This document shows, piece by piece, positions 1-56,600 of a stretch of DNA of 56,600 bases. Every line of letters starts with the position of its first letter. The stretch's first letter is position 1. The position numbers and the translations under genes are program-made. The notes under the pieces are model-generated. The model searched no databases. It was not told the DNA's origin and saw only the letters and a list, made by a program, of their open reading frames with translations. Source of the stretch: Gammaproteobacteria bacterium (lineage in GTDB: Bacteria > Pseudomonadota > Gammaproteobacteria > Enterobacterales > Alteromonadaceae); the NCBI GenBank assembly GCA_017302255.1, contig JAFLDV010000030.1:1-56600 (forward strand). The letters are read 5' to 3'.

Positions 1-2
1 AC

Positions 3-488
3 GAAGTTCGTCAGCAAAAGCAGGTGTTATTGCTTGAATTTGCCGAAGATGCCGTGCATCCATGCTCGCCGCTTGTCCAAAGTATTGCCGTGCCTTGTTT
101 TCAGCCGCTGCTGAGTTTAACCACGGATTTAGCGAGCCTACCGGCGATGCTGAAAACCGCTTGTGACCAGCTCAGCAGCGAGCAAAGCTTGTGGCTGGAA
201 TTGGTGTTAAATGGTGAAGATGCGCTATTGACCGATATCAGCTTGCCGTTGCAGCAATTGTTGGCGGATTTGCCTGTCGAATTGCTACGACTGCGCAAAG
301 CGCGGCCGCTTGGTGCCAATAATAGCCTGACGCAAGCCGCCCCAGATCTGCAAACACTGACGCCTGTTGAAGTGCTGACTGCCAGGTTTGCCGATGAAGA
401 TTTGAGCGCGGAGCTCAGCGCCCGCTTAACGATTTTGCATGACCAAGCGCTTGAGCAAGTACAAACCGACAGTGGAGCGTCTTTATGA
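3..488 (+). CDS. sbcD: Exonuclease subunit SbcD, C-terminal fragment
   Basis: The reading frame is open from the left edge, so only the C-terminal ~161 residues are present and the true start lies outside the window. The fragment lacks the metallophosphoesterase motifs, which lie upstream, and is identified mainly by context. Its TGA stop overlaps the ATG of sbcC in an ATGA arrangement, the usual sign of translational coupling in sbcDC operons. SbcD (Mre11-like) is the nuclease subunit that works with SbcC on DNA hairpins and protein-blocked ends. The assignment rests on sbcC adjacency plus a C-terminal region of the expected size. Confidence 0.85.
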   Translation, partial: EVRQQKQVLLLEFAEDAVHPCSPLVQSIAVPCFQPLLSLTTDLASLPAMLKTACDQLSSEQSLWLELVLNGEDALLTDISLPLQQLLADLPVELLRLRKARPLGANNSLTQAAPDLQTLTPVEVLTARFADEDLSAELSARLTILHDQALEQVQTDSGASL

Positions 489-3400
489 AAATTCTGTCGG
501 TTCGCCTGCAAAACCTCAATTCACTGCGTGGTGAATGGAAAGTAGATTTTCGTGACGAGGCTTTTGCTCAAAGTAACTTGTTTGCCATCACCGGACCTAC
601 CGGAGCGGGTAAAAGCACTTTGTTAGATGCAATTTGCTTGGCGCTTTATCATCAAACGCCACGACTCAAAACGTTATCGCAAACCAGCAATGAATTGATG
701 AGTCGCCACAGCAGCGAATGTTTGGCGGAAGTTGAGTTTGCGGTGCGTGACAAGTGCTATCGCGCCTTTTGGTCGCAGCGGCGCTCGCGTGGCGCTTTGG
801 ATGGCAAACTGCAGGCGGCAAAAGTTGAATTAGCGACCTTGGATGGCGAAATTCTCACTGACAAAAGCAATGAAAAACTGCGAATAACCGAACAACTGAC
901 CGGTTTAGACTTTGCCAGGTTCACTCGTTCAATGTTGTTATCCCAAGGCAATTTCGCCGCGTTCTTAAATGCTGATGCTAATGAGCGTGCGGAATTATTA
1001 GAAGAGCTGACTGGCACCGAAATTTACGGCCAAATTTCCATGCGGGTATTTGAGCAATGTCGAGAGCTCAAGCAACAGCAAGAGATAAAACAAGCGCAAA
1101 TTCAAGGTTTATCGCTGTTAAGCCAAGAGCAAATGGCGCTCCTTAGCGAACAAGAACAACAATTGCAGCAGCAACAGCAGCAATTGCAAATAGATCAGCA
1201 GCAGTTGCAACCGGCCATTCAATGGTGGCAACAACGTGACCAAGCACTATCGCAACAGCAACAAGCGATAGCTCAGCTCGCGCAAGCGCAGCAGGCGATG
1301 CAACAGGCTAGAGCTGGACTGGCCAAACTCGATACTTTCCCTTTAGTCGCACGCTTGTTACCGGATTACCAACTGTTAGTCGCGGATCGACAACGTCGCA
1401 GCGATCTTGAAACGCAGAGCCTGCAAATGCAGCAGCAATTGCTGCCGCTCCAACAACAACAGTACCAACAGATTTGGCACTACCACAGTCTCGCCGCCGG
1501 TGTGCAACAGGCATTGCTGCACAAGCAAAACCAGTGGCAGCAGCAAAGCCAAATTCTTGAACAGCAAATCAGCCAGCGGCTGTCGGCATCTGCGTTAGCC
1601 GAGTTACTCGCTACGTTAAAACCCGTGTGGCAACAAGCGAAGCAAGCTGAACAGCAGCAACAGGCGCAACAGCAGCAGTGCACGCAACTGGCGGCGGAAT
1701 TAACTGCGTGCCAACAACAAGGTGTCGAGCTCAATCAACAGGTGAAAACCTTGGATGCTGCGCAAAAAAGCGCAGAGCAAACGCAACTGCAATTACAGCA
1801 GGCGATAGCACAGCAAGATAATGAAGCTCTGACGGCTGCACTTTTGCAAGCGCAAAACATCCAGCAGCAATTGAGTCAATTTGGCTTATTGGCCGATCGC
1901 GGCTGGCAAGTGCAGGACGAGCTACTGGCACTAACGCAGCAATCAAGTCACATTCCGCCAACTTTGCTGAATTTGGACGCGCAACTTAACCAATGTCGCG
2001 AGCAGTTCCGGGTGCAAACGGCAACGCTTAAAGATAAAGAGTTGATTTGGCAGCAACAACTGAAAATTACCGAGCTCACCGCGCTTCGTGAGCAGCTGCA
2101 ACCTCAGCAGCAGTGCCCACTGTGTGGCAGTCTCGAGCATCCATTTGCCGATTATTTGCAGGTCGACGCGAATGAAGCCGAGCAAGCGGTGCAACACGCT
2201 CGCGCGCAACAAGAAAGTTTGCGGCAACAAGGTGCGACACTCAGTGAGCAAAAGAGTGTGCTGCAGGCTCAACAGCAACAAATCGCGAAGCAGCAGCAAA
2301 CGCTGCAACAGCAACTTGCCAGTACCGAACAACAACTGCAAGCGCTGGGCTCTTTGCAGATGGACAGCCACCCAACCGATACAAATGTGCATAGTCAGTG
2401 GTTTGCAAATGCATGGCAGTTATATCAGCTGCGTGACCGTGCGCAGTTATTGGTGCAACAACAACAAAGTGTCGCGGCGCAGGCGCAATTACAGCAACAA
2501 AGCAGTGCATTGCAAGCATTACAACAGCAACTACTGCAAGCGCAACGCGATTTGCAAAGTCGCAATCAAGCGTTGCAGCAAGCTGCAGAGCAGTTAGCGC
2601 TGCATCGCCAGCGTTACGCGCAGCTGCAAAAGGATTTGAAAACAGCGGAGCAACAGTCGACTCAACTCGCAGCACAAAGTGCGGAGTTGCGCCAAGCCTT
2701 GGATCAGCTGTTGCAACAAGTTGGCGAGCCAGTCCAATTGCCGCTGAGCGAAGTGGCTTTGCGGCTGCAATCGTTGCAGCAACAACAGAAGCACTGGCAA
2801 CAGCAAGAGACTGATATGCAGCAATTGCAGCACCAACTGTTGTTACTGCAAAACGACTTACTGCAAGCGGCCCAGCAATTGACCCATGCCGAAAAACTCT
2901 GGCAGACACAATCGCTGCAACCGACAATTCAGCACAGTCATCCAGAGCTTTCGCCAATTGAAGACTTAGCAAGTGCACAAGCGCTATTAGCAAGTTTGCC
3001 CAGTACCATTAGCGACCAAGCGCAGCAAATAGATGCGGCCTCTGGGCGATTACTACAACTGCAGCAGCAACAACAGCAGTTACAACAAGCCTTGGAAGTT
3101 CAGCAGCAGCGCTGGCAACAAGCCTTGGCCGACAGCCCATTTGCCCGCGAATCTGATTTTTTATTGGCGAATTTGGACGAAACCGAGCGGCTGCGTTTAG
3201 AGCAATTTAAACAGCAGTTACTTGCTGCCATTGCTTCTGCCGAAGCATTACAACAACAAGCGAGCCAGCAAATTGCTGACTTAGACGCGGCGCCACTCGC
3301 AAATGAAGACTTAAACACTTTGCAGACCATGCTTGCATCGTTACAACAACAGCAGCAAATCTGTAGTGAGCAGCTAGGACAGTTACGTCAACAACTCAAG

Positions 3401-3985
3401 CAACAACAAGAGCTTGCTAGCACGCAACAAGCCTTGTACTTGGCATTACAGGCGCAGCAGGCAGAGTATCAGGACTGGCAAAAACTCAATCAATTGATTG
3501 GCTCGGCCGACGGCGCTAAGTATCGTCGTTACGCGCAAGGCCTGACGCTGCAGCAATTGATTGTGCTAGCGAATCGGCAGTTACAGCAGCTGCATAGCCG
3601 CTATCAATTAGCGCGAAAACCTGATGCAGAACTAGAATTGCTAGTGGTCGACAGCTGGCAAGGGGATGCACTGCGTGACACCAAAACCTTATCAGGCGGC
3701 GAAAGTTTCTTGGTGAGTTTGGCGCTGGCTTTAGCACTCTCAGATCTGGTCAGCCACAAAACTCGCATCGAGTCACTGTTTCTTGATGAAGGCTTCGGCA
3801 CCTTAGATCCAGATACGCTCGAAACCGCCTTAAGCGCACTCGATGCGCTGCAAAGTAGCGGCAAAATGATTGGGATTATCAGCCATGTCGAAGCTCTGAA
3901 AGAACGGATTCCAGTACAAATTAAAGTGTTAAAACAAGCAGGTTCCGGCTGGAGCCGTTTGGTATTACCAGGGGATGGTGTTTAG
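485..3985 (+). CDS. sbcC: Exonuclease subunit SbcC (SMC/Rad50-like ATPase)
   Basis: This is a 1166-residue ATPase subunit of the SbcCD double-strand nuclease. The N-terminal Walker A motif GPTGAGKST starts near residue 37. A CPLC zinc-hook motif lies at about residues 544-547 in the middle of two long coiled-coil arms. The C-terminal half-domain has the ABC signature LSGGESF (about 1068) and the Walker B motif LFLDEGFGTLD (about 1098). The length is typical, slightly over the 1048 residues of E. coli. The arms are extremely Gln-rich (a run of six Gln near residue 228 and many QQQ or QQQQ runs), written with mixed CAA/CAG codons. The start codon overlaps the sbcD stop. Confidence 0.96.
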   Translation: MKILSVRLQNLNSLRGEWKVDFRDEAFAQSNLFAITGPTGAGKSTLLDAICLALYHQTPRLKTLSQTSNELMSRHSSECLAEVEFAVRDKCYRAFWSQRRSRGALDGKLQAAKVELATLDGEILTDKSNEKLRITEQLTGLDFARFTRSMLLSQGNFAAFLNADANERAELLEELTGTEIYGQISMRVFEQCRELKQQQEIKQAQIQGLSLLSQEQMALLSEQEQQLQQQQQQLQIDQQQLQPAIQWWQQRDQALSQQQQAIAQLAQAQQAMQQARAGLAKLDTFPLVARLLPDYQLLVADRQRRSDLETQSLQMQQQLLPLQQQQYQQIWHYHSLAAGVQQALLHKQNQWQQQSQILEQQISQRLSASALAELLATLKPVWQQAKQAEQQQQAQQQQCTQLAAELTACQQQGVELNQQVKTLDAAQKSAEQTQLQLQQAIAQQDNEALTAALLQAQNIQQQLSQFGLLADRGWQVQDELLALTQQSSHIPPTLLNLDAQLNQCREQFRVQTATLKDKELIWQQQLKITELTALREQLQPQQQCPLCGSLEHPFADYLQVDANEAEQAVQHARAQQESLRQQGATLSEQKSVLQAQQQQIAKQQQTLQQQLASTEQQLQALGSLQMDSHPTDTNVHSQWFANAWQLYQLRDRAQLLVQQQQSVAAQAQLQQQSSALQALQQQLLQAQRDLQSRNQALQQAAEQLALHRQRYAQLQKDLKTAEQQSTQLAAQSAELRQALDQLLQQVGEPVQLPLSEVALRLQSLQQQQKHWQQQETDMQQLQHQLLLLQNDLLQAAQQLTHAEKLWQTQSLQPTIQHSHPELSPIEDLASAQALLASLPSTISDQAQQIDAASGRLLQLQQQQQQLQQALEVQQQRWQQALADSPFARESDFLLANLDETERLRLEQFKQQLLAAIASAEALQQQASQQIADLDAAPLANEDLNTLQTMLASLQQQQQICSEQLGQLRQQLKQQQELASTQQALYLALQAQQAEYQDWQKLNQLIGSADGAKYRRYAQGLTLQQLIVLANRQLQQLHSRYQLARKPDAELELLVVDSWQGDALRDTKTLSGGESFLVSLALALALSDLVSHKTRIESLFLDEGFGTLDPDTLETALSALDALQSSGKMIGIISHVEALKERIPVQIKVLKQAGSGWSRLVLPGDGV

Positions 3986-4048
3986 GTTCGATGAGAATAC
4001 AGGTAGGAGATTTGTCTAAGCTTTCTAATCTGTAGCAACAGAGCTTAT

Positions 4049-4070
4049 AGCGGGACCGGCAGATCCCGCT
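4049..4070. terminator. Hairpin between convergent genes
   Basis: A 7-bp perfect stem (AGCGGGA / TCCCGCT) with an 8-nt loop sits between the sbcC stop and the convergent small gene. No U-tract follows on either strand, so intrinsic termination is only a guess. Confidence 0.35.
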
Positions 4071-4098
4071 TGAGTTGGAACGCCATCAGCAACTTTAC

Positions 4099-4368
4099 TC
4101 AATGCCGACTATCAATCTGCTTTAAGCGCTGCATAAACGCATCGATTTGCTCTTCATTTTGCGCATCAATATGATATTTCTGATGAAATCCTAGGGTCAG
4201 GCTCACGCCATCGGCAAAGAAATACAAATCGTAACCATCAAAACCGGTAGCTACTTGCATGCCTGCGAGCTCAAAACCATTGCCAACAGGTGTCTTCGCG
4301 GGATCACCCCGTTGTTCAATTTTGCCAAATACTTTCATCAGCAGTTTGGCATCAATTAAGTTTTGCAT
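4099..4368 (-). CDS. Small conserved protein, DUF3081-like
   Basis: This 89-residue cytoplasmic protein has no signal peptide or membrane segment. The central pattern FDGYDLYFFADGVSLTLGFH followed by a helical C-terminus resembles, from memory, the DUF3081 family of short gammaproteobacterial proteins. Function is unknown. An AGGA Shine-Dalgarno lies 8 nt before the ATG, which supports a real gene. It converges on sbcC and is divergent from the two-component genes. The family name is tentative; that the ORF is real is fairly likely. Confidence 0.65.
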   Translation of the reverse strand: MQNLIDAKLLMKVFGKIEQRGDPAKTPVGNGFELAGMQVATGFDGYDLYFFADGVSLTLGFHQKYHIDAQNEEQIDAFMQRLKQIDSRH

Positions 4369-4527
4369 TAGTCAGAGTCCTAAATTGTCGTTGCCAGCAC
4401 AGCACTATACACCGGCGTTTGTGTAAGTTCAGTACGCTAGCGCGCGCAGAACAGATGCCTGCAATCACTATTTTGTTAACTTAGTTTGTCAAAATGAAAG
4501 TTGCCCGAACATATTCCCCCCCCAAAA

Positions 4528-4561
4528 CATGACAAATGTCATGCTCTTCGGCTGACATTTG
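4528..4561. promoter_or_regulatory. Palindromic operator plus half-site before the two-component operon
   Basis: A perfect 6-bp inverted repeat CATGAC-AAAT-GTCATG (4528-4543) is followed 10 nt later by TGACATTTG (4553-4561), which is the reverse complement of CAAATGTCA inside the first site. ATGAC/GTCAT dyads are commonly found in front of operons for DesK/DesR-type regulators that autoregulate. Position, about 80 bp before the kinase start, fits a binding site for the NarL-type regulator encoded downstream. This is inference. Confidence 0.55.
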
Positions 4562-4623
4562 CCGTAGCCAAGCCTAGTGTTAGAGATTAAGCTTTGGTTC
4601 TGGTTTTTGCGATGGAGTTGGTA

Positions 4624-5688
4624 ATGACACAGTTGGCATTGGAGCGACGTTGGGCTTGGATCTACTTGATTAACCTAAGTTTTTATATAGTTCCGCTATT
4701 TTTTGGTAATTATTCGACGCTGACCATCATCGCGCTACTAGCAGCATTACCGCCTTTTATTGCCGGTTATTTCTGGGCCTATAGCTCGACACCAGCCACC
4801 ATGTGGCGGCCAATCGCGCTAATGCTGAGTATCGCCTCGATTGCGACGCCTTGGCATCCGGGCACCATAGCGCTGTTCGGTTACGCTGGCTTTTTTATCG
4901 GTTTTGCTTATGAAAAGCGTACCATTATTTTGTCGCTTAGCGCGCTCATGGCATGGCTCGCCATCTTGCAGTGGTGGAATGATTTTACCGGCCCATATTT
5001 TCTGATGTATGGCAGTGTATTGACACTGGGTGTGACGTTATTCGGTATGCTCGAGCGCAATCGGCAGCTGAATCAGCGACAAAAAGAGCAAAGCCAAGCT
5101 GAAATTAAACAACTCGCGCAAATGGTTGAACGCGAACGTATTGCCCGTGATTTGCACGATATTATGGGGCATAGCTTATCGAGCATTATTCTCAAAGCCG
5201 ATTTAGCCGCGATGTTGCTAAAAGCTGGTCAAACCGAGCAAGCGGCGCAGCATCTCACAGAATTATCGCAAGTAGCTCGTGATTCGCTATCGCAAGTCCG
5301 GCAGACTGTGTCGGGCTATAAACACAAAGGTTTATTAGCAGAAATCAGTACCTTAGCCCAGCGTTTACGCGAACATGGCTTTGCCGTGTCGCTCGAAGGA
5401 GATGTGCCGACTTTAGCGGCACGCGAAGAATCTGCAGTGATTTTGGTGCTAACTGAGCTGGTAACCAATATCCTGCGCCATAGCAAAGGCAATAGTTGCC
5501 AGATTAAATTTAGTGAAGATAATCAGGGCTTTAAGGTTGAAGTCAGCGATAATGGTGAAGTAGCCAGCTTTGGCTTTGGCAATGGTTTAACCGGCATTCA
5601 AGAGCGTTTAAGCGCCTTACAAGCCAAGCTGGATTACCAATTAGATCACGGCTGCCATCTCTCCATCTGGTTACCAAAAAGGACCTAA
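4624..5688 (+). CDS. DesK-type sensor histidine kinase
   Basis: This 354-residue membrane kinase has about five hydrophobic segments in its first 150 residues, a short coiled linker rich in Glu/Gln, and a HisKA_3 dimerisation/phosphoacceptor helix ERIARDLHDIMGHSLSS in which His178 is the expected phosphorylation site. A HATPase_c domain follows, with the N-box at LTELVTNILRHS and a G-box at SFGFGNGLTGIQERL. Translation probably begins at this ATG, because GGAG lies 6 nt upstream; a TTG at 4594 and an ATG at 4612 are less well placed. The response-regulator gene starts 2 nt after the stop. Family members often sense membrane state or envelope stress; the signal here cannot be told. Confidence 0.88.
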   Translation: MTQLALERRWAWIYLINLSFYIVPLFFGNYSTLTIIALLAALPPFIAGYFWAYSSTPATMWRPIALMLSIASIATPWHPGTIALFGYAGFFIGFAYEKRTIILSLSALMAWLAILQWWNDFTGPYFLMYGSVLTLGVTLFGMLERNRQLNQRQKEQSQAEIKQLAQMVERERIARDLHDIMGHSLSSIILKADLAAMLLKAGQTEQAAQHLTELSQVARDSLSQVRQTVSGYKHKGLLAEISTLAQRLREHGFAVSLEGDVPTLAAREESAVILVLTELVTNILRHSKGNSCQIKFSEDNQGFKVEVSDNGEVASFGFGNGLTGIQERLSALQAKLDYQLDHGCHLSIWLPKRT

Positions 5689-5690
5689 GT

Positions 5691-6287
5691 ATGAAAATTC
5701 TATTGGCGGAAGACCAAGCGATGGTGCGCGGTGCACTTGCCTCTTTATTACGCTTAAGTAGTCAGCATGAATTGGTAGAAGCTGCCGATGGTGACGCGGC
5801 ATTAGCGCTGTTAAAACAACAATCCTTTGATATGTTGCTCACCGATATTGAAATGCCGGGGCGAAGCGGCTTAGAACTCGCTGCTTGGTTGCAGCATCAA
5901 CAAAGCCCGACCAAAGTGGTGATTATCACGACTTTTGGTCGCAGCGGTTATATACGCAGAGCGCTCGACTGCGGAGTCAGTGGCTTTTTACTCAAAGATG
6001 CGCCAGTACAAGATTTATTGGCTGCGCTTGAGAAAGTGCAGGCTGGTAAAAGGGTGATCGACAGTGAGCTGGCGTTATTGGCGCTTGGTGAGCAAGATCC
6101 ACTCAATGACAAAGAGCGGCGTGCGTTGCGATTGGCTGGCGAAGGCAAATCTACCGCCGAGATCTCGCAGCTGTTGTTCATTGCTGAAGGCACTGTGCGC
6201 AATTATTTATCAGAGGCGATGTCGAAACTTAATGCCGCAAATCGCATCGATGCTGCCCGGATTGCCCAGCAGAAAGGCTGGTTATAG
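5691..6287 (+). CDS. NarL/DesR-type response regulator
   Basis: The 198-residue protein has an N-terminal receiver domain, with acidic pocket LLAEDQ, phosphoacceptor Asp52 in LLTDIEMPG and the conserved Lys in GFLLKDAP. A C-terminal LuxR-type helix-turn-helix (LNDKERRALRLAGEGKSTAEI then LFIAEGTVRNYLSEAMSKL) follows. It is the partner of the kinase just upstream and very likely binds the CATGAC-N4-GTCATG palindrome in front of the pair. Target genes beyond autoregulation are unknown; the secreted carboxypeptidase downstream is separated by 63 nt and could be part of the same transcript. Confidence 0.9.
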   Translation: MKILLAEDQAMVRGALASLLRLSSQHELVEAADGDAALALLKQQSFDMLLTDIEMPGRSGLELAAWLQHQQSPTKVVIITTFGRSGYIRRALDCGVSGFLLKDAPVQDLLAALEKVQAGKRVIDSELALLALGEQDPLNDKERRALRLAGEGKSTAEISQLLFIAEGTVRNYLSEAMSKLNAANRIDAARIAQQKGWL

Positions 6288-6350
6288 CAACTGGTATTTT
6301 ATGTCGATGATTGTTATTATGCGGTTAAATATTATTAAACGGACTGCATC

Positions 6351-8621
6351 ATGGCTTTGTCTGCACTCGCACTTATCACTGCATTACATTCATCAAATTT
6401 GGCCTCGCCAGCACAATTGGCGACTTTTCAACAGCAAAGTATCGAAGCTGCCACTGTAGTGACGTTTCGCTCGCCAGAACAGGCGCGCGCTGCTGCAATT
6501 GGCTTGCATCATTTGTTATTGGCTGGGGATTGGAAAAGCGGCCAATTGATATTGCAGTTGGATGAAACCGAGCAGAAAAAGTTGCTGCCATTTGCCACAA
6601 GCATGGCACCAGCGACCGAGTGGCAACAGCAACAATTGCAAGCATGGCAACAGCAGCAAGCTGAGCAACATAGTCTAGATGTCACTGCTCAAGGCATTCC
6701 AGGTTACAGCTGTTACGAAACTGTCGAAGAAACTTTTGCGGCAGCACAGCAACTAGTCACCACCTATCCGCAGTACGCAACTTTTCAATCAATTGGTCCG
6801 GCTTGGGCGAAAAGTAAAGGGCGTGATGGCTTTGATGTCTTTGTACTTAAAATCACCAAAAATAATGGTAAAACCGACAAGCCGAAACTGTTAATCAATA
6901 GCGCCATTCATGCCCGAGAATACACCACGGCGGCAACTGCCTTGCAGTTCGCTCGCGAGTTACTCAACAGCACTGGTAAAGATGCTGATGTCGATTGGAT
7001 GCTTGAACAAAATGAAGTGCATTTGGTGCTACACACCAATCCTGAAGGGCGAAAAATCGCTGAAACAGGCGTGTCTTGGCGCAAGAATATCAACGACCAG
7101 CAATGTGCGAGCAGCACTTATGGTGTTGACCTAAACCGTAACTTTAGTTTTGGTTGGAATAATGTACCAAACGATGGCGGTAGCAGCAGTAACAGCTGCA
7201 ATATTACCTATCGTGGTTTGACGGCAGGCTCAGAGCCAGAAGTGAAAGCCCTTGAAGCTTATGCGCGTACTTTATTTGCCGATAAACGCGGACCGGCGCG
7301 CAGCGATGCTGCGCCTGCTGATACTTCAGGCATCCACATCGATTTGCACAGTTATAGCGAATTGGTGTTATGGCCTTGGGGGGAGGATGACAGTGTGGCG
7401 CCAAACGGCACGGCACTGCAAACCTTGGGTCGTAAATTTGCCTTTTTTAACGACTACACGCCGACCCAATCTGTCGGTTTATATCCAACGGACGGCACCA
7501 GTGATGGCATCAGTTATGGCGAACTTGGCGTCGCTGCTTTTACTTTTGAAATGGGCACGGCATTTTTCCAGTCATGCAGTGTTTTCCAAGAAAATATCTT
7601 ACCGCGCAACTTACCTGCATTACGGTACGCATTACGGGTAGTGAAAGCCCCGTATCTGTTACCGGCAGGTCCTGATGTGACTGGCCTACCCAGCACAGCC
7701 TTGACTGTTGCTAAAAACCGACAAATCACTGTTAATTTTAATGTTTCAGATCAACGATTTAATCAACTGAATGGCATAGAGCAAACGCATAATATCCGCC
7801 AAGTAGAACTCTACATCGATCAACTGCCAACCGATGTCGGCGCGACACCTCAGTTGTTAACTGCCAAAGATGGTCAATTTGACAGTGCCAACGAAGCCAT
7901 TGCGCTGACTCTTGCTGGCGCGGATTTAAGTTTGGGTCGGCATACGCTGTATTTGCAGGCAAAAGATGCCAATAATCAAACTGGTCCACTGTATGCCAAG
8001 TATGTCGAAGTTGTGGCGCCAGTTGCCCGGACTCTCGGTTTTACTAAGCAGTGCAAGTTCTTACAATGCAGTTTCACCAATCTAACGGAAAAACTGGGCA
8101 ATGAAACTCTGACCTACAACTGGGATTTTGGTGGTGGTCAAACGAGCACTAGCACCAACCCACAAGTTACTTTTGCCGCCGCTGGCAGCTATCCGGTGAA
8201 GTTACAAGTGAATGATGGTGTGGAAACGACAGAGTTAATTCAACAAGTGCAAGTGTTCGCAGAGCCTACTGCAGCAATTGAATTTAGCTGCACTAACCTC
8301 ACCTGTGCCTTTAAGAGTAATGCCAGCAGTGTCAATGGTGCTATTAACCAATTCGCATGGACTATCAACAGCACCAGTTACTCTGGAGCTGAGCAAAGTG
8401 TCACTTTCCCACAAGCTGGTACTTATCCGGTGGAACTTCGGGTGACTGACAGCGCGCAGCAACAAAAAACTGTGAGCGCATCGGTGACAGTGACCGCGCC
8501 GCCGCCAGTGGTGGTGCCACCAACGCCAACACCAACGGAAAGCAAAAAGTCAGGCGGTGCTGTGCATTATCTGCTGCTGATGTTATTACCGCTTGGTTTG
8601 TTACGCCGACTGCGTCGCTAA
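6351..8621 (+). CDS. Secreted M14 zinc carboxypeptidase with PKD domains and GlyGly-CTERM tail
   Basis: This 756-residue exported metallopeptidase starts with a hydrophobic signal-like segment and a propeptide-like region. The M14 domain carries zinc ligands His187 and Glu190 (HARE) and His333 (DLHSYSE), the DLNRNF substrate-binding motif and catalytic Glu400 in FEMGT. A beta-rich linker is followed by two PKD-like domains (about 560-720, with YNWDFGGG and the SYPVKLQVNDG / TYPVELRVTDS strands). The end is a Ser-Gly-Gly motif, one hydrophobic helix and Arg-rich LRRLRR, matching a GlyGly-CTERM signal processed by rhombosortase. It likely removes C-terminal residues from peptides outside the cell. 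In-frame TAA upstream limits the start to this ATG. Confidence 0.9.
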   Translation: MALSALALITALHSSNLASPAQLATFQQQSIEAATVVTFRSPEQARAAAIGLHHLLLAGDWKSGQLILQLDETEQKKLLPFATSMAPATEWQQQQLQAWQQQQAEQHSLDVTAQGIPGYSCYETVEETFAAAQQLVTTYPQYATFQSIGPAWAKSKGRDGFDVFVLKITKNNGKTDKPKLLINSAIHAREYTTAATALQFARELLNSTGKDADVDWMLEQNEVHLVLHTNPEGRKIAETGVSWRKNINDQQCASSTYGVDLNRNFSFGWNNVPNDGGSSSNSCNITYRGLTAGSEPEVKALEAYARTLFADKRGPARSDAAPADTSGIHIDLHSYSELVLWPWGEDDSVAPNGTALQTLGRKFAFFNDYTPTQSVGLYPTDGTSDGISYGELGVAAFTFEMGTAFFQSCSVFQENILPRNLPALRYALRVVKAPYLLPAGPDVTGLPSTALTVAKNRQITVNFNVSDQRFNQLNGIEQTHNIRQVELYIDQLPTDVGATPQLLTAKDGQFDSANEAIALTLAGADLSLGRHTLYLQAKDANNQTGPLYAKYVEVVAPVARTLGFTKQCKFLQCSFTNLTEKLGNETLTYNWDFGGGQTSTSTNPQVTFAAAGSYPVKLQVNDGVETTELIQQVQVFAEPTAAIEFSCTNLTCAFKSNASSVNGAINQFAWTINSTSYSGAEQSVTFPQAGTYPVELRVTDSAQQQKTVSASVTVTAPPPVVVPPTPTPTESKKSGGAVHYLLLMLLPLGLLRRLRR

Positions 8622-8640
8622 CAACTTAGCGCACAAATAA

Positions 8641-8670
8641 CCCCTCCGGCAAAGTTGTCCTGCCGGGGGG
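8641..8670. terminator. GC-rich hairpin between convergent genes
   Basis: A strong 10-bp stem with one G-U pair (CCCTCCGGCA / TGCCGGGGGG) and a 9-nt loop lies 20 bp after the carboxypeptidase stop. There is no clear T-run, so it may stabilise the 3' end of the mRNA rather than terminate by itself. Confidence 0.45.
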
Positions 8671-8714
8671 ATCTACTTCTCAGTGATTAATTCAACGAAA
8701 AATCCAACCTTGAG

Positions 8715-11700
8715 CTAATGACGCAATTGCTGCTCCAGCATTGCCTGGAATTTCTCAGCTGGGACCGGCGGACTGCATAAATACCCTTGGTAGTGATCAC
8801 AACGTTGCTGTTGCAAGAACTCCAGTTGTGCCGATGTTTCCACCCCTTCAGCCAACACTTTAAAGCCTAAGGTGTGAGCTAAGCCTATGATTGCATTTGC
8901 GATTGCCATGTCATCTTTGCTGTGTGGAATATCATCGATAAATTTCTTGTCGATTTTCAAAACGTCCAATGGGAAGCGTTTTAAATAAGCTAACGACGAA
9001 TAACCTGTGCCAAAGTCATCGATTGCCAAGCGGATCCCAAGACCCCGCAGCTCGTTGAGGGTATTTACCACCGATTCTTCATTTTCCATCAAGGCACTTT
9101 CGGTTAATTCAAGCTCCAGTGCATAGGCTGGGAAGCCGCTGTTATTGAGCACATCGGTCACCATTTTTCGCATGTCGTTGCGTTTAAATTGTTGGGGTGA
9201 CACGTTGACCGCTAAGGTTAAACGCGGTAAGCCTAATTCCAGCCATTGCTGACCTTGGCGACAGGTTTCTGCTAAGACAAATTCGCCCACTTCGTGAATA
9301 AGTCCACAGGCCTCAGCCACTGGAATAAAACAGCCTGGCGGAATTAATCCCTTCTCTGGGTCTAGCCAGCGCACTAAGGCTTCAGCCCCGATGATGCGGC
9401 CACTATAAATTTCAATTTGTGGCTGATAAAACACCCGCAGATGCCCCTGTTTGATCGCTTTACGCAATTGCGCTTCAAGGGTGATGCGTTGCCGAGCGGC
9501 CTGAGTGTATTCGTCAGAATAGAAAGTAAAGGTGTTGCGACCTGCCGCTTTGGCTTTGTACAACGCTGCATCTGCACCCTGTAACAAAGCCGCAGTATTG
9601 GTGCCATGTTCTGGGAAGATGCTAATACCAACCGACGCACCTAGTGTCACTTCCATTTTTTCGCCGAGGTTCCAAGGCTCCGCCATTAATGCTATCAATT
9701 TGTTGGCGACCATCGCCGCATCTTCAGGTTGCGGCATCGCATTGAGTAGAATGGCAAATTCATCACCACCCAGTCGCGCAATCACGTCGGTATCGCGTAA
9801 TTTACGTTTTAAGGTCTGGGCTACTAAGGTCAAAAGCTGGTCGCCATGTTGATGGCCGAAAGACTCATTTACGTCTTTAAAATGGTCTAAATCGAGCATT
9901 AAGACCGCAAGTTGCCCGTTTTCCCGCACGGCATGTTTGATGGCTTGGTCAACTTGCGACATAAACAACTGCCGATTTGGCAAATTAGTCAGCTCGTCAT
10001 GTTCACTCAAGAACATCATTTCGGCTTCAGTCGCGCGGATTTTCGATAAGTCAGTGAAGACTGCAGCATAATGACTGACTTCATGTTTTTCATTGAAGAC
10101 CGCACTAATACTCAGTTGCAGCGGTACCACAGTGCCGTCTTTATGCTTGTTATAAACCTCGCCCTGCCAATGATGATGCTCGGTAAGGTCGCGCCACATG
10201 TGCTGATAGAAATCCTCAGAGTGTCGTCCAGAGCGCAATAACGTCGGTGTTTGGCCAATCAATTCGGCTTCGGTATAACCAAACAACCGTTCAAGCGCTG
10301 GATTCACTGAAATGATATTTTTTTGGGTGTCGGTGATTAAGATGCCTTCTTGACTTGAGTTAAACACGGCATCAGCCAAGCGCAGCCCTGATTCCTGACG
10401 TTTACGTTCGGTTAAATCAATATCCATACAGAATATTTGCGGAGCCCGCCCCGGTAGATTCACCACGGCATGGCCGGAATACACCTCAACCAAGGAGCCA
10501 TCTTTGCGTTTTAATTGCAGTTCGTCGGACGGGATCGGTGTTTTGCTGTCAGCCATAAAATGCATAGCTTCCCGCACCGCTGGGTGCATTTCGCTTGGAA
10601 TTATTAGGTCTACTAAATTCTGGCCAATAGCCTCATCCGACGAATAGCCGTACATGGTTTCACTGGCTTTGTTCCAATAGAAGGTAGTGCCATCTGCTTC
10701 GTAACCTTGCACAGAAATTTCCGGAGTGTTGTCTAATAAGGTTCGAAAACGCAGTTCGCTTTCCATCCATTGCTGCTCAGCGAGCTTTTGCGGGGTAATG
10801 TCTTCAAGTTCCAGCAGGACATGGCTAATTTCAGCGCGGCGGCCAACAATAGGGTAGAAGCAGCTTTCCTGCCAATAGCGAGTGCCATCAGGGCGCTGTA
10901 AATGATCTTGCCGACGCACAACAGGCAGCTCTCCGGCAAGGATTGCGGCTATTGCTTGTTGGATTTCAGGCTGCAGATTATGCGGAAACACTGTCGACAA
11001 ATGACGTTCGACCACCGAGTTTGCACTTTGCCCAGTAAGTAATTCAAATCTTTGGTTGTTGTAATCCACTTGGCCATCAGCGCCAGCAATTAAAATTGCC
11101 ACCGGGCTTTGTTCGACCGCCTTGGATAACAAATCAAAACGACTTTTCGCGTCACTGCGTTCAACCAAAAATGCCGCCAAACTGACAGTGAATTGGATTA
11201 ATTCGCGCTCTTCGGCTGTTGGCTCCCGACGCTCTGCAGCATACAAAGCAAAGGTGCCCAGTAGTTTGTGATTTGCATCGAAAAATGGTGTCGACCAACA
11301 CGCCTGCAGCCAGTCATAAGGCGCAATAAGGTCTTGAAAATTAATCCACAACATATCGTTATGTACGTCACTGACCACGACGGGTTGTCCGGTTGCTGCA
11401 GCAGTACCACAAGAACCGTTGCCATAACGAATGGCAAGTCCTTCTACTTTGTCATTGTATTCACTGGGTAAACTTGGCCCTGCGCCGATATGCAAGGTGC
11501 CAGTATGAGTGTCAGCCAACAAAATGGAGCACTTTAGGCTCGGACGTTGTTGTTCGATAAAATTTACCAACTCAGTCAATAAATCACCGAGTTCAGCATT
11601 ATCCAACAAGCGATGCAGCAAATGGCTCTGCGCATGTTGGCGATATTGCTGCTGTTTGCGCTCTCGAATATTTTGCCAACTGATCACCATGACAGTGCCA

Positions 11701-12653
11701 TCATCTGCCTCTGGTACGGAAATCGCGCGATAGGCGCTTGGCAGAATTGCGCCCTCTTGGTCGATAAATAATTCCGCTTCGCCCTGCGTTGCCCCTGAAG
11801 TTTCAAGGGCTCGACTGATATCCCGCCAAACTGCCAGTGCATATTTTTGCTTGGCGATAAGCGTTAGAATTGGCAGCCCAAGTAACTGTTCAGAGCGGGC
11901 AAAGCCGAGTTGCTGTAAGGCCGTTTGATTGACAAAGGTAATGTCACTATTGCGGCTAATGCCGATAATGGCATCTCCCGTGGCATCGAGTAACAGCTGC
12001 ACTTGCGCCGCGCTTGCTTGCAGTGCCAATACCGCTTGTTTTTTCGCATCGATATCTTCAATCACCGAGACAAAATAACTGTCTTTAGGTGTAGGGCCAC
12101 GATGAAATGATACCGATAAATTGGCCCAAAAATTTGAACCGTCTCGCCGGCGGTAGCGTTTTTCCAGTTCATAGTGGTCAATTTCACCAAGTGCGAGTTT
12201 TTGCACCAACTGCACATCATCTGCTAGGTCGTCAGGGTAGGTAATATCATGGAAACTGCGGCCAACTAATTCGTCTGGCTCGTATTGCAGCATTTGGGCA
12301 AATCTTGGGTTGATGCGAATAAAGGTGCCATTAGGGGCCACATGAGCCATGCCGACGGCAGATTGGTCAAAAGTGCTGAGAAAATCCTGACTAATTTGCT
12401 CGGCAAGTTGCAAATATTCAGCGCGTTGCCAAAACAACCAAGCGAGCATCAAGCCAAGAAAAATGCATAACAGCCAGCCCAAGCCATAATGGGCTGTGGC
12501 AGCGTCATCGTTTGCTAAGAAAAGATTGAAAACAGCCAGATCGAACTCAAGCGCCCAAGCTAAACCAGCAATAATAAGCAGCATTAGAGCTGCCAGTGGC
12601 ACTGCATTTCCTTTTTTCGAGTGAGCAGAAATCAAACTACCAGCATCAGCCAT
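8715..12653 (-). CDS. Membrane PAS/GAF sensor with GGDEF and EAL domains
   Basis: This 1312-residue c-di-GMP signalling protein has two N-terminal membrane helices (about 18-40 and 55-75), two PAS domains (about 85-335), a GAF domain (about 345-500), three more PAS domains (about 505-880), a GGDEF domain (about 885-1050) and a C-terminal EAL domain (about 1065-1310). The diguanylate cyclase signature GGDEF is intact near residue 961. The phosphodiesterase motifs are also intact: EAL near 1091, DDFGTGYSS and KIDKKFIDD. Both activities are therefore possible. No periplasmic sensor domain is visible between the two helices, so input is probably cytoplasmic (redox, oxygen, ligand). It stands as a single gene. 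Confidence 0.93.
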   Translation of the reverse strand: MADAGSLISAHSKKGNAVPLAALMLLIIAGLAWALEFDLAVFNLFLANDDAATAHYGLGWLLCIFLGLMLAWLFWQRAEYLQLAEQISQDFLSTFDQSAVGMAHVAPNGTFIRINPRFAQMLQYEPDELVGRSFHDITYPDDLADDVQLVQKLALGEIDHYELEKRYRRRDGSNFWANLSVSFHRGPTPKDSYFVSVIEDIDAKKQAVLALQASAAQVQLLLDATGDAIIGISRNSDITFVNQTALQQLGFARSEQLLGLPILTLIAKQKYALAVWRDISRALETSGATQGEAELFIDQEGAILPSAYRAISVPEADDGTVMVISWQNIRERKQQQYRQHAQSHLLHRLLDNAELGDLLTELVNFIEQQRPSLKCSILLADTHTGTLHIGAGPSLPSEYNDKVEGLAIRYGNGSCGTAAATGQPVVVSDVHNDMLWINFQDLIAPYDWLQACWSTPFFDANHKLLGTFALYAAERREPTAEERELIQFTVSLAAFLVERSDAKSRFDLLSKAVEQSPVAILIAGADGQVDYNNQRFELLTGQSANSVVERHLSTVFPHNLQPEIQQAIAAILAGELPVVRRQDHLQRPDGTRYWQESCFYPIVGRRAEISHVLLELEDITPQKLAEQQWMESELRFRTLLDNTPEISVQGYEADGTTFYWNKASETMYGYSSDEAIGQNLVDLIIPSEMHPAVREAMHFMADSKTPIPSDELQLKRKDGSLVEVYSGHAVVNLPGRAPQIFCMDIDLTERKRQESGLRLADAVFNSSQEGILITDTQKNIISVNPALERLFGYTEAELIGQTPTLLRSGRHSEDFYQHMWRDLTEHHHWQGEVYNKHKDGTVVPLQLSISAVFNEKHEVSHYAAVFTDLSKIRATEAEMMFLSEHDELTNLPNRQLFMSQVDQAIKHAVRENGQLAVLMLDLDHFKDVNESFGHQHGDQLLTLVAQTLKRKLRDTDVIARLGGDEFAILLNAMPQPEDAAMVANKLIALMAEPWNLGEKMEVTLGASVGISIFPEHGTNTAALLQGADAALYKAKAAGRNTFTFYSDEYTQAARQRITLEAQLRKAIKQGHLRVFYQPQIEIYSGRIIGAEALVRWLDPEKGLIPPGCFIPVAEACGLIHEVGEFVLAETCRQGQQWLELGLPRLTLAVNVSPQQFKRNDMRKMVTDVLNNSGFPAYALELELTESALMENEESVVNTLNELRGLGIRLAIDDFGTGYSSLAYLKRFPLDVLKIDKKFIDDIPHSKDDMAIANAIIGLAHTLGFKVLAEGVETSAQLEFLQQQRCDHYQGYLCSPPVPAEKFQAMLEQQLRH

Positions 12654-12792
12654 CGGTTGCGATCCATTGTCAAAATAGGATGAAACTGTGACCCAGCAAG
12701 TGGACGTTACTCAGCGCAAAGGGCATGAGCAAATGTTTGCCATCTTGTTATTGTTATGCTGCTGCGATCGATTTAGATCCAAGCATAGCCGA

Positions 12793-12840
12793 TCAAAAAC
12801 GAAAGGCGAGCCTGTTGGAACGAAATCCGCAACAGGCTCG
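12793..12840 (-). terminator. Intrinsic terminator of mscS-DUF481
   Basis: An 11-bp perfect stem (CGAGCCTGTTG / CAACAGGCTCG, 12-nt loop) lies just after the DUF481 stop and is followed on the minus strand by CCTTTCGTTTTTG. Confidence 0.8.
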
Positions 12841-12846
12841 AAATTT

Positions 12847-13584
12847 TTAGAAAGAGTAAACTAAAGTTAACGACGTTTGGGTGTCTGTCGCTTTTTTGCC
12901 GGCAGGTACTTGGGAGTCATTCTGCACAATAAATGCCGCTTTCATTTGCATGCGGCCGTTAATTTTGGCACTTAACGAAGTCTCAGACGCAGTACGGGTA
13001 TTGTCCGCACCTTTGTCGATACTCAGCGTTTGACGGAAGGCTGCGTTTTCCGAGACCGCCCAATCGAAGTTCGCTGCAGTACGCAACATTACACCTTTTT
13101 CTGTGGTATCAAGCGCGGTCTTACCTCGGAAATAACCAGGACCGATTTCGACATCAAGAGTCATAGTGTCATTTTGATACAAGCGATCGCCATAACCAAT
13201 AGAGAGCAGGCTGTAATCCAGATACGAGCCAAATTCATCTTTGGTGTGCGAACCAAATACAAACAATTTTGCATTGTCATTATCTAGCTTGTAACCGCCT
13301 TTACCTGAGACGAAATAGCGTTCGGCTGATTTTTCATTATATGGTTCGCCGTTAACATCAAGCTTTTCATCTTCTTTAAAGAACGCACTGATGACGTACT
13401 CATTGCTCCAAGATGTTAACTCTTGTTTTGCATCGATTTTGCCAGTCACTGATGTGCCGCTGGTGTTGCCAGAGGTAGTGATTGCGCCTAATTCAGCAGC
13501 TGTAGTCCATACTTTTGGCTCATCAGCCGCTTGTGCGCTGGCAGCCAATAAAGCAGATACCAACAGTCCTGATTTCAATTTCAT
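12847..13584 (-). CDS. DUF481 outer-membrane protein (YdiY-like)
   Basis: The 245-residue protein has a clear signal peptide (MKLKSGLLVSALLAASAQA) and a mature part of alternating amphipathic strands ending in an aromatic residue (LVYSF), as in outer-membrane beta barrels. The early region AAELGAITTSGNTSGTS is typical of DUF481/YdiY salt- or acid-induced porin-like proteins, whose role is not settled. Its ATG overlaps the mscS stop (ATGA), so the two are translated together. The pairing with a mechanosensitive channel suggests an osmotic or salt-related role; that is inference. Confidence 0.85.
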   Translation of the reverse strand: MKLKSGLLVSALLAASAQAADEPKVWTTAAELGAITTSGNTSGTSVTGKIDAKQELTSWSNEYVISAFFKEDEKLDVNGEPYNEKSAERYFVSGKGGYKLDNDNAKLFVFGSHTKDEFGSYLDYSLLSIGYGDRLYQNDTMTLDVEIGPGYFRGKTALDTTEKGVMLRTAANFDWAVSENAAFRQTLSIDKGADNTRTASETSLSAKINGRMQMKAAFIVQNDSQVPAGKKATDTQTSLTLVYSF

Positions 13585-14411
13585 ACTTCATCCTTTGTGT
13601 GAGGTTTGACGTGTAATGACATTTGTGGAAATGGAATTTCAATGCCTTCGGCATCGAAGCGTAATTTAATTTGTTCTAAAACATCCCAGTAAACTGGCCA
13701 ATATTGGTCGACTTCAACCCAAGGACGCACTATCAGCTGCACCGATGAATCAGCCAGAGCACCGACGGCGACCACTGGTGCTGGTTCTTTCAGAATGCGT
13801 TGGTCTTCAGCCAGAATTTGCTGTAAAAGCGTTTTGGCTTTCAGTAAATCCGAGTCGTAGCTAATGCCGATAATCAAATCGACGCGGCGCAATGCTTCGG
13901 CGGAATAGTTGGTGATAGCACCACCAGTGATTTGTGAATTGGGTACAATGATTTTTTTGTTGTCGCCGGTTTTAAAGATGGTTTGGAAAATATCAATGCG
14001 CTGAACCACGCCGGTAATACCTGCGACTTCCACTAAATCGCCAGATTTGAACGGCCGGAAGATTATAATCAGCACTCCAGAGGCGAAGTTTGACAGTGAG
14101 CCTTGCAAGGCTAAAGCTATCGCAAGACCGGCGGCGCCTAAGATGGCCAAAAATGACGCGGTTTGAATTCCCAGTTGCGAAAGGGCCACTAAAGTACAGG
14201 CTATTAAAGCGGCGGCATACACAATACTGGATAAAAACGACACAACCGCTTTATCAACTTTTCGCAGTAATAAGGCCTTTCCGACTAAGCGTGAAACCCC
14301 AAAAGCAATCCAGCGTCCGATATAGAAAATGACGATTGCGGCCAACAGCTTCAAGCCATAACTTAAGATGAGGTCCTGATTTTTCTGTAAATATTGCAGC
14401 ATTTGATCCAT
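13581..14411 (-). CDS. mscS: Small-conductance mechanosensitive channel MscS
   Basis: This 276-residue inner-membrane channel is close to the 286 residues of E. coli MscS. Three transmembrane helices are visible; the third contains the Gly/Ala-rich pore stretch GAAGLAIALALQGSLSNFASG. The beta domain includes FRPFKSGDLVEVAGITGVVQ, and the C-terminal cage (PFPQMSLHVK) follows. It opens on membrane tension to release solutes during hypo-osmotic shock. A strong AAGGAGG ribosome site lies 6 nt before the ATG. The stop overlaps the start of the DUF481 gene. Confidence 0.93.
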   Translation of the reverse strand: MDQMLQYLQKNQDLILSYGLKLLAAIVIFYIGRWIAFGVSRLVGKALLLRKVDKAVVSFLSSIVYAAALIACTLVALSQLGIQTASFLAILGAAGLAIALALQGSLSNFASGVLIIIFRPFKSGDLVEVAGITGVVQRIDIFQTIFKTGDNKKIIVPNSQITGGAITNYSAEALRRVDLIIGISYDSDLLKAKTLLQQILAEDQRILKEPAPVVAVGALADSSVQLIVRPWVEVDQYWPVYWDVLEQIKLRFDAEGIEIPFPQMSLHVKPHTKDEV

Positions 14412-14543
14412 TGAAAACCTCCTTCTACGCTTTCTGCTCGATGTATATCCCGAAAGTTCGTAAACTATGATAAACCAAACTTGTAACCAATCGTTTAAAA
14501 ACTGGCTTCGCTACAGCAAAAACGTTGCGAACACGGAACCATT

Positions 14544-15098
14544 ATGGATTTATCTGGTTTACAAACCCAATTATCTGGGCTGAAGCATTACCCTATTGAG
14601 CAATGGCATCCGCCATTTTGTGGCAGCCTCCCCATGCACATCGATCGTGATGGTCAATGGTTGTATCAACAAAGCGCCATCAACCGAATTGAATTGGTGA
14701 GGCTGTTTGCAGCAATACTCAGTTGTCAGCAAGGTCGTTATTTTCTGACCACGCCAGCGGAAAAAGTTGAGATCACCGTTGCTGATGCGCCATTTATGTT
14801 AGTTGCCTGCCAATGGCTTCAACAGCCAAATGGACCAGCGCAACTGCAAGTGACGAGTAGTGTCGGCGAAAGTTACTTAATTTCGGCTGAATTACCGGTA
14901 CAGCTGCAAACTGATCCGCTGACTGGTGATAACCTGCCATATCTGCAGTTACCGCGCGGCTTGCACGCAAAATTTGCTCGCAGTTTATATTATGAGTTGG
15001 TCGAAGTTGCCTTGAGTCGACCGCAGTCGGATGAATCGAGTCTCTGTTTAGCCAGTGGTGATTATAGCTTTAGCTTGGGGACCATTAGCGAGGAATAA
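14544..15098 (+). CDS. DUF1285 family protein
   Basis: This 184-residue soluble protein has no signal peptide. The pattern of an N-terminal PIEQWHPPFCGSLPMHIDRDG segment followed by WLYQQSAINRIELVRLFAAIL matches DUF1285, a conserved proteobacterial family of unknown function. It is transcribed divergently from mscS across a 132-bp gap and converges on hemN. Nothing in the sequence points to catalysis. Confidence 0.85.
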   Translation: MDLSGLQTQLSGLKHYPIEQWHPPFCGSLPMHIDRDGQWLYQQSAINRIELVRLFAAILSCQQGRYFLTTPAEKVEITVADAPFMLVACQWLQQPNGPAQLQVTSSVGESYLISAELPVQLQTDPLTGDNLPYLQLPRGLHAKFARSLYYELVEVALSRPQSDESSLCLASGDYSFSLGTISEE

Positions 15099-15131
15099 AA
15101 ACGCCGCTATCTTGCTGAGGATAACGGCGTT
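15097..15131 (-). terminator. Intrinsic terminator of hemN
   Basis: A stem AACGCCG / CGGCGTT with a partly paired interior lies between the convergent stops. On the minus strand it ends in GTTTTTATT, so it serves hemN; the plus strand lacks a T-run. Confidence 0.7.
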
Positions 15132-15162
15132 ATGAGAAGGCATCTGCTTTGATTGAAAGTGT

Positions 15163-16521
15163 TTAAACCACTTTTGAATAGTTTTGCTGCTGCGGCAGTA
15201 AGTACGCGTCAAAACACGCACTCACGACTCGCACCCATGGCCGACCGCGCGCGGTAACTTTCAACTTTGAACCTTGCCATTTTACTAGTTGATCATCGAG
15301 ACAACTTTGCAGCGATTCCAAGCTTTGCGCGAAATACTGATCAAAATCGATGTCCCAGCGTTTAGCGATGGCAGCACTGTCCAACACAAAATTGCACATC
15401 AAACTGGAAATAACGTCGGCGCGGATTTGGTCGTCACGACTTAACAACAGGCCTTTATCAACCGCCAATTGATTTGCGGCTACAGCCCGATAATAGTCAT
15501 TTAAGTCTTTCTGGTGTTGCCAAATTTGGTCACCTACTTGGCTTATGGCTGATACGCCTAAGCCCAATAATGCGTCGCACGGGTCTACACTATACCCTTG
15601 AAAGTTTCTGGTTAACTTCTGGCCAAGTTGAGCAATAGTCAAAGGATCTGTTGCCTTAGCAAAATGGTCCATGCCGATGGCGTTGAAGCCGGCTTCTTGT
15701 AAGGTCTGCACGGACAATGCTAACAGCGCTAGTTTTTCCTTGGCATCTGGCAACGCATCTTCCGGAATTTTCCGCTGCGCGGCGAAACGTTCAGGCAAAT
15801 GGGCATAACTAAACAAGGAAATGCGGTCAGGATCTAGACGAATTACTTCTTGCAGAGTGTTGGCGAAACTTTCGCAGTGCTGATGCGGCAATCCATAGAC
15901 CAGATCGAGGTTGACCGATGTGAAACCTAAGCGCCGAGCTTCATTGACCAAAGACTCAACTAACTCAACGCTTTGCACACGATGGATGGCTTCTTGTACT
16001 GCAGGGTCAAAATCTTGCACACCAAAACTCACGCGGCTAAAGCCTAAGTTACGCAATAACCGCAACTTTTCCAGCGAGCAGCTGCGAGGGTCGATTTCGA
16101 TGCTAAGTTCAGCATCTTCGGCGAAATGAAAATGCTGATGCAATAAATCCATCAACCGCAAAAGCTGATTTTCATCTAAAAATGTCGGAGTTCCACCACC
16201 AAAATGCAGCTGGCGAACGGTTTGATGCCGAGTGGCATCTTGATAACTGCGCATTTCAACAGCGAGGTTATCTAAATACCGGTCGGCCTTGCTGGTATCC
16301 CGGCTGATCACCTTGTTACAACCGCAGTAATAACAAAGCTCGCGACAAAACGGCACATGCAAATAAAGGCTTAAGGCGCTACCAGCTTTTTTAAGCGCAC
16401 TAAATACGCTCTCTGCGGAATAACCTGAGCGGAGCAACAAGGCTGTTGGGTATGAAGTATACCGAGGGCCTTTAACGTTGTATTTTGCTATCAGTGCTTC
16501 GTCCCAAAATGTGGTCATCAT
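15163..16521 (-). CDS. hemN: Oxygen-independent coproporphyrinogen III oxidase HemN
   Basis: The 452-residue radical-SAM enzyme of anaerobic haem synthesis converts coproporphyrinogen III to protoporphyrinogen IX. The iron-sulfur motif is CRELCYYCGC (Cys59, Cys63, Cys66, with the extra Cys68 typical of HemN). The glycine motif FGGGTPTFL and the second-SAM region SIEIDPR also match. Length is near that of E. coli (457). The gene lies in the conserved hemN-yihI-engB-polA neighbourhood, but here a secreted amidohydrolase and a DUF2489 gene lie between hemN and yihI. A promoter with an FNR-like site lies upstream. Confidence 0.96.
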   Translation of the reverse strand: MMTTFWDEALIAKYNVKGPRYTSYPTALLLRSGYSAESVFSALKKAGSALSLYLHVPFCRELCYYCGCNKVISRDTSKADRYLDNLAVEMRSYQDATRHQTVRQLHFGGGTPTFLDENQLLRLMDLLHQHFHFAEDAELSIEIDPRSCSLEKLRLLRNLGFSRVSFGVQDFDPAVQEAIHRVQSVELVESLVNEARRLGFTSVNLDLVYGLPHQHCESFANTLQEVIRLDPDRISLFSYAHLPERFAAQRKIPEDALPDAKEKLALLALSVQTLQEAGFNAIGMDHFAKATDPLTIAQLGQKLTRNFQGYSVDPCDALLGLGVSAISQVGDQIWQHQKDLNDYYRAVAANQLAVDKGLLLSRDDQIRADVISSLMCNFVLDSAAIAKRWDIDFDQYFAQSLESLQSCLDDQLVKWQGSKLKVTARGRPWVRVVSACFDAYLLPQQQNYSKVV

Positions 16522-16550
16522 ATCGCATTCGCCGTTGTTGAACTGGCAAC

Positions 16551-16591
16551 AGTATAAAGTCTATGGTGCAGTGCGATTTGATCCAACACAA
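16551..16591 (-). promoter_or_regulatory. hemN promoter with FNR-like site
   Basis: On the minus strand a -10 box TATACT lies at 16556-16551. An FNR-like sequence TTGTG-TTGG-ATCAA (8 of 10 positions of TTGAT-N4-ATCAA) spans 16591-16578. Its centre is about -40.5 from the predicted start, the position of class II FNR activation. Oxygen control of hemN is well known in relatives; the site here is inferred. Confidence 0.55.
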
Positions 16592-16642
16592 TGAAATGAA
16601 TAACAACAGCAAACCAAGAATTGCTATGACCCAGGAATCAAC

Positions 16643-17923
16643 ATGAAAACAGTCCAATTAACCTTTGCATCGTTAATGATTGCCCCTGCTATCGCGCAGG
16701 GTGCGACCTTGATCCATGCAGGCAATATCATCACAGCTGAAGGCAAACAAGTTCTCCACCAGCAAACCATAGTGGTGGAGAAAGATCGAATTATTGGCGT
16801 TGAAGCGGGTTATCGGCAAGCAAGTGCTGGCGATACCGTTATCGATCTAAAGTCCGCGACTGTACTGCCTGGGTTGATGGATATGCACACCCATTTTTCC
16901 TATCAAAGCAGCCCACAGTCCTATAGCGAAGGTTTCAGTATGAACGAAGCGGATTATGCCCTGCGTGGTGCTACGTTTGCTGAAAAGACCTTGTTGTCTG
17001 GCTTTACTACAGTCCGTGAACTTGGAGATACCTATCATGTGAGCACTGCGTTGCGTAAGGCCATTGATGCTGGTTTCGTCAAAGGACCACGGATCTTTGC
17101 CGCTGGAACCAGCATTGCGACCACAGGCGGCCATGCTGATCCGACTAACGGTGTCTCTTTCGACCGAATGGGCTCACCGACACCAGAGCAAGGGGTGATC
17201 AATGGTCCCGCTGAAGCACGGAAAGCCGTGCGTCAGCGATACAAAGAAGGTGCTGATTTAATCAAAATCACGGCAACCGGTGGGGTGTTGAGTGTGGCGA
17301 AAAGCGGCATGAATTCGCAATTTCGCGATGAAGAGCTCGCAGCTATTGTTGAGACCGCCAAAGATTATGGTTTCACTGTGGCTGTGCATGCACATGGAAA
17401 AGAGGGCATGGAACGCGCAATCAAGGCTGGTGTCACCTCGATTGAACACGGCACATTCATGGACAATGACACCATGAAACTGATGAAAACCTATGGCACT
17501 TATTATGTGCCGACTATCAGTGCTGGCAAACATGTCGCGGAAAAGGCGAAAACCCCGGGCTACTTCCCTGAAATGGTGCGTTTAAAAGCCCAAGCCATTG
17601 GGCCGCTGATCCAACAAACCTTTACCAGAGCTTATAAAGCGGGTGTCAAAATTGCCTTTGGTACTGACGCAGGTGTTGGCATGCATGGTGATAACTGGCG
17701 TGAGTTTGTCTTTATGACGGAAGCCGGCATGCCTGCCCATGAAGCCATTTTAAGCGCGACTATCGAAGGGGCAAAAGTGCTCAATCAAGACAAGGATTTG
17801 GGAAGCATCAAAGTCGGTAAAATTGCCGATTTAGTCGCAGTGCCGGGTGATCCGCTGCAAGATATCCAGTTGATGGGGAAAGTAAATTTCGTGATGAAAG
17901 CCGGTGTTGTCTATAAGCGCTAA
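16643..17923 (+). CDS. Exported metal-dependent amidohydrolase
   Basis: The 426-residue protein begins with a signal peptide ([20 protein letters not shown]) and has a full amidohydrolase-superfamily metal site: HTH in [10 protein letters not shown], the Lys likely to be carbamylated in LIKITATGG, His in VAVHAHG, His in SIEHGTFMD and Asp in FGTDAGVG. The sequence is closest to the imidazolonepropionase-like / Xaa-Pro dipeptidase-like group of exported enzymes (cyclic dipeptide, prolidase or carbamate substrates). The exact substrate cannot be read from sequence. AGGA lies 6 nt before the ATG. It is divergent from hemN. Confidence 0.87.
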
Positions 17924-17935
17924 GTTTTGAGGATC

Positions 17936-17966
17936 AAGCACCAGCTTCGGTTTTGGGCTGGTGCTT
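17936..17966. terminator. Perfect 10-bp hairpin between convergent genes
   Basis: AAGCACCAGC / GCTGGTGCTT with an 11-nt loop lies between the amidohydrolase and DUF2489 stops. No T-run follows on either strand; it may act as a bidirectional RNA-stabilising or weak terminating hairpin. Confidence 0.5.
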
Positions 17967-17975
17967 ACCAATTGA

Positions 17976-18455
17976 TTAATGACGGGCTTGCAGTTGGTTC
18001 AGTAATTCCTGCAAATCTTTAGTCATCGAATCATGCAGTTGAATTTCAGCCTGCTCCCGCACATGGTCGAGATGGCGTAGTTCTTTTTTATCGAGTTGAT
18101 TACGAGCGTCGTGGGTTGGCATCGCCTTCACACAATCATACATCGCAAACAGGCCAGGGAACCGACATGCTTGTGCCAGTTCTGGCTGATAATTCTCGAG
18201 CAACACCCAAATCCGCAGCGCTGCTTCTGAATATTCACACTGTTGTTCTAACGCGGCCTTGGCAATCAACGTAATGCTATCGAGCAAATATTGTTGCCGC
18301 TCAGCCCATTTGTGCTGAGCATCAGCCAAGGCTTTTTGTTGCGCTTGCTGCTGATGCTTTATTTGAAACAACAATTGGCCCAGATAAAACGCCAAGCCGG
18401 CGACAATCAAAATGGCCACTGCCAGCAGTGGCCACCAATCATTGAGTAACAGCAC
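17976..18455 (-). CDS. DUF2489 membrane-anchored protein
   Basis: This 159-residue protein has one N-terminal membrane helix (WWPLLAVAILIVAGLAFYLG) and a helical cytoplasmic region, matching DUF2489 found next to yihI in many gammaproteobacteria. It starts with GTG one base after the yihI stop codon, with GGAG inside the end of yihI, so it is translationally coupled to it. No catalytic motif is visible. A role related to YihI/Der in ribosome maturation is only suggested by the linkage. Confidence 0.82.
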   Translation of the reverse strand: MLLLNDWWPLLAVAILIVAGLAFYLGQLLFQIKHQQQAQQKALADAQHKWAERQQYLLDSITLIAKAALEQQCEYSEAALRIWVLLENYQPELAQACRFPGLFAMYDCVKAMPTHDARNQLDKKELRHLDHVREQAEIQLHDSMTKDLQELLNQLQARH

Positions 18456-19025
18456 TTATTCTCCTAATAAATCTTTACGCCAGTCGGTTTGTTCCAATTT
18501 GCTCAGTGGATCTAACTCGGCGTCTTCTTCAGTGTCTTCTTCAGCGTAATCTTCATCAAGACCAAGCAATTCGATTAATTCGGCATGGCGCGCAGTCTTC
18601 GTATTAAAGTATTTCGCGTCTTTACCTGTGAGGATTTCCCCATTTTCAACGCGTTCTACTAAATCTAATAACTTCTCGTCTTGCTCAAGTGCCGCAAGCT
18701 CTTGTTCCGGCGCAATCTCTACCGGCTTAGCTTTGGCTAACTGGGCCTTCGGCTGGATGTTGGCCGGTTTTTGCAGCAGTTTTTGTTCATTGGCATCTAA
18801 CACCAAGGCGATTGGTTTTTTGCTGCCATGACGTGGATCTTTATTCTTATTGCCAGCTGAGTTTTGCTCTGCAGCAATTACTTGGCTGTTGCGGCTACCA
18901 GATTTTAAACCAGCACCTTTTTTCTTGGTTTCGACCGGACGATCCCGCTCTTGCCGTGCTTCTGTTGCCGGTTTATGTCGAATGCCAATTTGGCCTGAGG
19001 TGCGGGATTTTTTAATACGTGTCAT
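18456..19025 (-). CDS. yihI: Der GTPase-activating protein YihI
   Basis: The 189-residue protein (E. coli 169) has a very basic N-terminal part (KKSRTSGQIGIRHK, then ETKKKGAGLKSGSRN) and an acidic C-terminal part (EEDTEEDAELDPLSKLEQTD) containing the conserved block LDLVERVENGEILTGKDAKYFN. YihI stimulates the GTPase of Der (EngA), which acts in 50S ribosome assembly. Gene order (hemN side downstream, csrC-type RNA and engB upstream) matches the enteric locus. It is followed directly by DUF2489. Confidence 0.92.
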   Translation of the reverse strand: MTRIKKSRTSGQIGIRHKPATEARQERDRPVETKKKGAGLKSGSRNSQVIAAEQNSAGNKNKDPRHGSKKPIALVLDANEQKLLQKPANIQPKAQLAKAKPVEIAPEQELAALEQDEKLLDLVERVENGEILTGKDAKYFNTKTARHAELIELLGLDEDYAEEDTEEDAELDPLSKLEQTDWRKDLLGE

Positions 19026-19265
19026 GGGTTCTACCTATAGAAAAGGGCGCGTATTTTAACCACATTTTTATGATCTGCATACGTATTTCGCCTTAGCGCG
19101 GTTTGTCAGCGCAACGATATCCTGTTTAAGTCGGCAACTTTGTGCTCGGACTTGGTATCAGTGTAGTCGTTTCTGTCGGATAACACTGTGATCGCAATTA
19201 AATGGATGCGCACCGCAGACTGTTGTTTTACCGAACTAATCGCCAATTGGATCTGTGATGCGCTA

Positions 19266-19300
19266 TAAAACAAAACGGCGACAAGTTGCCTTGTCGCCGT
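19266..19300 (-). terminator. Terminator of the CsrC-like RNA
   Basis: An 11-bp perfect stem ACGGCGACAAG / CTTGTCGCCGT (loop 4 nt, 19275-19300) is followed on the minus strand by TTTTGTTTTAT. Confidence 0.85.
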
Positions 19301-19565
19301 CAAAGGTTGTGCCAATCAGCACTAAATTTTTTTCACGTCGTCCTAACCTGTTTATGACACCCTGTCTGGTCAGTTTCCGTATATTTTTGCGTCACTTCCC
19401 TATAGAAATAATTATTCGCGATCGTCCTGATACTTTTTATATCGTCCTTGTCGCTCGCGTTAAAAACGCCGACATCATGCTTGATGTCTTATTCTAATTG
19501 TACCTAAGCACCGTGCTTTCCGTGCCAAAACATCCGTTTTGTTTGAGTTGTTACTAAACGTAACG
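19267..19565 (-). ncRNA. csrC: Probable CsrB/CsrC-family CsrA-sequestering RNA
   Basis: A ~300-nt minus-strand RNA is predicted between a promoter (-35 TTGCCA at 19599-19594, 16-bp spacer, -10 TAAATT at 19577-19572) and a strong terminator (19300-19266). It contains no credible ORF on that strand. AGGACGA occurs three times (about 19447, 19427 and 19343), one as ACAAGGACG close to the CsrA consensus. A CAAAAC-GGAT-GTTTTG hairpin shows a GGA in a tetraloop near the 5' end. Seven GGA triplets are present in total. A GacA/UvrY-type palindrome lies about 176 bp upstream. In E. coli csrC occupies the same place, between yihI and engB and on the yihI strand. GGA density is lower than in enteric CsrB. 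Confidence 0.7.
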
Positions 19566-19571
19566 GGGTTT

Positions 19572-19599
19572 AATTTACTCCGTTCTGGCAGAATGGCAA
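19572..19599 (-). promoter_or_regulatory. Promoter of the CsrC-like RNA
   Basis: The -35 box TTGCCA (5 of 6) and -10 box TAAATT (4 of 6) are separated by 16 bp on the minus strand. The predicted start is near 19565. Confidence 0.6.
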
Positions 19600-19731
19600 T
19601 ACGGCGTACAAAAAAAAATCACTAAAAAACTGAACCAATTTTTTACCGTGTTTTAATTCAATGGGTTACGAATATTTTGCGGTGAAATAACAACTTTGCA
19701 CGATAGAATTATGCTGAATATCCTACAGCAT

Positions 19732-19751
19732 TTGTGAGATATATCTCACAA
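19732..19751. promoter_or_regulatory. GacA/UvrY-type upstream activating palindrome
   Basis: A perfect 20-bp palindrome is present, with core TGTGAG-N6-CTCACA. It fits the TGTAAG-N6-CTTACA box of GacA/UvrY regulators with one change per half. Its centre is about -176 from the predicted CsrC-like RNA start, similar to the remote sites known in front of csrB and rsmZ. A CRP site would need N6 between TGTGA and TCACA; here it is N8. Confidence 0.7.
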
Positions 19752-19883
19752 GAAAGGTTAATGGTCTGACAGAAAACTTGGTGGTTGGCTATGCAACTTT
19801 GGTCTGATAGTTCCGTACCGAATCGTTCAAAATTGTGGCAGCGATAAATTTGCTTTGAGCTATTGGCTTTAAATATTTAAGGC

Positions 19884-19918
19884 AAAAAAAACCGGAGTAT
19901 GAGCTCCGGTTTTTTTTT
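19884..19918. terminator. Bidirectional terminator after cytochrome c4
   Basis: ACCGGAG / CTCCGGT stem flanked by eight A on the left and nine T on the right, so both strands have a U-tract. It lies just after the cytochrome c4 stop and separates it from the CsrC-like RNA locus. Confidence 0.85.
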
Positions 19919-19931
19919 GCAACGGCGAGAA

Positions 19932-20558
19932 TTAATGTAAACCGCCTAAATATTTTGATAACGCTGCAATGTCATCATCAGATAATTTTTTCGCAACGTC
20001 ACGCATCATACCGTTCATATCGTTAGCACGAGTGCCAGCACGGAAACTTTCCAGCTGCGTTTTGATATATGCGCCATGTTGGAAAGAAATCTTAGGGAAG
20101 CCCGCTAAGCTATGACCTACACCACGTGGGCCATGGCAGGCGATACAGGCTGGAATGCCGCGCACCATGTCACCGCCACGATATAATTTTTCGGCTTTCG
20201 CCACTACGTCTTCTGGAGTCGTGCCTGGTGTCATTTTTTGCGAAGCAAAATAAGCCGCCAGATCATACATATCTTGCTCGGTAAGTGCCGCAACCATACC
20301 ACCCATGATGGCATTATTACGACCTTCTTTACCGCCGCTGGTCATACCCAGCTTAAATTCTTTTAACTGTTTCACAATATAACCAGCATGTTGGCCGGCG
20401 ATTTTTGGATACATATCGGCTGGGCTATTGCCATCAGGACCGTGACAGGCGGCACAGGTTGCTGATTTTGCTTTACCGGCCTCGGCGTTACCTTCTACGG
20501 CAGCGGCTTGACCGATTAACCCAACTAAAAGCATGACTGGAAGTGCTAATTTTCTCAT
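19932..20558 (-). CDS. Dihaem cytochrome c4
   Basis: The 208-residue periplasmic protein has a signal peptide (MRKLALPVMLLVGLIGQAAA) and two class I haem c domains with CAACH (Cys35, Cys38, His39) and CIACH (Cys138, Cys141, His142). Met ligand candidates lie in AIMGGM and MNGMMRD. This tandem architecture is cytochrome c4, an electron donor to terminal oxidases. The start at MRKLA is preferred over an upstream in-frame GTG or other codon because it begins the signal peptide. In E. coli nothing of this kind lies between csrC and engB, but cytochrome c4 next to engB is common in pseudomonads and Alteromonadales. A leader hairpin ACCTGC-N6-GCAGGT lies at 20584-20601. Confidence 0.93.
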   Translation of the reverse strand: MRKLALPVMLLVGLIGQAAAVEGNAEAGKAKSATCAACHGPDGNSPADMYPKIAGQHAGYIVKQLKEFKLGMTSGGKEGRNNAIMGGMVAALTEQDMYDLAAYFASQKMTPGTTPEDVVAKAEKLYRGGDMVRGIPACIACHGPRGVGHSLAGFPKISFQHGAYIKTQLESFRAGTRANDMNGMMRDVAKKLSDDDIAALSKYLGGLH

Positions 20559-20726
20559 CTTGTTCCGTCTCTGTTCGGCTTGAACCTGCAATTTAGCAGG
20601 TGCAATGGATAATAACCCTAGTTTTTATGCCTATTTTACACGATTCTTGCAGAGATAAAATCCCAATGCTTCTGCATATCATTGATTTCCGCTAAACTAT
20701 AGTCAAATTTGACGTCGGAGTAAGAT

Positions 20727-21338
20727 GTGTACAAGGCAAAATTCAATTATCAGCAAACAAGTTTCCTGACCAGCGCCCCGGATATTTCCGCATTGCCGGC
20801 CGATACCGGTATCGAAGTGGCGTTTGCAGGCCGCTCCAATGCTGGCAAATCGAGCGCTCTCAATACACTAACTCGCCAAAATAGCTTAGCACGAACCAGT
20901 AAAACACCGGGACGAACTCAGCTAATTAATACCTTTACGTTGGGCGAAGAAAAACGGCTCATCGATTTACCAGGATATGGCTTTGCCAAGGTGCCTTTAG
21001 CGGTCAAAGAAAAATGGCAAAAATCGTTGGGTGAGTATCTGATGAAACGCCAAAGCCTAAAAGGGTTGGTGGTGTTGATGGATATTCGTCATCCGTTAAA
21101 AGATTTGGATCAACAGCTCATCCATTGGGCTGTGCAAAGCAATTTGTCAGTTTTATTGCTACTGACTAAAGCCGACAAGTTAAGTCCAGGTCCGCGGAAA
21201 AAGACGTTATTGGAAGTTCGTGAAGCTTCATTGGCCTTTATGGGTGATGTTACAGTGCATGTGTTTAGCTCGCTGAGCAAACAAGGCTTGCCGGAACTTG
21301 AAGAAGTATTAGACGATTGGTATAGCCGCGAGGCGTAA
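20727..21338 (+). CDS. engB: Ribosome biogenesis GTPase EngB (YihA/YsxC)
   Basis: The 203-residue TRAFAC GTPase contains G1 GRSNAGKSS (35-43), the G2 region [10 protein letters not shown]3 DLPG, G4 TKAD and G5 near FSSL. It is needed for late 50S ribosome assembly and cell division. The likely start is GTG, with GGAG 6 nt upstream and a -10-like TATAGT further up. It faces away from cytochrome c4 and is followed by a terminator. Confidence 0.95.
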
Positions 21339-21372
21339 TTCACTATCGACAGCAATGAAGATGGATTAATTG

Positions 21373-21400
21373 ACTGCGCAGCGAAAACTGCGCAGTTTTT
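21373..21400 (+). terminator. Intrinsic terminator of engB
   Basis: A 9-bp perfect stem ACTGCGCAG / CTGCGCAGT with loop CGAAAA is followed by TTTTG. Confidence 0.85.
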
Positions 21401-21451
21401 GTTTGAACGTATGGATAAATCTTTCCTGACACCCTGCAATACCCCGCAGTT

Positions 21452-22801
21452 CTATTTGAGCTCAACTTTACTCAGTCGATAAATGACTAATGCCGCACGA
21501 ATCGTCGATTTTTCGATAGAAGGGATATCAAGAACTTCATCTGGTGAGTGTGAGCCTGCGCCGTTAACCCCAAGTCCGTCTAAACTATCGACATAGGGTG
21601 CGACAAATTGCACATCACCTGCGCCACGCTGTCCTGGCGGCAGTGCTGGCACTGCACCTAAGCCTGCTTGTTCGCTAGCGGTTGAGTACAACGCTAACAA
21701 GGCTTGATTGCCTGCGGTGGGAGCCATGGGTGGGTAAGCTTCGTCAAATTGAATGCTGGCTTTGGTTCCGGGTAGATGATCGGCGACAATTTCCCGCATC
21801 TTCTGCTGGGTGCGCTCACGTTGTTCGGCGGTTAAATAACGCAAATCACTTTTTATCACTGCGGTGCGCGGGATCACATTGTCTTTACCCGCTGCCGAGC
21901 CACTGGTTTGTGCAACCTCGATTTCGGTGCCGGCTAAAATCAGTGCCGGATTAAATGTGAGGTCCGGTTCAATTAATTGCTTGCGAAAACTATCGATGAT
22001 TCGCGCGGCCTCAAAAACCGCACCATAACCGCCTTTGCCAAAAATAGTCGAGGAATGCCCTTGCTCGCCGGCGACTTCTAACACAAAACCACCTGCGGCA
22101 CGCCGGCCAATGGTGCCAGTGTCTTGGCCTTGGGAATTTTTCACACTGATTTCAAAAGCTAATGCAACGTCACTGCGTTTAGCCGCGGCAATTAGTTCGG
22201 CTCGAGCTACGGCAATTGGTTCACCGACTAATTCCTCATCACCACTGAATACCACTTGGATTTGCGCACCATCCAAAGCACCGATCGCGGACAATGCTCT
22301 TAAAGCCTCAATGATGACTAAATTGCCCCCTTTCATATCGGCCACACCTTGACCAAACACTTGTTGCCCTTGGCGTGACCAAGGCACGACCGGACTATCG
22401 GGCTCGAACACTGTGTCTAAATGGCCGATAAGTAAAATCCGCTTGCCCCGCGAGCCTTTGCGCTCAGCAATTAAATGACCTGCACGTCCCATCGTCTTAG
22501 GCATTTCTACCCAGCGGCAAGCAAAGCCTAATGCTGTCAGTTCTTTTTCATACAAAGCGCCAACGGCACGGACTCCGGGCAAATTCATAGTCCCGCTATT
22601 AATACGCACACTTTGCTCTAACAATGAAAGTGCGGCCGGTTGCCGCTTTTGAATAGCACTAATCAGCGCTTTTTCATCGGTAGTTAGTTCAGTTGCCAGT
22701 GCAGATTGCCCAAGGATTGTCAGCAAACTTGCCATCACTATACCAAATGTCAGACGACCCAAAAGTGTGGTCTTGCGTGAGCGATAGAGCATGGATGGCA
22801 T
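21452..22801 (-). CDS. Exported M20-family metallopeptidase
   Basis: The 449-residue protein has an N-terminal hydrophobic export signal (about 14-36) and a dizinc M20 site: His/Asp in IGHLDTVF, Asp in VADMKGG, the Glu-Glu pair in SGDEELVGEP, an acidic ligand in FEISV and a late His in GAGSHSPDE. The lid/dimerisation domain is present (AAGGFVLEVAGEQGHSS). It resembles glutamate carboxypeptidase (CPG2-like) and related periplasmic peptidases. Substrate is unknown. It sits between engB and the two small RNA genes, a place empty in enterics, so it is likely a lineage insertion. Confidence 0.88.
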   Translation of the reverse strand: MPSMLYRSRKTTLLGRLTFGIVMASLLTILGQSALATELTTDEKALISAIQKRQPAALSLLEQSVRINSGTMNLPGVRAVGALYEKELTALGFACRWVEMPKTMGRAGHLIAERKGSRGKRILLIGHLDTVFEPDSPVVPWSRQGQQVFGQGVADMKGGNLVIIEALRALSAIGALDGAQIQVVFSGDEELVGEPIAVARAELIAAAKRSDVALAFEISVKNSQGQDTGTIGRRAAGGFVLEVAGEQGHSSTIFGKGGYGAVFEAARIIDSFRKQLIEPDLTFNPALILAGTEIEVAQTSGSAAGKDNVIPRTAVIKSDLRYLTAEQRERTQQKMREIVADHLPGTKASIQFDEAYPPMAPTAGNQALLALYSTASEQAGLGAVPALPPGQRGAGDVQFVAPYVDSLDGLGVNGAGSHSPDEVLDIPSIEKSTIRAALVIYRLSKVELK

Positions 22802-22948
22802 TTACATTCCTTAGTGGCAAAGCTGCGTATCATCAGCCAAAGATCAGCGAGAGACCTTAGGTGGCTAACGGCAAAAGCATGGGATCAGGCTTGATGATAA
22901 CGCAAACGAGCAATGAGGCGTGTGGGAATTGGCAAAAACATGGGGGCT

Positions 22949-22983
22949 AAAAAAGAAAAACCGACTGTTCAAAGAACAGCCGG
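22949..22983 (-). terminator. Terminator of the candidate small RNA
   Basis: Stem CCGGCTGTTC / GAACAGTCGG, loop TTT, tail TTTTTCTTTTTT on the minus strand. Confidence 0.85.
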
Positions 22984-23048
22984 CATAGCAAACGGGGAGA
23001 AGCTATCAAATAATTTCAAATCAACAGGGTGTCTTGCATATGAAGACC
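22949..23048 (-). ncRNA. Candidate new small RNA downstream of Spot 42
   Basis: A minus-strand unit of about 100 nt has its own promoter (TATAAT -10) and an intrinsic terminator with a 10-bp stem (one G-U pair), a TTT loop and the tail TTTTTCTTTTTT. A second hairpin GTCTT-N7-AAGAC lies at the 5' end, followed by an unpaired U/A-rich stretch, the usual layout of an Hfq-dependent sRNA. No ORF with a ribosome site fits. From memory, a second sRNA gene next to spf has been reported in Aliivibrio; whether this one is homologous is not known. Confidence 0.65.
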
Positions 23049-23053
23049 TGGCC

Positions 23054-23081
23054 ATTATACACAGAATTTTTAGCGTTTAAA
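23054..23081 (-). promoter_or_regulatory. Promoter of the candidate small RNA
   Basis: On the minus strand a perfect TATAAT (23059-23054) is preceded by TTTAAA (23081-23076) with a 16-bp spacer. The predicted start is near 23048. Confidence 0.65.
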
Positions 23082-23132
23082 GTATTTACTCTAGAAAATC
23101 TAATAAAATTTCAGAATTAGTTTGTTTTCGAC

Positions 23133-23250
23133 AAAAAAAAACGCCCCACTGCAAGCAGTGGGGCGGCTAAATAAGCCTACTTTCCATTTAAAATCAACTG
23201 CTAAGCAGCGATTTCGTTGAAAGATAGAACATCTTACCTCTGTACCCTAC
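23133..23250 (-). ncRNA. spf: Spot 42 RNA
   Basis: The ~118-nt minus-strand RNA begins GTAGGGTACAGAGGTAAGAT, and its first 33 nt are identical to E. coli Spot 42 as I remember it. It ends in the conserved TTAGCCGCCCCACTG-type terminator with a nine-U tail. The middle part (the usual unstructured regions II and III) differs from the enteric sequence. Spot 42 is an Hfq-dependent RNA that represses secondary carbon and redox genes. Its place next to polA, on the same strand, matches E. coli. The -10 is TACAAT and the -35 is TTGCTT. Confidence 0.95.
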
Positions 23251-23257
23251 GTTTTTG

Positions 23258-23285
23258 ATTGTAATGAAACCGGTTTAAAAAGCAA
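23258..23285 (-). promoter_or_regulatory. Spot 42 promoter
   Basis: TACAAT at 23263-23258 and TTGCTT at 23285-23280 with a 16-bp spacer place the start at about 23250-23251, exactly at the conserved 5' end. I found no clear CRP site overlapping it. Confidence 0.75.
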
Positions 23286-23378
23286 GCGAATTTTGTAATA
23301 AAACTACAAAAAACGTTCATTTATTCTGCTGTTTGCTATTTATCGTAATTTTATAACCAGATTTTTACCAAATTCGCA

Positions 23379-23401
23379 GTGATTTAGTGACGATAAATCA
23401 C
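23379..23401. repeat. Perfect 8-bp inverted repeat upstream of Spot 42
   Basis: GTGATTTA-N7-TAAATCAC lies about 130 bp before the Spot 42 start and 200 bp after polA. It could be a regulator site or an RNA hairpin in the polA 3' region. No T-run follows. Confidence 0.5.
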
Positions 23402-23607
23402 CAAAGTGGGAACGAGTCGGCATGCAATATTGTTACCCATTCAAGGGAAAAAGCGTTAAACGACAAGGCTCCATTCGGCGAGACAGTTAAGTGAGAAGTC
23501 GCATCTAAATCTCGAACTGTGGCAGCGGGCGAGTAAAGTTGGCTCTGCGTTAATTTCGGGTGTTGTCCAACCAAGTTGAGTCAGCGTTATCTAATGGTGT
23601 TTTAGTC

Positions 23608-23634
23608 AAAAAAAAGCCCCTGCATTGCAGAGGC
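23608..23634 (-). terminator. Intrinsic terminator of polA
   Basis: Stem GCCTCTGC / GCAGGGGC (one G-U) with loop AAT and a tail of eight T on the minus strand, about 87 bp after the polA stop. Confidence 0.85.
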
Positions 23635-23720
23635 GAGAATGTGGACTACCAGGAATGGGGATGTTCACTGCTTAATCAGATAGGCAAAGGCGGAGAAAGT
23701 TCAGCCGCCTTGCAAAATAA

Positions 23721-26513
23721 TTAATGCGCTTCATCCCAATTGTTGCCGCTACCGGCTTCAGCGAGCAATGGCACGTCGAGTTTCACCGCATTTTGCATCA
23801 GGTCAACCAAGTGCTGCTGGTAGAAATCGAGCTTATCTGCTTGTACTTCAAACACCAGTTCATCGTGTACCTGCATGATCATGCTGATTTCATTCGCATC
23901 TTGGGTTAATAACCAAGCGTCCACCGCTAACATGGCTTTTTTAATGATATCAGCGGCAGTACCTTGCATCGGCGCGTTAATCGCTGCTCGTTCAGCACCT
24001 TTGCGACGAGCTGCATTACTGCTGCGAATTTCCAGTAAATACAAACGACGACCGAATAACGTTTCAACAAAACCTTGCTCATGCGCTTGTTGACGAGTGC
24101 GTTCCATATAGTCCAACACACCTGGGAAGCGCGCGAAGTAAGTATCAACATAATGCTGAGCTTCACCGCGGCTGATATCGAGCTGTTGCGCTAAACCAAA
24201 CGCTGACATGCCGTAAATCAGCCCGAAGTTGACGGCTTTGGCGCGACGACGTTGTTCAGTGGTCACTTCTGCGAGTGAGACGCCGAAAACTTCTGCCGCG
24301 GTCGCTCGGTGAATGTCGAGGCCTTGGGCAAAGGCCGTCAGTAACGCTTCATCCTGCGATAAATGCGCCATGATCCGCAGTTCAATTTGTGAGTAGTCGA
24401 CCGCTAAAATCTTTTTGCCAGGCGCAGCAATAAAGGCTTGGCGGATCCGACGCCCCTCTTCGGTGCGGATTGGGATGTTTTGCAAATTGGGCTCAGTTGA
24501 ACTTAAACGGCCAGTTGCCGCTACCGCTTGGTGGTACGAGGTATGTACGCGGCCTGTTTTGGCATTCACGCTCTGCGGCAATTTGTCGGTATAGGTCGAT
24601 TTCAACTTACTTAAACTGCGATGCTCGATAATGATCCGCGGTAACAGGTAATTGTGGGCAAGCTCAGTCAATACCTCTTCAGCTGTTGAAGGCACACCAG
24701 TTGGTGTTTTCTTCAATACCGGTAAACCAAGATTATCAAACAAAATTTCTTGTAGCTGTTTCGGCGACGAAAGATTAAAGGCTTTGCCAGCTTCGGCGTG
24801 CGCTTGTTGCTCAAGTTCTGCGATGCGACCAGCTAAGTATTCGCTTTGCACGGCCAGCAACTTGGCATCAACCAACACCCCTGTGCGTTCCATCCGCGAT
24901 AACACTGACAATAATGGCACTTCAAGATCGGTCAGTACGCTGGCAAGGTCCGCATTGGCCTGCAGCTGTGGCCAAAGCGCTTGATGTAAGCGCAAAGTCA
25001 CATCCGCATCTTCAGCTGCATACTCAGCGGCTTTTTCTAATTCAATTTGATTAAACGTCAGCTGTTTACTGCCTTTACCGGCGATATCTTCAAAGCTAAT
25101 AGTTTTGTGGCCAAGATATTTCTCGGCGAGGCTATCCATATCGTGGCGAGTGGCCACGCTGTTCAGCACATAAGATTCCAGCATAGTGTCAAACTGGATC
25201 CCTTTAAGCGCAATATCATAGCGAGCCAATACGCTTTGATCGTATTTCAGATTCTGGCCAACCTTGGCGCAAGCTGGGTTTTCAAGCCACGGCTTTAATT
25301 GCGCAAGGACAAAGCTCAATGACAGTTGTTCCGGTGCACCCAGATAATCGTGTCCAACCGGCAAGTACCAAGCTTGGCCCGGTGCCGTGGCAAACGACAT
25401 ACCAACCAGTTCGGCTTGCATATAGTCCAAGCTAGTGGTCTCGGTATCGAATGAAACCAACGGCGCTTCGGTTATAGTCGTGAGTAATTGCGCGAAAGCC
25501 GCTTCATCAAAAATGGTTTGGTAACCAGAGCGGTCGATTGGTTCATGATTGATTGCGGGCTCAGGAGCTTTAGCTTGTTCTGGCGAAGTCGCCAACGCAG
25601 GGGCTGCTTGCAAGTTGTTTGCAACTACCCCTTGTGCATTAACTTCGGCATGCCAGCGTTTGAATTCGCATTGGGCAAATAAGGCGGCAAGTTCTGGATA
25701 GTTTGGCGTAGTAATGCTCAGTTCGTGGAACTGCATTGGCAGCTCGACGTCAATTTTAATTGTCGCTAATTGATAAGACAGCATTAACTGCGGCTCAAAT
25801 TCACGTAATTTATCGGCAATGGTTTTACTTCCACGAAAACCTAAGGCCGCAATTTCATCAATACGTTGGTACAAATCGCTAATTGCACCAATACCTTGCA
25901 GCATTGCTTGTGCGGTTTTCTCACCAACGCCCGGTAAACCTGGGATGTTATCGGCTTTGTCGCCCATCAGAGCTAAAAAGTCGATGATGAGCTCAGGACC
26001 AACGCCAAATTTTTCACGAACACCGACAGGGTCTAGCAGAGTGTCGGTCATGGTATTAATTAAGGTGACATGTTGGTTGACTAACTGGGCCATGTCTTTA
26101 TCGCCAGTGGAAATCAGCACATGTCGGCCTGCGCTGCTCGCTTGTGTCGCTAAAGTGCCGATCACATCGTCCGCTTCGACGCCGGAAATGCACAACAATG
26201 GCAAACCCATGGCTTTGATAATTTGGTGCAATGGTTCTATTTGGTAGCGCAAATCATCGGGCATTGGCGGACGATGTGCTTTGTACTCACTGTACATCTC
26301 ATTGCGGAAGGTTGGTCCCTTCGCATCAAATACCACCACCATTTGGCTTGGATTGTATTGGCGCAACAGACTTTTCAGCATGTTGACCACGCCATAAATG
26401 GCGCCAGTAGACTCACCACGAGAATTTGTTAGGTGCGGAGGCGAATGATAAGCGCGAAAAAGGTATGAAGATCCATCAACGAGGATCAGCGGATCTGCAG
26501 GAATCTGTACCAT
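23721..26513 (-). CDS. polA: DNA polymerase I
   Basis: The 930-residue enzyme (E. coli 928) has a 5'-3' exonuclease domain (about 1-300, with [20 protein letters not shown] and VEADDVIGT), an intact 3'-5' exonuclease domain ([24 protein letters not shown]) and the polymerase domain. Polymerase motif A is [10 protein letters not shown], motif [15 protein letters not shown] and motif [10 protein letters not shown]. It fills gaps and removes RNA primers. The start MVQIPADPL is chosen by homology and a GGAG 8 nt upstream; the frame stays open 40 codons further up but without matching sequence. It is followed by its own terminator and Spot 42. Confidence 0.97.
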
Positions 26514-27082
26514 GCGAGTCACTCCAAAGATATTTGTTGCAGCATGCCATAACCCAAGCGCTGAAACCAGCGACACTTCAGCTATGTACATGTGGACAAC
26601 CTGTGGATATGTTTGTGAAAAACCATCAGGCATGGCTACGCCTACCTGGGTTTTAAGGGCATAATGCTTGGGTGTAACTGATTGATTGTGTTATAAAAAA
26701 CGAAGGGGAAACCGCAGAAGCCCTTGTTATTATTTTTTTACTTCCTGTTGTGGAAAGTGTTTTTTCCAACCACTCGAACGCAGACCAAAATTAAACGCGC
26801 TGCAAGCTGAGTGGGTGAATAGACTACCACAAAGTCGGCAATTGCAAAGTGGAAAAATCAAAAAAAATTTGCTGAATTGGCAAAGTTTTTAGTGGACTTT
26901 TCGATTAAGCAGAGCAACTCACGATCCATTGGATCGATGAAAATGATCTCTCAGATCCTCTATTACTAATTTCCTGATGCAAATCAGCACAGAACATGTA
27001 GGCGGGGCTTTCCCAAAAGCCAGAGGCAGCGCTATAATGCCTTAAATTTTGTACGGCTTATTAAATCCGGGGATCCCGCTCA
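26514..27082. other. Divergent intergenic region polA / cytochrome c5
   Basis: These 569 bp hold the two divergent promoters. Visible elements are a TGTGGATAT sequence (26602-26610, one mismatch to a DnaA box), the inverted repeat TGGAAA / TTTCCA near 26753-26770, GATCC-ATT-GGATC near 26923-26935, and the FNR-like site plus TATAAT listed separately. No convincing gene is seen. Confidence 0.6.
26975..27038 (+). promoter_or_regulatory. Cytochrome c5 promoter with FNR-like site
   Basis: A perfect TATAAT lies at 27033-27038 (start near 27045). The palindrome CTGAT-GCAA-ATCAG (26975-26988) keeps the TGAT-N4-ATCA core of FNR/Anr boxes, centred at about -63.5, near a class I position. Confidence 0.5.
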
Positions 27083-27478
27083 ATGAAAAAAATCACTGTT
27101 GCCTTAGCGCTGTTCAGTTGTGCCTTGGTTGCCCAAACCAGCGACGATAAATCACAAGATGAATTAAAAGCGCGGATCGCGCCGGTCGGTCAAGTGTACT
27201 TGGCTGGTGCAGTTGTTGAGAACGCGGGCCCGAAAGAGCCGCGTACTGGCGAACAAGTTTATAATGCAGCCTGCTTTGCGTGCCACACGCCAGGTAATGC
27301 TCTGGGTGCTCCAGGCAAACAAACTGCAGATTGGAAACCACGTTTGGCGCAAGGTTTAGAAGTTTTGCATAAGCACGCTCTTGAAGGTATCCGTACTATG
27401 CCTGCACGTGGTACTTGTGCTGATTGTAGCGATGACGAAATTTTAGCGGCGATTAAATTCATGACTGAAGGCGTATAA
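27083..27478 (+). CDS. Cytochrome c5 family protein
   Basis: The 131-residue periplasmic monohaem cytochrome has a signal peptide (ends near VAQTS), haem motif CFACH (Cys64, Cys67, His68), a Met ligand candidate in RTMPARG and the extra pair CADC that forms the disulfide typical of cytochrome c5. It carries electrons in the respiratory chain, probably to oxidases or other reductases. The probable FNR-like site in front suggests oxygen-dependent expression. A terminator follows. Confidence 0.9.
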   Translation: MKKITVALALFSCALVAQTSDDKSQDELKARIAPVGQVYLAGAVVENAGPKEPRTGEQVYNAACFACHTPGNALGAPGKQTADWKPRLAQGLEVLHKHALEGIRTMPARGTCADCSDDEILAAIKFMTEGV

Positions 27479-27500
27479 CGACGCTAGTTCAGCTGCAAAG

Positions 27501-27524
27501 AAGCCCGCAATGCGGGCTTTTTTA
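27501..27524 (+). terminator. Intrinsic terminator of cytochrome c5
   Basis: AAGCCCGC-AAT-GCGGGCTT followed by TTTTTATT. Confidence 0.88.
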
Positions 27525-27715
27525 TTGCCGTTTTCTAGAAGATTCCCCAGCTTTTTGCCTATTGTTTGGTGTTCAGTAAACGCCTACAAACGCCCATCAT
27601 CTCACTAACTCACTGATTCAATTTCCATTAGATAAACAGATCGTTGATCAAGAACAAAAAGGTCTAAAAAGGCCGCCTTTCTCTTCAAGATAAATCTTTA
27701 AACTGGCGAAACTTT

Positions 27716-30376
27716 GTGCATAATAAGCAGGTTAAGCAAAAAGTCCGACCAGCGGGCGATATACTAATAAAAGAGCTTCAGTTGACAAAAACCACCGCCA
27801 CATTCTTGATGAAAAACGGTCAGAACCGTCTTCGTCGTCTTGAACAGCTTATTGAACGCTATCGGTTGGCGCAATCGGTGCAACTGGCTTTATTGAATTT
27901 GTCGGAACTCGCGGGCACCTTGTCCGATATGAACGAGTTTTACCCCGCCATCCATAGTCTGGTTAACAAACATCTGGCAGCAGACAACTTTTACGTTGTG
28001 CTTTATGACGCGCAATATAATCATTTCAGTGTCGAATACTATGCCGATGAAAAAGATCCTATCGAGGGTTCTGGCTTTGCCTCTGAAGTGTTTTTACATG
28101 GTTTGACTGGTTATGTTGCGCGCACTAAACAAGCGCTATTGTGCGATGAACAAATGTTTGCGGACCTATTGGCTAAAGGTGAAATTGAAGTTCAGGGCAC
28201 TTTAAGCCATCACTGGCTTGGTGTGCCGCTGACTCGAGGTGATCAATTAATTGGCGTGATGGTCGCTCAGCTTTATGACAACAGTCGTGACTATTCACGA
28301 AAAGATTTAGAACTGCTACGCGCAATCGCCATGCATACAGTAGTCGCGCTTGATCGGGTCAAAAGTCGTGAGTTGCTCGAGCAGACCGTGCGCGAACGCA
28401 CCAAGCAATTGCAAAATACCAATCAATCGTTGCAACGAGAAATTCGTGAACGGGTTAACGCGGAAAAGCTGCAAGCAGCCCTTTACGAGATTTCCGAACT
28501 AACATCCAATAACAGCGATACCGCAAGTTTCTATCGACAAGTCCACCGTATCTTGTGCAGTTTGATGCCTGCCGAAAACTGCTACATTGCGCTGTTAGAT
28601 GACAGTGGCAAAAAATTAAGTTTCCCGTTTTACGTCGACCAGTTTTCACCGCCGCCACAAGAGCGCACCTTACGCAAAGGTTTCACCGAGTATGTGTTAC
28701 GTGTTGGCGAAGCGCGATTGATTAATGGAGAATTATCCGATCAGTTGGTCGCCTTGGGGGAAGTCTTAAGAATCGTGCCTGATCAAAGTCCGTCGACTGC
28801 ACCATTTTCTCGCAGTTGGTTGGGGGCACCACTATTGATTGATCAACAAGCCCTTGGTGTTATTGCCGTACAGTCATATGACGATAGCTATTTGTACAGC
28901 GATAACGAGCTCAATGTGCTGAAGTTTGTCTCACAGCACATCGCGGTTGCAATCCAGCGCAAACTCAATATTGATCAACAGAAACAACATCAAGAAGATT
29001 TAGAGCGGAAAATCTTCGAACGCACTCGTGAACTGCGTCAAACCAATTTATTTTTACGTCTGCAAGTTGAAGAACGTAAGAAAGCCGAAGAGAAGCTATT
29101 TCATGAAGCCAACCATGACATGCTCACCGGCCTTGCTAATCGGCAGTTATTTATGGTGCAGCTGCGTCAGCAATTTGCGCTGCGTAACCGCGAAAGCAAT
29201 TTGAATTTCTCTTTGTTATTTATTGATTTAGATAGATTTAAGCTGATAAACGACACCATGGGTCACCATGCGGGTGATGCTTTTTTGATTGAAATTAGTA
29301 AGCGGATTGTCGCCACAGTTCGTGAACACGATTTAGTCGCTCGGTTAGGTGGTGATGAATTTGTAGTGTTACTGACTCAGCTTACTCGCAATGCTGATGC
29401 TGAAGATGTCGCGGATCGGATCATCGAAGCTGTCCGCCAACCGATGCAATTACAAGGGCAGCAACTGTATTCAGGCGCCTCTGTTGGGATTGCCAATTAT
29501 CATCCTGATTACACCAGTGCCGATGCGTTGTTACGCGATGCCGACGCTGCCATGTATCAAGCCAAAGCGCTTGGTCGTAACCGTTTTGTGATCTTTACTG
29601 ATTCCATGCGGATGCAATTACTCCAAGAATTGTCGCTGGAACAAGCTTTACATCAAGCAGTACAAGATAGGCAATTTAGTGTGCAATATCAACCGATTGT
29701 CTGTAGTGAGAAAACTCATATTCTGGGTTATTCAGCAGCGATGTGTTGGTCGCATCCGCAACTTGGCTCGCAGGAAGAATTTGACCGTTATGCCAGTGAA
29801 GCTGGGGTTTTGCCACAAATCGAGTTGCAGATCATTGAGCAGCTGATTGATCAGTTGTTAGCCGAACCGCAACCGGCATTAATTAGCATGCGCTTATCAA
29901 GCCAACATTTACAAAGTCCTGTGCAGTTCGAACGACTGTCTAAGTTATTACAACAGCATCACAGCGTGCTGCATCGTTTGTGTTTAGGCTTTGCTGAATA
30001 TGATTTACTGAAGTTGTCGGGTTCGGCACTTAGCCATTTGCATCAGCTCAAACGGCTTGGTGTGCGGCTATCACTAGACAATTTCGGTGCTGAATTTATG
30101 CCGCTAGGTTTGCTCAGCCAATATCCATTTGATTTTGCGCGATTAGAACCGTTGTTTTGCCGCGGCTTAATTAAACAACCGCAAAAACGCCAACTGCTGG
30201 ACGTGTTACTAACCTTGTCGCATCAGTTTAAATTCCGGCTGATCGCGGACGGTGTTGATGATGCTGCAATTCAAGCACTGCTTGTTGAGCATGGCTGTTG
30301 CTATATGCAAGGGCCGCTTGTCGAAAAACAACAAGCAGCCAAAGAGCCGTCAGTCTTTCTTCAACAGTTGGCGTAA
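27716..30376 (+). CDS. GAF-GAF-GGDEF protein with degenerate EAL domain
   Basis: The 886-residue soluble protein has two GAF domains (about 45-210 and 255-410), each followed by a coiled coil of signalling-helix type ([20 protein letters not shown] and [20 protein letters not shown]), then a GGDEF domain with an intact GGDEF near residue 545 and a C-terminal EAL-like domain. In the EAL domain the motif region reads [10 protein letters not shown] instead of xEALxRW, and the DDFGTG region reads LDNFGAE. It is thus probably a diguanylate cyclase with a catalytically dead EAL module. The start is uncertain: this GTG, TTG at 27785 or ATG at 27809 are possible and none has a good ribosome site. The 3' end overlaps rep by 27 nt tail-to-tail. 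Confidence 0.85.
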
Positions 30377-32368
30377 CCGTTCAAGATGCGCCAGCCCAGT
30401 CTGTTGGCGTTGGGCTTCAGTTTTCACCGCAGCAACTGCTTGCTGCCACTCCAAATCATCCTGCGGTAGTTCTTCGAGAAAACGACTAGGTTCAGGTTTT
30501 ATTGTCTCGCCATACTGCCGACGTTCGCGGGCATAAGTGAAAATAAGTTCGCGCTGCGCTCGGGTAATACCTACATAGGCTAAGCGGCGCTCTTCTTCGA
30601 CGTTATCTTCGTCAATACTGGTTTGATGCGGCAATATGCCTTCTTCCATGCCGACCATAAACACAATCGGGAATTCTAAGCCTTTTGACGCATGCAAAGT
30701 CAGCAGTTGCACCTGGTCGGCATCATCTTCTTGTTCATTACGTTCCATCATGTCACGCAAGGTAAGTTTGGTGACAACTTCGCTCAGTGTCAGCGGCTCG
30801 TGTTCAGCGTCGCCTTTAAGCATTTCGGTGATCCAGCGGTATAACTCATTGACGTTTTTTAGCGCCATTTCCGCGGCCTTTGGACTGGCGCTACTCTCAA
30901 ACAGATAGGCTTCATAGCGGCTTTCGCGGATCATATCGCGCACGGCTTCTGCTGGTTCTGCCCGCACTGCGTTATCTGCCAGTGCCACCATCCAATTAGC
31001 AAAATGACGAACTGCAGCCAAACTCTTCGCCGATAATTCATCGGATAATTCTGGCGCACAACAAGCCTCAAACAAACTTATATGTAGGCGGTTAGCTAGA
31101 CTTCCGACTTTTTCTAAGGTCGCAGCGCCAATTTCGCGTTTCGGTGTATTGATGATACGTAGTAGCGCATTGTCGTCATCTTGATTGACCAATAACCGCA
31201 AATACGCCATCACGTCTTTAATTTCTGGCCGCGAAAAAAATGAGGTGCCACCAGAAATGCGGTACGGGATGCGGTTGGTCATCAAGGCTTTTTCAAAGAC
31301 TCGCGCTTGATGATTACCTCGGTACAAAAGCGCATAGTCTTTATACTGAGTTCTGTTTAAAAAGCGATGAGAAATGATTTCGGCAACCACTTTTTCCGCT
31401 TCATCTTCTTCGCTTTTGGTCGGAAGCACCCGCAGCGGCACGCCATAACCCATTTCGCTAAAAAGTGCTTTGTCGTATTCGTGCGGATTGTTCGCTATTA
31501 AAATATTGGCGGCTTTAAGGATGCGTTCGCAAGAGCGATAGTTCTGTTCTAATTTGATAACCCGCAATGACGGGAAATCTTTGCCTAATAACACCAAGTT
31601 TTGCGGACGGGCGCCGCGCCAAGAGTAAATTGATTGGTCGTCGTCACCCACGACAGTGAAACGTTGCCGCTCACCAACTAACCATTTCACCAACTCATAT
31701 TGGCTGGTGTTGGTATCTTGATATTCATCGACCAGCAAATATTGAATTTTTTGCTGCCAACGCGCGCGTACCTCAGTGTTGCTAGCAAACAACAGAGTCG
31801 GCACCATAATCAAATCATCAAAATCTAGCGCGTTATAAGCGCGAAGTTGCTGGGCGTACTGTGCATAAAAATTGGCAAAGCTAATACTTTGCGCGTCGCT
31901 CGCGGCTGCCATGGCTTGTTGCGGCAACAGCAAATCGTTTTTCCAACTGGAGATTTTGCTTTGTAAGGCGCGTAATAAGTCTTTATCACCTTGTAACTCT
32001 GCTTCAGTGAGTTCTTTAAGCAAGCTCATGCTGTCTTGGTCATCGAACAAAGTGAAGTTGGCTTTATAACCGATCGCTTTATGTTCTTTTTTAATGATAT
32101 CAAGACCTAAGGTGTGAAAAGTCGAGACGGTAAGCCCGCGCAATTTACTGCGATCAAGTTGATGGCCGATCCGTTCACGCATTTCTTTGGCGGCTTTGTT
32201 GGTAAAAGTGACCGCGGCGATATGTCGAGCTGCAACACCACATTCTTCGATGAGGTAGGCGATCTTATTGGTGATCACCCGAGTTTTCCCTGACCCTGCG
32301 CCCGCGAGTACCAAGCATGGTCCCGAGATATATTTCACTGCAGCGTTTTGTTGGGGGTTTAGTTTCAT
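30350..32368 (-). CDS. rep: ATP-dependent DNA helicase Rep
   Basis: The 672-residue SF1A 3'-5' helicase (E. coli 673) has Walker A GAGSGKT (about 22-28), motif Ia [10 protein letters not shown], motif II DEYQDTN, motif [18 protein letters not shown], motif IV EQNYRS, motif [12 protein letters not shown] and motif [10 protein letters not shown]. Rep clears proteins ahead of replication forks and helps restart. The start [11 protein letters not shown] is chosen by homology to MRLNPGQQQAV; the upstream open frame of 32 codons looks non-coding. It converges on and overlaps the GGDEF gene. Confidence 0.96.
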
Positions 32369-32727
32369 CGATGTGTACCCATATTCCTTAAAGATTTGGG
32401 AGTTGCTGACTATGTACTCGGACTGGCATTTCGATGCAATCAGTTGCCGCTTACTTGACACCACTGGCGGTATTCATAACCCGCAATCGCAAAAAAATGG
32501 CCGCTTGCAGCGACATCGCAAGCGGCGCACAGTTTAGCTGAATCTCGGCTATTACGACAGCCGTTTACGACTGCGCACGCTTTGTCAGGCTGTCAGCTGT
32601 TGCTAACAAGCTGCATCGGAAGTAACTGGAAAAATTGCCGAGATCTGAGAAAAAACCTGTCGCATCCACTGGCTAACACTCGTAGAATGTTGACAGCATC
32701 TAAGCAAAAGACATTAGGACAATTGAT
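32369..32727. other. Divergent intergenic region rep / ubiK
   Basis: These 359 bp contain a minus-strand terminator-like hairpin (listed separately) and a possible ubiK promoter (TAGAAT near 32682 or TTGACA near 32691). No ORF with a good ribosome site was found. Confidence 0.5.
32491..32526 (-). terminator. Orphan terminator upstream of rep
   Basis: A 9-bp perfect stem GCCGCTTGC / GCAAGCGGC is followed on the minus strand by CATTTTTTT. It lies between two divergent genes, so no annotated transcript ends here. Confidence 0.65.
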
Positions 32728-32985
32728 ATGTTGGATCCGAAAAAAATCGAAGAAATGGCACGGCAAATTGGTTCAGCCATCCCGCCTAAGTTTCGGGAAG
32801 TGGCCGATGACGTTGAGGCGAAAGTGAAAGCGGTTTTGCAAGCCAAACTCAGTCAATTGGACTTTGTCAGCAGAGAAGAATTTGATGTGCAGCGCCAAGT
32901 GCTGCAACGCACACGTGAAAAACTAGAAGCGCTTGAAGCGCAAGTACAACAATTATTGGCCGAGAAAAACCCACCAACTGAATAG
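32728..32985 (+). CDS. ubiK: Ubiquinone biosynthesis accessory factor UbiK
   Basis: The 85-residue protein (YqiC/BMFP family) has a C-terminal coiled coil (FDVQRQVLQRTREKLEALEA) and an N-terminal amphipathic helix (DPKKIEEMARQIGSAIPP), the usual two parts. UbiK binds UbiJ and supports the aerobic ubiquinone synthesis complex. AGGA lies 8 nt upstream of the ATG. The next gene follows 40 nt later. Confidence 0.92.
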   Translation: MLDPKKIEEMARQIGSAIPPKFREVADDVEAKVKAVLQAKLSQLDFVSREEFDVQRQVLQRTREKLEALEAQVQQLLAEKNPPTE

Positions 32986-33025
32986 CAGTGCTGGGCATAA
33001 AACCATAACTAATAGAGGGGCAACC

Positions 33026-33178
33026 ATGAACGAATTTGATTTTGATTTAGACCATTTAGACTTTGATGCCGCAGCAGAGAAAAATGCCCAAAAGCTGGCA
33101 TTAGCTGACCAAGCCGCCGCTGATGCTGCCGCTTTACCAGACGAAGATGATTGCGCTGGCGGCGCCTGCAAGATCTAA
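33026..33178 (+). CDS. Small acidic 50-residue protein with C-terminal Cys pair
   Basis: A short ORF with a good AGAGGGG ribosome site 5 nt before the ATG follows ubiK. The product is strongly acidic (EFDFDLDHLDFDAAAEK at the N-terminus) and Ala-rich, and ends DEDDCAGGACKI with two Cys separated by four residues. I do not recognise a family. The acidic patch and the Cys pair could bind a metal or a partner protein; that is speculative. It may share the ubiK transcript. A weak hairpin (AAGCGTCG / CGACGTTT) follows at about 33192-33217. Confidence 0.65.
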   Translation: MNEFDFDLDHLDFDAAAEKNAQKLALADQAAADAAALPDEDDCAGGACKI

Positions 33179-33531
33179 ATATTCAGCGCCAAGCGTCGTG
33201 TGATTGCGCGACGTTTGGTGGCCAATCGCCTTTCTGCAAAGCTCCCCTCTACCTCTTTTGATTACATATGTTGTTGAAGGCTCAACATGCAATGTCAGCA
33301 AATTGATAAAACAAGTCACAACGATTGGCTTGTAAAAAGCAGCCCGCTGAACTGTTTGCTTTGATGGTCAGATCAATCCGAATTTAGCTGACGGCAACGC
33401 TTTGCTGGTGCTTATTCCGATTAATTTAATAAAGCTTTTAGCCACTTTGTGGAAGGCTATTAAGATCTAAAACGAACAAATGGTTAGTGAAATGGGTAAC
33501 CGCAACCATCGCGGTTACCCGGCAGATCTCG
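33179..33531. other. Convergent intergenic region before ampC end
   Basis: These 353 bp hold a weak hairpin after the small acidic gene and the ampC 3' hairpin. The rest is AT-rich and shows no credible ORF or RNA gene. Confidence 0.5.
33494..33520 (-). terminator. Hairpin after ampC
   Basis: A 10-bp perfect stem GGGTAACCGC / GCGGTTACCC with a 7-nt loop lies 12 bp after the ampC stop. The following T-run is weak (ATTTCAC). Confidence 0.6.
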
Positions 33532-34701
33532 TTACTGCAGACCTTCCAACAATTCATACGCCAGCTCGACCCGTAAAGCATTTGGGTAACGTTTATTCGC
33601 CAGCAGCACTATCCCGACTTGCTTGGATGGAATGAAGGCGGCATAGGCACCAAAGCCACCAGTCGACCCAGTTTTATGCACCCAGCTACTGCTGCGCACT
33701 GCTGCAGGTGGGTAAATGATGCTCGCGCTGCTTCCTGCGACAAAACTCGGATCTGTCATGGCTTTAAGCGAGGACAATTGCAGTGGGTAGTCGAGCATTT
33801 CCCAGCCGAGGCCCTGATATATCAGCCCAGCTTTTGCGTACTGTTGCTGAGCACGTAAAAGTGCCGCCTGCAGCGTTTTGTCAGTGACTTGCTCTGGCTG
33901 CATATTGGCCTGCACCCATTTTGCTAAATCACGAACACTGGCCTTAGCGCCACCCGCTTCATCGAGCAACATACCATTGCCAATTCGTACCGCTTTCCCT
34001 TCGTTATAGCCCCATGCGTATTGCGCTTCTGCAGTTTTGGGAACTTGCAAATAGACGTGTGGTAACTGCAATGCTGTGGTCAGTTTGCTAAATTGCTCGG
34101 CATAGGGCTTATTCCCTGCGGCAACCGCCAAGTGCGCAAATAGACCAATACTGCTATTGGCATAGACTCGCTGATTGCCTGGCTTATATTGCGGTTGCCA
34201 CTGCTGATAAAAACTGAGCAAACTCGCTTCATCGGTAATATTGTTGGGCATCATCAATGGCAAACCACCGGCAGTATAAGTTGCCAAGTGCTGCATATTG
34301 ATTTGTTGCCACTGTGGAGCGGTCAGTAACGGCCAATGTTTTGCCACTGGATCCGTCAGCTGGATCTCCCCACGTTCCAGCGCCATTGCGCCGATAACGC
34401 CCGCGAAGGTTTTGCTGATGGAGCCAAGCTCGAAGAGGGTATCTGCTGTTACGGCGCGTTGCTGCGCGACGTCTGCTTGGCCGAAACTGTAATGGTATAT
34501 TTTGCCCTGCCAAATGACTGCCACGGCCATCCCTGGGATTTGCTGTTGTTGCATCAGCTGACTGACTTGCTTACTCACTTGCGTCTTAAGTGTCGCTTCG
34601 TTTTTGATAGCGACGGTTTCTGCCGATACAAGGCCTACTGGTAATAACGTGAATGGCAGCGCACAGACTAATAGCGCCGTTCGGATCCTGCTGAAAATCA
34701 T
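33532..34701 (-). CDS. ampC: Class C beta-lactamase AmpC
   Basis: The 389-residue periplasmic serine enzyme has a signal peptide (about 1-27, ending LVSA) and all class C motifs: catalytic SISK (Ser94, Lys97), YAN (Tyr180) and KTG (Lys343). Close blocks to enteric AmpC include ELGSISKTF, LATYTAGGLPL, YANSSIGLF and WVHKTGSTGGFG. It hydrolyses cephalosporins and penicillins. The start MIFSRIRT is preferred because it begins the signal peptide and has AAGGAA 6 nt upstream. It is divergent from ampR, so induction through muropeptide sensing is expected. Confidence 0.95.
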   Translation of the reverse strand: MIFSRIRTALLVCALPFTLLPVGLVSAETVAIKNEATLKTQVSKQVSQLMQQQQIPGMAVAVIWQGKIYHYSFGQADVAQQRAVTADTLFELGSISKTFAGVIGAMALERGEIQLTDPVAKHWPLLTAPQWQQINMQHLATYTAGGLPLMMPNNITDEASLLSFYQQWQPQYKPGNQRVYANSSIGLFAHLAVAAGNKPYAEQFSKLTTALQLPHVYLQVPKTAEAQYAWGYNEGKAVRIGNGMLLDEAGGAKASVRDLAKWVQANMQPEQVTDKTLQAALLRAQQQYAKAGLIYQGLGWEMLDYPLQLSSLKAMTDPSFVAGSSASIIYPPAAVRSSSWVHKTGSTGGFGAYAAFIPSKQVGIVLLANKRYPNALRVELAYELLEGLQ

Positions 34702-34748
34702 AAAAATTCCTTGGCTGATTGAGTTGAGTGTAAATTCGCAAAACCAAT

Positions 34749-34841
34749 GAAACTTGCGGAGGCTGCAACTGAACCTGTCCACAGCAGCATAGTGAACTAT
34801 GTGACTGTGGCGAGAGCGTGCAGCGAACTCCGCCGAAACTT
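34749..34841. repeat. MITE-like palindrome flanked by 7-bp direct repeats
   Basis: A ~79-bp unit (34756-34834) has terminal inverted repeats GCGGAG / CTCCGC and an inner two-part palindrome: CCACAG-N3-CATAGT-GA-ACTATG-N3-CTGTGG. It is flanked by GAAACTT on both sides (34749-34755 and 34835-34841), as expected of a target duplication. It lies between the AmpR box and the ampC start. It has no coding capacity. Confidence 0.65.
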
Positions 34842-34899
34842 CAATGACTAAGCGTTTAGTTGGCCGGCGACTGCTAGCATGCGTCAGTTGACTTTGTGC

Positions 34900-34918
34900 G
34901 ACAAACGGTTAATTTGCA
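34900..34918. promoter_or_regulatory. AmpR-binding box
   Basis: Read on the minus strand the sequence is GCAAATTAACCGTTTGTC, almost the same as the AmpR operator TTTAACCGTTTGTC core remembered from enteric ampR-ampC regions. It lies 40 bp before the ampR start. Confidence 0.7.
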
Positions 34919-34957
34919 TAGCAGCTGTTAGAAAATCTTACGGATATGAGGGGTTAA

Positions 34958-35902
34958 ATGACGCGCAGATACATTCCGCTAAAATCTTTGCGAGCCTTTG
35001 AAGCGGCGGCAAGGCATTTAAGTTTTACTCATGCCGCCATTGAATTAAATGTGACGCACTCGGCGGTAAGTCAGCAGGTGAAACTACTGGAAGATCAGCT
35101 GAATTGCCCATTATTTCTGCGGGTACCGCGGGGGTTGATGCTGACCCCCGAAGGCGAGCACTTATTGCCGGTACTGAACGAATCCTTTGATCGCATCGCT
35201 CAGCTGTTAGAATATTTTGCTGGTCGTAAAGTGCAGGAAAAATTGAAAATTGGGGTGGTGGGTACTTTCGCCACCGGATTTTTATTGCCACGGCTCAGCG
35301 CTTTTTATCAGAAATTTCCGCATATTGAGTTACAGATCTCCACCAACAATAATCGGGTCGACGTCGCAGCTGAAGGGCTTGATTATGCGATCCGTTTTGG
35401 CAGTGGCGCTTGGCATGGGACTTCTGCCTTATATCTATGCGACAGCCCACTGACAGCTTTATGCACACCCGAGATTGCCAAAGCGTTACAGCAGCCGTCT
35501 GATTTGTTGAATTTTACCTTGCTACGATCTTATCGACGGGATGAATGGACTGCATGGTTACAACAAGCGGGCGGGCCGCAGCTGCCGCCGACACATCCGG
35601 TGATAGTGTTTGATTCTAGCGTCACTATGCTCGAAGCCGCTCTAGCGGGAGTTGGCGTGGCCATTGCGCCGGCACGAATGTTTAGTCGTTTAATCGATAG
35701 CGGCCAAATCTGGCGGCCTTTTGCCAGTGAAATCAGCCTTGGCAGTTATTGGTTGACCCGTTTGCAATCTCGGGTGGAAACCAGCGCTATGCGTGAGTTT
35801 GCGCAGTGGTTGAGTGCTGAGTTAGTTGCGAGCGCGGAACTTGTCGTCAACACTGAAGTAGTCGTCAACCCAACATTGCCTGCAAGCATCGAGCCTGTTT
35901 AG
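34958..35902 (+). CDS. ampR: LysR-type beta-lactamase regulator AmpR
   Basis: The 314-residue protein has an N-terminal winged helix (SLRAFEAAARHLSFTHAAIEL, then VTHSAVSQQVKLLE) and an effector domain (KLKIGVVGTFATG, NNNRVDVAAEGLDYAIRFG, LLRSYRRDEW, VFDSSVTMLEAALAGVGVAIAP, LGSYWLTRLQSR). All these blocks are specific to AmpR rather than LysR proteins in general. It represses ampC with UDP-MurNAc-pentapeptide bound and activates it with anhydro-muropeptides. It is ~20 residues longer than enteric AmpR because of a C-terminal tail (ELVVNTEVVVNPTLPAS). The next gene starts 2 nt after the stop. Confidence 0.94.
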   Translation: MTRRYIPLKSLRAFEAAARHLSFTHAAIELNVTHSAVSQQVKLLEDQLNCPLFLRVPRGLMLTPEGEHLLPVLNESFDRIAQLLEYFAGRKVQEKLKIGVVGTFATGFLLPRLSAFYQKFPHIELQISTNNNRVDVAAEGLDYAIRFGSGAWHGTSALYLCDSPLTALCTPEIAKALQQPSDLLNFTLLRSYRRDEWTAWLQQAGGPQLPPTHPVIVFDSSVTMLEAALAGVGVAIAPARMFSRLIDSGQIWRPFASEISLGSYWLTRLQSRVETSAMREFAQWLSAELVASAELVVNTEVVVNPTLPASIEPV

Positions 35903-35904
35903 TC

Positions 35905-37008
35905 ATGGATAAAGCAGCCAAGTCACCATCAAGCCGGACCGTAACGGTGCTGCCGTATCAAACCAACTGGCCTGCCACTTTTGCCACAGAGCAAACTGCT
36001 CTTCTTTCAGCTTTGGGTGAGATTGCTCTTAGCGTACAGCATATCGGCAGCACAGCAGTGGTTGGTCTTGCGGCCAAACCAATTATCGATATGTTAATGA
36101 TCGTCACTGATTTGGCCGAATTGGATGCCCGCACCCTAAAAATGGTGGAGCTTGGCTACGTGGCGAAAGGCGAAAATGGCATTATTGGCCGACGTTATTT
36201 TCAAAAAGGTGGGCAGATGCGCACGCATCATTTGCATGCTTTTGTCCAAGGTGCGCCACAGATAGCCGCACATTTAAGATTCCGCGACAACCTTCGCTCC
36301 AATCCGCAACTGGTCGCAGCATATTCAGCGTTAAAACTGGGACTTGCGAAGCAATTTAACAACGACACTGTGCGCTACCAAGCCGGCAAAGATACGTTTG
36401 TTAGGCAGGTGCTGGCGCAAACTGCTGAATTGCCGGATCGCGCCAATGGTTATCATGAACATGCCGCGGAATTTGTTTTTTGGCGAGAACGCAGCACTAT
36501 TGGTTTGACGACAGTGTTGCTGTGGGCGCAGGGACTGCCGAGAGGCTGCGAGTTACTTGATCTCGGCTGTGGTAGTGGCTTACCGCTTGGCAAGGCATTG
36601 AGCGACAGAGGCTTTTTGCTCTTTGGTATTGACTCATCACCAACACTTTTACAGGCTTATCAACAGCGAATTCCCAACGCGACATTGGCGTTAACGACGG
36701 TTGCAGAAGCTGATTTTTTTCAGCGTCAATTTGCCGGAGTGCTGAGTATTGGTTTGTTGTTTTTATTGCCAGAAGCCGAACAGGTGTTGTTATTTCAGAA
36801 AGTCGCCGCGGCGTTAATACCAGGCGGGCAATGGTTATTTAGTGCACCGGAGCAAGCATGCCGATGGACTGACGCATTGACCGGTCGCGAGTCGAGGTCG
36901 TTGGGGGCAACTCGATATCTGCAACTGATGGCTGAGGTTGGCTTAGCGCTTCATGAGAGTTATCAAGATGAAGGCGGCAATTATTATTTTGCCGCCATAC
37001 GTAACTAG
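35905..37008 (+). CDS. GrpB (UPF0157) - SAM methyltransferase fusion
   Basis: The 367-residue protein joins two modules. Residues ~10-175 match the GrpB/UPF0157 nucleotidyltransferase-like family (VLPYQTNWPATF, QHIGSTAV, AKPIIDMLM, HHLHAFVQG, FRDNLRSNPQL, YQAGKDTFV). Residues ~185-367 form a class I methyltransferase with motif I LLDLGCGSGLPLG, FGIDSS (acidic motif II) and a LIPGGQWLF post-motif. The start ATG lies 2 nt after ampR, so it is co-transcribed with it. Function of GrpB proteins is not established; the fusion suggests modification of a nucleotide-linked small molecule or RNA. No link to beta-lactam response is proven. Confidence 0.85.
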   Translation: MDKAAKSPSSRTVTVLPYQTNWPATFATEQTALLSALGEIALSVQHIGSTAVVGLAAKPIIDMLMIVTDLAELDARTLKMVELGYVAKGENGIIGRRYFQKGGQMRTHHLHAFVQGAPQIAAHLRFRDNLRSNPQLVAAYSALKLGLAKQFNNDTVRYQAGKDTFVRQVLAQTAELPDRANGYHEHAAEFVFWRERSTIGLTTVLLWAQGLPRGCELLDLGCGSGLPLGKALSDRGFLLFGIDSSPTLLQAYQQRIPNATLALTTVAEADFFQRQFAGVLSIGLLFLLPEAEQVLLFQKVAAALIPGGQWLFSAPEQACRWTDALTGRESRSLGATRYLQLMAEVGLALHESYQDEGGNYYFAAIRN

Positions 37009-37019
37009 CAATTTAATGC

Positions 37020-37391
37020 TTAGCCAAAGTGATTAAAACAGACTTTGTTGCCATCTAAATCACGAACATATGCGCCGTAAAATACCCCAGGAATACGTTG
37101 TCCTGGTGCGCCATCACAAGAAGCACCTAATGCAATCGCTTTATGATAAAGCTGATCGACCAGTTCTTTTGAACCAGGTGCCAGCGCTAACATCACGCCA
37201 TTGCCTGGGTGCGGATCTTCTTTGTTAAATGGCACACAAACCGCCACCATTGGTTCTTTAGGGCTTTTACCAATAAACACAATACGATCCATATTGATAA
37301 GACGTTTTGCACCTAAGTCTGCAAGCAAATTCGTATAAAAATCAGCTGCTTGCTGTAAATCTTTGGTTCCGAGTGTTACATAACTAATCAT
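37020..37391 (-). CDS. VOC (glyoxalase-like) family protein
   Basis: The 123-residue protein has the beta-alpha-beta-beta-beta pattern of the vicinal oxygen chelate fold (YVTLGTKDLQQAADFYTNLL at the start, GVFYGAYVRDLDGNKVCF at the end). No resistance-specific motif is seen. The start MISYVTLG is chosen because GGAG lies 6 nt upstream; the frame is open 24 codons further up. Substrate is unknown. Confidence 0.85.
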   Translation of the reverse strand: MISYVTLGTKDLQQAADFYTNLLADLGAKRLINMDRIVFIGKSPKEPMVAVCVPFNKEDPHPGNGVMLALAPGSKELVDQLYHKAIALGASCDGAPGQRIPGVFYGAYVRDLDGNKVCFNHFG

Positions 37392-37524
37392 TAGATGCTC
37401 CGTTTGAGGAATAAGACTGTAATTTTCAGCACTAGATACGACCAAAGCGATGAGATAGACCATGCAATAGCATAATCAAAAGACTGAGGCCGTGCTGGCG
37501 GCTCTTCGCCCATCAAACTTGGGT

Positions 37525-37875
37525 TTAGCCGGTAAATGCTGTGACTTTAATTTCAATTTTCCAAGCTGGATCGGCTAATCGTGCTTCAACGGTAGCGCGC
37601 GCTGGCGCCTGTCCTTTGGCAACCCAAGCATCCCACGCGAGGTTCATACCCGCATAGTCTGCCATATCGGCGAGATAAATTGTGGCGTCAACGATATTGC
37701 TCTTATTGGCGCCGCATTCTGCTAATAACGCATCTATTTGGCTCAGCACATCCACAGTTTGCTCGACGATGTCACCGTTGGTTTGCGCAGGGACCATGCC
37801 GGCACAGAAGATAAAACCACCCGCCACTACTGCTTCCGAGTAACGAGTGCCGGGTTGTACGCGTGTGATTGCCAT
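37525..37875 (-). CDS. Rid family protein (YoaB-like)
   Basis: The 116-residue trimeric-fold protein shows the Rid patterns FCAGMVPAQ, VLSQIDALLAECGANKSNI, DATIYLADM and APARATVEARLADP, including the Arg that in RidA binds the enamine/imine carboxylate. The WDAWVAKGQAPARATVEA block is close to E. coli YoaB. It likely removes reactive enamines or a related intermediate. Start chosen by GGAG 8 nt before the ATG; the upstream extension is unlike the family. Confidence 0.88.
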   Translation of the reverse strand: MAITRVQPGTRYSEAVVAGGFIFCAGMVPAQTNGDIVEQTVDVLSQIDALLAECGANKSNIVDATIYLADMADYAGMNLAWDAWVAKGQAPARATVEARLADPAWKIEIKVTAFTG

Positions 37876-38013
37876 ATGAAATTCTCCATGCTGAGCACAA
37901 AAAAGCCGCGCAAAGCGCGGCAAGCAGGGAATTAGCATAACTGAAATTTGTGGCGCCGTCGCCAAACCGTTTGCGCTTAATACGCTTGACGTAAGTTTAG
38001 GCTGGCCGCCGAA

Positions 38014-38847
38014 TCAGCCTTGGCCTTGCTCTTCAGCTTGACCAAGCTTCGGTGCTTTGATGCCTTCTTTGCTGGTATCAATCAAATCATAAGCTTTCAT
38101 TGCTGGTACTTGTGCTTGGATTTGTTGTTCAATCACGTCTAGCTCGCGCAGTTGTGTGCAAATTTGCTCACCACGTGCTTCAAGGCCATCGCCTTTTTCT
38201 TTCATTTCGGCTTCTAAATCGTTGCCGAATTTTTCCATTTTTTCGCCAAATGCGGCCATTTTTGTTTCAAAATCACCGTTACCTTCCGACATCGACTGTC
38301 CCATCGACATCATCAAAGCACCGGTCAGTTTCATCATTGACTGCTCAACCGCTTGTTCAAATTCTTGTTCGAACTTGCCGTCGGCATTGTTGATTTTGCT
38401 GCCATTAATGCGGATATCCCCACCTTTTTGCACGACGATGGTATCGACATGTTGTTTAAGCGTGCCGATGGCTTGGTCCACCGATGCTTGTAACTGCGGA
38501 TTTTCGCCGCCAAGTGCTTGCACTACTTTATCTACCGCCGTCGCAGCCATTTGCATCGCATCGGCGACTAAACCAACCACTGCATGACTTTGCGTGCGCA
38601 GGCCATGTTGGTAATCTTTTAAAGTTTGGGTGGTGCTAGCGTTGGTATTCACTTTTTTGCCTTCTAACCACAATTGGCCGCTGGCATCGATTCGCCATAA
38701 ATCTTGATTAGCACGCTGTAACCGTACGTCGTTAGCGGCAATCACTAAATCATCTTTAAACTGCAAGGAACAATTGTCGTGAACGACGCCAGCGTTAGCG
38801 TTCATTGCCAAGCTACTAAAAATTGTGGTGGCTATTAATGTTTTCAT
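38014..38847 (-). CDS. DUF2884 (YggN-like) exported protein
   Basis: The 277-residue protein has a signal peptide (MKTLIATTIFSSLAMNANA) and the DUF2884 pattern: an early CSLQFKDDLVI block, a DLWRIDASGQLWLEGKKV block, and a long helical region with Met and Glu-rich segments (GDFETKMAAFGEKMEKFGNDL). Function is unknown; the family is periplasmic. It is divergent from cysJ. Confidence 0.85.
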   Translation of the reverse strand: MKTLIATTIFSSLAMNANAGVVHDNCSLQFKDDLVIAANDVRLQRANQDLWRIDASGQLWLEGKKVNTNASTTQTLKDYQHGLRTQSHAVVGLVADAMQMAATAVDKVVQALGGENPQLQASVDQAIGTLKQHVDTIVVQKGGDIRINGSKINNADGKFEQEFEQAVEQSMMKLTGALMMSMGQSMSEGNGDFETKMAAFGEKMEKFGNDLEAEMKEKGDGLEARGEQICTQLRELDVIEQQIQAQVPAMKAYDLIDTSKEGIKAPKLGQAEEQGQG

Positions 38848-39000
38848 GGTGCTATTCCTTTTGTGCTGTGCCGCTTTTTTGCGGTGGATAGTTCATGTCT
38901 CGCAATGCTCGTGCCAACTAATAAATATTTGATTTTAAATGAATTTAAGCTTAACTCAATCCGGAGTGCTAAAGCTTTGTTAGTCAAATTCGCTAACTTT

Positions 39001-39016
39001 TAGTGAATAATCACTA
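39001..39016. promoter_or_regulatory. Palindrome in the cysJ upstream region
   Basis: TAGTGA-ATAA-TCACTA, a perfect 6-bp inverted repeat, lies 117 bp before cysJ and 150 bp before the DUF2884 gene. It could be an operator (for example of CysB or another regulator). CysB sites are poorly conserved, so this cannot be decided from sequence. Confidence 0.4.
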
Positions 39017-39132
39017 TGGCAAATCCCTAGATTGTTATAACCAAATCGAATATGTGCTATCGATCCATTCTTTCTTTTTTATCCGTTTAGACGGCTAAAA
39101 TGTCGGCAATTTAGTAATTGATAGGTAAGGTT

Positions 39133-40929
39133 ATGCCGTTTGCTTCACTGAATGCACTGACGAGTCCGCTAAGTGCTCAACAGGTTCAAGACTTACAGAA
39201 ACTGGTGAGTCAATTAAACCCCATCCAACAAGCATGGGTAAGTGGCTTTTTAGCAGGCTCTGCACAAACGGCTGGTGTTCAATTACCAAGCGTTGCCGCG
39301 GCAAGTGCTGCACCTTCAGTGCTGACCATCTTGTTTGCGTCGCAAACCGGCAACGCGAAAGGCGTGGCTGGCAAATTGAAAGCTGCTGCCGAGCAACTTG
39401 GCCTGAGCGTCAATTTGCAAGATATTGCCAGCTATAAAACTAATGGCTTAGCCAAAGAGCAGCATCTCATTATCGTCACTTCAACCTATGGTGAAGGTGA
39501 GCCGCCAGAGTCAGCTGTGAGTTTCCATAAGTTCTTGTTTGGTAAAAAAGCGACTGCTCTACCGCAGCTGAATTTTGCTGTACTTGGCTTAGGCGATAGC
39601 TCTTACGAATTTTTCTGCCAAACCGCAGTTGATTTTGACAGTCAATTGGCGAAATTGGGCGCAAACCGCCTGCAAGCGCCAGCTTTACTCGATGTTGATT
39701 ACGACAGTGGCGCCGCAACTTGGCAAGCAGAAGTATTGGCCAAGTTCCAACCGCTGTTGCAAAGTGCACCACAAGCGGCGACAACTGCTGCGGCGCCAGG
39801 TTCTGGCCATGCTTCTGCATACAGCAAGCAGCAGCCACTAGTTGCGGAGCTTTCGGTCAATCAAAAAATCACCGGCCGCACCTCGACTAAAGACGTTCGC
39901 CACATCGAGATTTCACTGGCTGATTCCGGACTGACTTATCAACCTGGCGATGCTTTGGGTGTGTATTTCCAAAATGACCCAGCCTTAGTGCAAGCGATTT
40001 TAACTGCAACCGGCATAGATCCGACAAGCGTGGTGAGTTTAGATGCGGTTGGTGAAGTGACAATTGAGCGCGCGTTAATCGACAGTTTAGAGCTGACGCA
40101 GTCATACCCAAGTTTCTTGGAAAAATACGCAAGTAACACCGGCAATAGTGAGCTGCAAAGTATCGCTGCCGATAAAACTGCAGCTCGCGAGTTTTTAGCC
40201 ACTCGGCAAACGCTCGATGTGATTTTGCAATATCCAGGCAGCTTAACTGCGCAACAACTGGCGGATAGCCTACGCAAACAACAACCGCGGCTTTATTCAA
40301 TTGCCTCAAGCCAAGCGGAAGTTGGTGAAGAAGTGCATTTAACTGTTGGCGTGGTTCGTTACGATGCCTTTGGTGCCAGCCATTTAGGTGGTGCATCGGG
40401 TTATTTGGCTGAGCGTTTAGCGGAAGGCGAAAGCGTGCGGGTTTTTGTCGAGCATAACGACAACTTCCGATTACCTGATCACGATACACCAGTGATCATG
40501 GTTGGTCCTGGTACCGGTATTGCTCCGTTTCGGGCCTTCTTGCAAGAGCGCGACAACGCTGGTGCAACTGGGCAAAACTGGCTGTTTTTCGGCAATCCGC
40601 ATTTTACCCAAGACTTCTTATATCAAGTTGAATTACAAGATTATCTAAAACGTGGCGTACTGGCTAAACTCGATGTGGCTTTTAGCCGTGATCAGGCGCA
40701 AAAAGTGTATGTCCAAGACAAACTGTTGGCGAAAGGCCCAGAGGTCTGGGACTGGCTGCAACAAGGCGCGCATCTATACATCTGCGGCGATGGCAGCAAG
40801 ATGGCACGCGATGTCCACGAGGCGTTGGTGCAAATTGCCGTAAACCATGGCGGCTTAAGTGCCGAAGATGCGGCAGAATATTTTGAACAACTGCGCGAGA
40901 GCAAACGTTACCAGAAGGATGTTTATTAA
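39133..40929 (+). CDS. cysJ: NADPH-sulfite reductase flavoprotein CysJ
   Basis: The 598-residue alpha subunit (E. coli 599) has an FMN flavodoxin domain (about 65-205: [32 protein letters not shown]), a connecting region, an FAD domain (RLYSIASS) and an NADPH domain ([32 protein letters not shown]). It passes electrons from NADPH to CysI for reduction of sulfite to sulfide. The start is the ATG after GGTAAGGTT; a TTG five codons upstream is unlikely. It overlaps cysI by one base. Confidence 0.96.
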
Positions 40930-42656
40930 TGACAAAGCCAACGCAATACCCAATTAATCCAGATCTGCAGGTGCAGGGCGCTTTGTCTGATAACGAACGT
41001 CTGAAAACGCAAAGTCAGCATTTACGCGGCACTATTACCACAGATCTACAAAACGAAATTACCGGTGGCTTCACCGGAGATAACTTCTTATTGATTCGTT
41101 TTCACGGCATGTATCAACAAGATGACCGCGATATTCGCGCTGAACGTGCTGAGCAAAAACTGGAGCCATTACATAATGTAATGCTGCGGGCGCGGATGCC
41201 TGGTGGCATCATTAAGCCAGAACAATGGCTGGCTATCGACAAGTTCGCCAGCGAGAAAACTCTGTACGGCAGCATTCGTTTGACCACTCGGCAAACCTTC
41301 CAATTTCATGGGGTCTTTAAACCGAATATCAAACCGATGCACCAGATGCTCAATAGCATTGGTATTGATTCGATTGCCACTGCCGGTGACGTGAACCGCA
41401 ACGTGTTATGTACTTCTAACCCTGTTGAATCGGTACTACATCAGCAAGCTTATGAGTGGGCAGCGAAAATCTCCGAACATTTGTTGCCAAAAACCCGCGC
41501 TTACGCGGAAATCTGGTTGGACGAAGAGAAAGTCGAAACCACAGAAACTGAACCGGTATTGGGTGATTCCTACTTGCCGCGCAAGTTCAAAACAACAGTG
41601 GTGATCCCGCCACACAACGATGTCGATGTGCATGCGAACGACTTAAACTTTGTTGCTATTGCCGAAAATGGTCAGCTGGTTGGCTTTAACGTGTTGGTCG
41701 GTGGCGGTTTAGCGATGACGCACGGCGACAAAGCAACTTACCCACGTCGTGCGGAAGACTTTGGTTTTATTAGCCTTGAGCACGTATTAAAAGTGGCTGA
41801 GCATGTGGTCACAGTGCAACGTGACTATGGTGATCGGGTCAATCGTAAAAACGCCAAGACCAAATACACCATCGACCGTATTGGTGTGGAGAGCTTTAAG
41901 CAAGAAGTAGAAAAACGCGTTGGTGTTGCTTTTGCGCCAAGCCGTCCTTATGAATTTACCCATCGTGGCGACCGCTTTGGTTGGGTTGAAGGTATTGATG
42001 GTAAACATCATTTAACGTTATTTATCGAAAATGGTCGCTTGTTGGATTACCCAGGCAAACCGCTGAAAACCGGCGTGTCTGAAATTGCGAAAATCCATAA
42101 AGGTGATTTCCGCATGACCGCTAACCAGAACCTGATCATTGCTGGCGTTGCACGTGAAGACAAAGCACAGATTGAAGCGCTGGCGCGAGCGCATGGTTTG
42201 TTAGAAGACAGCGTGACCGAACAGCGGAAAAACTCGATGGCCTGTGTGTCAATGCCAACTTGTCCGCTGGCGATGGCTGAAGCTGAGCGCTATTTGCCAA
42301 CCTTAGTGACTCATGTGGAAGGCATTTTGGCCAAACATGGGATTGCTGAAGATCATATTATTCTGCGAGTAGTCGGCTGCCCGAATGGTTGTGGCCGTGC
42401 GATGTTGGCTGAAGCTGGTTTAGTTGGTCGTGGTCCTGGCAAGTACAACTTGTATTTGGGTGGTAACACTGCCGGCACCCGTATTCCGAAGTTGTATTTG
42501 GATAACGTCGCAGAAGCAGAAATTCTAGCAACCCTAGATCAATTAATCGGTCGTTGGTCGCTTGAGCGTAATGCCGGTGAATGCTTCGGTGATTTCGTCA
42601 TTCGCGTTGGTGTCGTTGCCGAAGTGAAAGTCAGCAAAACCGACTTCCACGCCTAG
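40929..42656 (+). CDS. cysI: Sulfite reductase haemoprotein CysI
   Basis: The 575-residue beta subunit (E. coli 570) binds a coupled sirohaem-[4Fe-4S] centre through Cys in [11 protein letters not shown] and in [10 protein letters not shown], the expected C-x5-C and C-x3-C pair. Substrate Arg/Lys blocks are present ([21 protein letters not shown]). It carries out the six-electron reduction of sulfite. The ATG shares its A with the cysJ stop. The CysI type rather than plant-type nitrite reductase is shown by the cysJ partner. Confidence 0.96.
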
Positions 42657-42664
42657 TCGGTTTA

Positions 42665-42703
42665 CCGCGAAATCCTTGGAGCATGACTTCGAGGATTTCG
42701 CGG
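42665..42703 (+). repeat. Perfect 11-bp hairpin between cysI and cysH
   Basis: CCGCGAAATCC / GGATTTCGCGG with a 17-nt loop lies in the 85-bp gap of the operon. No T-run follows, so it is not a simple terminator. It may be an mRNA processing or stability element that sets cysH level apart from cysJI. Confidence 0.7.
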
Positions 42704-42741
42704 CGGTGCAAGTTCAATGCAAGCTCAATCCAAGGTCAATT

Positions 42742-43479
42742 ATGAGTAAGTATCAGCAGTTATTAGCTCAAGATAGCGCCACGCAACAAGCTTGGCTTAC
42801 TGAATTAAATCAAAAGCTTAGCTCAATGACTGCGCAGCAACGAGTGGAGTTTGCGCTCAATGAGTTACCCGGCACGCATATGCTGAGTTCAAGCTTTGGA
42901 ATTCAAGCGGCTGTGATGCTCCATCTGTGCACCCGCGTTTCGCCAAATTTGCCGGTGGTGCTCACTGATACTGGGTATCTATTCCCAGAAACTTATCGGT
43001 TTATTGATGAATTGCAGGACAAGTTACAGCTGAATTTGCAGGTGTATCGAAGTAAGCTAAGCCCAGCTTGGCAAGAAGCTCGTTATGGCCAGTTGTGGAC
43101 CACCGCAGATGGTCTTAAGCAATACAACCAATTGAATAAGGTTGAACCAATGGCGCGCGCGCAGCAGGAACTTGCCGTGCAAACTTGGTTTAGTGGTCTG
43201 CGTCGTAGTCAAAGTTCGACACGCGCCGATACCCAAATTATCAGTATCCAGCGTGGGATAGTGAAGTGTTGTCCAATTGTCGAATGGAGCAATAAAGACA
43301 TTCACTATTACTTACAAGACAATAACTTGCCTTATCATCCATTATGGGAGCAAGGGTACGTTTCCGTTGGCGATACTCACTCAACTCGGCCGCTCGAGCT
43401 TGGTATGAGTGAAGAAGATACCCGCTTCAACGGCCTTGGTCGCGAATGCGGTTTACACACCAGCGGCGATGGCATTTAG
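42742..43479 (+). CDS. cysH: Phosphoadenosine phosphosulfate reductase CysH
   Basis: The 245-residue enzyme (E. coli 244) reduces PAPS to sulfite with thioredoxin. Visible motifs are the PP-loop-like [47 protein letters not shown] and catalytic Cys236 in the ECGLH tail. It lacks the extra Cys pairs of iron-sulfur APS reductases, so PAPS is the substrate. Start chosen at MSKYQQ, with AAGG 7 nt upstream. It completes the cysJIH operon. Confidence 0.95.
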
Positions 43480-43508
43480 CGCTATCGTCGTGGCTCTGAA
43501 GTTAGTAA

Positions 43509-44678
43509 CTACCTGACCATACTTAATTTTTTCTCATAGCGTTCGCGGCTACTAGCATCATAGGCATAGGGTTCGCCCTGTTTCAGGACGTCGACTGCTT
43601 TGCGCTCTTGTCCCAATTCCACATAAAGTTTTGCCAACTGCAGATTCACATGATGTAAGTAAGGCGCAACGTTGACTAGCTTTTGATAAAACTTGGCAGC
43701 TTGGGTAAATTCGCGCTTTTTGCGGAATTGTTCGGCTAAGTAATACCAAGCATAAGGATTGTCGTCGTCGGTGACCTCCATCAATGCCTGTAGCCGTTTT
43801 TGTAAAGCGACATCCTTTTTTTGTTCAGCGAGGCGAAGGTAATTTCCGACAATCAGCACAGAATTTTTCGGTTGCTTAAGCCCATGTTCGAACCATTGTC
43901 GAGCGCTGGCTAAATCGCCCTGTTGGCGGTAAATCACCGCGATGAGATTAACGCTGGGGCTGTAATTTGGGTCTAGCTCTAATGCTTTCATGCTAAGCCA
44001 GTAGGCTTTACTTGGATCTTTGGCCAATAACGCATCCGCGGCTAAGTTGTTGTAAACCACCGCTAGAAAATGCTGGCCGTCGAACATCTCGCCGACGCGG
44101 TCGAGCGGATCAGATAAATAATCAATAATGACAGCATCCCGTTGGCTGTAGGTCGAATTCGCATTTTTTTTCGGGGCTAACACATAACTTTGCACATGAT
44201 TTGAACTTAGTGCGAGATCATCGCGAAAGCCAAGCATAGGTTCACTGTAACTGGCTCGATATGCGACTTCGATATCCACTGCTTTGGCGAGCGCGGCCAC
44301 CACGAGTGCCAAACTGACGCAGTTGCCCGTCTTTGTTGCCAACGCAGTTGTTGCAGGTAAATTGGCACCGTCAAAACGAAATTGTCCAATATCCCGCGCC
44401 AGGTAATTAAACACACGTTCTCTTGGTGCATATTCTGCTTGGGCTTCACTTTCGAAAAAGCTCATAAATTCAGCGCGTTGTTCAGCAGTTAACGTTAGCA
44501 AGCTTTCCGGTTGGATGATGTTTTGGCCTGTTTGGAAGACCGAAGTTGGTGTTTTAGGTAACGCCGATTGTCGCGAAGCATTGGTGGCGCAGCCAACGAG
44601 AGTCAAAATCAATAAGACTATGAATGGTGATATCAGAGGTAACAATGACATCCCTGGTCGCTCTGCACTTAGCTGCAT
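43509..44678 (-). CDS. Lipoprotein with transglutaminase-like and TPR regions
   Basis: The 389-residue protein has a long signal peptide with lipobox LVGC near residue 30. Residues ~80-215 look like a transglutaminase/bacterial Cys-protease-like module: TKTGNCVSLALVVAALAKA holds the Cys, SNHVQSYVLAP the His and VIIDYLSD the Asp. The C-terminal ~170 residues form tetratricopeptide repeats (KAYWLSMKALELDPNYS, ASARQWFEHGLKQPKNSV, QAAKFYQKLVNVAPYLHH). It is an envelope protein, perhaps a scaffold; substrate unknown. AGGA lies 8 nt before the ATG. It converges on cysH. Confidence 0.8.
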   Translation of the reverse strand: MQLSAERPGMSLLPLISPFIVLLILTLVGCATNASRQSALPKTPTSVFQTGQNIIQPESLLTLTAEQRAEFMSFFESEAQAEYAPRERVFNYLARDIGQFRFDGANLPATTALATKTGNCVSLALVVAALAKAVDIEVAYRASYSEPMLGFRDDLALSSNHVQSYVLAPKKNANSTYSQRDAVIIDYLSDPLDRVGEMFDGQHFLAVVYNNLAADALLAKDPSKAYWLSMKALELDPNYSPSVNLIAVIYRQQGDLASARQWFEHGLKQPKNSVLIVGNYLRLAEQKKDVALQKRLQALMEVTDDDNPYAWYYLAEQFRKKREFTQAAKFYQKLVNVAPYLHHVNLQLAKLYVELGQERKAVDVLKQGEPYAYDASSRERYEKKLSMVR

Positions 44679-44930
44679 TTCAACATTCCTTGGAAATTTA
44701 GGATCGCAGTTTGGTTAAATAGAACTGCAACTTGTTTGCAAATAAATTACATCAAGTTTCTTGAAAACAACATAGATAATTGGCTTTGCGTGATACCGGA
44801 ATAATGCTCATCGACTTATTGAGTGAATGCCAGCTATTTTTCATTGGTGCTTGGTGTAGCTTAGTGTTGGATGTTTTACAAAAAAGTATATTTAAGGTAA
44901 ATTATTGAAAAAATTTTTTATGGATCGAAA

Positions 44931-45635
44931 ATGAAAGGATTGATTTTAATCGGATTTTCTCTGGTGTCAGCCGGTGCTGTTGCAAACCAAGATTCAGTCA
45001 CTGTTGAAGGCGGGTTTGGCCGTTTTCACATCAAGCAAGCGGAAAGTTTTGCAAGGACCCCCGGCATTTTGACTTCAAGCAATGCTGATATTTCGGCGGG
45101 GTACCTTGAAGTTGGAACTAGCGTGCGTCTGAATTCGTTTATTGATGTGTATGGCTCGTTTGGCGGCTCGGGCAGGCAAAACATCAACAAATCTACGGTG
45201 TTATTGGAAGATAGCGAAAAACAATACCTGACAAGCTATTACACTGAAATTGAAGGGAAACAGCTCTATTTATCCACCGGATTAGATATTCACACATCAC
45301 AACAAGATACAGGTTTAAGCGCCGGTGCCCGCATTGGCTATTCAATGTTTCAACAAAGTTTTAGTGTGCAACAGGCTTTAACTAGCAGCACTGATCCGGC
45401 GTTGAAAGATCAAGAGAATATACTGCAAACTCTGAATGAATCGCAGTTGAAATTTGTACCTGTGTACGGTGTGTATTTGCAGTACCAATTCAATAAAAAC
45501 GATAGCGTGCGTTTAGCCGTGAATACCGTAACCATTGATTTAGATACTGAAGAGTTGTCGCTGAAAAACCCATTAAACGTCAACATCGAACAAGAAATTC
45601 TGATGGGCGGATTGTTGTTCACTCATCGCTACTAG
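44931..45635 (+). CDS. Predicted outer-membrane beta-barrel protein, unknown family
   Basis: The 234-residue protein begins with a signal peptide (MKGLILIGFSLVSAGAVA) and continues with alternating polar/apolar strands such as AGYLEVGTSVRLNSFIDVYG, ending in the aromatic LFTHRY. This is the picture of a small outer-membrane barrel. I do not recognise a family. An AT-rich promoter region lies upstream. No operon partner is certain; the lipoprotein gene follows 132 bp later on the same strand. Confidence 0.7.
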   Translation: MKGLILIGFSLVSAGAVANQDSVTVEGGFGRFHIKQAESFARTPGILTSSNADISAGYLEVGTSVRLNSFIDVYGSFGGSGRQNINKSTVLLEDSEKQYLTSYYTEIEGKQLYLSTGLDIHTSQQDTGLSAGARIGYSMFQQSFSVQQALTSSTDPALKDQENILQTLNESQLKFVPVYGVYLQYQFNKNDSVRLAVNTVTIDLDTEELSLKNPLNVNIEQEILMGGLLFTHRY

Positions 45636-45767
45636 TTTCGAGCCTGGCGCAGTCTAATCGTTCTTGACTAAATTGTACGCGTTTGTGAATCTAGTGTAGG
45701 TGATGGATTTTGTCGCCCGTCACACAATAAGATTGTATAAATTAAAAAAGTCGCAAAGGAATTGAGA

Positions 45768-46379
45768 ATGCTAAAAAATATGATCGCTTTTGTCGCTACA
45801 GCGGCATTACTTGTTGGGTGCGTTACCCCGAAGGCTTATGTTGATCCTAATTATGTCAAAGTTACCGCAGCTGATATCAAGCCTGTAGCGAAGAAACACA
45901 AATCGAAAGTTGAAGTTGAATTTAAATCAAATGGTGAATTGAAGCCTGCAGTGCATGATGTTTTGCACGCTAAAGTTGTGATGGCAGTTCGTAATACGGG
46001 CGTGCTGGAAACTGATGGCGCGGCCGGCGATTTTAACATTATGGTCGTAGTGAATAACGTCGCAGACACCGGTGACGCAGCAAGTAAAGGCTTTATGACG
46101 GGTCTGACGCTTGGTGCTGCGGGTTCAGTTGTAACCGATTACTATGAAATATCAATCAGTTACACTGATGGTGCCGGTGAGAAAAAGCAAAAGAGTTATA
46201 AACACGCTTTACACACCACCATTGGTAACAAGGAAGCACCGTTTCCGAATGTTACACCAACCACAGTTGATGGCGGTTTTGATATTATCATTCAACAGGT
46301 GCTGTTGAATTTTGTCGCAGATTTGCAAAAAGAAGGCAAGCTAACAAGGGTTCCGTACTTGCGGACTGTTGCACCTTAA
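45768..46379 (+). CDS. Lipoprotein of unknown function
   Basis: The 203-residue protein has a lipobox LLVGC at about residue 18 (MLKNMIAFVATAALLVGC). The mature part is mixed alpha/beta with a Gly-rich stretch KGFMTGLTLGAAGSVVTDYY that may touch a membrane. No family recognised. AAAGGA lies 7 nt before the ATG; the two-codon TTG extension is less likely. A strong terminator follows. Confidence 0.75.
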   Translation: MLKNMIAFVATAALLVGCVTPKAYVDPNYVKVTAADIKPVAKKHKSKVEVEFKSNGELKPAVHDVLHAKVVMAVRNTGVLETDGAAGDFNIMVVVNNVADTGDAASKGFMTGLTLGAAGSVVTDYYEISISYTDGAGEKKQKSYKHALHTTIGNKEAPFPNVTPTTVDGGFDIIIQQVLLNFVADLQKEGKLTRVPYLRTVAP

Positions 46380-46757
46380 CAGTTGCGGATGTAAACAGAG
46401 CACCGCGGAACGTCGGGCAAACAGCTAAGTCTGCTTGCGTTTAAATTAGGCCAGCCATCGACCAAGATGGGCTGGCCTTTTTGTTTTTAAACCGCTGTAA
46501 ATCCTACAACCTGAGGTTCCATCCGCATCCAGGTTGAGCTGCGACTAGCAGCTACGACTGTTAGATACCCTATACGAAAACTGCTAGGCCAGCAGTCTTT
46601 GCCAGCAACCGATTTTTCTCTCCTACCGTTTATCCGCCAAATTGACAGTTTGCTCCCGAAAACAACCGATTGTCGCCTGGGCCAGCAGAGTCGTTTTTTT
46701 GCTTTTACTATGTTCATCATCAAGTGACGCAAACTACTAATTGCAAGGGAAATAAAC
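46380..46757. other. Intergenic region before the ABC operon
   Basis: These 378 bp hold the lipoprotein terminator, a short hairpin CTGCT-AGGCC-AGCAG near 46580-46596 and a TTGACA near 46641 that could be a -35 box for the operon. The minus-strand ORF crossing it lacks a ribosome site and family signature. Confidence 0.5.
46448..46485 (+). terminator. Intrinsic terminator after the lipoprotein gene
   Basis: AGGCCAGCCATC pairs with GATGGGCTGGCCT (one bulge) and is followed by TTTTGTTTTT. Confidence 0.88.
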
Positions 46758-47399
46758 ATGAACACATCAATCAAAAACACGATTCTTCCATTCACAATGC
46801 TGGCGTTAATCACGTCTGGTGCGGTTCTCGCAAATGATATCCCTGCTGAGGTCATGGCAGATTATCAAGCCGGTGTACAAGGTGATGCGGCAGCAAATGC
46901 TCGGGCAATTAACGCTTTATCTGAGTTGCAAAAACAGCAGCCAAAAGATGCATTGACTATTGGTTTGTTGGGCAGCAGCGAAACCGCCGGAGCGCGTTAT
47001 GCCGACCAACCATGGGAAAAAATGCAGCTCAGCGAAAAGGGTTTAGCGAAGTTGGATAAGTCGCTGATTTTAGTTAGAAAGCAACCGACGGATGCCGCTT
47101 CTGCTGCAGTGCAAATGCAGATCAACGTGACAGCAGGTTGCACTTTTATCAGCGTACCTCCGATGTTTAATCGCTTCGACCAAGGCTACCGTTTACTAGA
47201 AACCACAGTCAATTCAGCTGGTTTCTCACACTCACCAGCACGTGCTCAAGTGAAAGCTTATATGTGTGCAGCACAAGCAGCGGTGCAACAGGGTGATAAA
47301 CAAAAAGCGGCTGAATACTTACAACAAATTGTGACGCTGGCACCGCAAGGTCCGCATCTGGCGATGGTTGACCAACTAAAAGCAAAAATCGGGGAGTAA
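46758..47399 (+). CDS. Exported TPR-like protein of an ABC transporter operon
   Basis: The 213-residue protein has a signal peptide (ends near GAVLA) and a helical mature part with TPR-like repeats (AAVQQGDKQKAAEYLQQIVTLAP at the end). It contains two Cys that could form a disulfide (VTAGCTFIS, AYMCAAQ). The start follows an AAGGGAAA ribosome site. It precedes the ABC ATPase by 4 nt, so it is likely the periplasmic partner of that transporter. No named family is recognised. Confidence 0.78.
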   Translation: MNTSIKNTILPFTMLALITSGAVLANDIPAEVMADYQAGVQGDAAANARAINALSELQKQQPKDALTIGLLGSSETAGARYADQPWEKMQLSEKGLAKLDKSLILVRKQPTDAASAAVQMQINVTAGCTFISVPPMFNRFDQGYRLLETTVNSAGFSHSPARAQVKAYMCAAQAAVQQGDKQKAAEYLQQIVTLAPQGPHLAMVDQLKAKIGE

Positions 47400-47403
47400 T
47401 CAG

Positions 47404-48099
47404 ATGCTGCGCTTTGCCAATTTAACCAAGTCCTACCTGACCGGGACCACAGAAGTTCAGGCGCTGAAAGGTGTGAGTGCTCATATTGAACAAGGATCAA
47501 CTGTCGCGTTGTGTGGTCCATCGGGCAGTGGTAAGTCAACTTTGTTAAACATCTGCGGCTTATTAGACCCAGATTATCAAGGCGAATTGTACCTTGGTGG
47601 TGAATTGGTTCCGGCAAATGCACAGGCATTAACTTCCATCCGCCGTGAGAAAATAGGATTTATCTTTCAAAGATATAACCTAATTCCAGTGATGTCGGCT
47701 TTTGAAAATATTGAATACCCGCTGCTGATGTTAGGCATTTCAAAAGCGGAGCGTTATGAGCGGGTCGCTCGCATGATTGACGCGGTTGGGCTTGGCAAAT
47801 TTGCCAAGCAACGACCAGACCGCCTCTCTGGTGGTCAGCAACAACGAGTTGCCATCGCCAGAGCGTTAGTGAAAGAACCACGGTTAGTTATTGCAGATGA
47901 ACCAACCGCGAATTTAGATACGCCGACCGCACATTTAGTCATTGATCTAATGCGTGATTTAGGCAGAGAAGTTGGCAGTACTTTTATTATAGCTACCCAC
48001 GATCACCGCATGACAGACCGCTGCGATCGGGTAATTGAACTGAGCGACGGCCATTTAACAGAACAAACAAAACCAGCATTGCAGCTGGCCTGGGGGTAA
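47404..48099 (+). CDS. MacB/LolD-type ABC transporter ATPase
   Basis: The 231-residue ATPase has Walker A GPSGSGKST, the Q-loop in FIFQRYNLIPVMSAFENI, the signature LSGGQQQRVAIARAL, Walker B LVIADEPTANLD and the H-switch in IIATHDHRM. The pattern is that of the MacB/LolD/FtsE group that drives mechanotransmission permeases rather than ordinary import. It is 3 nt before its permease gene. Confidence 0.93.
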   Translation: MLRFANLTKSYLTGTTEVQALKGVSAHIEQGSTVALCGPSGSGKSTLLNICGLLDPDYQGELYLGGELVPANAQALTSIRREKIGFIFQRYNLIPVMSAFENIEYPLLMLGISKAERYERVARMIDAVGLGKFAKQRPDRLSGGQQQRVAIARALVKEPRLVIADEPTANLDTPTAHLVIDLMRDLGREVGSTFIIATHDHRMTDRCDRVIELSDGHLTEQTKPALQLAWG

Positions 48100-48102
48100 A
48101 TC

Positions 48103-49320
48103 ATGCGTTGGGTCCACTTTGCTTTTTTGAACGTGTTACGGAATGGTCGTCGGTCGTTCTTCACCATTTTGGTCACTGCGATTGCGATGACCGCGATTTT
48201 AGTGAGTAGTGGTTTTGCGTTGTTTACCTACCATTCGTTGGCAGAAAAAGCGGCGCGTGATGAAGGGAACCTAACCATCACGCACCCAAGATTCTTCACT
48301 GATGAAGAAGATGTGCCGATGCAATATGGCCTGAGCAATTTTGAACATATCCGCGACGAATTGTTGGTGGATGATGAAGTGAAAGCAGTGCTACCTCGCA
48401 TCAATTTAAGTGGCTTGGTCAGCAACGGCGAAAAGACTGCGATTTTCTTAGGTCTTGGTGTTGAAGCAAGCGAATTCCAGGTGAAAGGGCCATTTTTGAA
48501 TATGTTAGCGGGTTCGCCATTAAGCGGAGTCACTAGTGATGATGCGGTACCAGAAGTCGTGTTGGCCCAAGGTTTAGCGCAGAGCATGAAAGCAAAAGTT
48601 GGTGACAACATCACGCTAATGGCAACGACCACAGATGGTGCGCTCAATGCCTTCGATTTTGTGGTCAAGGGGATTTATACCACTGGTGTGCCTGATTTAG
48701 ATAAGCGTCAACTGTACATCGACCTGGCAAGTGCGAAATCGTTAATCAACACCGAGAAAGTCAGTAGCGTTGCGGTATATCTGTTCGATTTGGACAAAAC
48801 GACTGAGAAATTAGCAAGTGTCGCCGCTTTAGATAATACAGTTGCAGTGACTCCTTGGTGGCAACGTGCGTTTTACTTCCAATCTGTGCAAGCTTTGTAT
48901 AACCGGATCTTTGGTTTGTTAGGTGTGATGATGGTGTTACTGGTGTTCTTCTCGATTTCAAACACCATGAGCATGACTGTGACAGAACGCACCCGTGAAA
49001 TTGGTACCATCGCAGCAATGGGTTGTTACCGTGGTGAAATTATTCGTAACTTCCTGATGGAAGCTGGCATTATCGGTATTGCCGGCGCTATCGCCGGGGT
49101 TGTTATCGCAGGGATTGTCACTTGGGCACTGTTAGTTTTAGGTTTGGAAATGCCGCCACCACCAGGCAGCAGCCAAGGTTACCCGTTAACGATTGAGTTC
49201 TCTTGGCCGTTAGCTTTGATCACCAGCGCTATCCTGACTTTAGTCTGCGTGCTGGCAGCGTTGAAAGCAACGTGGCAAGGGTGTAACAAAACCATCACTG
49301 ATGCGCTGAGTTATGTGTAA
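48103..49320 (+). CDS. FtsX/MacB-type ABC transporter permease
   Basis: The 405-residue inner-membrane protein has one helix at about 20-42, a large periplasmic domain (about 50-270) and three C-terminal helices (about 275-300, 320-350, 365-390), the LolC/MacB/FtsX topology. The ISNTMSMTVTERTREIGTIAAMG block is the coupling-helix signature of the group. With the ATPase and the exported TPR protein it forms a three-gene unit that could extract lipoproteins or move a peptide or signal across the envelope. Substrate unknown. Confidence 0.9.
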   Translation: MRWVHFAFLNVLRNGRRSFFTILVTAIAMTAILVSSGFALFTYHSLAEKAARDEGNLTITHPRFFTDEEDVPMQYGLSNFEHIRDELLVDDEVKAVLPRINLSGLVSNGEKTAIFLGLGVEASEFQVKGPFLNMLAGSPLSGVTSDDAVPEVVLAQGLAQSMKAKVGDNITLMATTTDGALNAFDFVVKGIYTTGVPDLDKRQLYIDLASAKSLINTEKVSSVAVYLFDLDKTTEKLASVAALDNTVAVTPWWQRAFYFQSVQALYNRIFGLLGVMMVLLVFFSISNTMSMTVTERTREIGTIAAMGCYRGEIIRNFLMEAGIIGIAGAIAGVVIAGIVTWALLVLGLEMPPPPGSSQGYPLTIEFSWPLALITSAILTLVCVLAALKATWQGCNKTITDALSYV

Positions 49321-49351
49321 TTAGGACGAAGCAAAGTAATCTCACAGAAAC

Positions 49352-49379
49352 CGCGGCGACCTGCCGCGTTTTCTTTTTG
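49352..49379 (+). terminator. Terminator of the ABC operon
   Basis: CGCGGC-GACCT-GCCGCG followed by TTTTCTTTTT. Confidence 0.85.
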
Positions 49380-49564
49380 CGTCAATGACTAAGCATTGTT
49401 TGCTGCGCTTTACACATTGGTAATATCTTGCAAACGTTTAAGGGTTGCTTTTAGCGCGAACAAAATTTAGCATTGACAGAATAATCATAAAATTCATTAA
49501 CTTTTAACAATCGCCTGTCAGGATCCAAAATAAGGGTCCGTCCCGGTATTCCTACAACTGATCA

Positions 49565-49577
49565 CCTGCGAAGCAGG
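49565..49577 (+). repeat. Short leader hairpin before the CadC-like gene
   Basis: CCTGC-GAA-GCAGG followed by ATTTTAT lies 42 bp before the gene start. It could be a weak attenuator. The rest of the 298-bp gap is AT-rich, with TTGACA near 49474. Confidence 0.35.
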
Positions 49578-49618
49578 ATTTTATCAACCACTGGGGCTTT
49601 GTAAGTTGTATCCGGACT

Positions 49619-51799
49619 ATGAGAATTTATAAGACCGAAAACTGGACTTTCAACGAAAATAATCAAGAGCTTATTTTTGCCGACGGCACTGTTCGGCAAT
49701 TACCCTCTCGCTTGAGTCGTTGTTTAAAAACTCTGTTGGATGCCAAGGGCGAAACGGTTGATTATGACCAGTTGCTGCAAGTCGTCTGGGGAACCTCCTT
49801 TCGCGATGCTAGTACCATTTCTTCGGTAATTTCGGAATTACGCAAACTGTTGGGTTGCGGGCAATCTGACAAAAAATTTATCGTCACTGTGCCAAAAAAA
49901 GGTTACCGCTTTTTGGGTTATGACACTGGTAGTTGGGTTGAACACCAAGAACATGCTTCGGAAATACCACATCAAGGTAAAAACAGTCTGTTAGAGCCTG
50001 TGGAATTGCAACTAAGGCCTGAATTGGCAATTGCTGCTGACGCGCAACCCATATTCAGTTCGCAATTAGCATCTGCCATGTTGCTTGATCCAACGAGCCA
50101 AGCACGACGCCGCTGGTTTGGTCTCTCTATCGTGCTGACCTTGTTATTGCTTGCAATGTTTTCATTGCCACTCATTTTTAAAAGTAACGAACAGACCGAT
50201 CTAGTCTTAGCTAATGTGCCAGTGCAGTATCAGCAACAACGCATTCTAACTTTTGAACCGGGACGAGAGGCTGAATTTGATGTCAGCTTTAATCAACAAT
50301 GGTTGGCGTATGTGCAAGAGCAAAATAATCAAAAACGGATTATTTTGAAGCACTTACCAACTGGGAATTTATCATATTTGCCAGGGCAAACTGGGGCTGA
50401 GCTCACCTCGCCAACCTTTTCTCCAGATGCAACCACATTGTTATATCAGCGCCATCAGCCAAGTGGCTGCGAAGTGTGGCAAATGCAATTAAATCAACAG
50501 GGTGTGGTTGCTGATTCCGCGAGAAAGCTGACAGATTGTGGCATCGGAGAAGCTTGGTCAACCTTGGCATATTCACCAGATGGCACCAGTATTATCTTTG
50601 CTCGCAATGATAAAGTTTCTGAACCATTTCGTTTATTTAGACGCGACTTGCAAACGGGTTATGAGCGCAATATCACTTCGCCATCGTCCTCTGGTCGCGG
50701 AGATTATTCCTTTGCATTATCGCCGGATGGCGCTCAGTTAGCCTTTATTCGCAACGAGCATTGGAAAGCGTCGACCGTTTGGCTACTGCATTTAGCCAGT
50801 GGTGAAACCAAGCAGTTGTTTTCACGGCCTTATCTGATGTACCGCTTAAGCTGGCTCGATGACCGGCAACTGGTGTATACCAGCCCAGAACAAAAAGTCT
50901 ATGGCTTTGATTTAGCCGTGAATCAGCACCAAGTGCTGGCCACTTTGGCTGAGCCAGTGAATTACCCGCTGATCCGCGAGCAAAATCTCTATCTGACTCA
51001 AGGCCGCAGCACCTTAGCTCGATTGTGGCAATTGGATTTGGCAACAGGGGCCTTGCAAACTTTGACCGATAGTCAATATATCGACCGCGATCCGGCGCCG
51101 AGCCATAACGGTTCAACCTATTTTATTTCGAACCGCTCAGGGACCAGCGCGATCTGGCAATTGGACGCCCAAGGCTTACGCCAGTTACCGCCAATCCCGG
51201 TTGGAAGTGAACTAAAAAACCTACGAGATTTAAGCGATGATTCCCTATTGGGTTTGCTGGATGGACGGCTAGTACGTATCGACAAAACCAGCACGCAATT
51301 GCAATTTTTGACGGATAAAGCCCAGCAAATTGATAGTTTTTCGCTATCGCCACAGCGCGATAAGGTATTGTTTTCACACGAACTTAATGAAGTTTGGTTT
51401 TTGGAGCAGTTCAATATTTCCGAACAGCAGCTAGATTTGCTTGGGATCCAAGGATTTACCGCACATTTTTGGCAAGGTGATTTGCTGTACACCAAGTTTC
51501 GTCAACCTGGGCTTTGGCGCTATAACTTAAAACAAGGCGCAGAAACATTGTATGTAGCTGATTTTGAGAGCTATGCGGCAAGCAGCTGGGCTATCGCAGG
51601 CGAGCTACTGATTAATACCGCACCTGGCAAGTTACAGATCTATCGTATGCAACCAAACTCTGGTGAGTTGATCCGAGAAATTCAACTCAAAGGTAGCGCT
51701 AGAAATCTGGTGTGTAGTGAAAAGCATTGTACCTTAGATATTTTTGGCAGTGGCGAGACTGAAGTTATTCAGCTCACCCCCGCCAAAAATAATGATTAA
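49619..51799 (+). CDS. CadC/ToxR-like membrane regulator with beta-propeller sensor
   Basis: The 726-residue protein has an N-terminal OmpR-type winged helix (about 1-100, with LLQVVWGTSFRDASTISSVIS and VPKKGYRFLGY), a linker, one membrane helix (about 169-190) and a large periplasmic part of TolB/PD40-like blades (FSPDATTLLYQR, YSPDGTSIIFAR, LSPDGAQLAFIR and others). It binds DNA while embedded in the inner membrane and senses something in the periplasm. It follows the ABC operon on the same strand after a terminator, so it may control that operon. The stop overlaps the convergent 2TM gene by 4 bp. Confidence 0.88.
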   Translation: MRIYKTENWTFNENNQELIFADGTVRQLPSRLSRCLKTLLDAKGETVDYDQLLQVVWGTSFRDASTISSVISELRKLLGCGQSDKKFIVTVPKKGYRFLGYDTGSWVEHQEHASEIPHQGKNSLLEPVELQLRPELAIAADAQPIFSSQLASAMLLDPTSQARRRWFGLSIVLTLLLLAMFSLPLIFKSNEQTDLVLANVPVQYQQQRILTFEPGREAEFDVSFNQQWLAYVQEQNNQKRIILKHLPTGNLSYLPGQTGAELTSPTFSPDATTLLYQRHQPSGCEVWQMQLNQQGVVADSARKLTDCGIGEAWSTLAYSPDGTSIIFARNDKVSEPFRLFRRDLQTGYERNITSPSSSGRGDYSFALSPDGAQLAFIRNEHWKASTVWLLHLASGETKQLFSRPYLMYRLSWLDDRQLVYTSPEQKVYGFDLAVNQHQVLATLAEPVNYPLIREQNLYLTQGRSTLARLWQLDLATGALQTLTDSQYIDRDPAPSHNGSTYFISNRSGTSAIWQLDAQGLRQLPPIPVGSELKNLRDLSDDSLLGLLDGRLVRIDKTSTQLQFLTDKAQQIDSFSLSPQRDKVLFSHELNEVWFLEQFNISEQQLDLLGIQGFTAHFWQGDLLYTKFRQPGLWRYNLKQGAETLYVADFESYAASSWAIAGELLINTAPGKLQIYRMQPNSGELIREIQLKGSARNLVCSEKHCTLDIFGSGETEVIQLTPAKNND

Positions 51800-52065
51800 C
51801 GTCGTTGTTTTGCCAAACGTTTTTCAACCTGGCGTTGCTCCCATTCCTTGCCGAATAGGTTAAAGCCATCAAAGGTATTAATACCGTGCATCACGATGCC
51901 AATACCCCAGCCCGCGGCTGGCCACAATGCCCACAGATAGCCCGGTGATAGCAGAATATTTGCCGTTAGTAACAAGCCGACAATCACCCCGTACTGGATC
52001 AAGTGGGAATAAAAAGATTTCACCCCTTGAACATATCTCACTGCCGCCATTTCTTGATTGTGCAT
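51796..52065 (-). CDS. Small 2TM-domain membrane protein
   Basis: The 89-residue protein has two hydrophobic helices (YGVIVGLLLTANILLS and LWALWPAAGWGIGIVMHGI) and a charged C-terminus (KEWEQRQVEKRLAKQRR). It matches the 2TM-domain family often fused to or next to histidine kinases. AGGAG lies 6 nt before the ATG. It lies 27 bp after the PanE-like gene on the same strand and may be the last gene of that cluster. Function unknown. Confidence 0.8.
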   Translation of the reverse strand: MHNQEMAAVRYVQGVKSFYSHLIQYGVIVGLLLTANILLSPGYLWALWPAAGWGIGIVMHGINTFDGFNLFGKEWEQRQVEKRLAKQRR

Positions 52066-52092
52066 AATAAACTCCTAGTAATATCAAATGGT

Positions 52093-53046
52093 TTAGCAAG
52101 CATGATTCGCTTGCTGTAAATACACCGCGGCGCGACTGTAGGCCGCAGTGAGTAAAGGCACATCGAGATCTTGCGCATTCGCTTGGCGCAGCATTTCGCC
52201 AAATAACGCATCGGCTTCAATCTGCCGTTTTGCTTGCATGTCTTTGTACATCGAAGCGCTAAAACGCGATTGCGGATTTAAAAAGGCATCTTTGGCCAGT
52301 TTGTCGGCACGTCGACTGACAGCAAAACCACAAGCTGCGGCAACACTTTGACATTCGGCGAGCAAGCGTTGCACCACTTGCTGACCTTGGGCAGTTTGGT
52401 TGATTTGGCCGATATCGCCTTGCAACAAACAAGTTGCACCGGCCAAAGTATTAATAAACACAAACTTTTCCCAAAGTTCTTGCACAATGTTGCTGCTATC
52501 GCGCACTACAAAACCACCTTGCTGCAGCGTGCTCAGCAGTTGCTGATATTGCGTGTCATGCTTCAACAAGTCAGAGGTATTCTCTGACGTGCCTTGATAA
52601 TGACCGAGCGTCAGTTCATGGATTTGATTGAGATGGCAGATCTCGCCACGCTCGCCAAGCACTGCACTGATGTTGCAATACCCAGCGAGTAAGTGCGCTT
52701 GCGGTAGTGCACTTTGCAATTGAGCATAATGGGCAAGGCCGTTAAGTAGCGGCAGCACCAGGCAATGTTCGGGCAGCGATTTTGCCAAGACTTCCAAACA
52801 TGCGGCCAAGTCATAAGCTTTGCAGCACAGCAGCACTACATCAGCCGCAGGCAGCGGCTGATCAATAGTGCAACTGGTAACAGGGATGTGCACATCGCCA
52901 CGGGGACTTTGGATCTGTAACCCATGTTGTTTGAGTTGTTGCTGCCGAGCGGCGCGGACTAAAAAGGTCACATCGACGCCATTTGCCGCCATCCGTCCAC
53001 CAAAGTAGCCACCAACAGCGCCACAACCGACCACCAGCACTTTCAT
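52093..53046 (-). CDS. Ketopantoate reductase family protein (PanE/ApbA-like)
   Basis: The 317-residue NADPH-dependent reductase has a Rossmann GCGAVGGYFGG motif near residue 7 and the ApbA C-terminal helical domain (LWEKFVFINTLAGATCL, then ASMYKDMQAKRQIEADALFG). The Lys/Glu pair expected in ketopantoate reductase is compatible with the sequence (KFVFIN; SMYKDM). It may be the true panE for pantothenate, or a paralogue that reduces a keto acid in the surrounding cluster. AAGGAC lies 6 nt before the chosen ATG; an upstream 17-codon extension is less likely. Confidence 0.85.
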   Translation of the reverse strand: MKVLVVGCGAVGGYFGGRMAANGVDVTFLVRAARQQQLKQHGLQIQSPRGDVHIPVTSCTIDQPLPAADVVLLCCKAYDLAACLEVLAKSLPEHCLVLPLLNGLAHYAQLQSALPQAHLLAGYCNISAVLGERGEICHLNQIHELTLGHYQGTSENTSDLLKHDTQYQQLLSTLQQGGFVVRDSSNIVQELWEKFVFINTLAGATCLLQGDIGQINQTAQGQQVVQRLLAECQSVAAACGFAVSRRADKLAKDAFLNPQSRFSASMYKDMQAKRQIEADALFGEMLRQANAQDLDVPLLTAAYSRAAVYLQQANHAC

Positions 53047-53056
53047 TGCGATGTCC

Positions 53057-53398
53057 TTAGCGTGCAGCTTGTTGCTGATAAGCAGCAAGTAGCGCAAACA
53101 CCGGAATACCTTCGATGCTCATGCCTTCATAGTTGCAGCTGCGGATGGCAAAGTTGTGCAAGTTTGCTTCCGACAACGACGATCCGGCCAAATTAACCCG
53201 TTTTAATTGCGAATTTTGGCAGGAAACTTGTTCAAGCGAAGAATCATCTAAATTCACTTTGGTTAACGCCGAGCCGGCAAAATTTACCTGATTTAGCTGT
53301 GAGTTTTTCGCTTCGACTTCGTCGAATTGGCTGGCCGACATGTCAACATTTAACAATGCTAAGCTGTGTTCGCAGTTTTCTAATTTAATGGTGTTCAT
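53057..53398 (-). CDS. Pentapeptide-repeat protein
   Basis: This 113-residue protein has tandem A(N/S)L-type five-residue units (SQLNQVNFAGSALTKVNLDD, then SSLEQVSCQNSQLKRVNLAG, SSLSEANLHN) that would build a right-handed beta helix. It ends in SIEGIPVFALLAAYQ, a tail seen in other pentapeptide proteins. It lies between the ATP-grasp gene (11 nt) and the PanE-like gene (10 nt) in one transcription unit. Such proteins can mimic DNA or act as scaffolds; a self-resistance role in a biosynthetic locus is possible but unproven. Confidence 0.78.
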   Translation of the reverse strand: MNTIKLENCEHSLALLNVDMSASQFDEVEAKNSQLNQVNFAGSALTKVNLDDSSLEQVSCQNSQLKRVNLAGSSLSEANLHNFAIRSCNYEGMSIEGIPVFALLAAYQQQAAR

Positions 53399-53409
53399 GA
53401 ATCGCTTCC

Positions 53410-54639
53410 TTAAATGCAGTTTAATTGCAGTTTTTGATTAAAAGTGTGGTAAATCTCGCGCCAGTTTTGGTCAAAGTCATCGCCATCGACTGAGTCGAAA
53501 ATGAATAAGCCTTGGAAGTCAGTGCAATGGGCTGCCGCAGCGCTGAATTTGCCGGCACTGACATCAATTTGGCGTAACTGAATATTGCTCTTGGCAAAAT
53601 CTTGTGGGGCTGCAGAACTAACCACAAAGCCAGATAAATGGCTGCGAATGCCGATAAGTCCGGCCAAATGTTGTGGTTTAGAGCTTGGTGTTGGGATTAA
53701 TTCTGGCTGTTCAGCCGCTAAAGCCAAGGCGGCGAAGTTGTAGTTAATGCCAAACTGCGATTCAATCATCCAAACGATGCCACCACCGCCTGGGCGCAGC
53801 CCGACTTCAACAAACACAATTTCGCCTTTGGGAGTGACAAAACACTCTAAATGGGTCACACCCTGCTGCAGTTGTAGCGCTTGGTTCACTTCATTGGAGT
53901 GGGCAATGAGTCTTTGTTTAAGCTCTTCATTTTCAACGATAACACTGACAAATGGCGCACCTGAACTGAACTCAATATTGCTCATTCCTGGCAGATATGC
54001 GGCGGCGGCAGTCAGTTGGGCAATGCCATCAATGACGAGAGCATTGACGTGATATAAGTCCCCTTCAATGAATTCTTCGGCCTCAAACTCTTCGAGTTCG
54101 GACATATGTTGCTGTTCCCAAAGCGCCAGCTCATCTTCTCGAGTGATAAAAACCACTTGCTTGCTGCCAAGGCCATCGACAGGCTTAATCACTAAGCGAC
54201 CATAATGTTGCAGCAAACGACGAACAGTTTGAGTTTCGCTGCAAGAGACAAATTGTGGAACTCTGATCCCCGCAGCCATCAGTTGTTGCTTCATCCGCAC
54301 TTTGTTGCGAAACCAGCTCGCTTGCTCCGGTTGCATGCCTGCAAGCCCTAGCAACTGGCGCAACTCGGCGGCTAGCTCGACGTTGGATTCATCCAATGTG
54401 GTGACACCATCGAATTGATATTGCTGATGAAGTTGTAAAACTTGCTGTTTCAGTTGCTCATCGTCTTTCCAGCGCACGGTTTCCAAAATCTCAGCGCCCG
54501 GCAGCGACTCAAACTGCGCGCGATTACCGCGGTCGACCAACAACACACAACGGCAAGGCAGTTGGCTTAAAATGGATTTTTGTTGCAAATCATAGAAGGT
54601 CCGGGCATCACCACGCACCAAAATCAATAGGGTTTTCAT
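53410..54639 (-). CDS. ATP-grasp ligase
   Basis: The 409-residue enzyme has the ATP-grasp layout: an N-terminal Rossmann-like part (about 1-105), an ATP-binding region with RLVIKPVDGLGSKQV and EEFIEGDLYHVNALV, and a C-terminal metal-binding region with LECFVTPKGEIVFVEVGLRPGGG. Such enzymes join a carboxylate to an amine or thiol through an acyl-phosphate. The substrate is unknown; it resembles amino-acid/peptide ligases of secondary metabolism more than housekeeping ones. It is in the middle of the minus-strand cluster, 9 nt after the membrane protein gene. Confidence 0.87.
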   Translation of the reverse strand: MKTLLILVRGDARTFYDLQQKSILSQLPCRCVLLVDRGNRAQFESLPGAEILETVRWKDDEQLKQQVLQLHQQYQFDGVTTLDESNVELAAELRQLLGLAGMQPEQASWFRNKVRMKQQLMAAGIRVPQFVSCSETQTVRRLLQHYGRLVIKPVDGLGSKQVVFITREDELALWEQQHMSELEEFEAEEFIEGDLYHVNALVIDGIAQLTAAAAYLPGMSNIEFSSGAPFVSVIVENEELKQRLIAHSNEVNQALQLQQGVTHLECFVTPKGEIVFVEVGLRPGGGGIVWMIESQFGINYNFAALALAAEQPELIPTPSSKPQHLAGLIGIRSHLSGFVVSSAAPQDFAKSNIQLRQIDVSAGKFSAAAAHCTDFQGLFIFDSVDGDDFDQNWREIYHTFNQKLQLNCI

Positions 54640-54648
54640 AGCGCTTCC

Positions 54649-55212
54649 TTAAGATTGAGCAGTTGCCATTTTCGCCATGGCTTGACTGCGGTAGTAGTTC
54701 GGATATTTATCACTTAGCACAATGACGCAGGCCAACGAGCAGTATGTGCAAGCCAGACTGAGCCACGGGAATTGATGTTCGGCTAGCATGACCAAGCCGT
54801 TAAAGGCAAAGCCCGCACACCAAAACAACGCGATATGGCGATTTATCGTCATAAAGATTGGGTGTTCCCAGTATTCCGACGGGGTATGCAGTCGGGCATG
54901 GGTTAACGTAAAGGGTTTTCCTACCAACACGGTCAGCAGCGCAGTAATCGCGAACAGGCCGTAGCAAATAGGGGCGGCATATACAATGCCGTAATAGGAA
55001 TATTGAAAATAACTGTTTAGAAACAAAGCGCTAAACACAATGGTTGACATCCATGACAGCGGATTGCCGGCCTTAAGATAAGTCCAACCAAACCAAGTCT
55101 GCAGCAGGAAAAAGCTGATCCAAGCAAGATTGATAAGCTCTAAACTGCCAAAACGCAGCACCATACTAAAGACAAACCAAGGCCCAATGCCGAGCAATAA
55201 TTTACGCAGCAT
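54649..55212 (-). CDS. Polytopic membrane protein of the cluster, unknown family
   Basis: The 187-residue protein has about five or six hydrophobic helices (GIGPWFVFSMVLRFG, LINLAWISFFLLQTWFGWTYL, IVFSALFLNSYF, GIVYAAPICYGLFAITALLT, HIALFWCAGFAFNGLVML, ACTYCSLACVIVL). No family recognised. The start at MLRKLL is preferred: GGAG lies 9 nt upstream inside the end of the hotdog gene, and the two overlap by 11 bp. It might be an acyltransferase-like enzyme, transporter or anchor for the pathway. Confidence 0.75.
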   Translation of the reverse strand: MLRKLLLGIGPWFVFSMVLRFGSLELINLAWISFFLLQTWFGWTYLKAGNPLSWMSTIVFSALFLNSYFQYSYYGIVYAAPICYGLFAITALLTVLVGKPFTLTHARLHTPSEYWEHPIFMTINRHIALFWCAGFAFNGLVMLAEHQFPWLSLACTYCSLACVIVLSDKYPNYYRSQAMAKMATAQS

Positions 55213-55666
55213 GATGGCTTGCTCCAGCTTGACTGGCAGCAATAATGCCTTTGCACAACAAGCCAACTTGTCCCTGACTGATACTAAATTGCCACCCTTG
55301 GGCATGCGCCTGGAACTGGCAGCAGTAATCGGTGCCGGGTAACATCGGCTTTTGCAGACGCAGATTACGCAGCTGCCATGCGCCGACCAACAAACCTTTT
55401 TCCGCCAACAAATGACGCACTAATCCCAAAATCAATGAGGCTGGTGCGACAGCAAAACCAGGAAAATGCTCTGCAAGTAATGGACACTCGGCATTTAGGT
55501 CAAAAGTAAAACTAAAAGAACTGTTCGCCAGCTCTAGACTAGCAGCGCTCAATTCAGCGCTGTCAGCCCAGCGGCCGCCGCTAAATAAACTGCCTGCCGC
55601 AGCTTCTGCTGCAGGTCGACAAAATGGCGTACTAAACAACAACGCCGGTTCTGGGTGGATAGTCAT
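55202..55666 (-). CDS. FabZ/ApeI-like hotdog-fold protein
   Basis: The 154-residue protein has the hotdog pattern CPLLAEHFPGFAVAPASLIL that mirrors the FxGHFPGxPVxPGV motif of FabZ, keeping the His of HFPG. The catalytic Glu/Asp of the second FabZ site lies in the following helix (LGLVRHLLAEKG) and is not clearly conserved. It is probably a 3-hydroxyacyl-ACP dehydratase-like or thioester-binding protein. Start chosen with GGAG 8 nt upstream. It overlaps the membrane protein gene. Confidence 0.75.
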   Translation of the reverse strand: MTIHPEPALLFSTPFCRPAAEAAAGSLFSGGRWADSAELSAASLELANSSFSFTFDLNAECPLLAEHFPGFAVAPASLILGLVRHLLAEKGLLVGAWQLRNLRLQKPMLPGTDYCCQFQAHAQGWQFSISQGQVGLLCKGIIAASQAGASHHAA

Positions 55667-55702
55667 ATCGGGTTCTCCAATTTGCGTGGGCAAAACATAG
55701 AA

Positions 55703-56071
55703 TTAAATTAAGGCGACTGTGAGTTCAGCTGCCGCCACGGCTGCACCAGCATGACTGACCGAAACCTTGACGCGTGCTGCGTGACCAAAGGCTTCGGCTT
55801 GGCAAATCACCTCAAACTGTTGGCTGGTCAATTGCTGCAATTGCGTGAAAGATTGCACTGCGACCGGCAGTACGCGGGCATTCGCCGCAGTACCACCTTG
55901 GATCACAGTGCGGCCTAAGCGCACTGCAGCCTGATGAATGCCTTCGAGCAGCAAACTGCCTGCGTCGATCTTGAGTTCACCTTGGTAAGCGGCTAAATCC
56001 AGACGCCCCGATGCTTGCTGGGCTGATTGCAACTGCAATGGGCCGCAGATCGCTAAGAAATTTGAGGACAT
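55703..56071 (-). CDS. Hotdog-like protein resembling a polyketide dehydratase half
   Basis: The 122-residue protein has a helix SLLLEGIHQAAVRLG followed by LPVAVQSFTQLQQL and an end of alternating strands (VKVSVSHAGAAVAAAELTV). This order is like the second hotdog of polyketide-synthase dehydratase domains. The similarity is read by eye and is weak. It lies 11 nt after the ligase gene and 36 nt before the FabZ-like gene. No catalytic residue can be assigned. Confidence 0.6.
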   Translation of the reverse strand: MSSNFLAICGPLQLQSAQQASGRLDLAAYQGELKIDAGSLLLEGIHQAAVRLGRTVIQGGTAANARVLPVAVQSFTQLQQLTSQQFEVICQAEAFGHAARVKVSVSHAGAAVAAAELTVALI

Positions 56072-56082
56072 AACAAAGCCTT

Positions 56083-56598
56083 TTAACGTAAGTCGATGAT
56101 TGATTGATGTTTGTTTCGGCCCGACAAGGTCGCAGCAGCGGCTGGATGCAATTCAACACGCACAGTGCCAGCTTGTTTGTCCAAGGCTTCTTTGATTTCG
56201 GCATGGCCAAGTAACTGCTGCAGAACTGCGTCGTTCACCGACTGAGTTTCTCTGGCGTAGTGGCTAAAGTTATCGGTAAGCACCCGGACCAAAAGCTCAT
56301 CTCTGCCAGCCACATCAGTACTTAGCTGCACTTCCACTAAGGCGTCGGTTTGTTGCAAGCCGACAGCAACTAACTGGCGAACTGTTTTGAGCTCAATCAA
56401 ATTGCCAATGAAGTTAAAGGCGTTATCCGCGCGGTCGATGCCATGCAAAAACGTCATTGCGCCAACATGGCAAAGTTCTAGCTGATCGCCACTGTCATAA
56501 CGCACAACGGGTGTTGGCAAACTAGGGTCTAGCGAAGTGATGAGTAAGCGGCCATTTGGCGCACGTTCGACGAAAAAGGCGTTATCTCGCACCAAATA
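56083..56598 (-). CDS. Adenylate-forming ligase (PaaK-like), C-terminal fragment
   Basis: The frame is open to the right edge, so only the last ~171 residues are present. The RYDSGDQLELCHVGAM segment matches the RYDTGD motif of phenylacetate-CoA-ligase-like adenylating enzymes, and the following IELKTVRQLVAVG and C-terminal NKHQSIIDLR fit the mobile C-terminal domain. It probably activates an acid as the acyl-adenylate for transfer to CoA or a carrier protein. It is the first visible gene of the minus-strand cluster; more genes may lie beyond the edge. Confidence 0.75.
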   Translation of the reverse strand, partial: YLVRDNAFFVERAPNGRLLITSLDPSLPTPVVRYDSGDQLELCHVGAMTFLHGIDRADNAFNFIGNLIELKTVRQLVAVGLQQTDALVEVQLSTDVAGRDELLVRVLTDNFSHYARETQSVNDAVLQQLLGHAEIKEALDKQAGTVRVELHPAAAATLSGRNKHQSIIDLR

Positions 56599-56600
56599 GC

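Follow-up and report, generated by a model that had tools for sequence, protein, structure and literature searches.

In the window, by which we mean the whole stretch of 56,600 nucleotides that was analysed, the gap between a cytochrome c4-type gene and yihI most likely encodes a small RNA that BarA/UvrY activates and that sequesters CsrA, at the position held by csrC in Escherichia coli. Csr sRNAs are a known kind of RNA, and this one would be a diverged new csrC, presumably UvrY-driven and CsrA-sequestering. Taken as a whole, the reading as a UvrY-activated, CsrA-sequestering csrC orthologue beside a larger csrB is held with high confidence. It is built on anatomy, conservation, covariation, synteny and the homologues of csrA, uvrY and barA, from which transcription, activation by UvrY, CsrA binding and sequestration are deduced.

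According to the mechanism proposed, the locus would encode a regulatory RNA of about 300 nt, the csrC orthologue of a Rheinheimera-like bacterium. Phosphorylated UvrY would bind a far-upstream palindrome and an adjacent half-site and activate the promoter, the RNA would end at an intrinsic terminator, and its GGA motifs would lie open in loops or single strands, bind CsrA dimers and keep them off target mRNAs. The RNA would act alongside csrB, which is far larger and has an identical UvrY box.

Anatomy of the locus and its upstream region

Following the minus strand from the cytochrome c4-type gene to yihI, the palindrome, the half-site, the promoter, the RNA of about 300 nt and the terminator succeed each other in this order:

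19932..20591, minus strand: cytochrome c4-type gene, so named for the two CxxCH motifs in its sequence; it precedes the RNA
19733..19750, no strand given: UvrY/GacA-type 18-bp palindrome TGTGAGATATATCTCACA, a site predicted from sequence and conservation
19719..19727, minus strand: second half-site TGTAGGATA, which follows the palindrome after exactly 5 bp
19594..19599, minus strand: -35 hexamer TTGCCA, from promoter scan and conservation
19572..19577, minus strand: -10 hexamer TAAATT, from promoter scan and conservation
19267..19566, minus strand: csrC-like non-coding RNA of about 300 nt, its 5' end placed from the promoter
19274..19301, minus strand: intrinsic terminator, a 12-bp stem followed by TTGTTTT, from folding; the stem covaries
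18456..19025, minus strand: yihI, also downstream of csrC in E. coli, from the open reading frame, relatives and the E. coli gene order

The preliminary description had reported a perfect palindrome TGTGAG-N6-CTCACA, a promoter that places its centre at about -176, a strong terminator and no open reading frame; the first three were found, and no long sense frame is present. The distance of -176 is counted from an RNA start that the promoter puts near 19566. The predicted promoter, TTGCCA-16-TAAATT, spans 19599..19572 and is the sole promoter-like site on the minus strand within 19000-19960. As the scan of both strands returned two sites against 2.5 expected in shuffles, it proves nothing by itself, and the support for the promoter is its conservation: in 33 aligned upstream rows, the -35 region reads TTGCCAT, TTGTCAT or TTGTTAT, and the -10 reads TAAATT, TAGATT or TACATT. 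Just upstream of the -35, at 19610-19629 on the minus strand, two T-tracts (TTTTTT-N5-TTTTTTTTT) are kept in the genus rows and constitute a possible UP-element or bending site.

Regarding coding capacity, only two sense open reading frames of at least 20 aa touch the RNA, one of 20 codons (19333-19395) and a 69-aa TTG frame that starts at 19315 and leaves the RNA through the terminator, whereas an 80-aa GTG frame (19255-19497) and shorter ones run antisense to it. The predicted fold of the RNA has a z-score of -4.74 against its own shuffles, none of 200 being as low. At the level of sequence, indels that ignore any frame, the lack of a long sense frame, the conserved promoter and the terminator indicate a non-coding RNA equipped with a promoter and terminator of its own.

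The available text of PMC4682653 reports binding of UvrY, far upstream of both csrB and csrC, to a palindrome of 18 nt; the preliminary description had likewise named remote boxes for GacA/UvrY. The same paper places the UvrY site of E. coli csrC within -223 to -143, gives TGTAGGAGA 5 bp downstream of the palindrome of E. coli csrB, and describes the csrC palindrome as degenerate, TGTGAGACATTGCCGATA in E. coli and TGTGAGACATTGACCATT in Salmonella. The perfect palindrome of the window, followed 5 bp on by a half-site, thus amounts to a csrB-like box arrangement at the csrC place.

In the 4.03-Mb genome, TGTRAGN6CTYACA occurs at three places (here, upstream of csrB and once in a coding frame), and the exact 18-mer at two, the RNA locus and the region upstream of csrB. 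The third match (TGTAAGCCGCGGCTCACA) was rejected as a UvrY box; it has other letters and, because it lies within an apparent long open coding frame, it was treated as chance. Among the genus upstream regions that reach far enough, the palindrome is present in 21 of 21, with 18 exact to the consensus and three with one mismatch as judged by eye; the 22nd contig ends before the palindrome position and is outside this count. Most aligned upstream rows also carry a half-site resembling GTAAGA or GTGCGA 4-5 bp after the palindrome. The box upstream of csrB was exact to the consensus in 16 of the 17 csrB loci inspected among the 22 genus genomes and had one mismatch in the other. When 80 loci outside the genus were scanned, the palindrome had at most one mismatch in 30 and two in 13, the remaining 37 having three or four, which is equivalent to no box. 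Therefore, judged from sequence, a GacA/UvrY-type box is present upstream of the RNA promoter, is conserved, and has its exact 18-mer in common with csrB only; activation through it is predicted. The genome also holds one csrA, a UvrY homologue 65% identical to that of E. coli with a UvrC-like frame behind it, and a BarA homologue that is 39% identical and nearly full length.

Conservation of the RNA, its hairpins and its GGA motifs

YihI turned up in 49 of the 60 relatives, including 22 of 22 within the genus Rheinheimera, and the comparison of the yihI-cytochrome c4 gap among related genomes that had been suggested earlier located the RNA upstream of yihI in all 22 Rheinheimera genomes searched. 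A covariance model, R1, was made from 21 of these 22 RNAs and was searched, with no positional information, over 395 genomes of the family. Matches were obtained in 97 genomes: all 22 of the genus, 21 of them the model's own rows, and 75 of the 373 others, spread over 16 other genera that include Arsukibacterium, Alishewanella, Alkalimonas, Paraglaciecola and Pseudoalteromonas. The 298 genomes with no R1 match were counted under stricter filters that lose weak ones.

Of the 75 matches outside the genus, 72 shared the strand of yihI and preceded it by 119-918 bp; of the remaining three, one came from a genome that yielded no YihI and two, weak at 21-22 bits, had yihI on another contig. For the weakest out-of-genus matches (20-25 bits), which come close to the noise, position is what supports them; the noise reference in the own genome is 17.5 bits for a coding gene plus terminator. 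A clear csrB elsewhere together with random drift here had been named beforehand as an outcome against the csrC reading. The first part holds, as a clear csrB does exist elsewhere; by comparison of the sequences, the locus with R1 orthologues upstream of yihI is conserved and not drifting.

In one Rheinheimera subclade (L020, L021, L028 and relatives), an open reading frame named methyltransferase-like from its sequence lies between the RNA and yihI, and perhaps also in relatives with a spacing of about 800 bp between both; it is absent from the window.

Two alignments were used for counting. A2 holds 21 genus rows, L030 being excluded owing to a 21-nt internal duplication. A4 holds 39 RNAs aligned without structure, 10 of the 22 of the genus and 29 of the 33 out-of-genus matches of at least 70 bits, and excludes L079, L092, L094, L102 and 42 weaker out-of-genus matches; it was used for the pair counts instead of A3 (90 matches fitted to the model, 688 columns). 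The hairpins and further GGA motifs of the window RNA are as follows:

19550..19564, minus strand: 5' hairpin GUUAC-GUUUA-GUAAC, 100% of cells paired, both-side changes in 3 of 5 pairs
19471..19488, minus strand: hairpin GACAUCA-AGCA-UGAUGUC, 97.9% of cells paired, both-side changes in 2 of 5 pairs
19421..19431, minus strand: AGGA hairpin AUC-AGGAC-GAU, proposed core CsrA site, GGA in 39/39
19337..19347, minus strand: AGGA hairpin GUU-AGGAC-GAC, proposed 3' CsrA site, GGA in 35/39
19355..19367, minus strand: short hairpin with GGG in its loop, ACAGGGTGT in 22/22 genus RNAs
19533..19535, minus strand: GGA, invariant in 39/39
19519..19521, minus strand: GGA, invariant in 39/39
19445..19447, minus strand: GGA, invariant in 39/39
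19397..19399, minus strand: GGA, 21/21 genus rows, aligned in 27/39
19376..19378, minus strand: GGA, 21/21 genus rows, aligned in 25/39

Six helices with 30 pairs were examined in A4, four of them given by RNAalifold; the two 3-bp AGGA hairpins were added after their letters had been seen, so that the counts for these two are not blind. Changes on both sides were found in 14 pairs versus 6.1 in shuffles, with 0 of 500 as high, although such shuffles do not keep the relatedness among the sequences. Standard pairs occupied 98.0% of cells versus 93.3% in shuffles, and pairing fell to 28-62% when the partners were slid by 1-3 columns, whereas the measure of further pair types was not above the shuffles (54 of 500).

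Each AGGA hairpin is weak by itself on folding. The core hairpin shows C-G in place of U-A at its middle pair (197/205) in 7 of 38 distinct rows. In the 3' hairpin, the outer pair, recounted on ungapped rows since a gap is misplaced at column 299 of A4, is A-U in 18 of the 39 RNAs, G-C in 10, G-U in 3 and an unpaired A-A in 4, the motif being absent from 4. The conservation of the AGGA loops in relatives, which had been proposed as a check, is thus seen in two covarying hairpins. The loop of the 139-154 helix (the hairpin at 19471..19488) bears a GGA in 23 of the 39 aligned RNAs (column 145), which is absent in the window RNA, where the hairpin is kept.

The window RNA contains seven GGA motifs, as the preliminary description had counted. 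The small number was right, but the number itself is no evidence, because it is at chance level (7 versus 5.7 on average after dinucleotide shuffling, p 0.32), and enrichment in GGA by count was rejected as an argument. The GGA signal resides instead in conservation and exposure. GGA is the most frequent invariant triplet, being 4 of the 9 triplets invariant across the 39 RNAs and 6 of the 48 invariant across the 21 genus rows, and it is predicted to be unpaired with a probability of 0.648, the other triplets with two G/C reaching 0.359, a difference of the same direction in all 39 RNAs. Seven conserved and predicted-exposed motifs, partly in covarying hairpins, would fit the Csr type, with CsrA binding putative.

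Three AGGACGA motifs are present as had been described (19448-19442, 19428-19422 and 19344-19338), but the bias for AGGACGA rather than AGGAUG that had been drawn from them is peculiar to the window genome: the 21 other genus RNAs have 0-2 copies and use AGGATGA too. Likewise, the GGAT tetraloop on a 6-bp stem near the 5' end exists (19541-19526, -4.5 kcal/mol), though its stem of 6 bp survives in just 4 of the 22 genus RNAs. In one genus genome (G016), the csrC-like RNA at L030:2764-3081 has a 21-nt internal tandem duplication and 9 GGA versus 7-8 in most others.

Relation to csrC and to other Csr RNAs

In E. coli K-12, the order is polA-spf-yihA-csrC-yihI-hemN, with csrC between yihA (engB) and yihI on the yihI strand, as the preliminary description had stated. 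In the window, it is polA, a peptidase gene, engB, the cytochrome c4-type gene, the RNA, yihI, two genes and hemN, the names being given from sequence. The RNA therefore occupies the place expected for csrC, ahead of yihI on its strand and near engB/yihA, and this position together with the promoter argues for orthology with E. coli csrC. E. coli carries spf between its polA and yihA genes, but at 22802-23720 and elsewhere in the window no Spot 42 reached the Rfam threshold.

Orthology rests on position and promoter and not on the RNA sequence, because the R1 match to E. coli csrC is at noise level: at 17.1 bits versus a 17.5-bit false positive in the own genome, it was rejected as evidence. 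R1 matches of 15-21 bits to the csrB loci of two genomes of other families (L003, L004) were not used as evidence either. The Rfam covariance search for CsrB/CsrC that had been proposed as a check remained below threshold. At the gathering threshold, the whole window gave no match to any family; CsrC (RF00084) scored 15.2 bits on the RNA over model positions 214-239 only, the terminator part, against a cut-off of 61, and CsrB (RF00018, gathering score 71 bits) had no match in the window. By score, the RNA is not a member of RF00084.

When the own genome was searched with RF00084 at E up to 10, the RNA locus was not listed, and the sole match in the whole genome (C1:192299-192342) was rejected as csrC, since it covers only the terminator that follows a coding frame. 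No Csr family was found at E up to 0.05 on 10 genus loci or on 8 Pseudoalteromonas/Neptunicella loci, whereas the E. coli control reached 278.7 bits. Among 20 out-of-genus loci, CsrC families appeared at E 0.022, 0.029 (the terminator part) and 0.044, all sub-threshold and suggestive at most; the unrelated family BjrC68 appeared in the same search at E 0.00015 in L120, below its cut-off.

Compared with CsrC of E. coli and Salmonella, the window RNA likewise adjoins yihI on the yihI strand, has its UvrY site far upstream, and has a terminator stem that begins with GGCGA and ACAGGGTGT in its 3' half, although this 9-mer may be chance. It differs in its seven GGA versus 14 in E. coli CsrC (available text of PMC11882849), in its perfect palindrome where that of E. 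coli is degenerate, in the cytochrome c4-type gene between engB and the RNA, and in that the RNA sequences do not match significantly.

Pf3 of Pseudoalteromonas fuliginea, a Csr sRNA that binds CsrA in gel shifts, is similarly poor in GGA, with 9, and its flanking genes are given only as the locus tags D172_RS16045/RS16040 in the part of PMC11882849 available. In P. distincta, the interval from cytochrome c4 to yihI includes a GGA-rich stretch, in which 300 nt contain up to 9 GGA and which R1 matches over positions 96-180 (23.7 bits); the box of this species is csrC-like versus the perfect palindrome of the window. Compared in this way through P. distincta, with the neighbours of Pf3 known as locus tags only, Pf3 is probably the same RNA as that of the yihI locus. 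Boxes were counted at 37 of 39 Pseudoalteromonas yihI loci, two having too short an upstream sequence: 29 of the 37 have a site with at most 4 mismatches from the Salmonella csrC 18-mer, nine with only one, and seven of the other eight have a near-palindrome (1-2 mismatches) instead. In the control, one of 195 letter shuffles reached 4 mismatches and none did better. In Shewanella, the predicted csrC lies elsewhere on the chromosome and is not BarA/UvrY-dependent, as stated in the available text of PMC3171408. No description of the yihI-locus RNA, or of csrC in Rheinheimera, was present among the literature matches listed, which mostly leave aside subscription journals.

The csrB of the same genome (G000:C1) has the identical 18-bp UvrY box and is GGA-rich, but is much longer and at a different locus, with a cluster of 38 GGA over 625 nt and a 52-bp tandem unit. 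It scores 58.6 bits to RF00018, below the cut-off of 71, and is the sole match in the own genome at E up to 1. This csrB is unusually long (L040, G000:C1:210000-216000, minus strand, about 3635-2745), its tandem unit being repeated in 5.8 copies; the 17 genus csrB loci have clusters of 21-43 GGA.

Alternative readings and significance

The earlier view of a diverged csrC with a UvrY box is thus supported by the orthologues, the covarying AGGA hairpins, the invariant GGA, the box, the csrA, uvrY and barA homologues and the E. coli locus. As a rival reading, it could be a Csr RNA with a second job, in which invariant stretches devoid of GGA, for example around AAGUAUCAGGANGAUCGCGAAUAA, pair with targets or recruit a decay factor. 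As csrB holds a cluster of 38 GGA, a sponge of seven adds little, and the 130 of 306 alignment columns invariant over the 21 genus rows leave room for a second function; but such conservation may equally reflect the context of CsrA sites, decay signals or recent common ancestry, and this extension is considered unlikely.

A UvrY-activated small RNA that acts by base pairing, with incidental GGA motifs, would agree with a GGA count not above the shuffle expectation and with Rfam Csr models below threshold, yet GGA leads the invariant triplets, lies in loops of covarying hairpins and is predicted more exposed than comparable triplets in every one of the 39 RNAs, making this option very improbable. 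Still less credible is a 5' leader or attenuator, whether for yihI or for the methyltransferase-like gene found behind the RNA in some relatives: the RNA does lie upstream of yihI on the same strand, but it has a strong terminator and its own conserved promoter, its distance to yihI varies from 119 to 918 bp, and it is also found without the methyltransferase-like gene, for instance in the window.

Returning to the reading as a UvrY-activated csrC orthologue, a broader version of it is put forward tentatively, with considerable doubt: a csrC beside yihI would be ancient, vertically kept and common to Enterobacteriaceae and Alteromonadaceae, concealed by an RNA sequence too diverged for Rfam to detect, and in Rheinheimera it would have become compact and low in GGA, with invariant stretches serving a second function. 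Csr sRNAs have a reputation for lacking conservation, and the usual way to find them is to count GGA. Such counting would fail here, where seven is a chance number, whereas the RNA is recovered in many genera of a family by position, UvrY box and covariation, which thus offer a way to csrC in genomes for which Rfam reports none. The locus may also tie the Pf3-like RNAs of Pseudoalteromonas to E. coli csrC, and the natural pair of a huge csrB and a small csrC under an identical box would provide a test of why bacteria keep two Csr RNAs.
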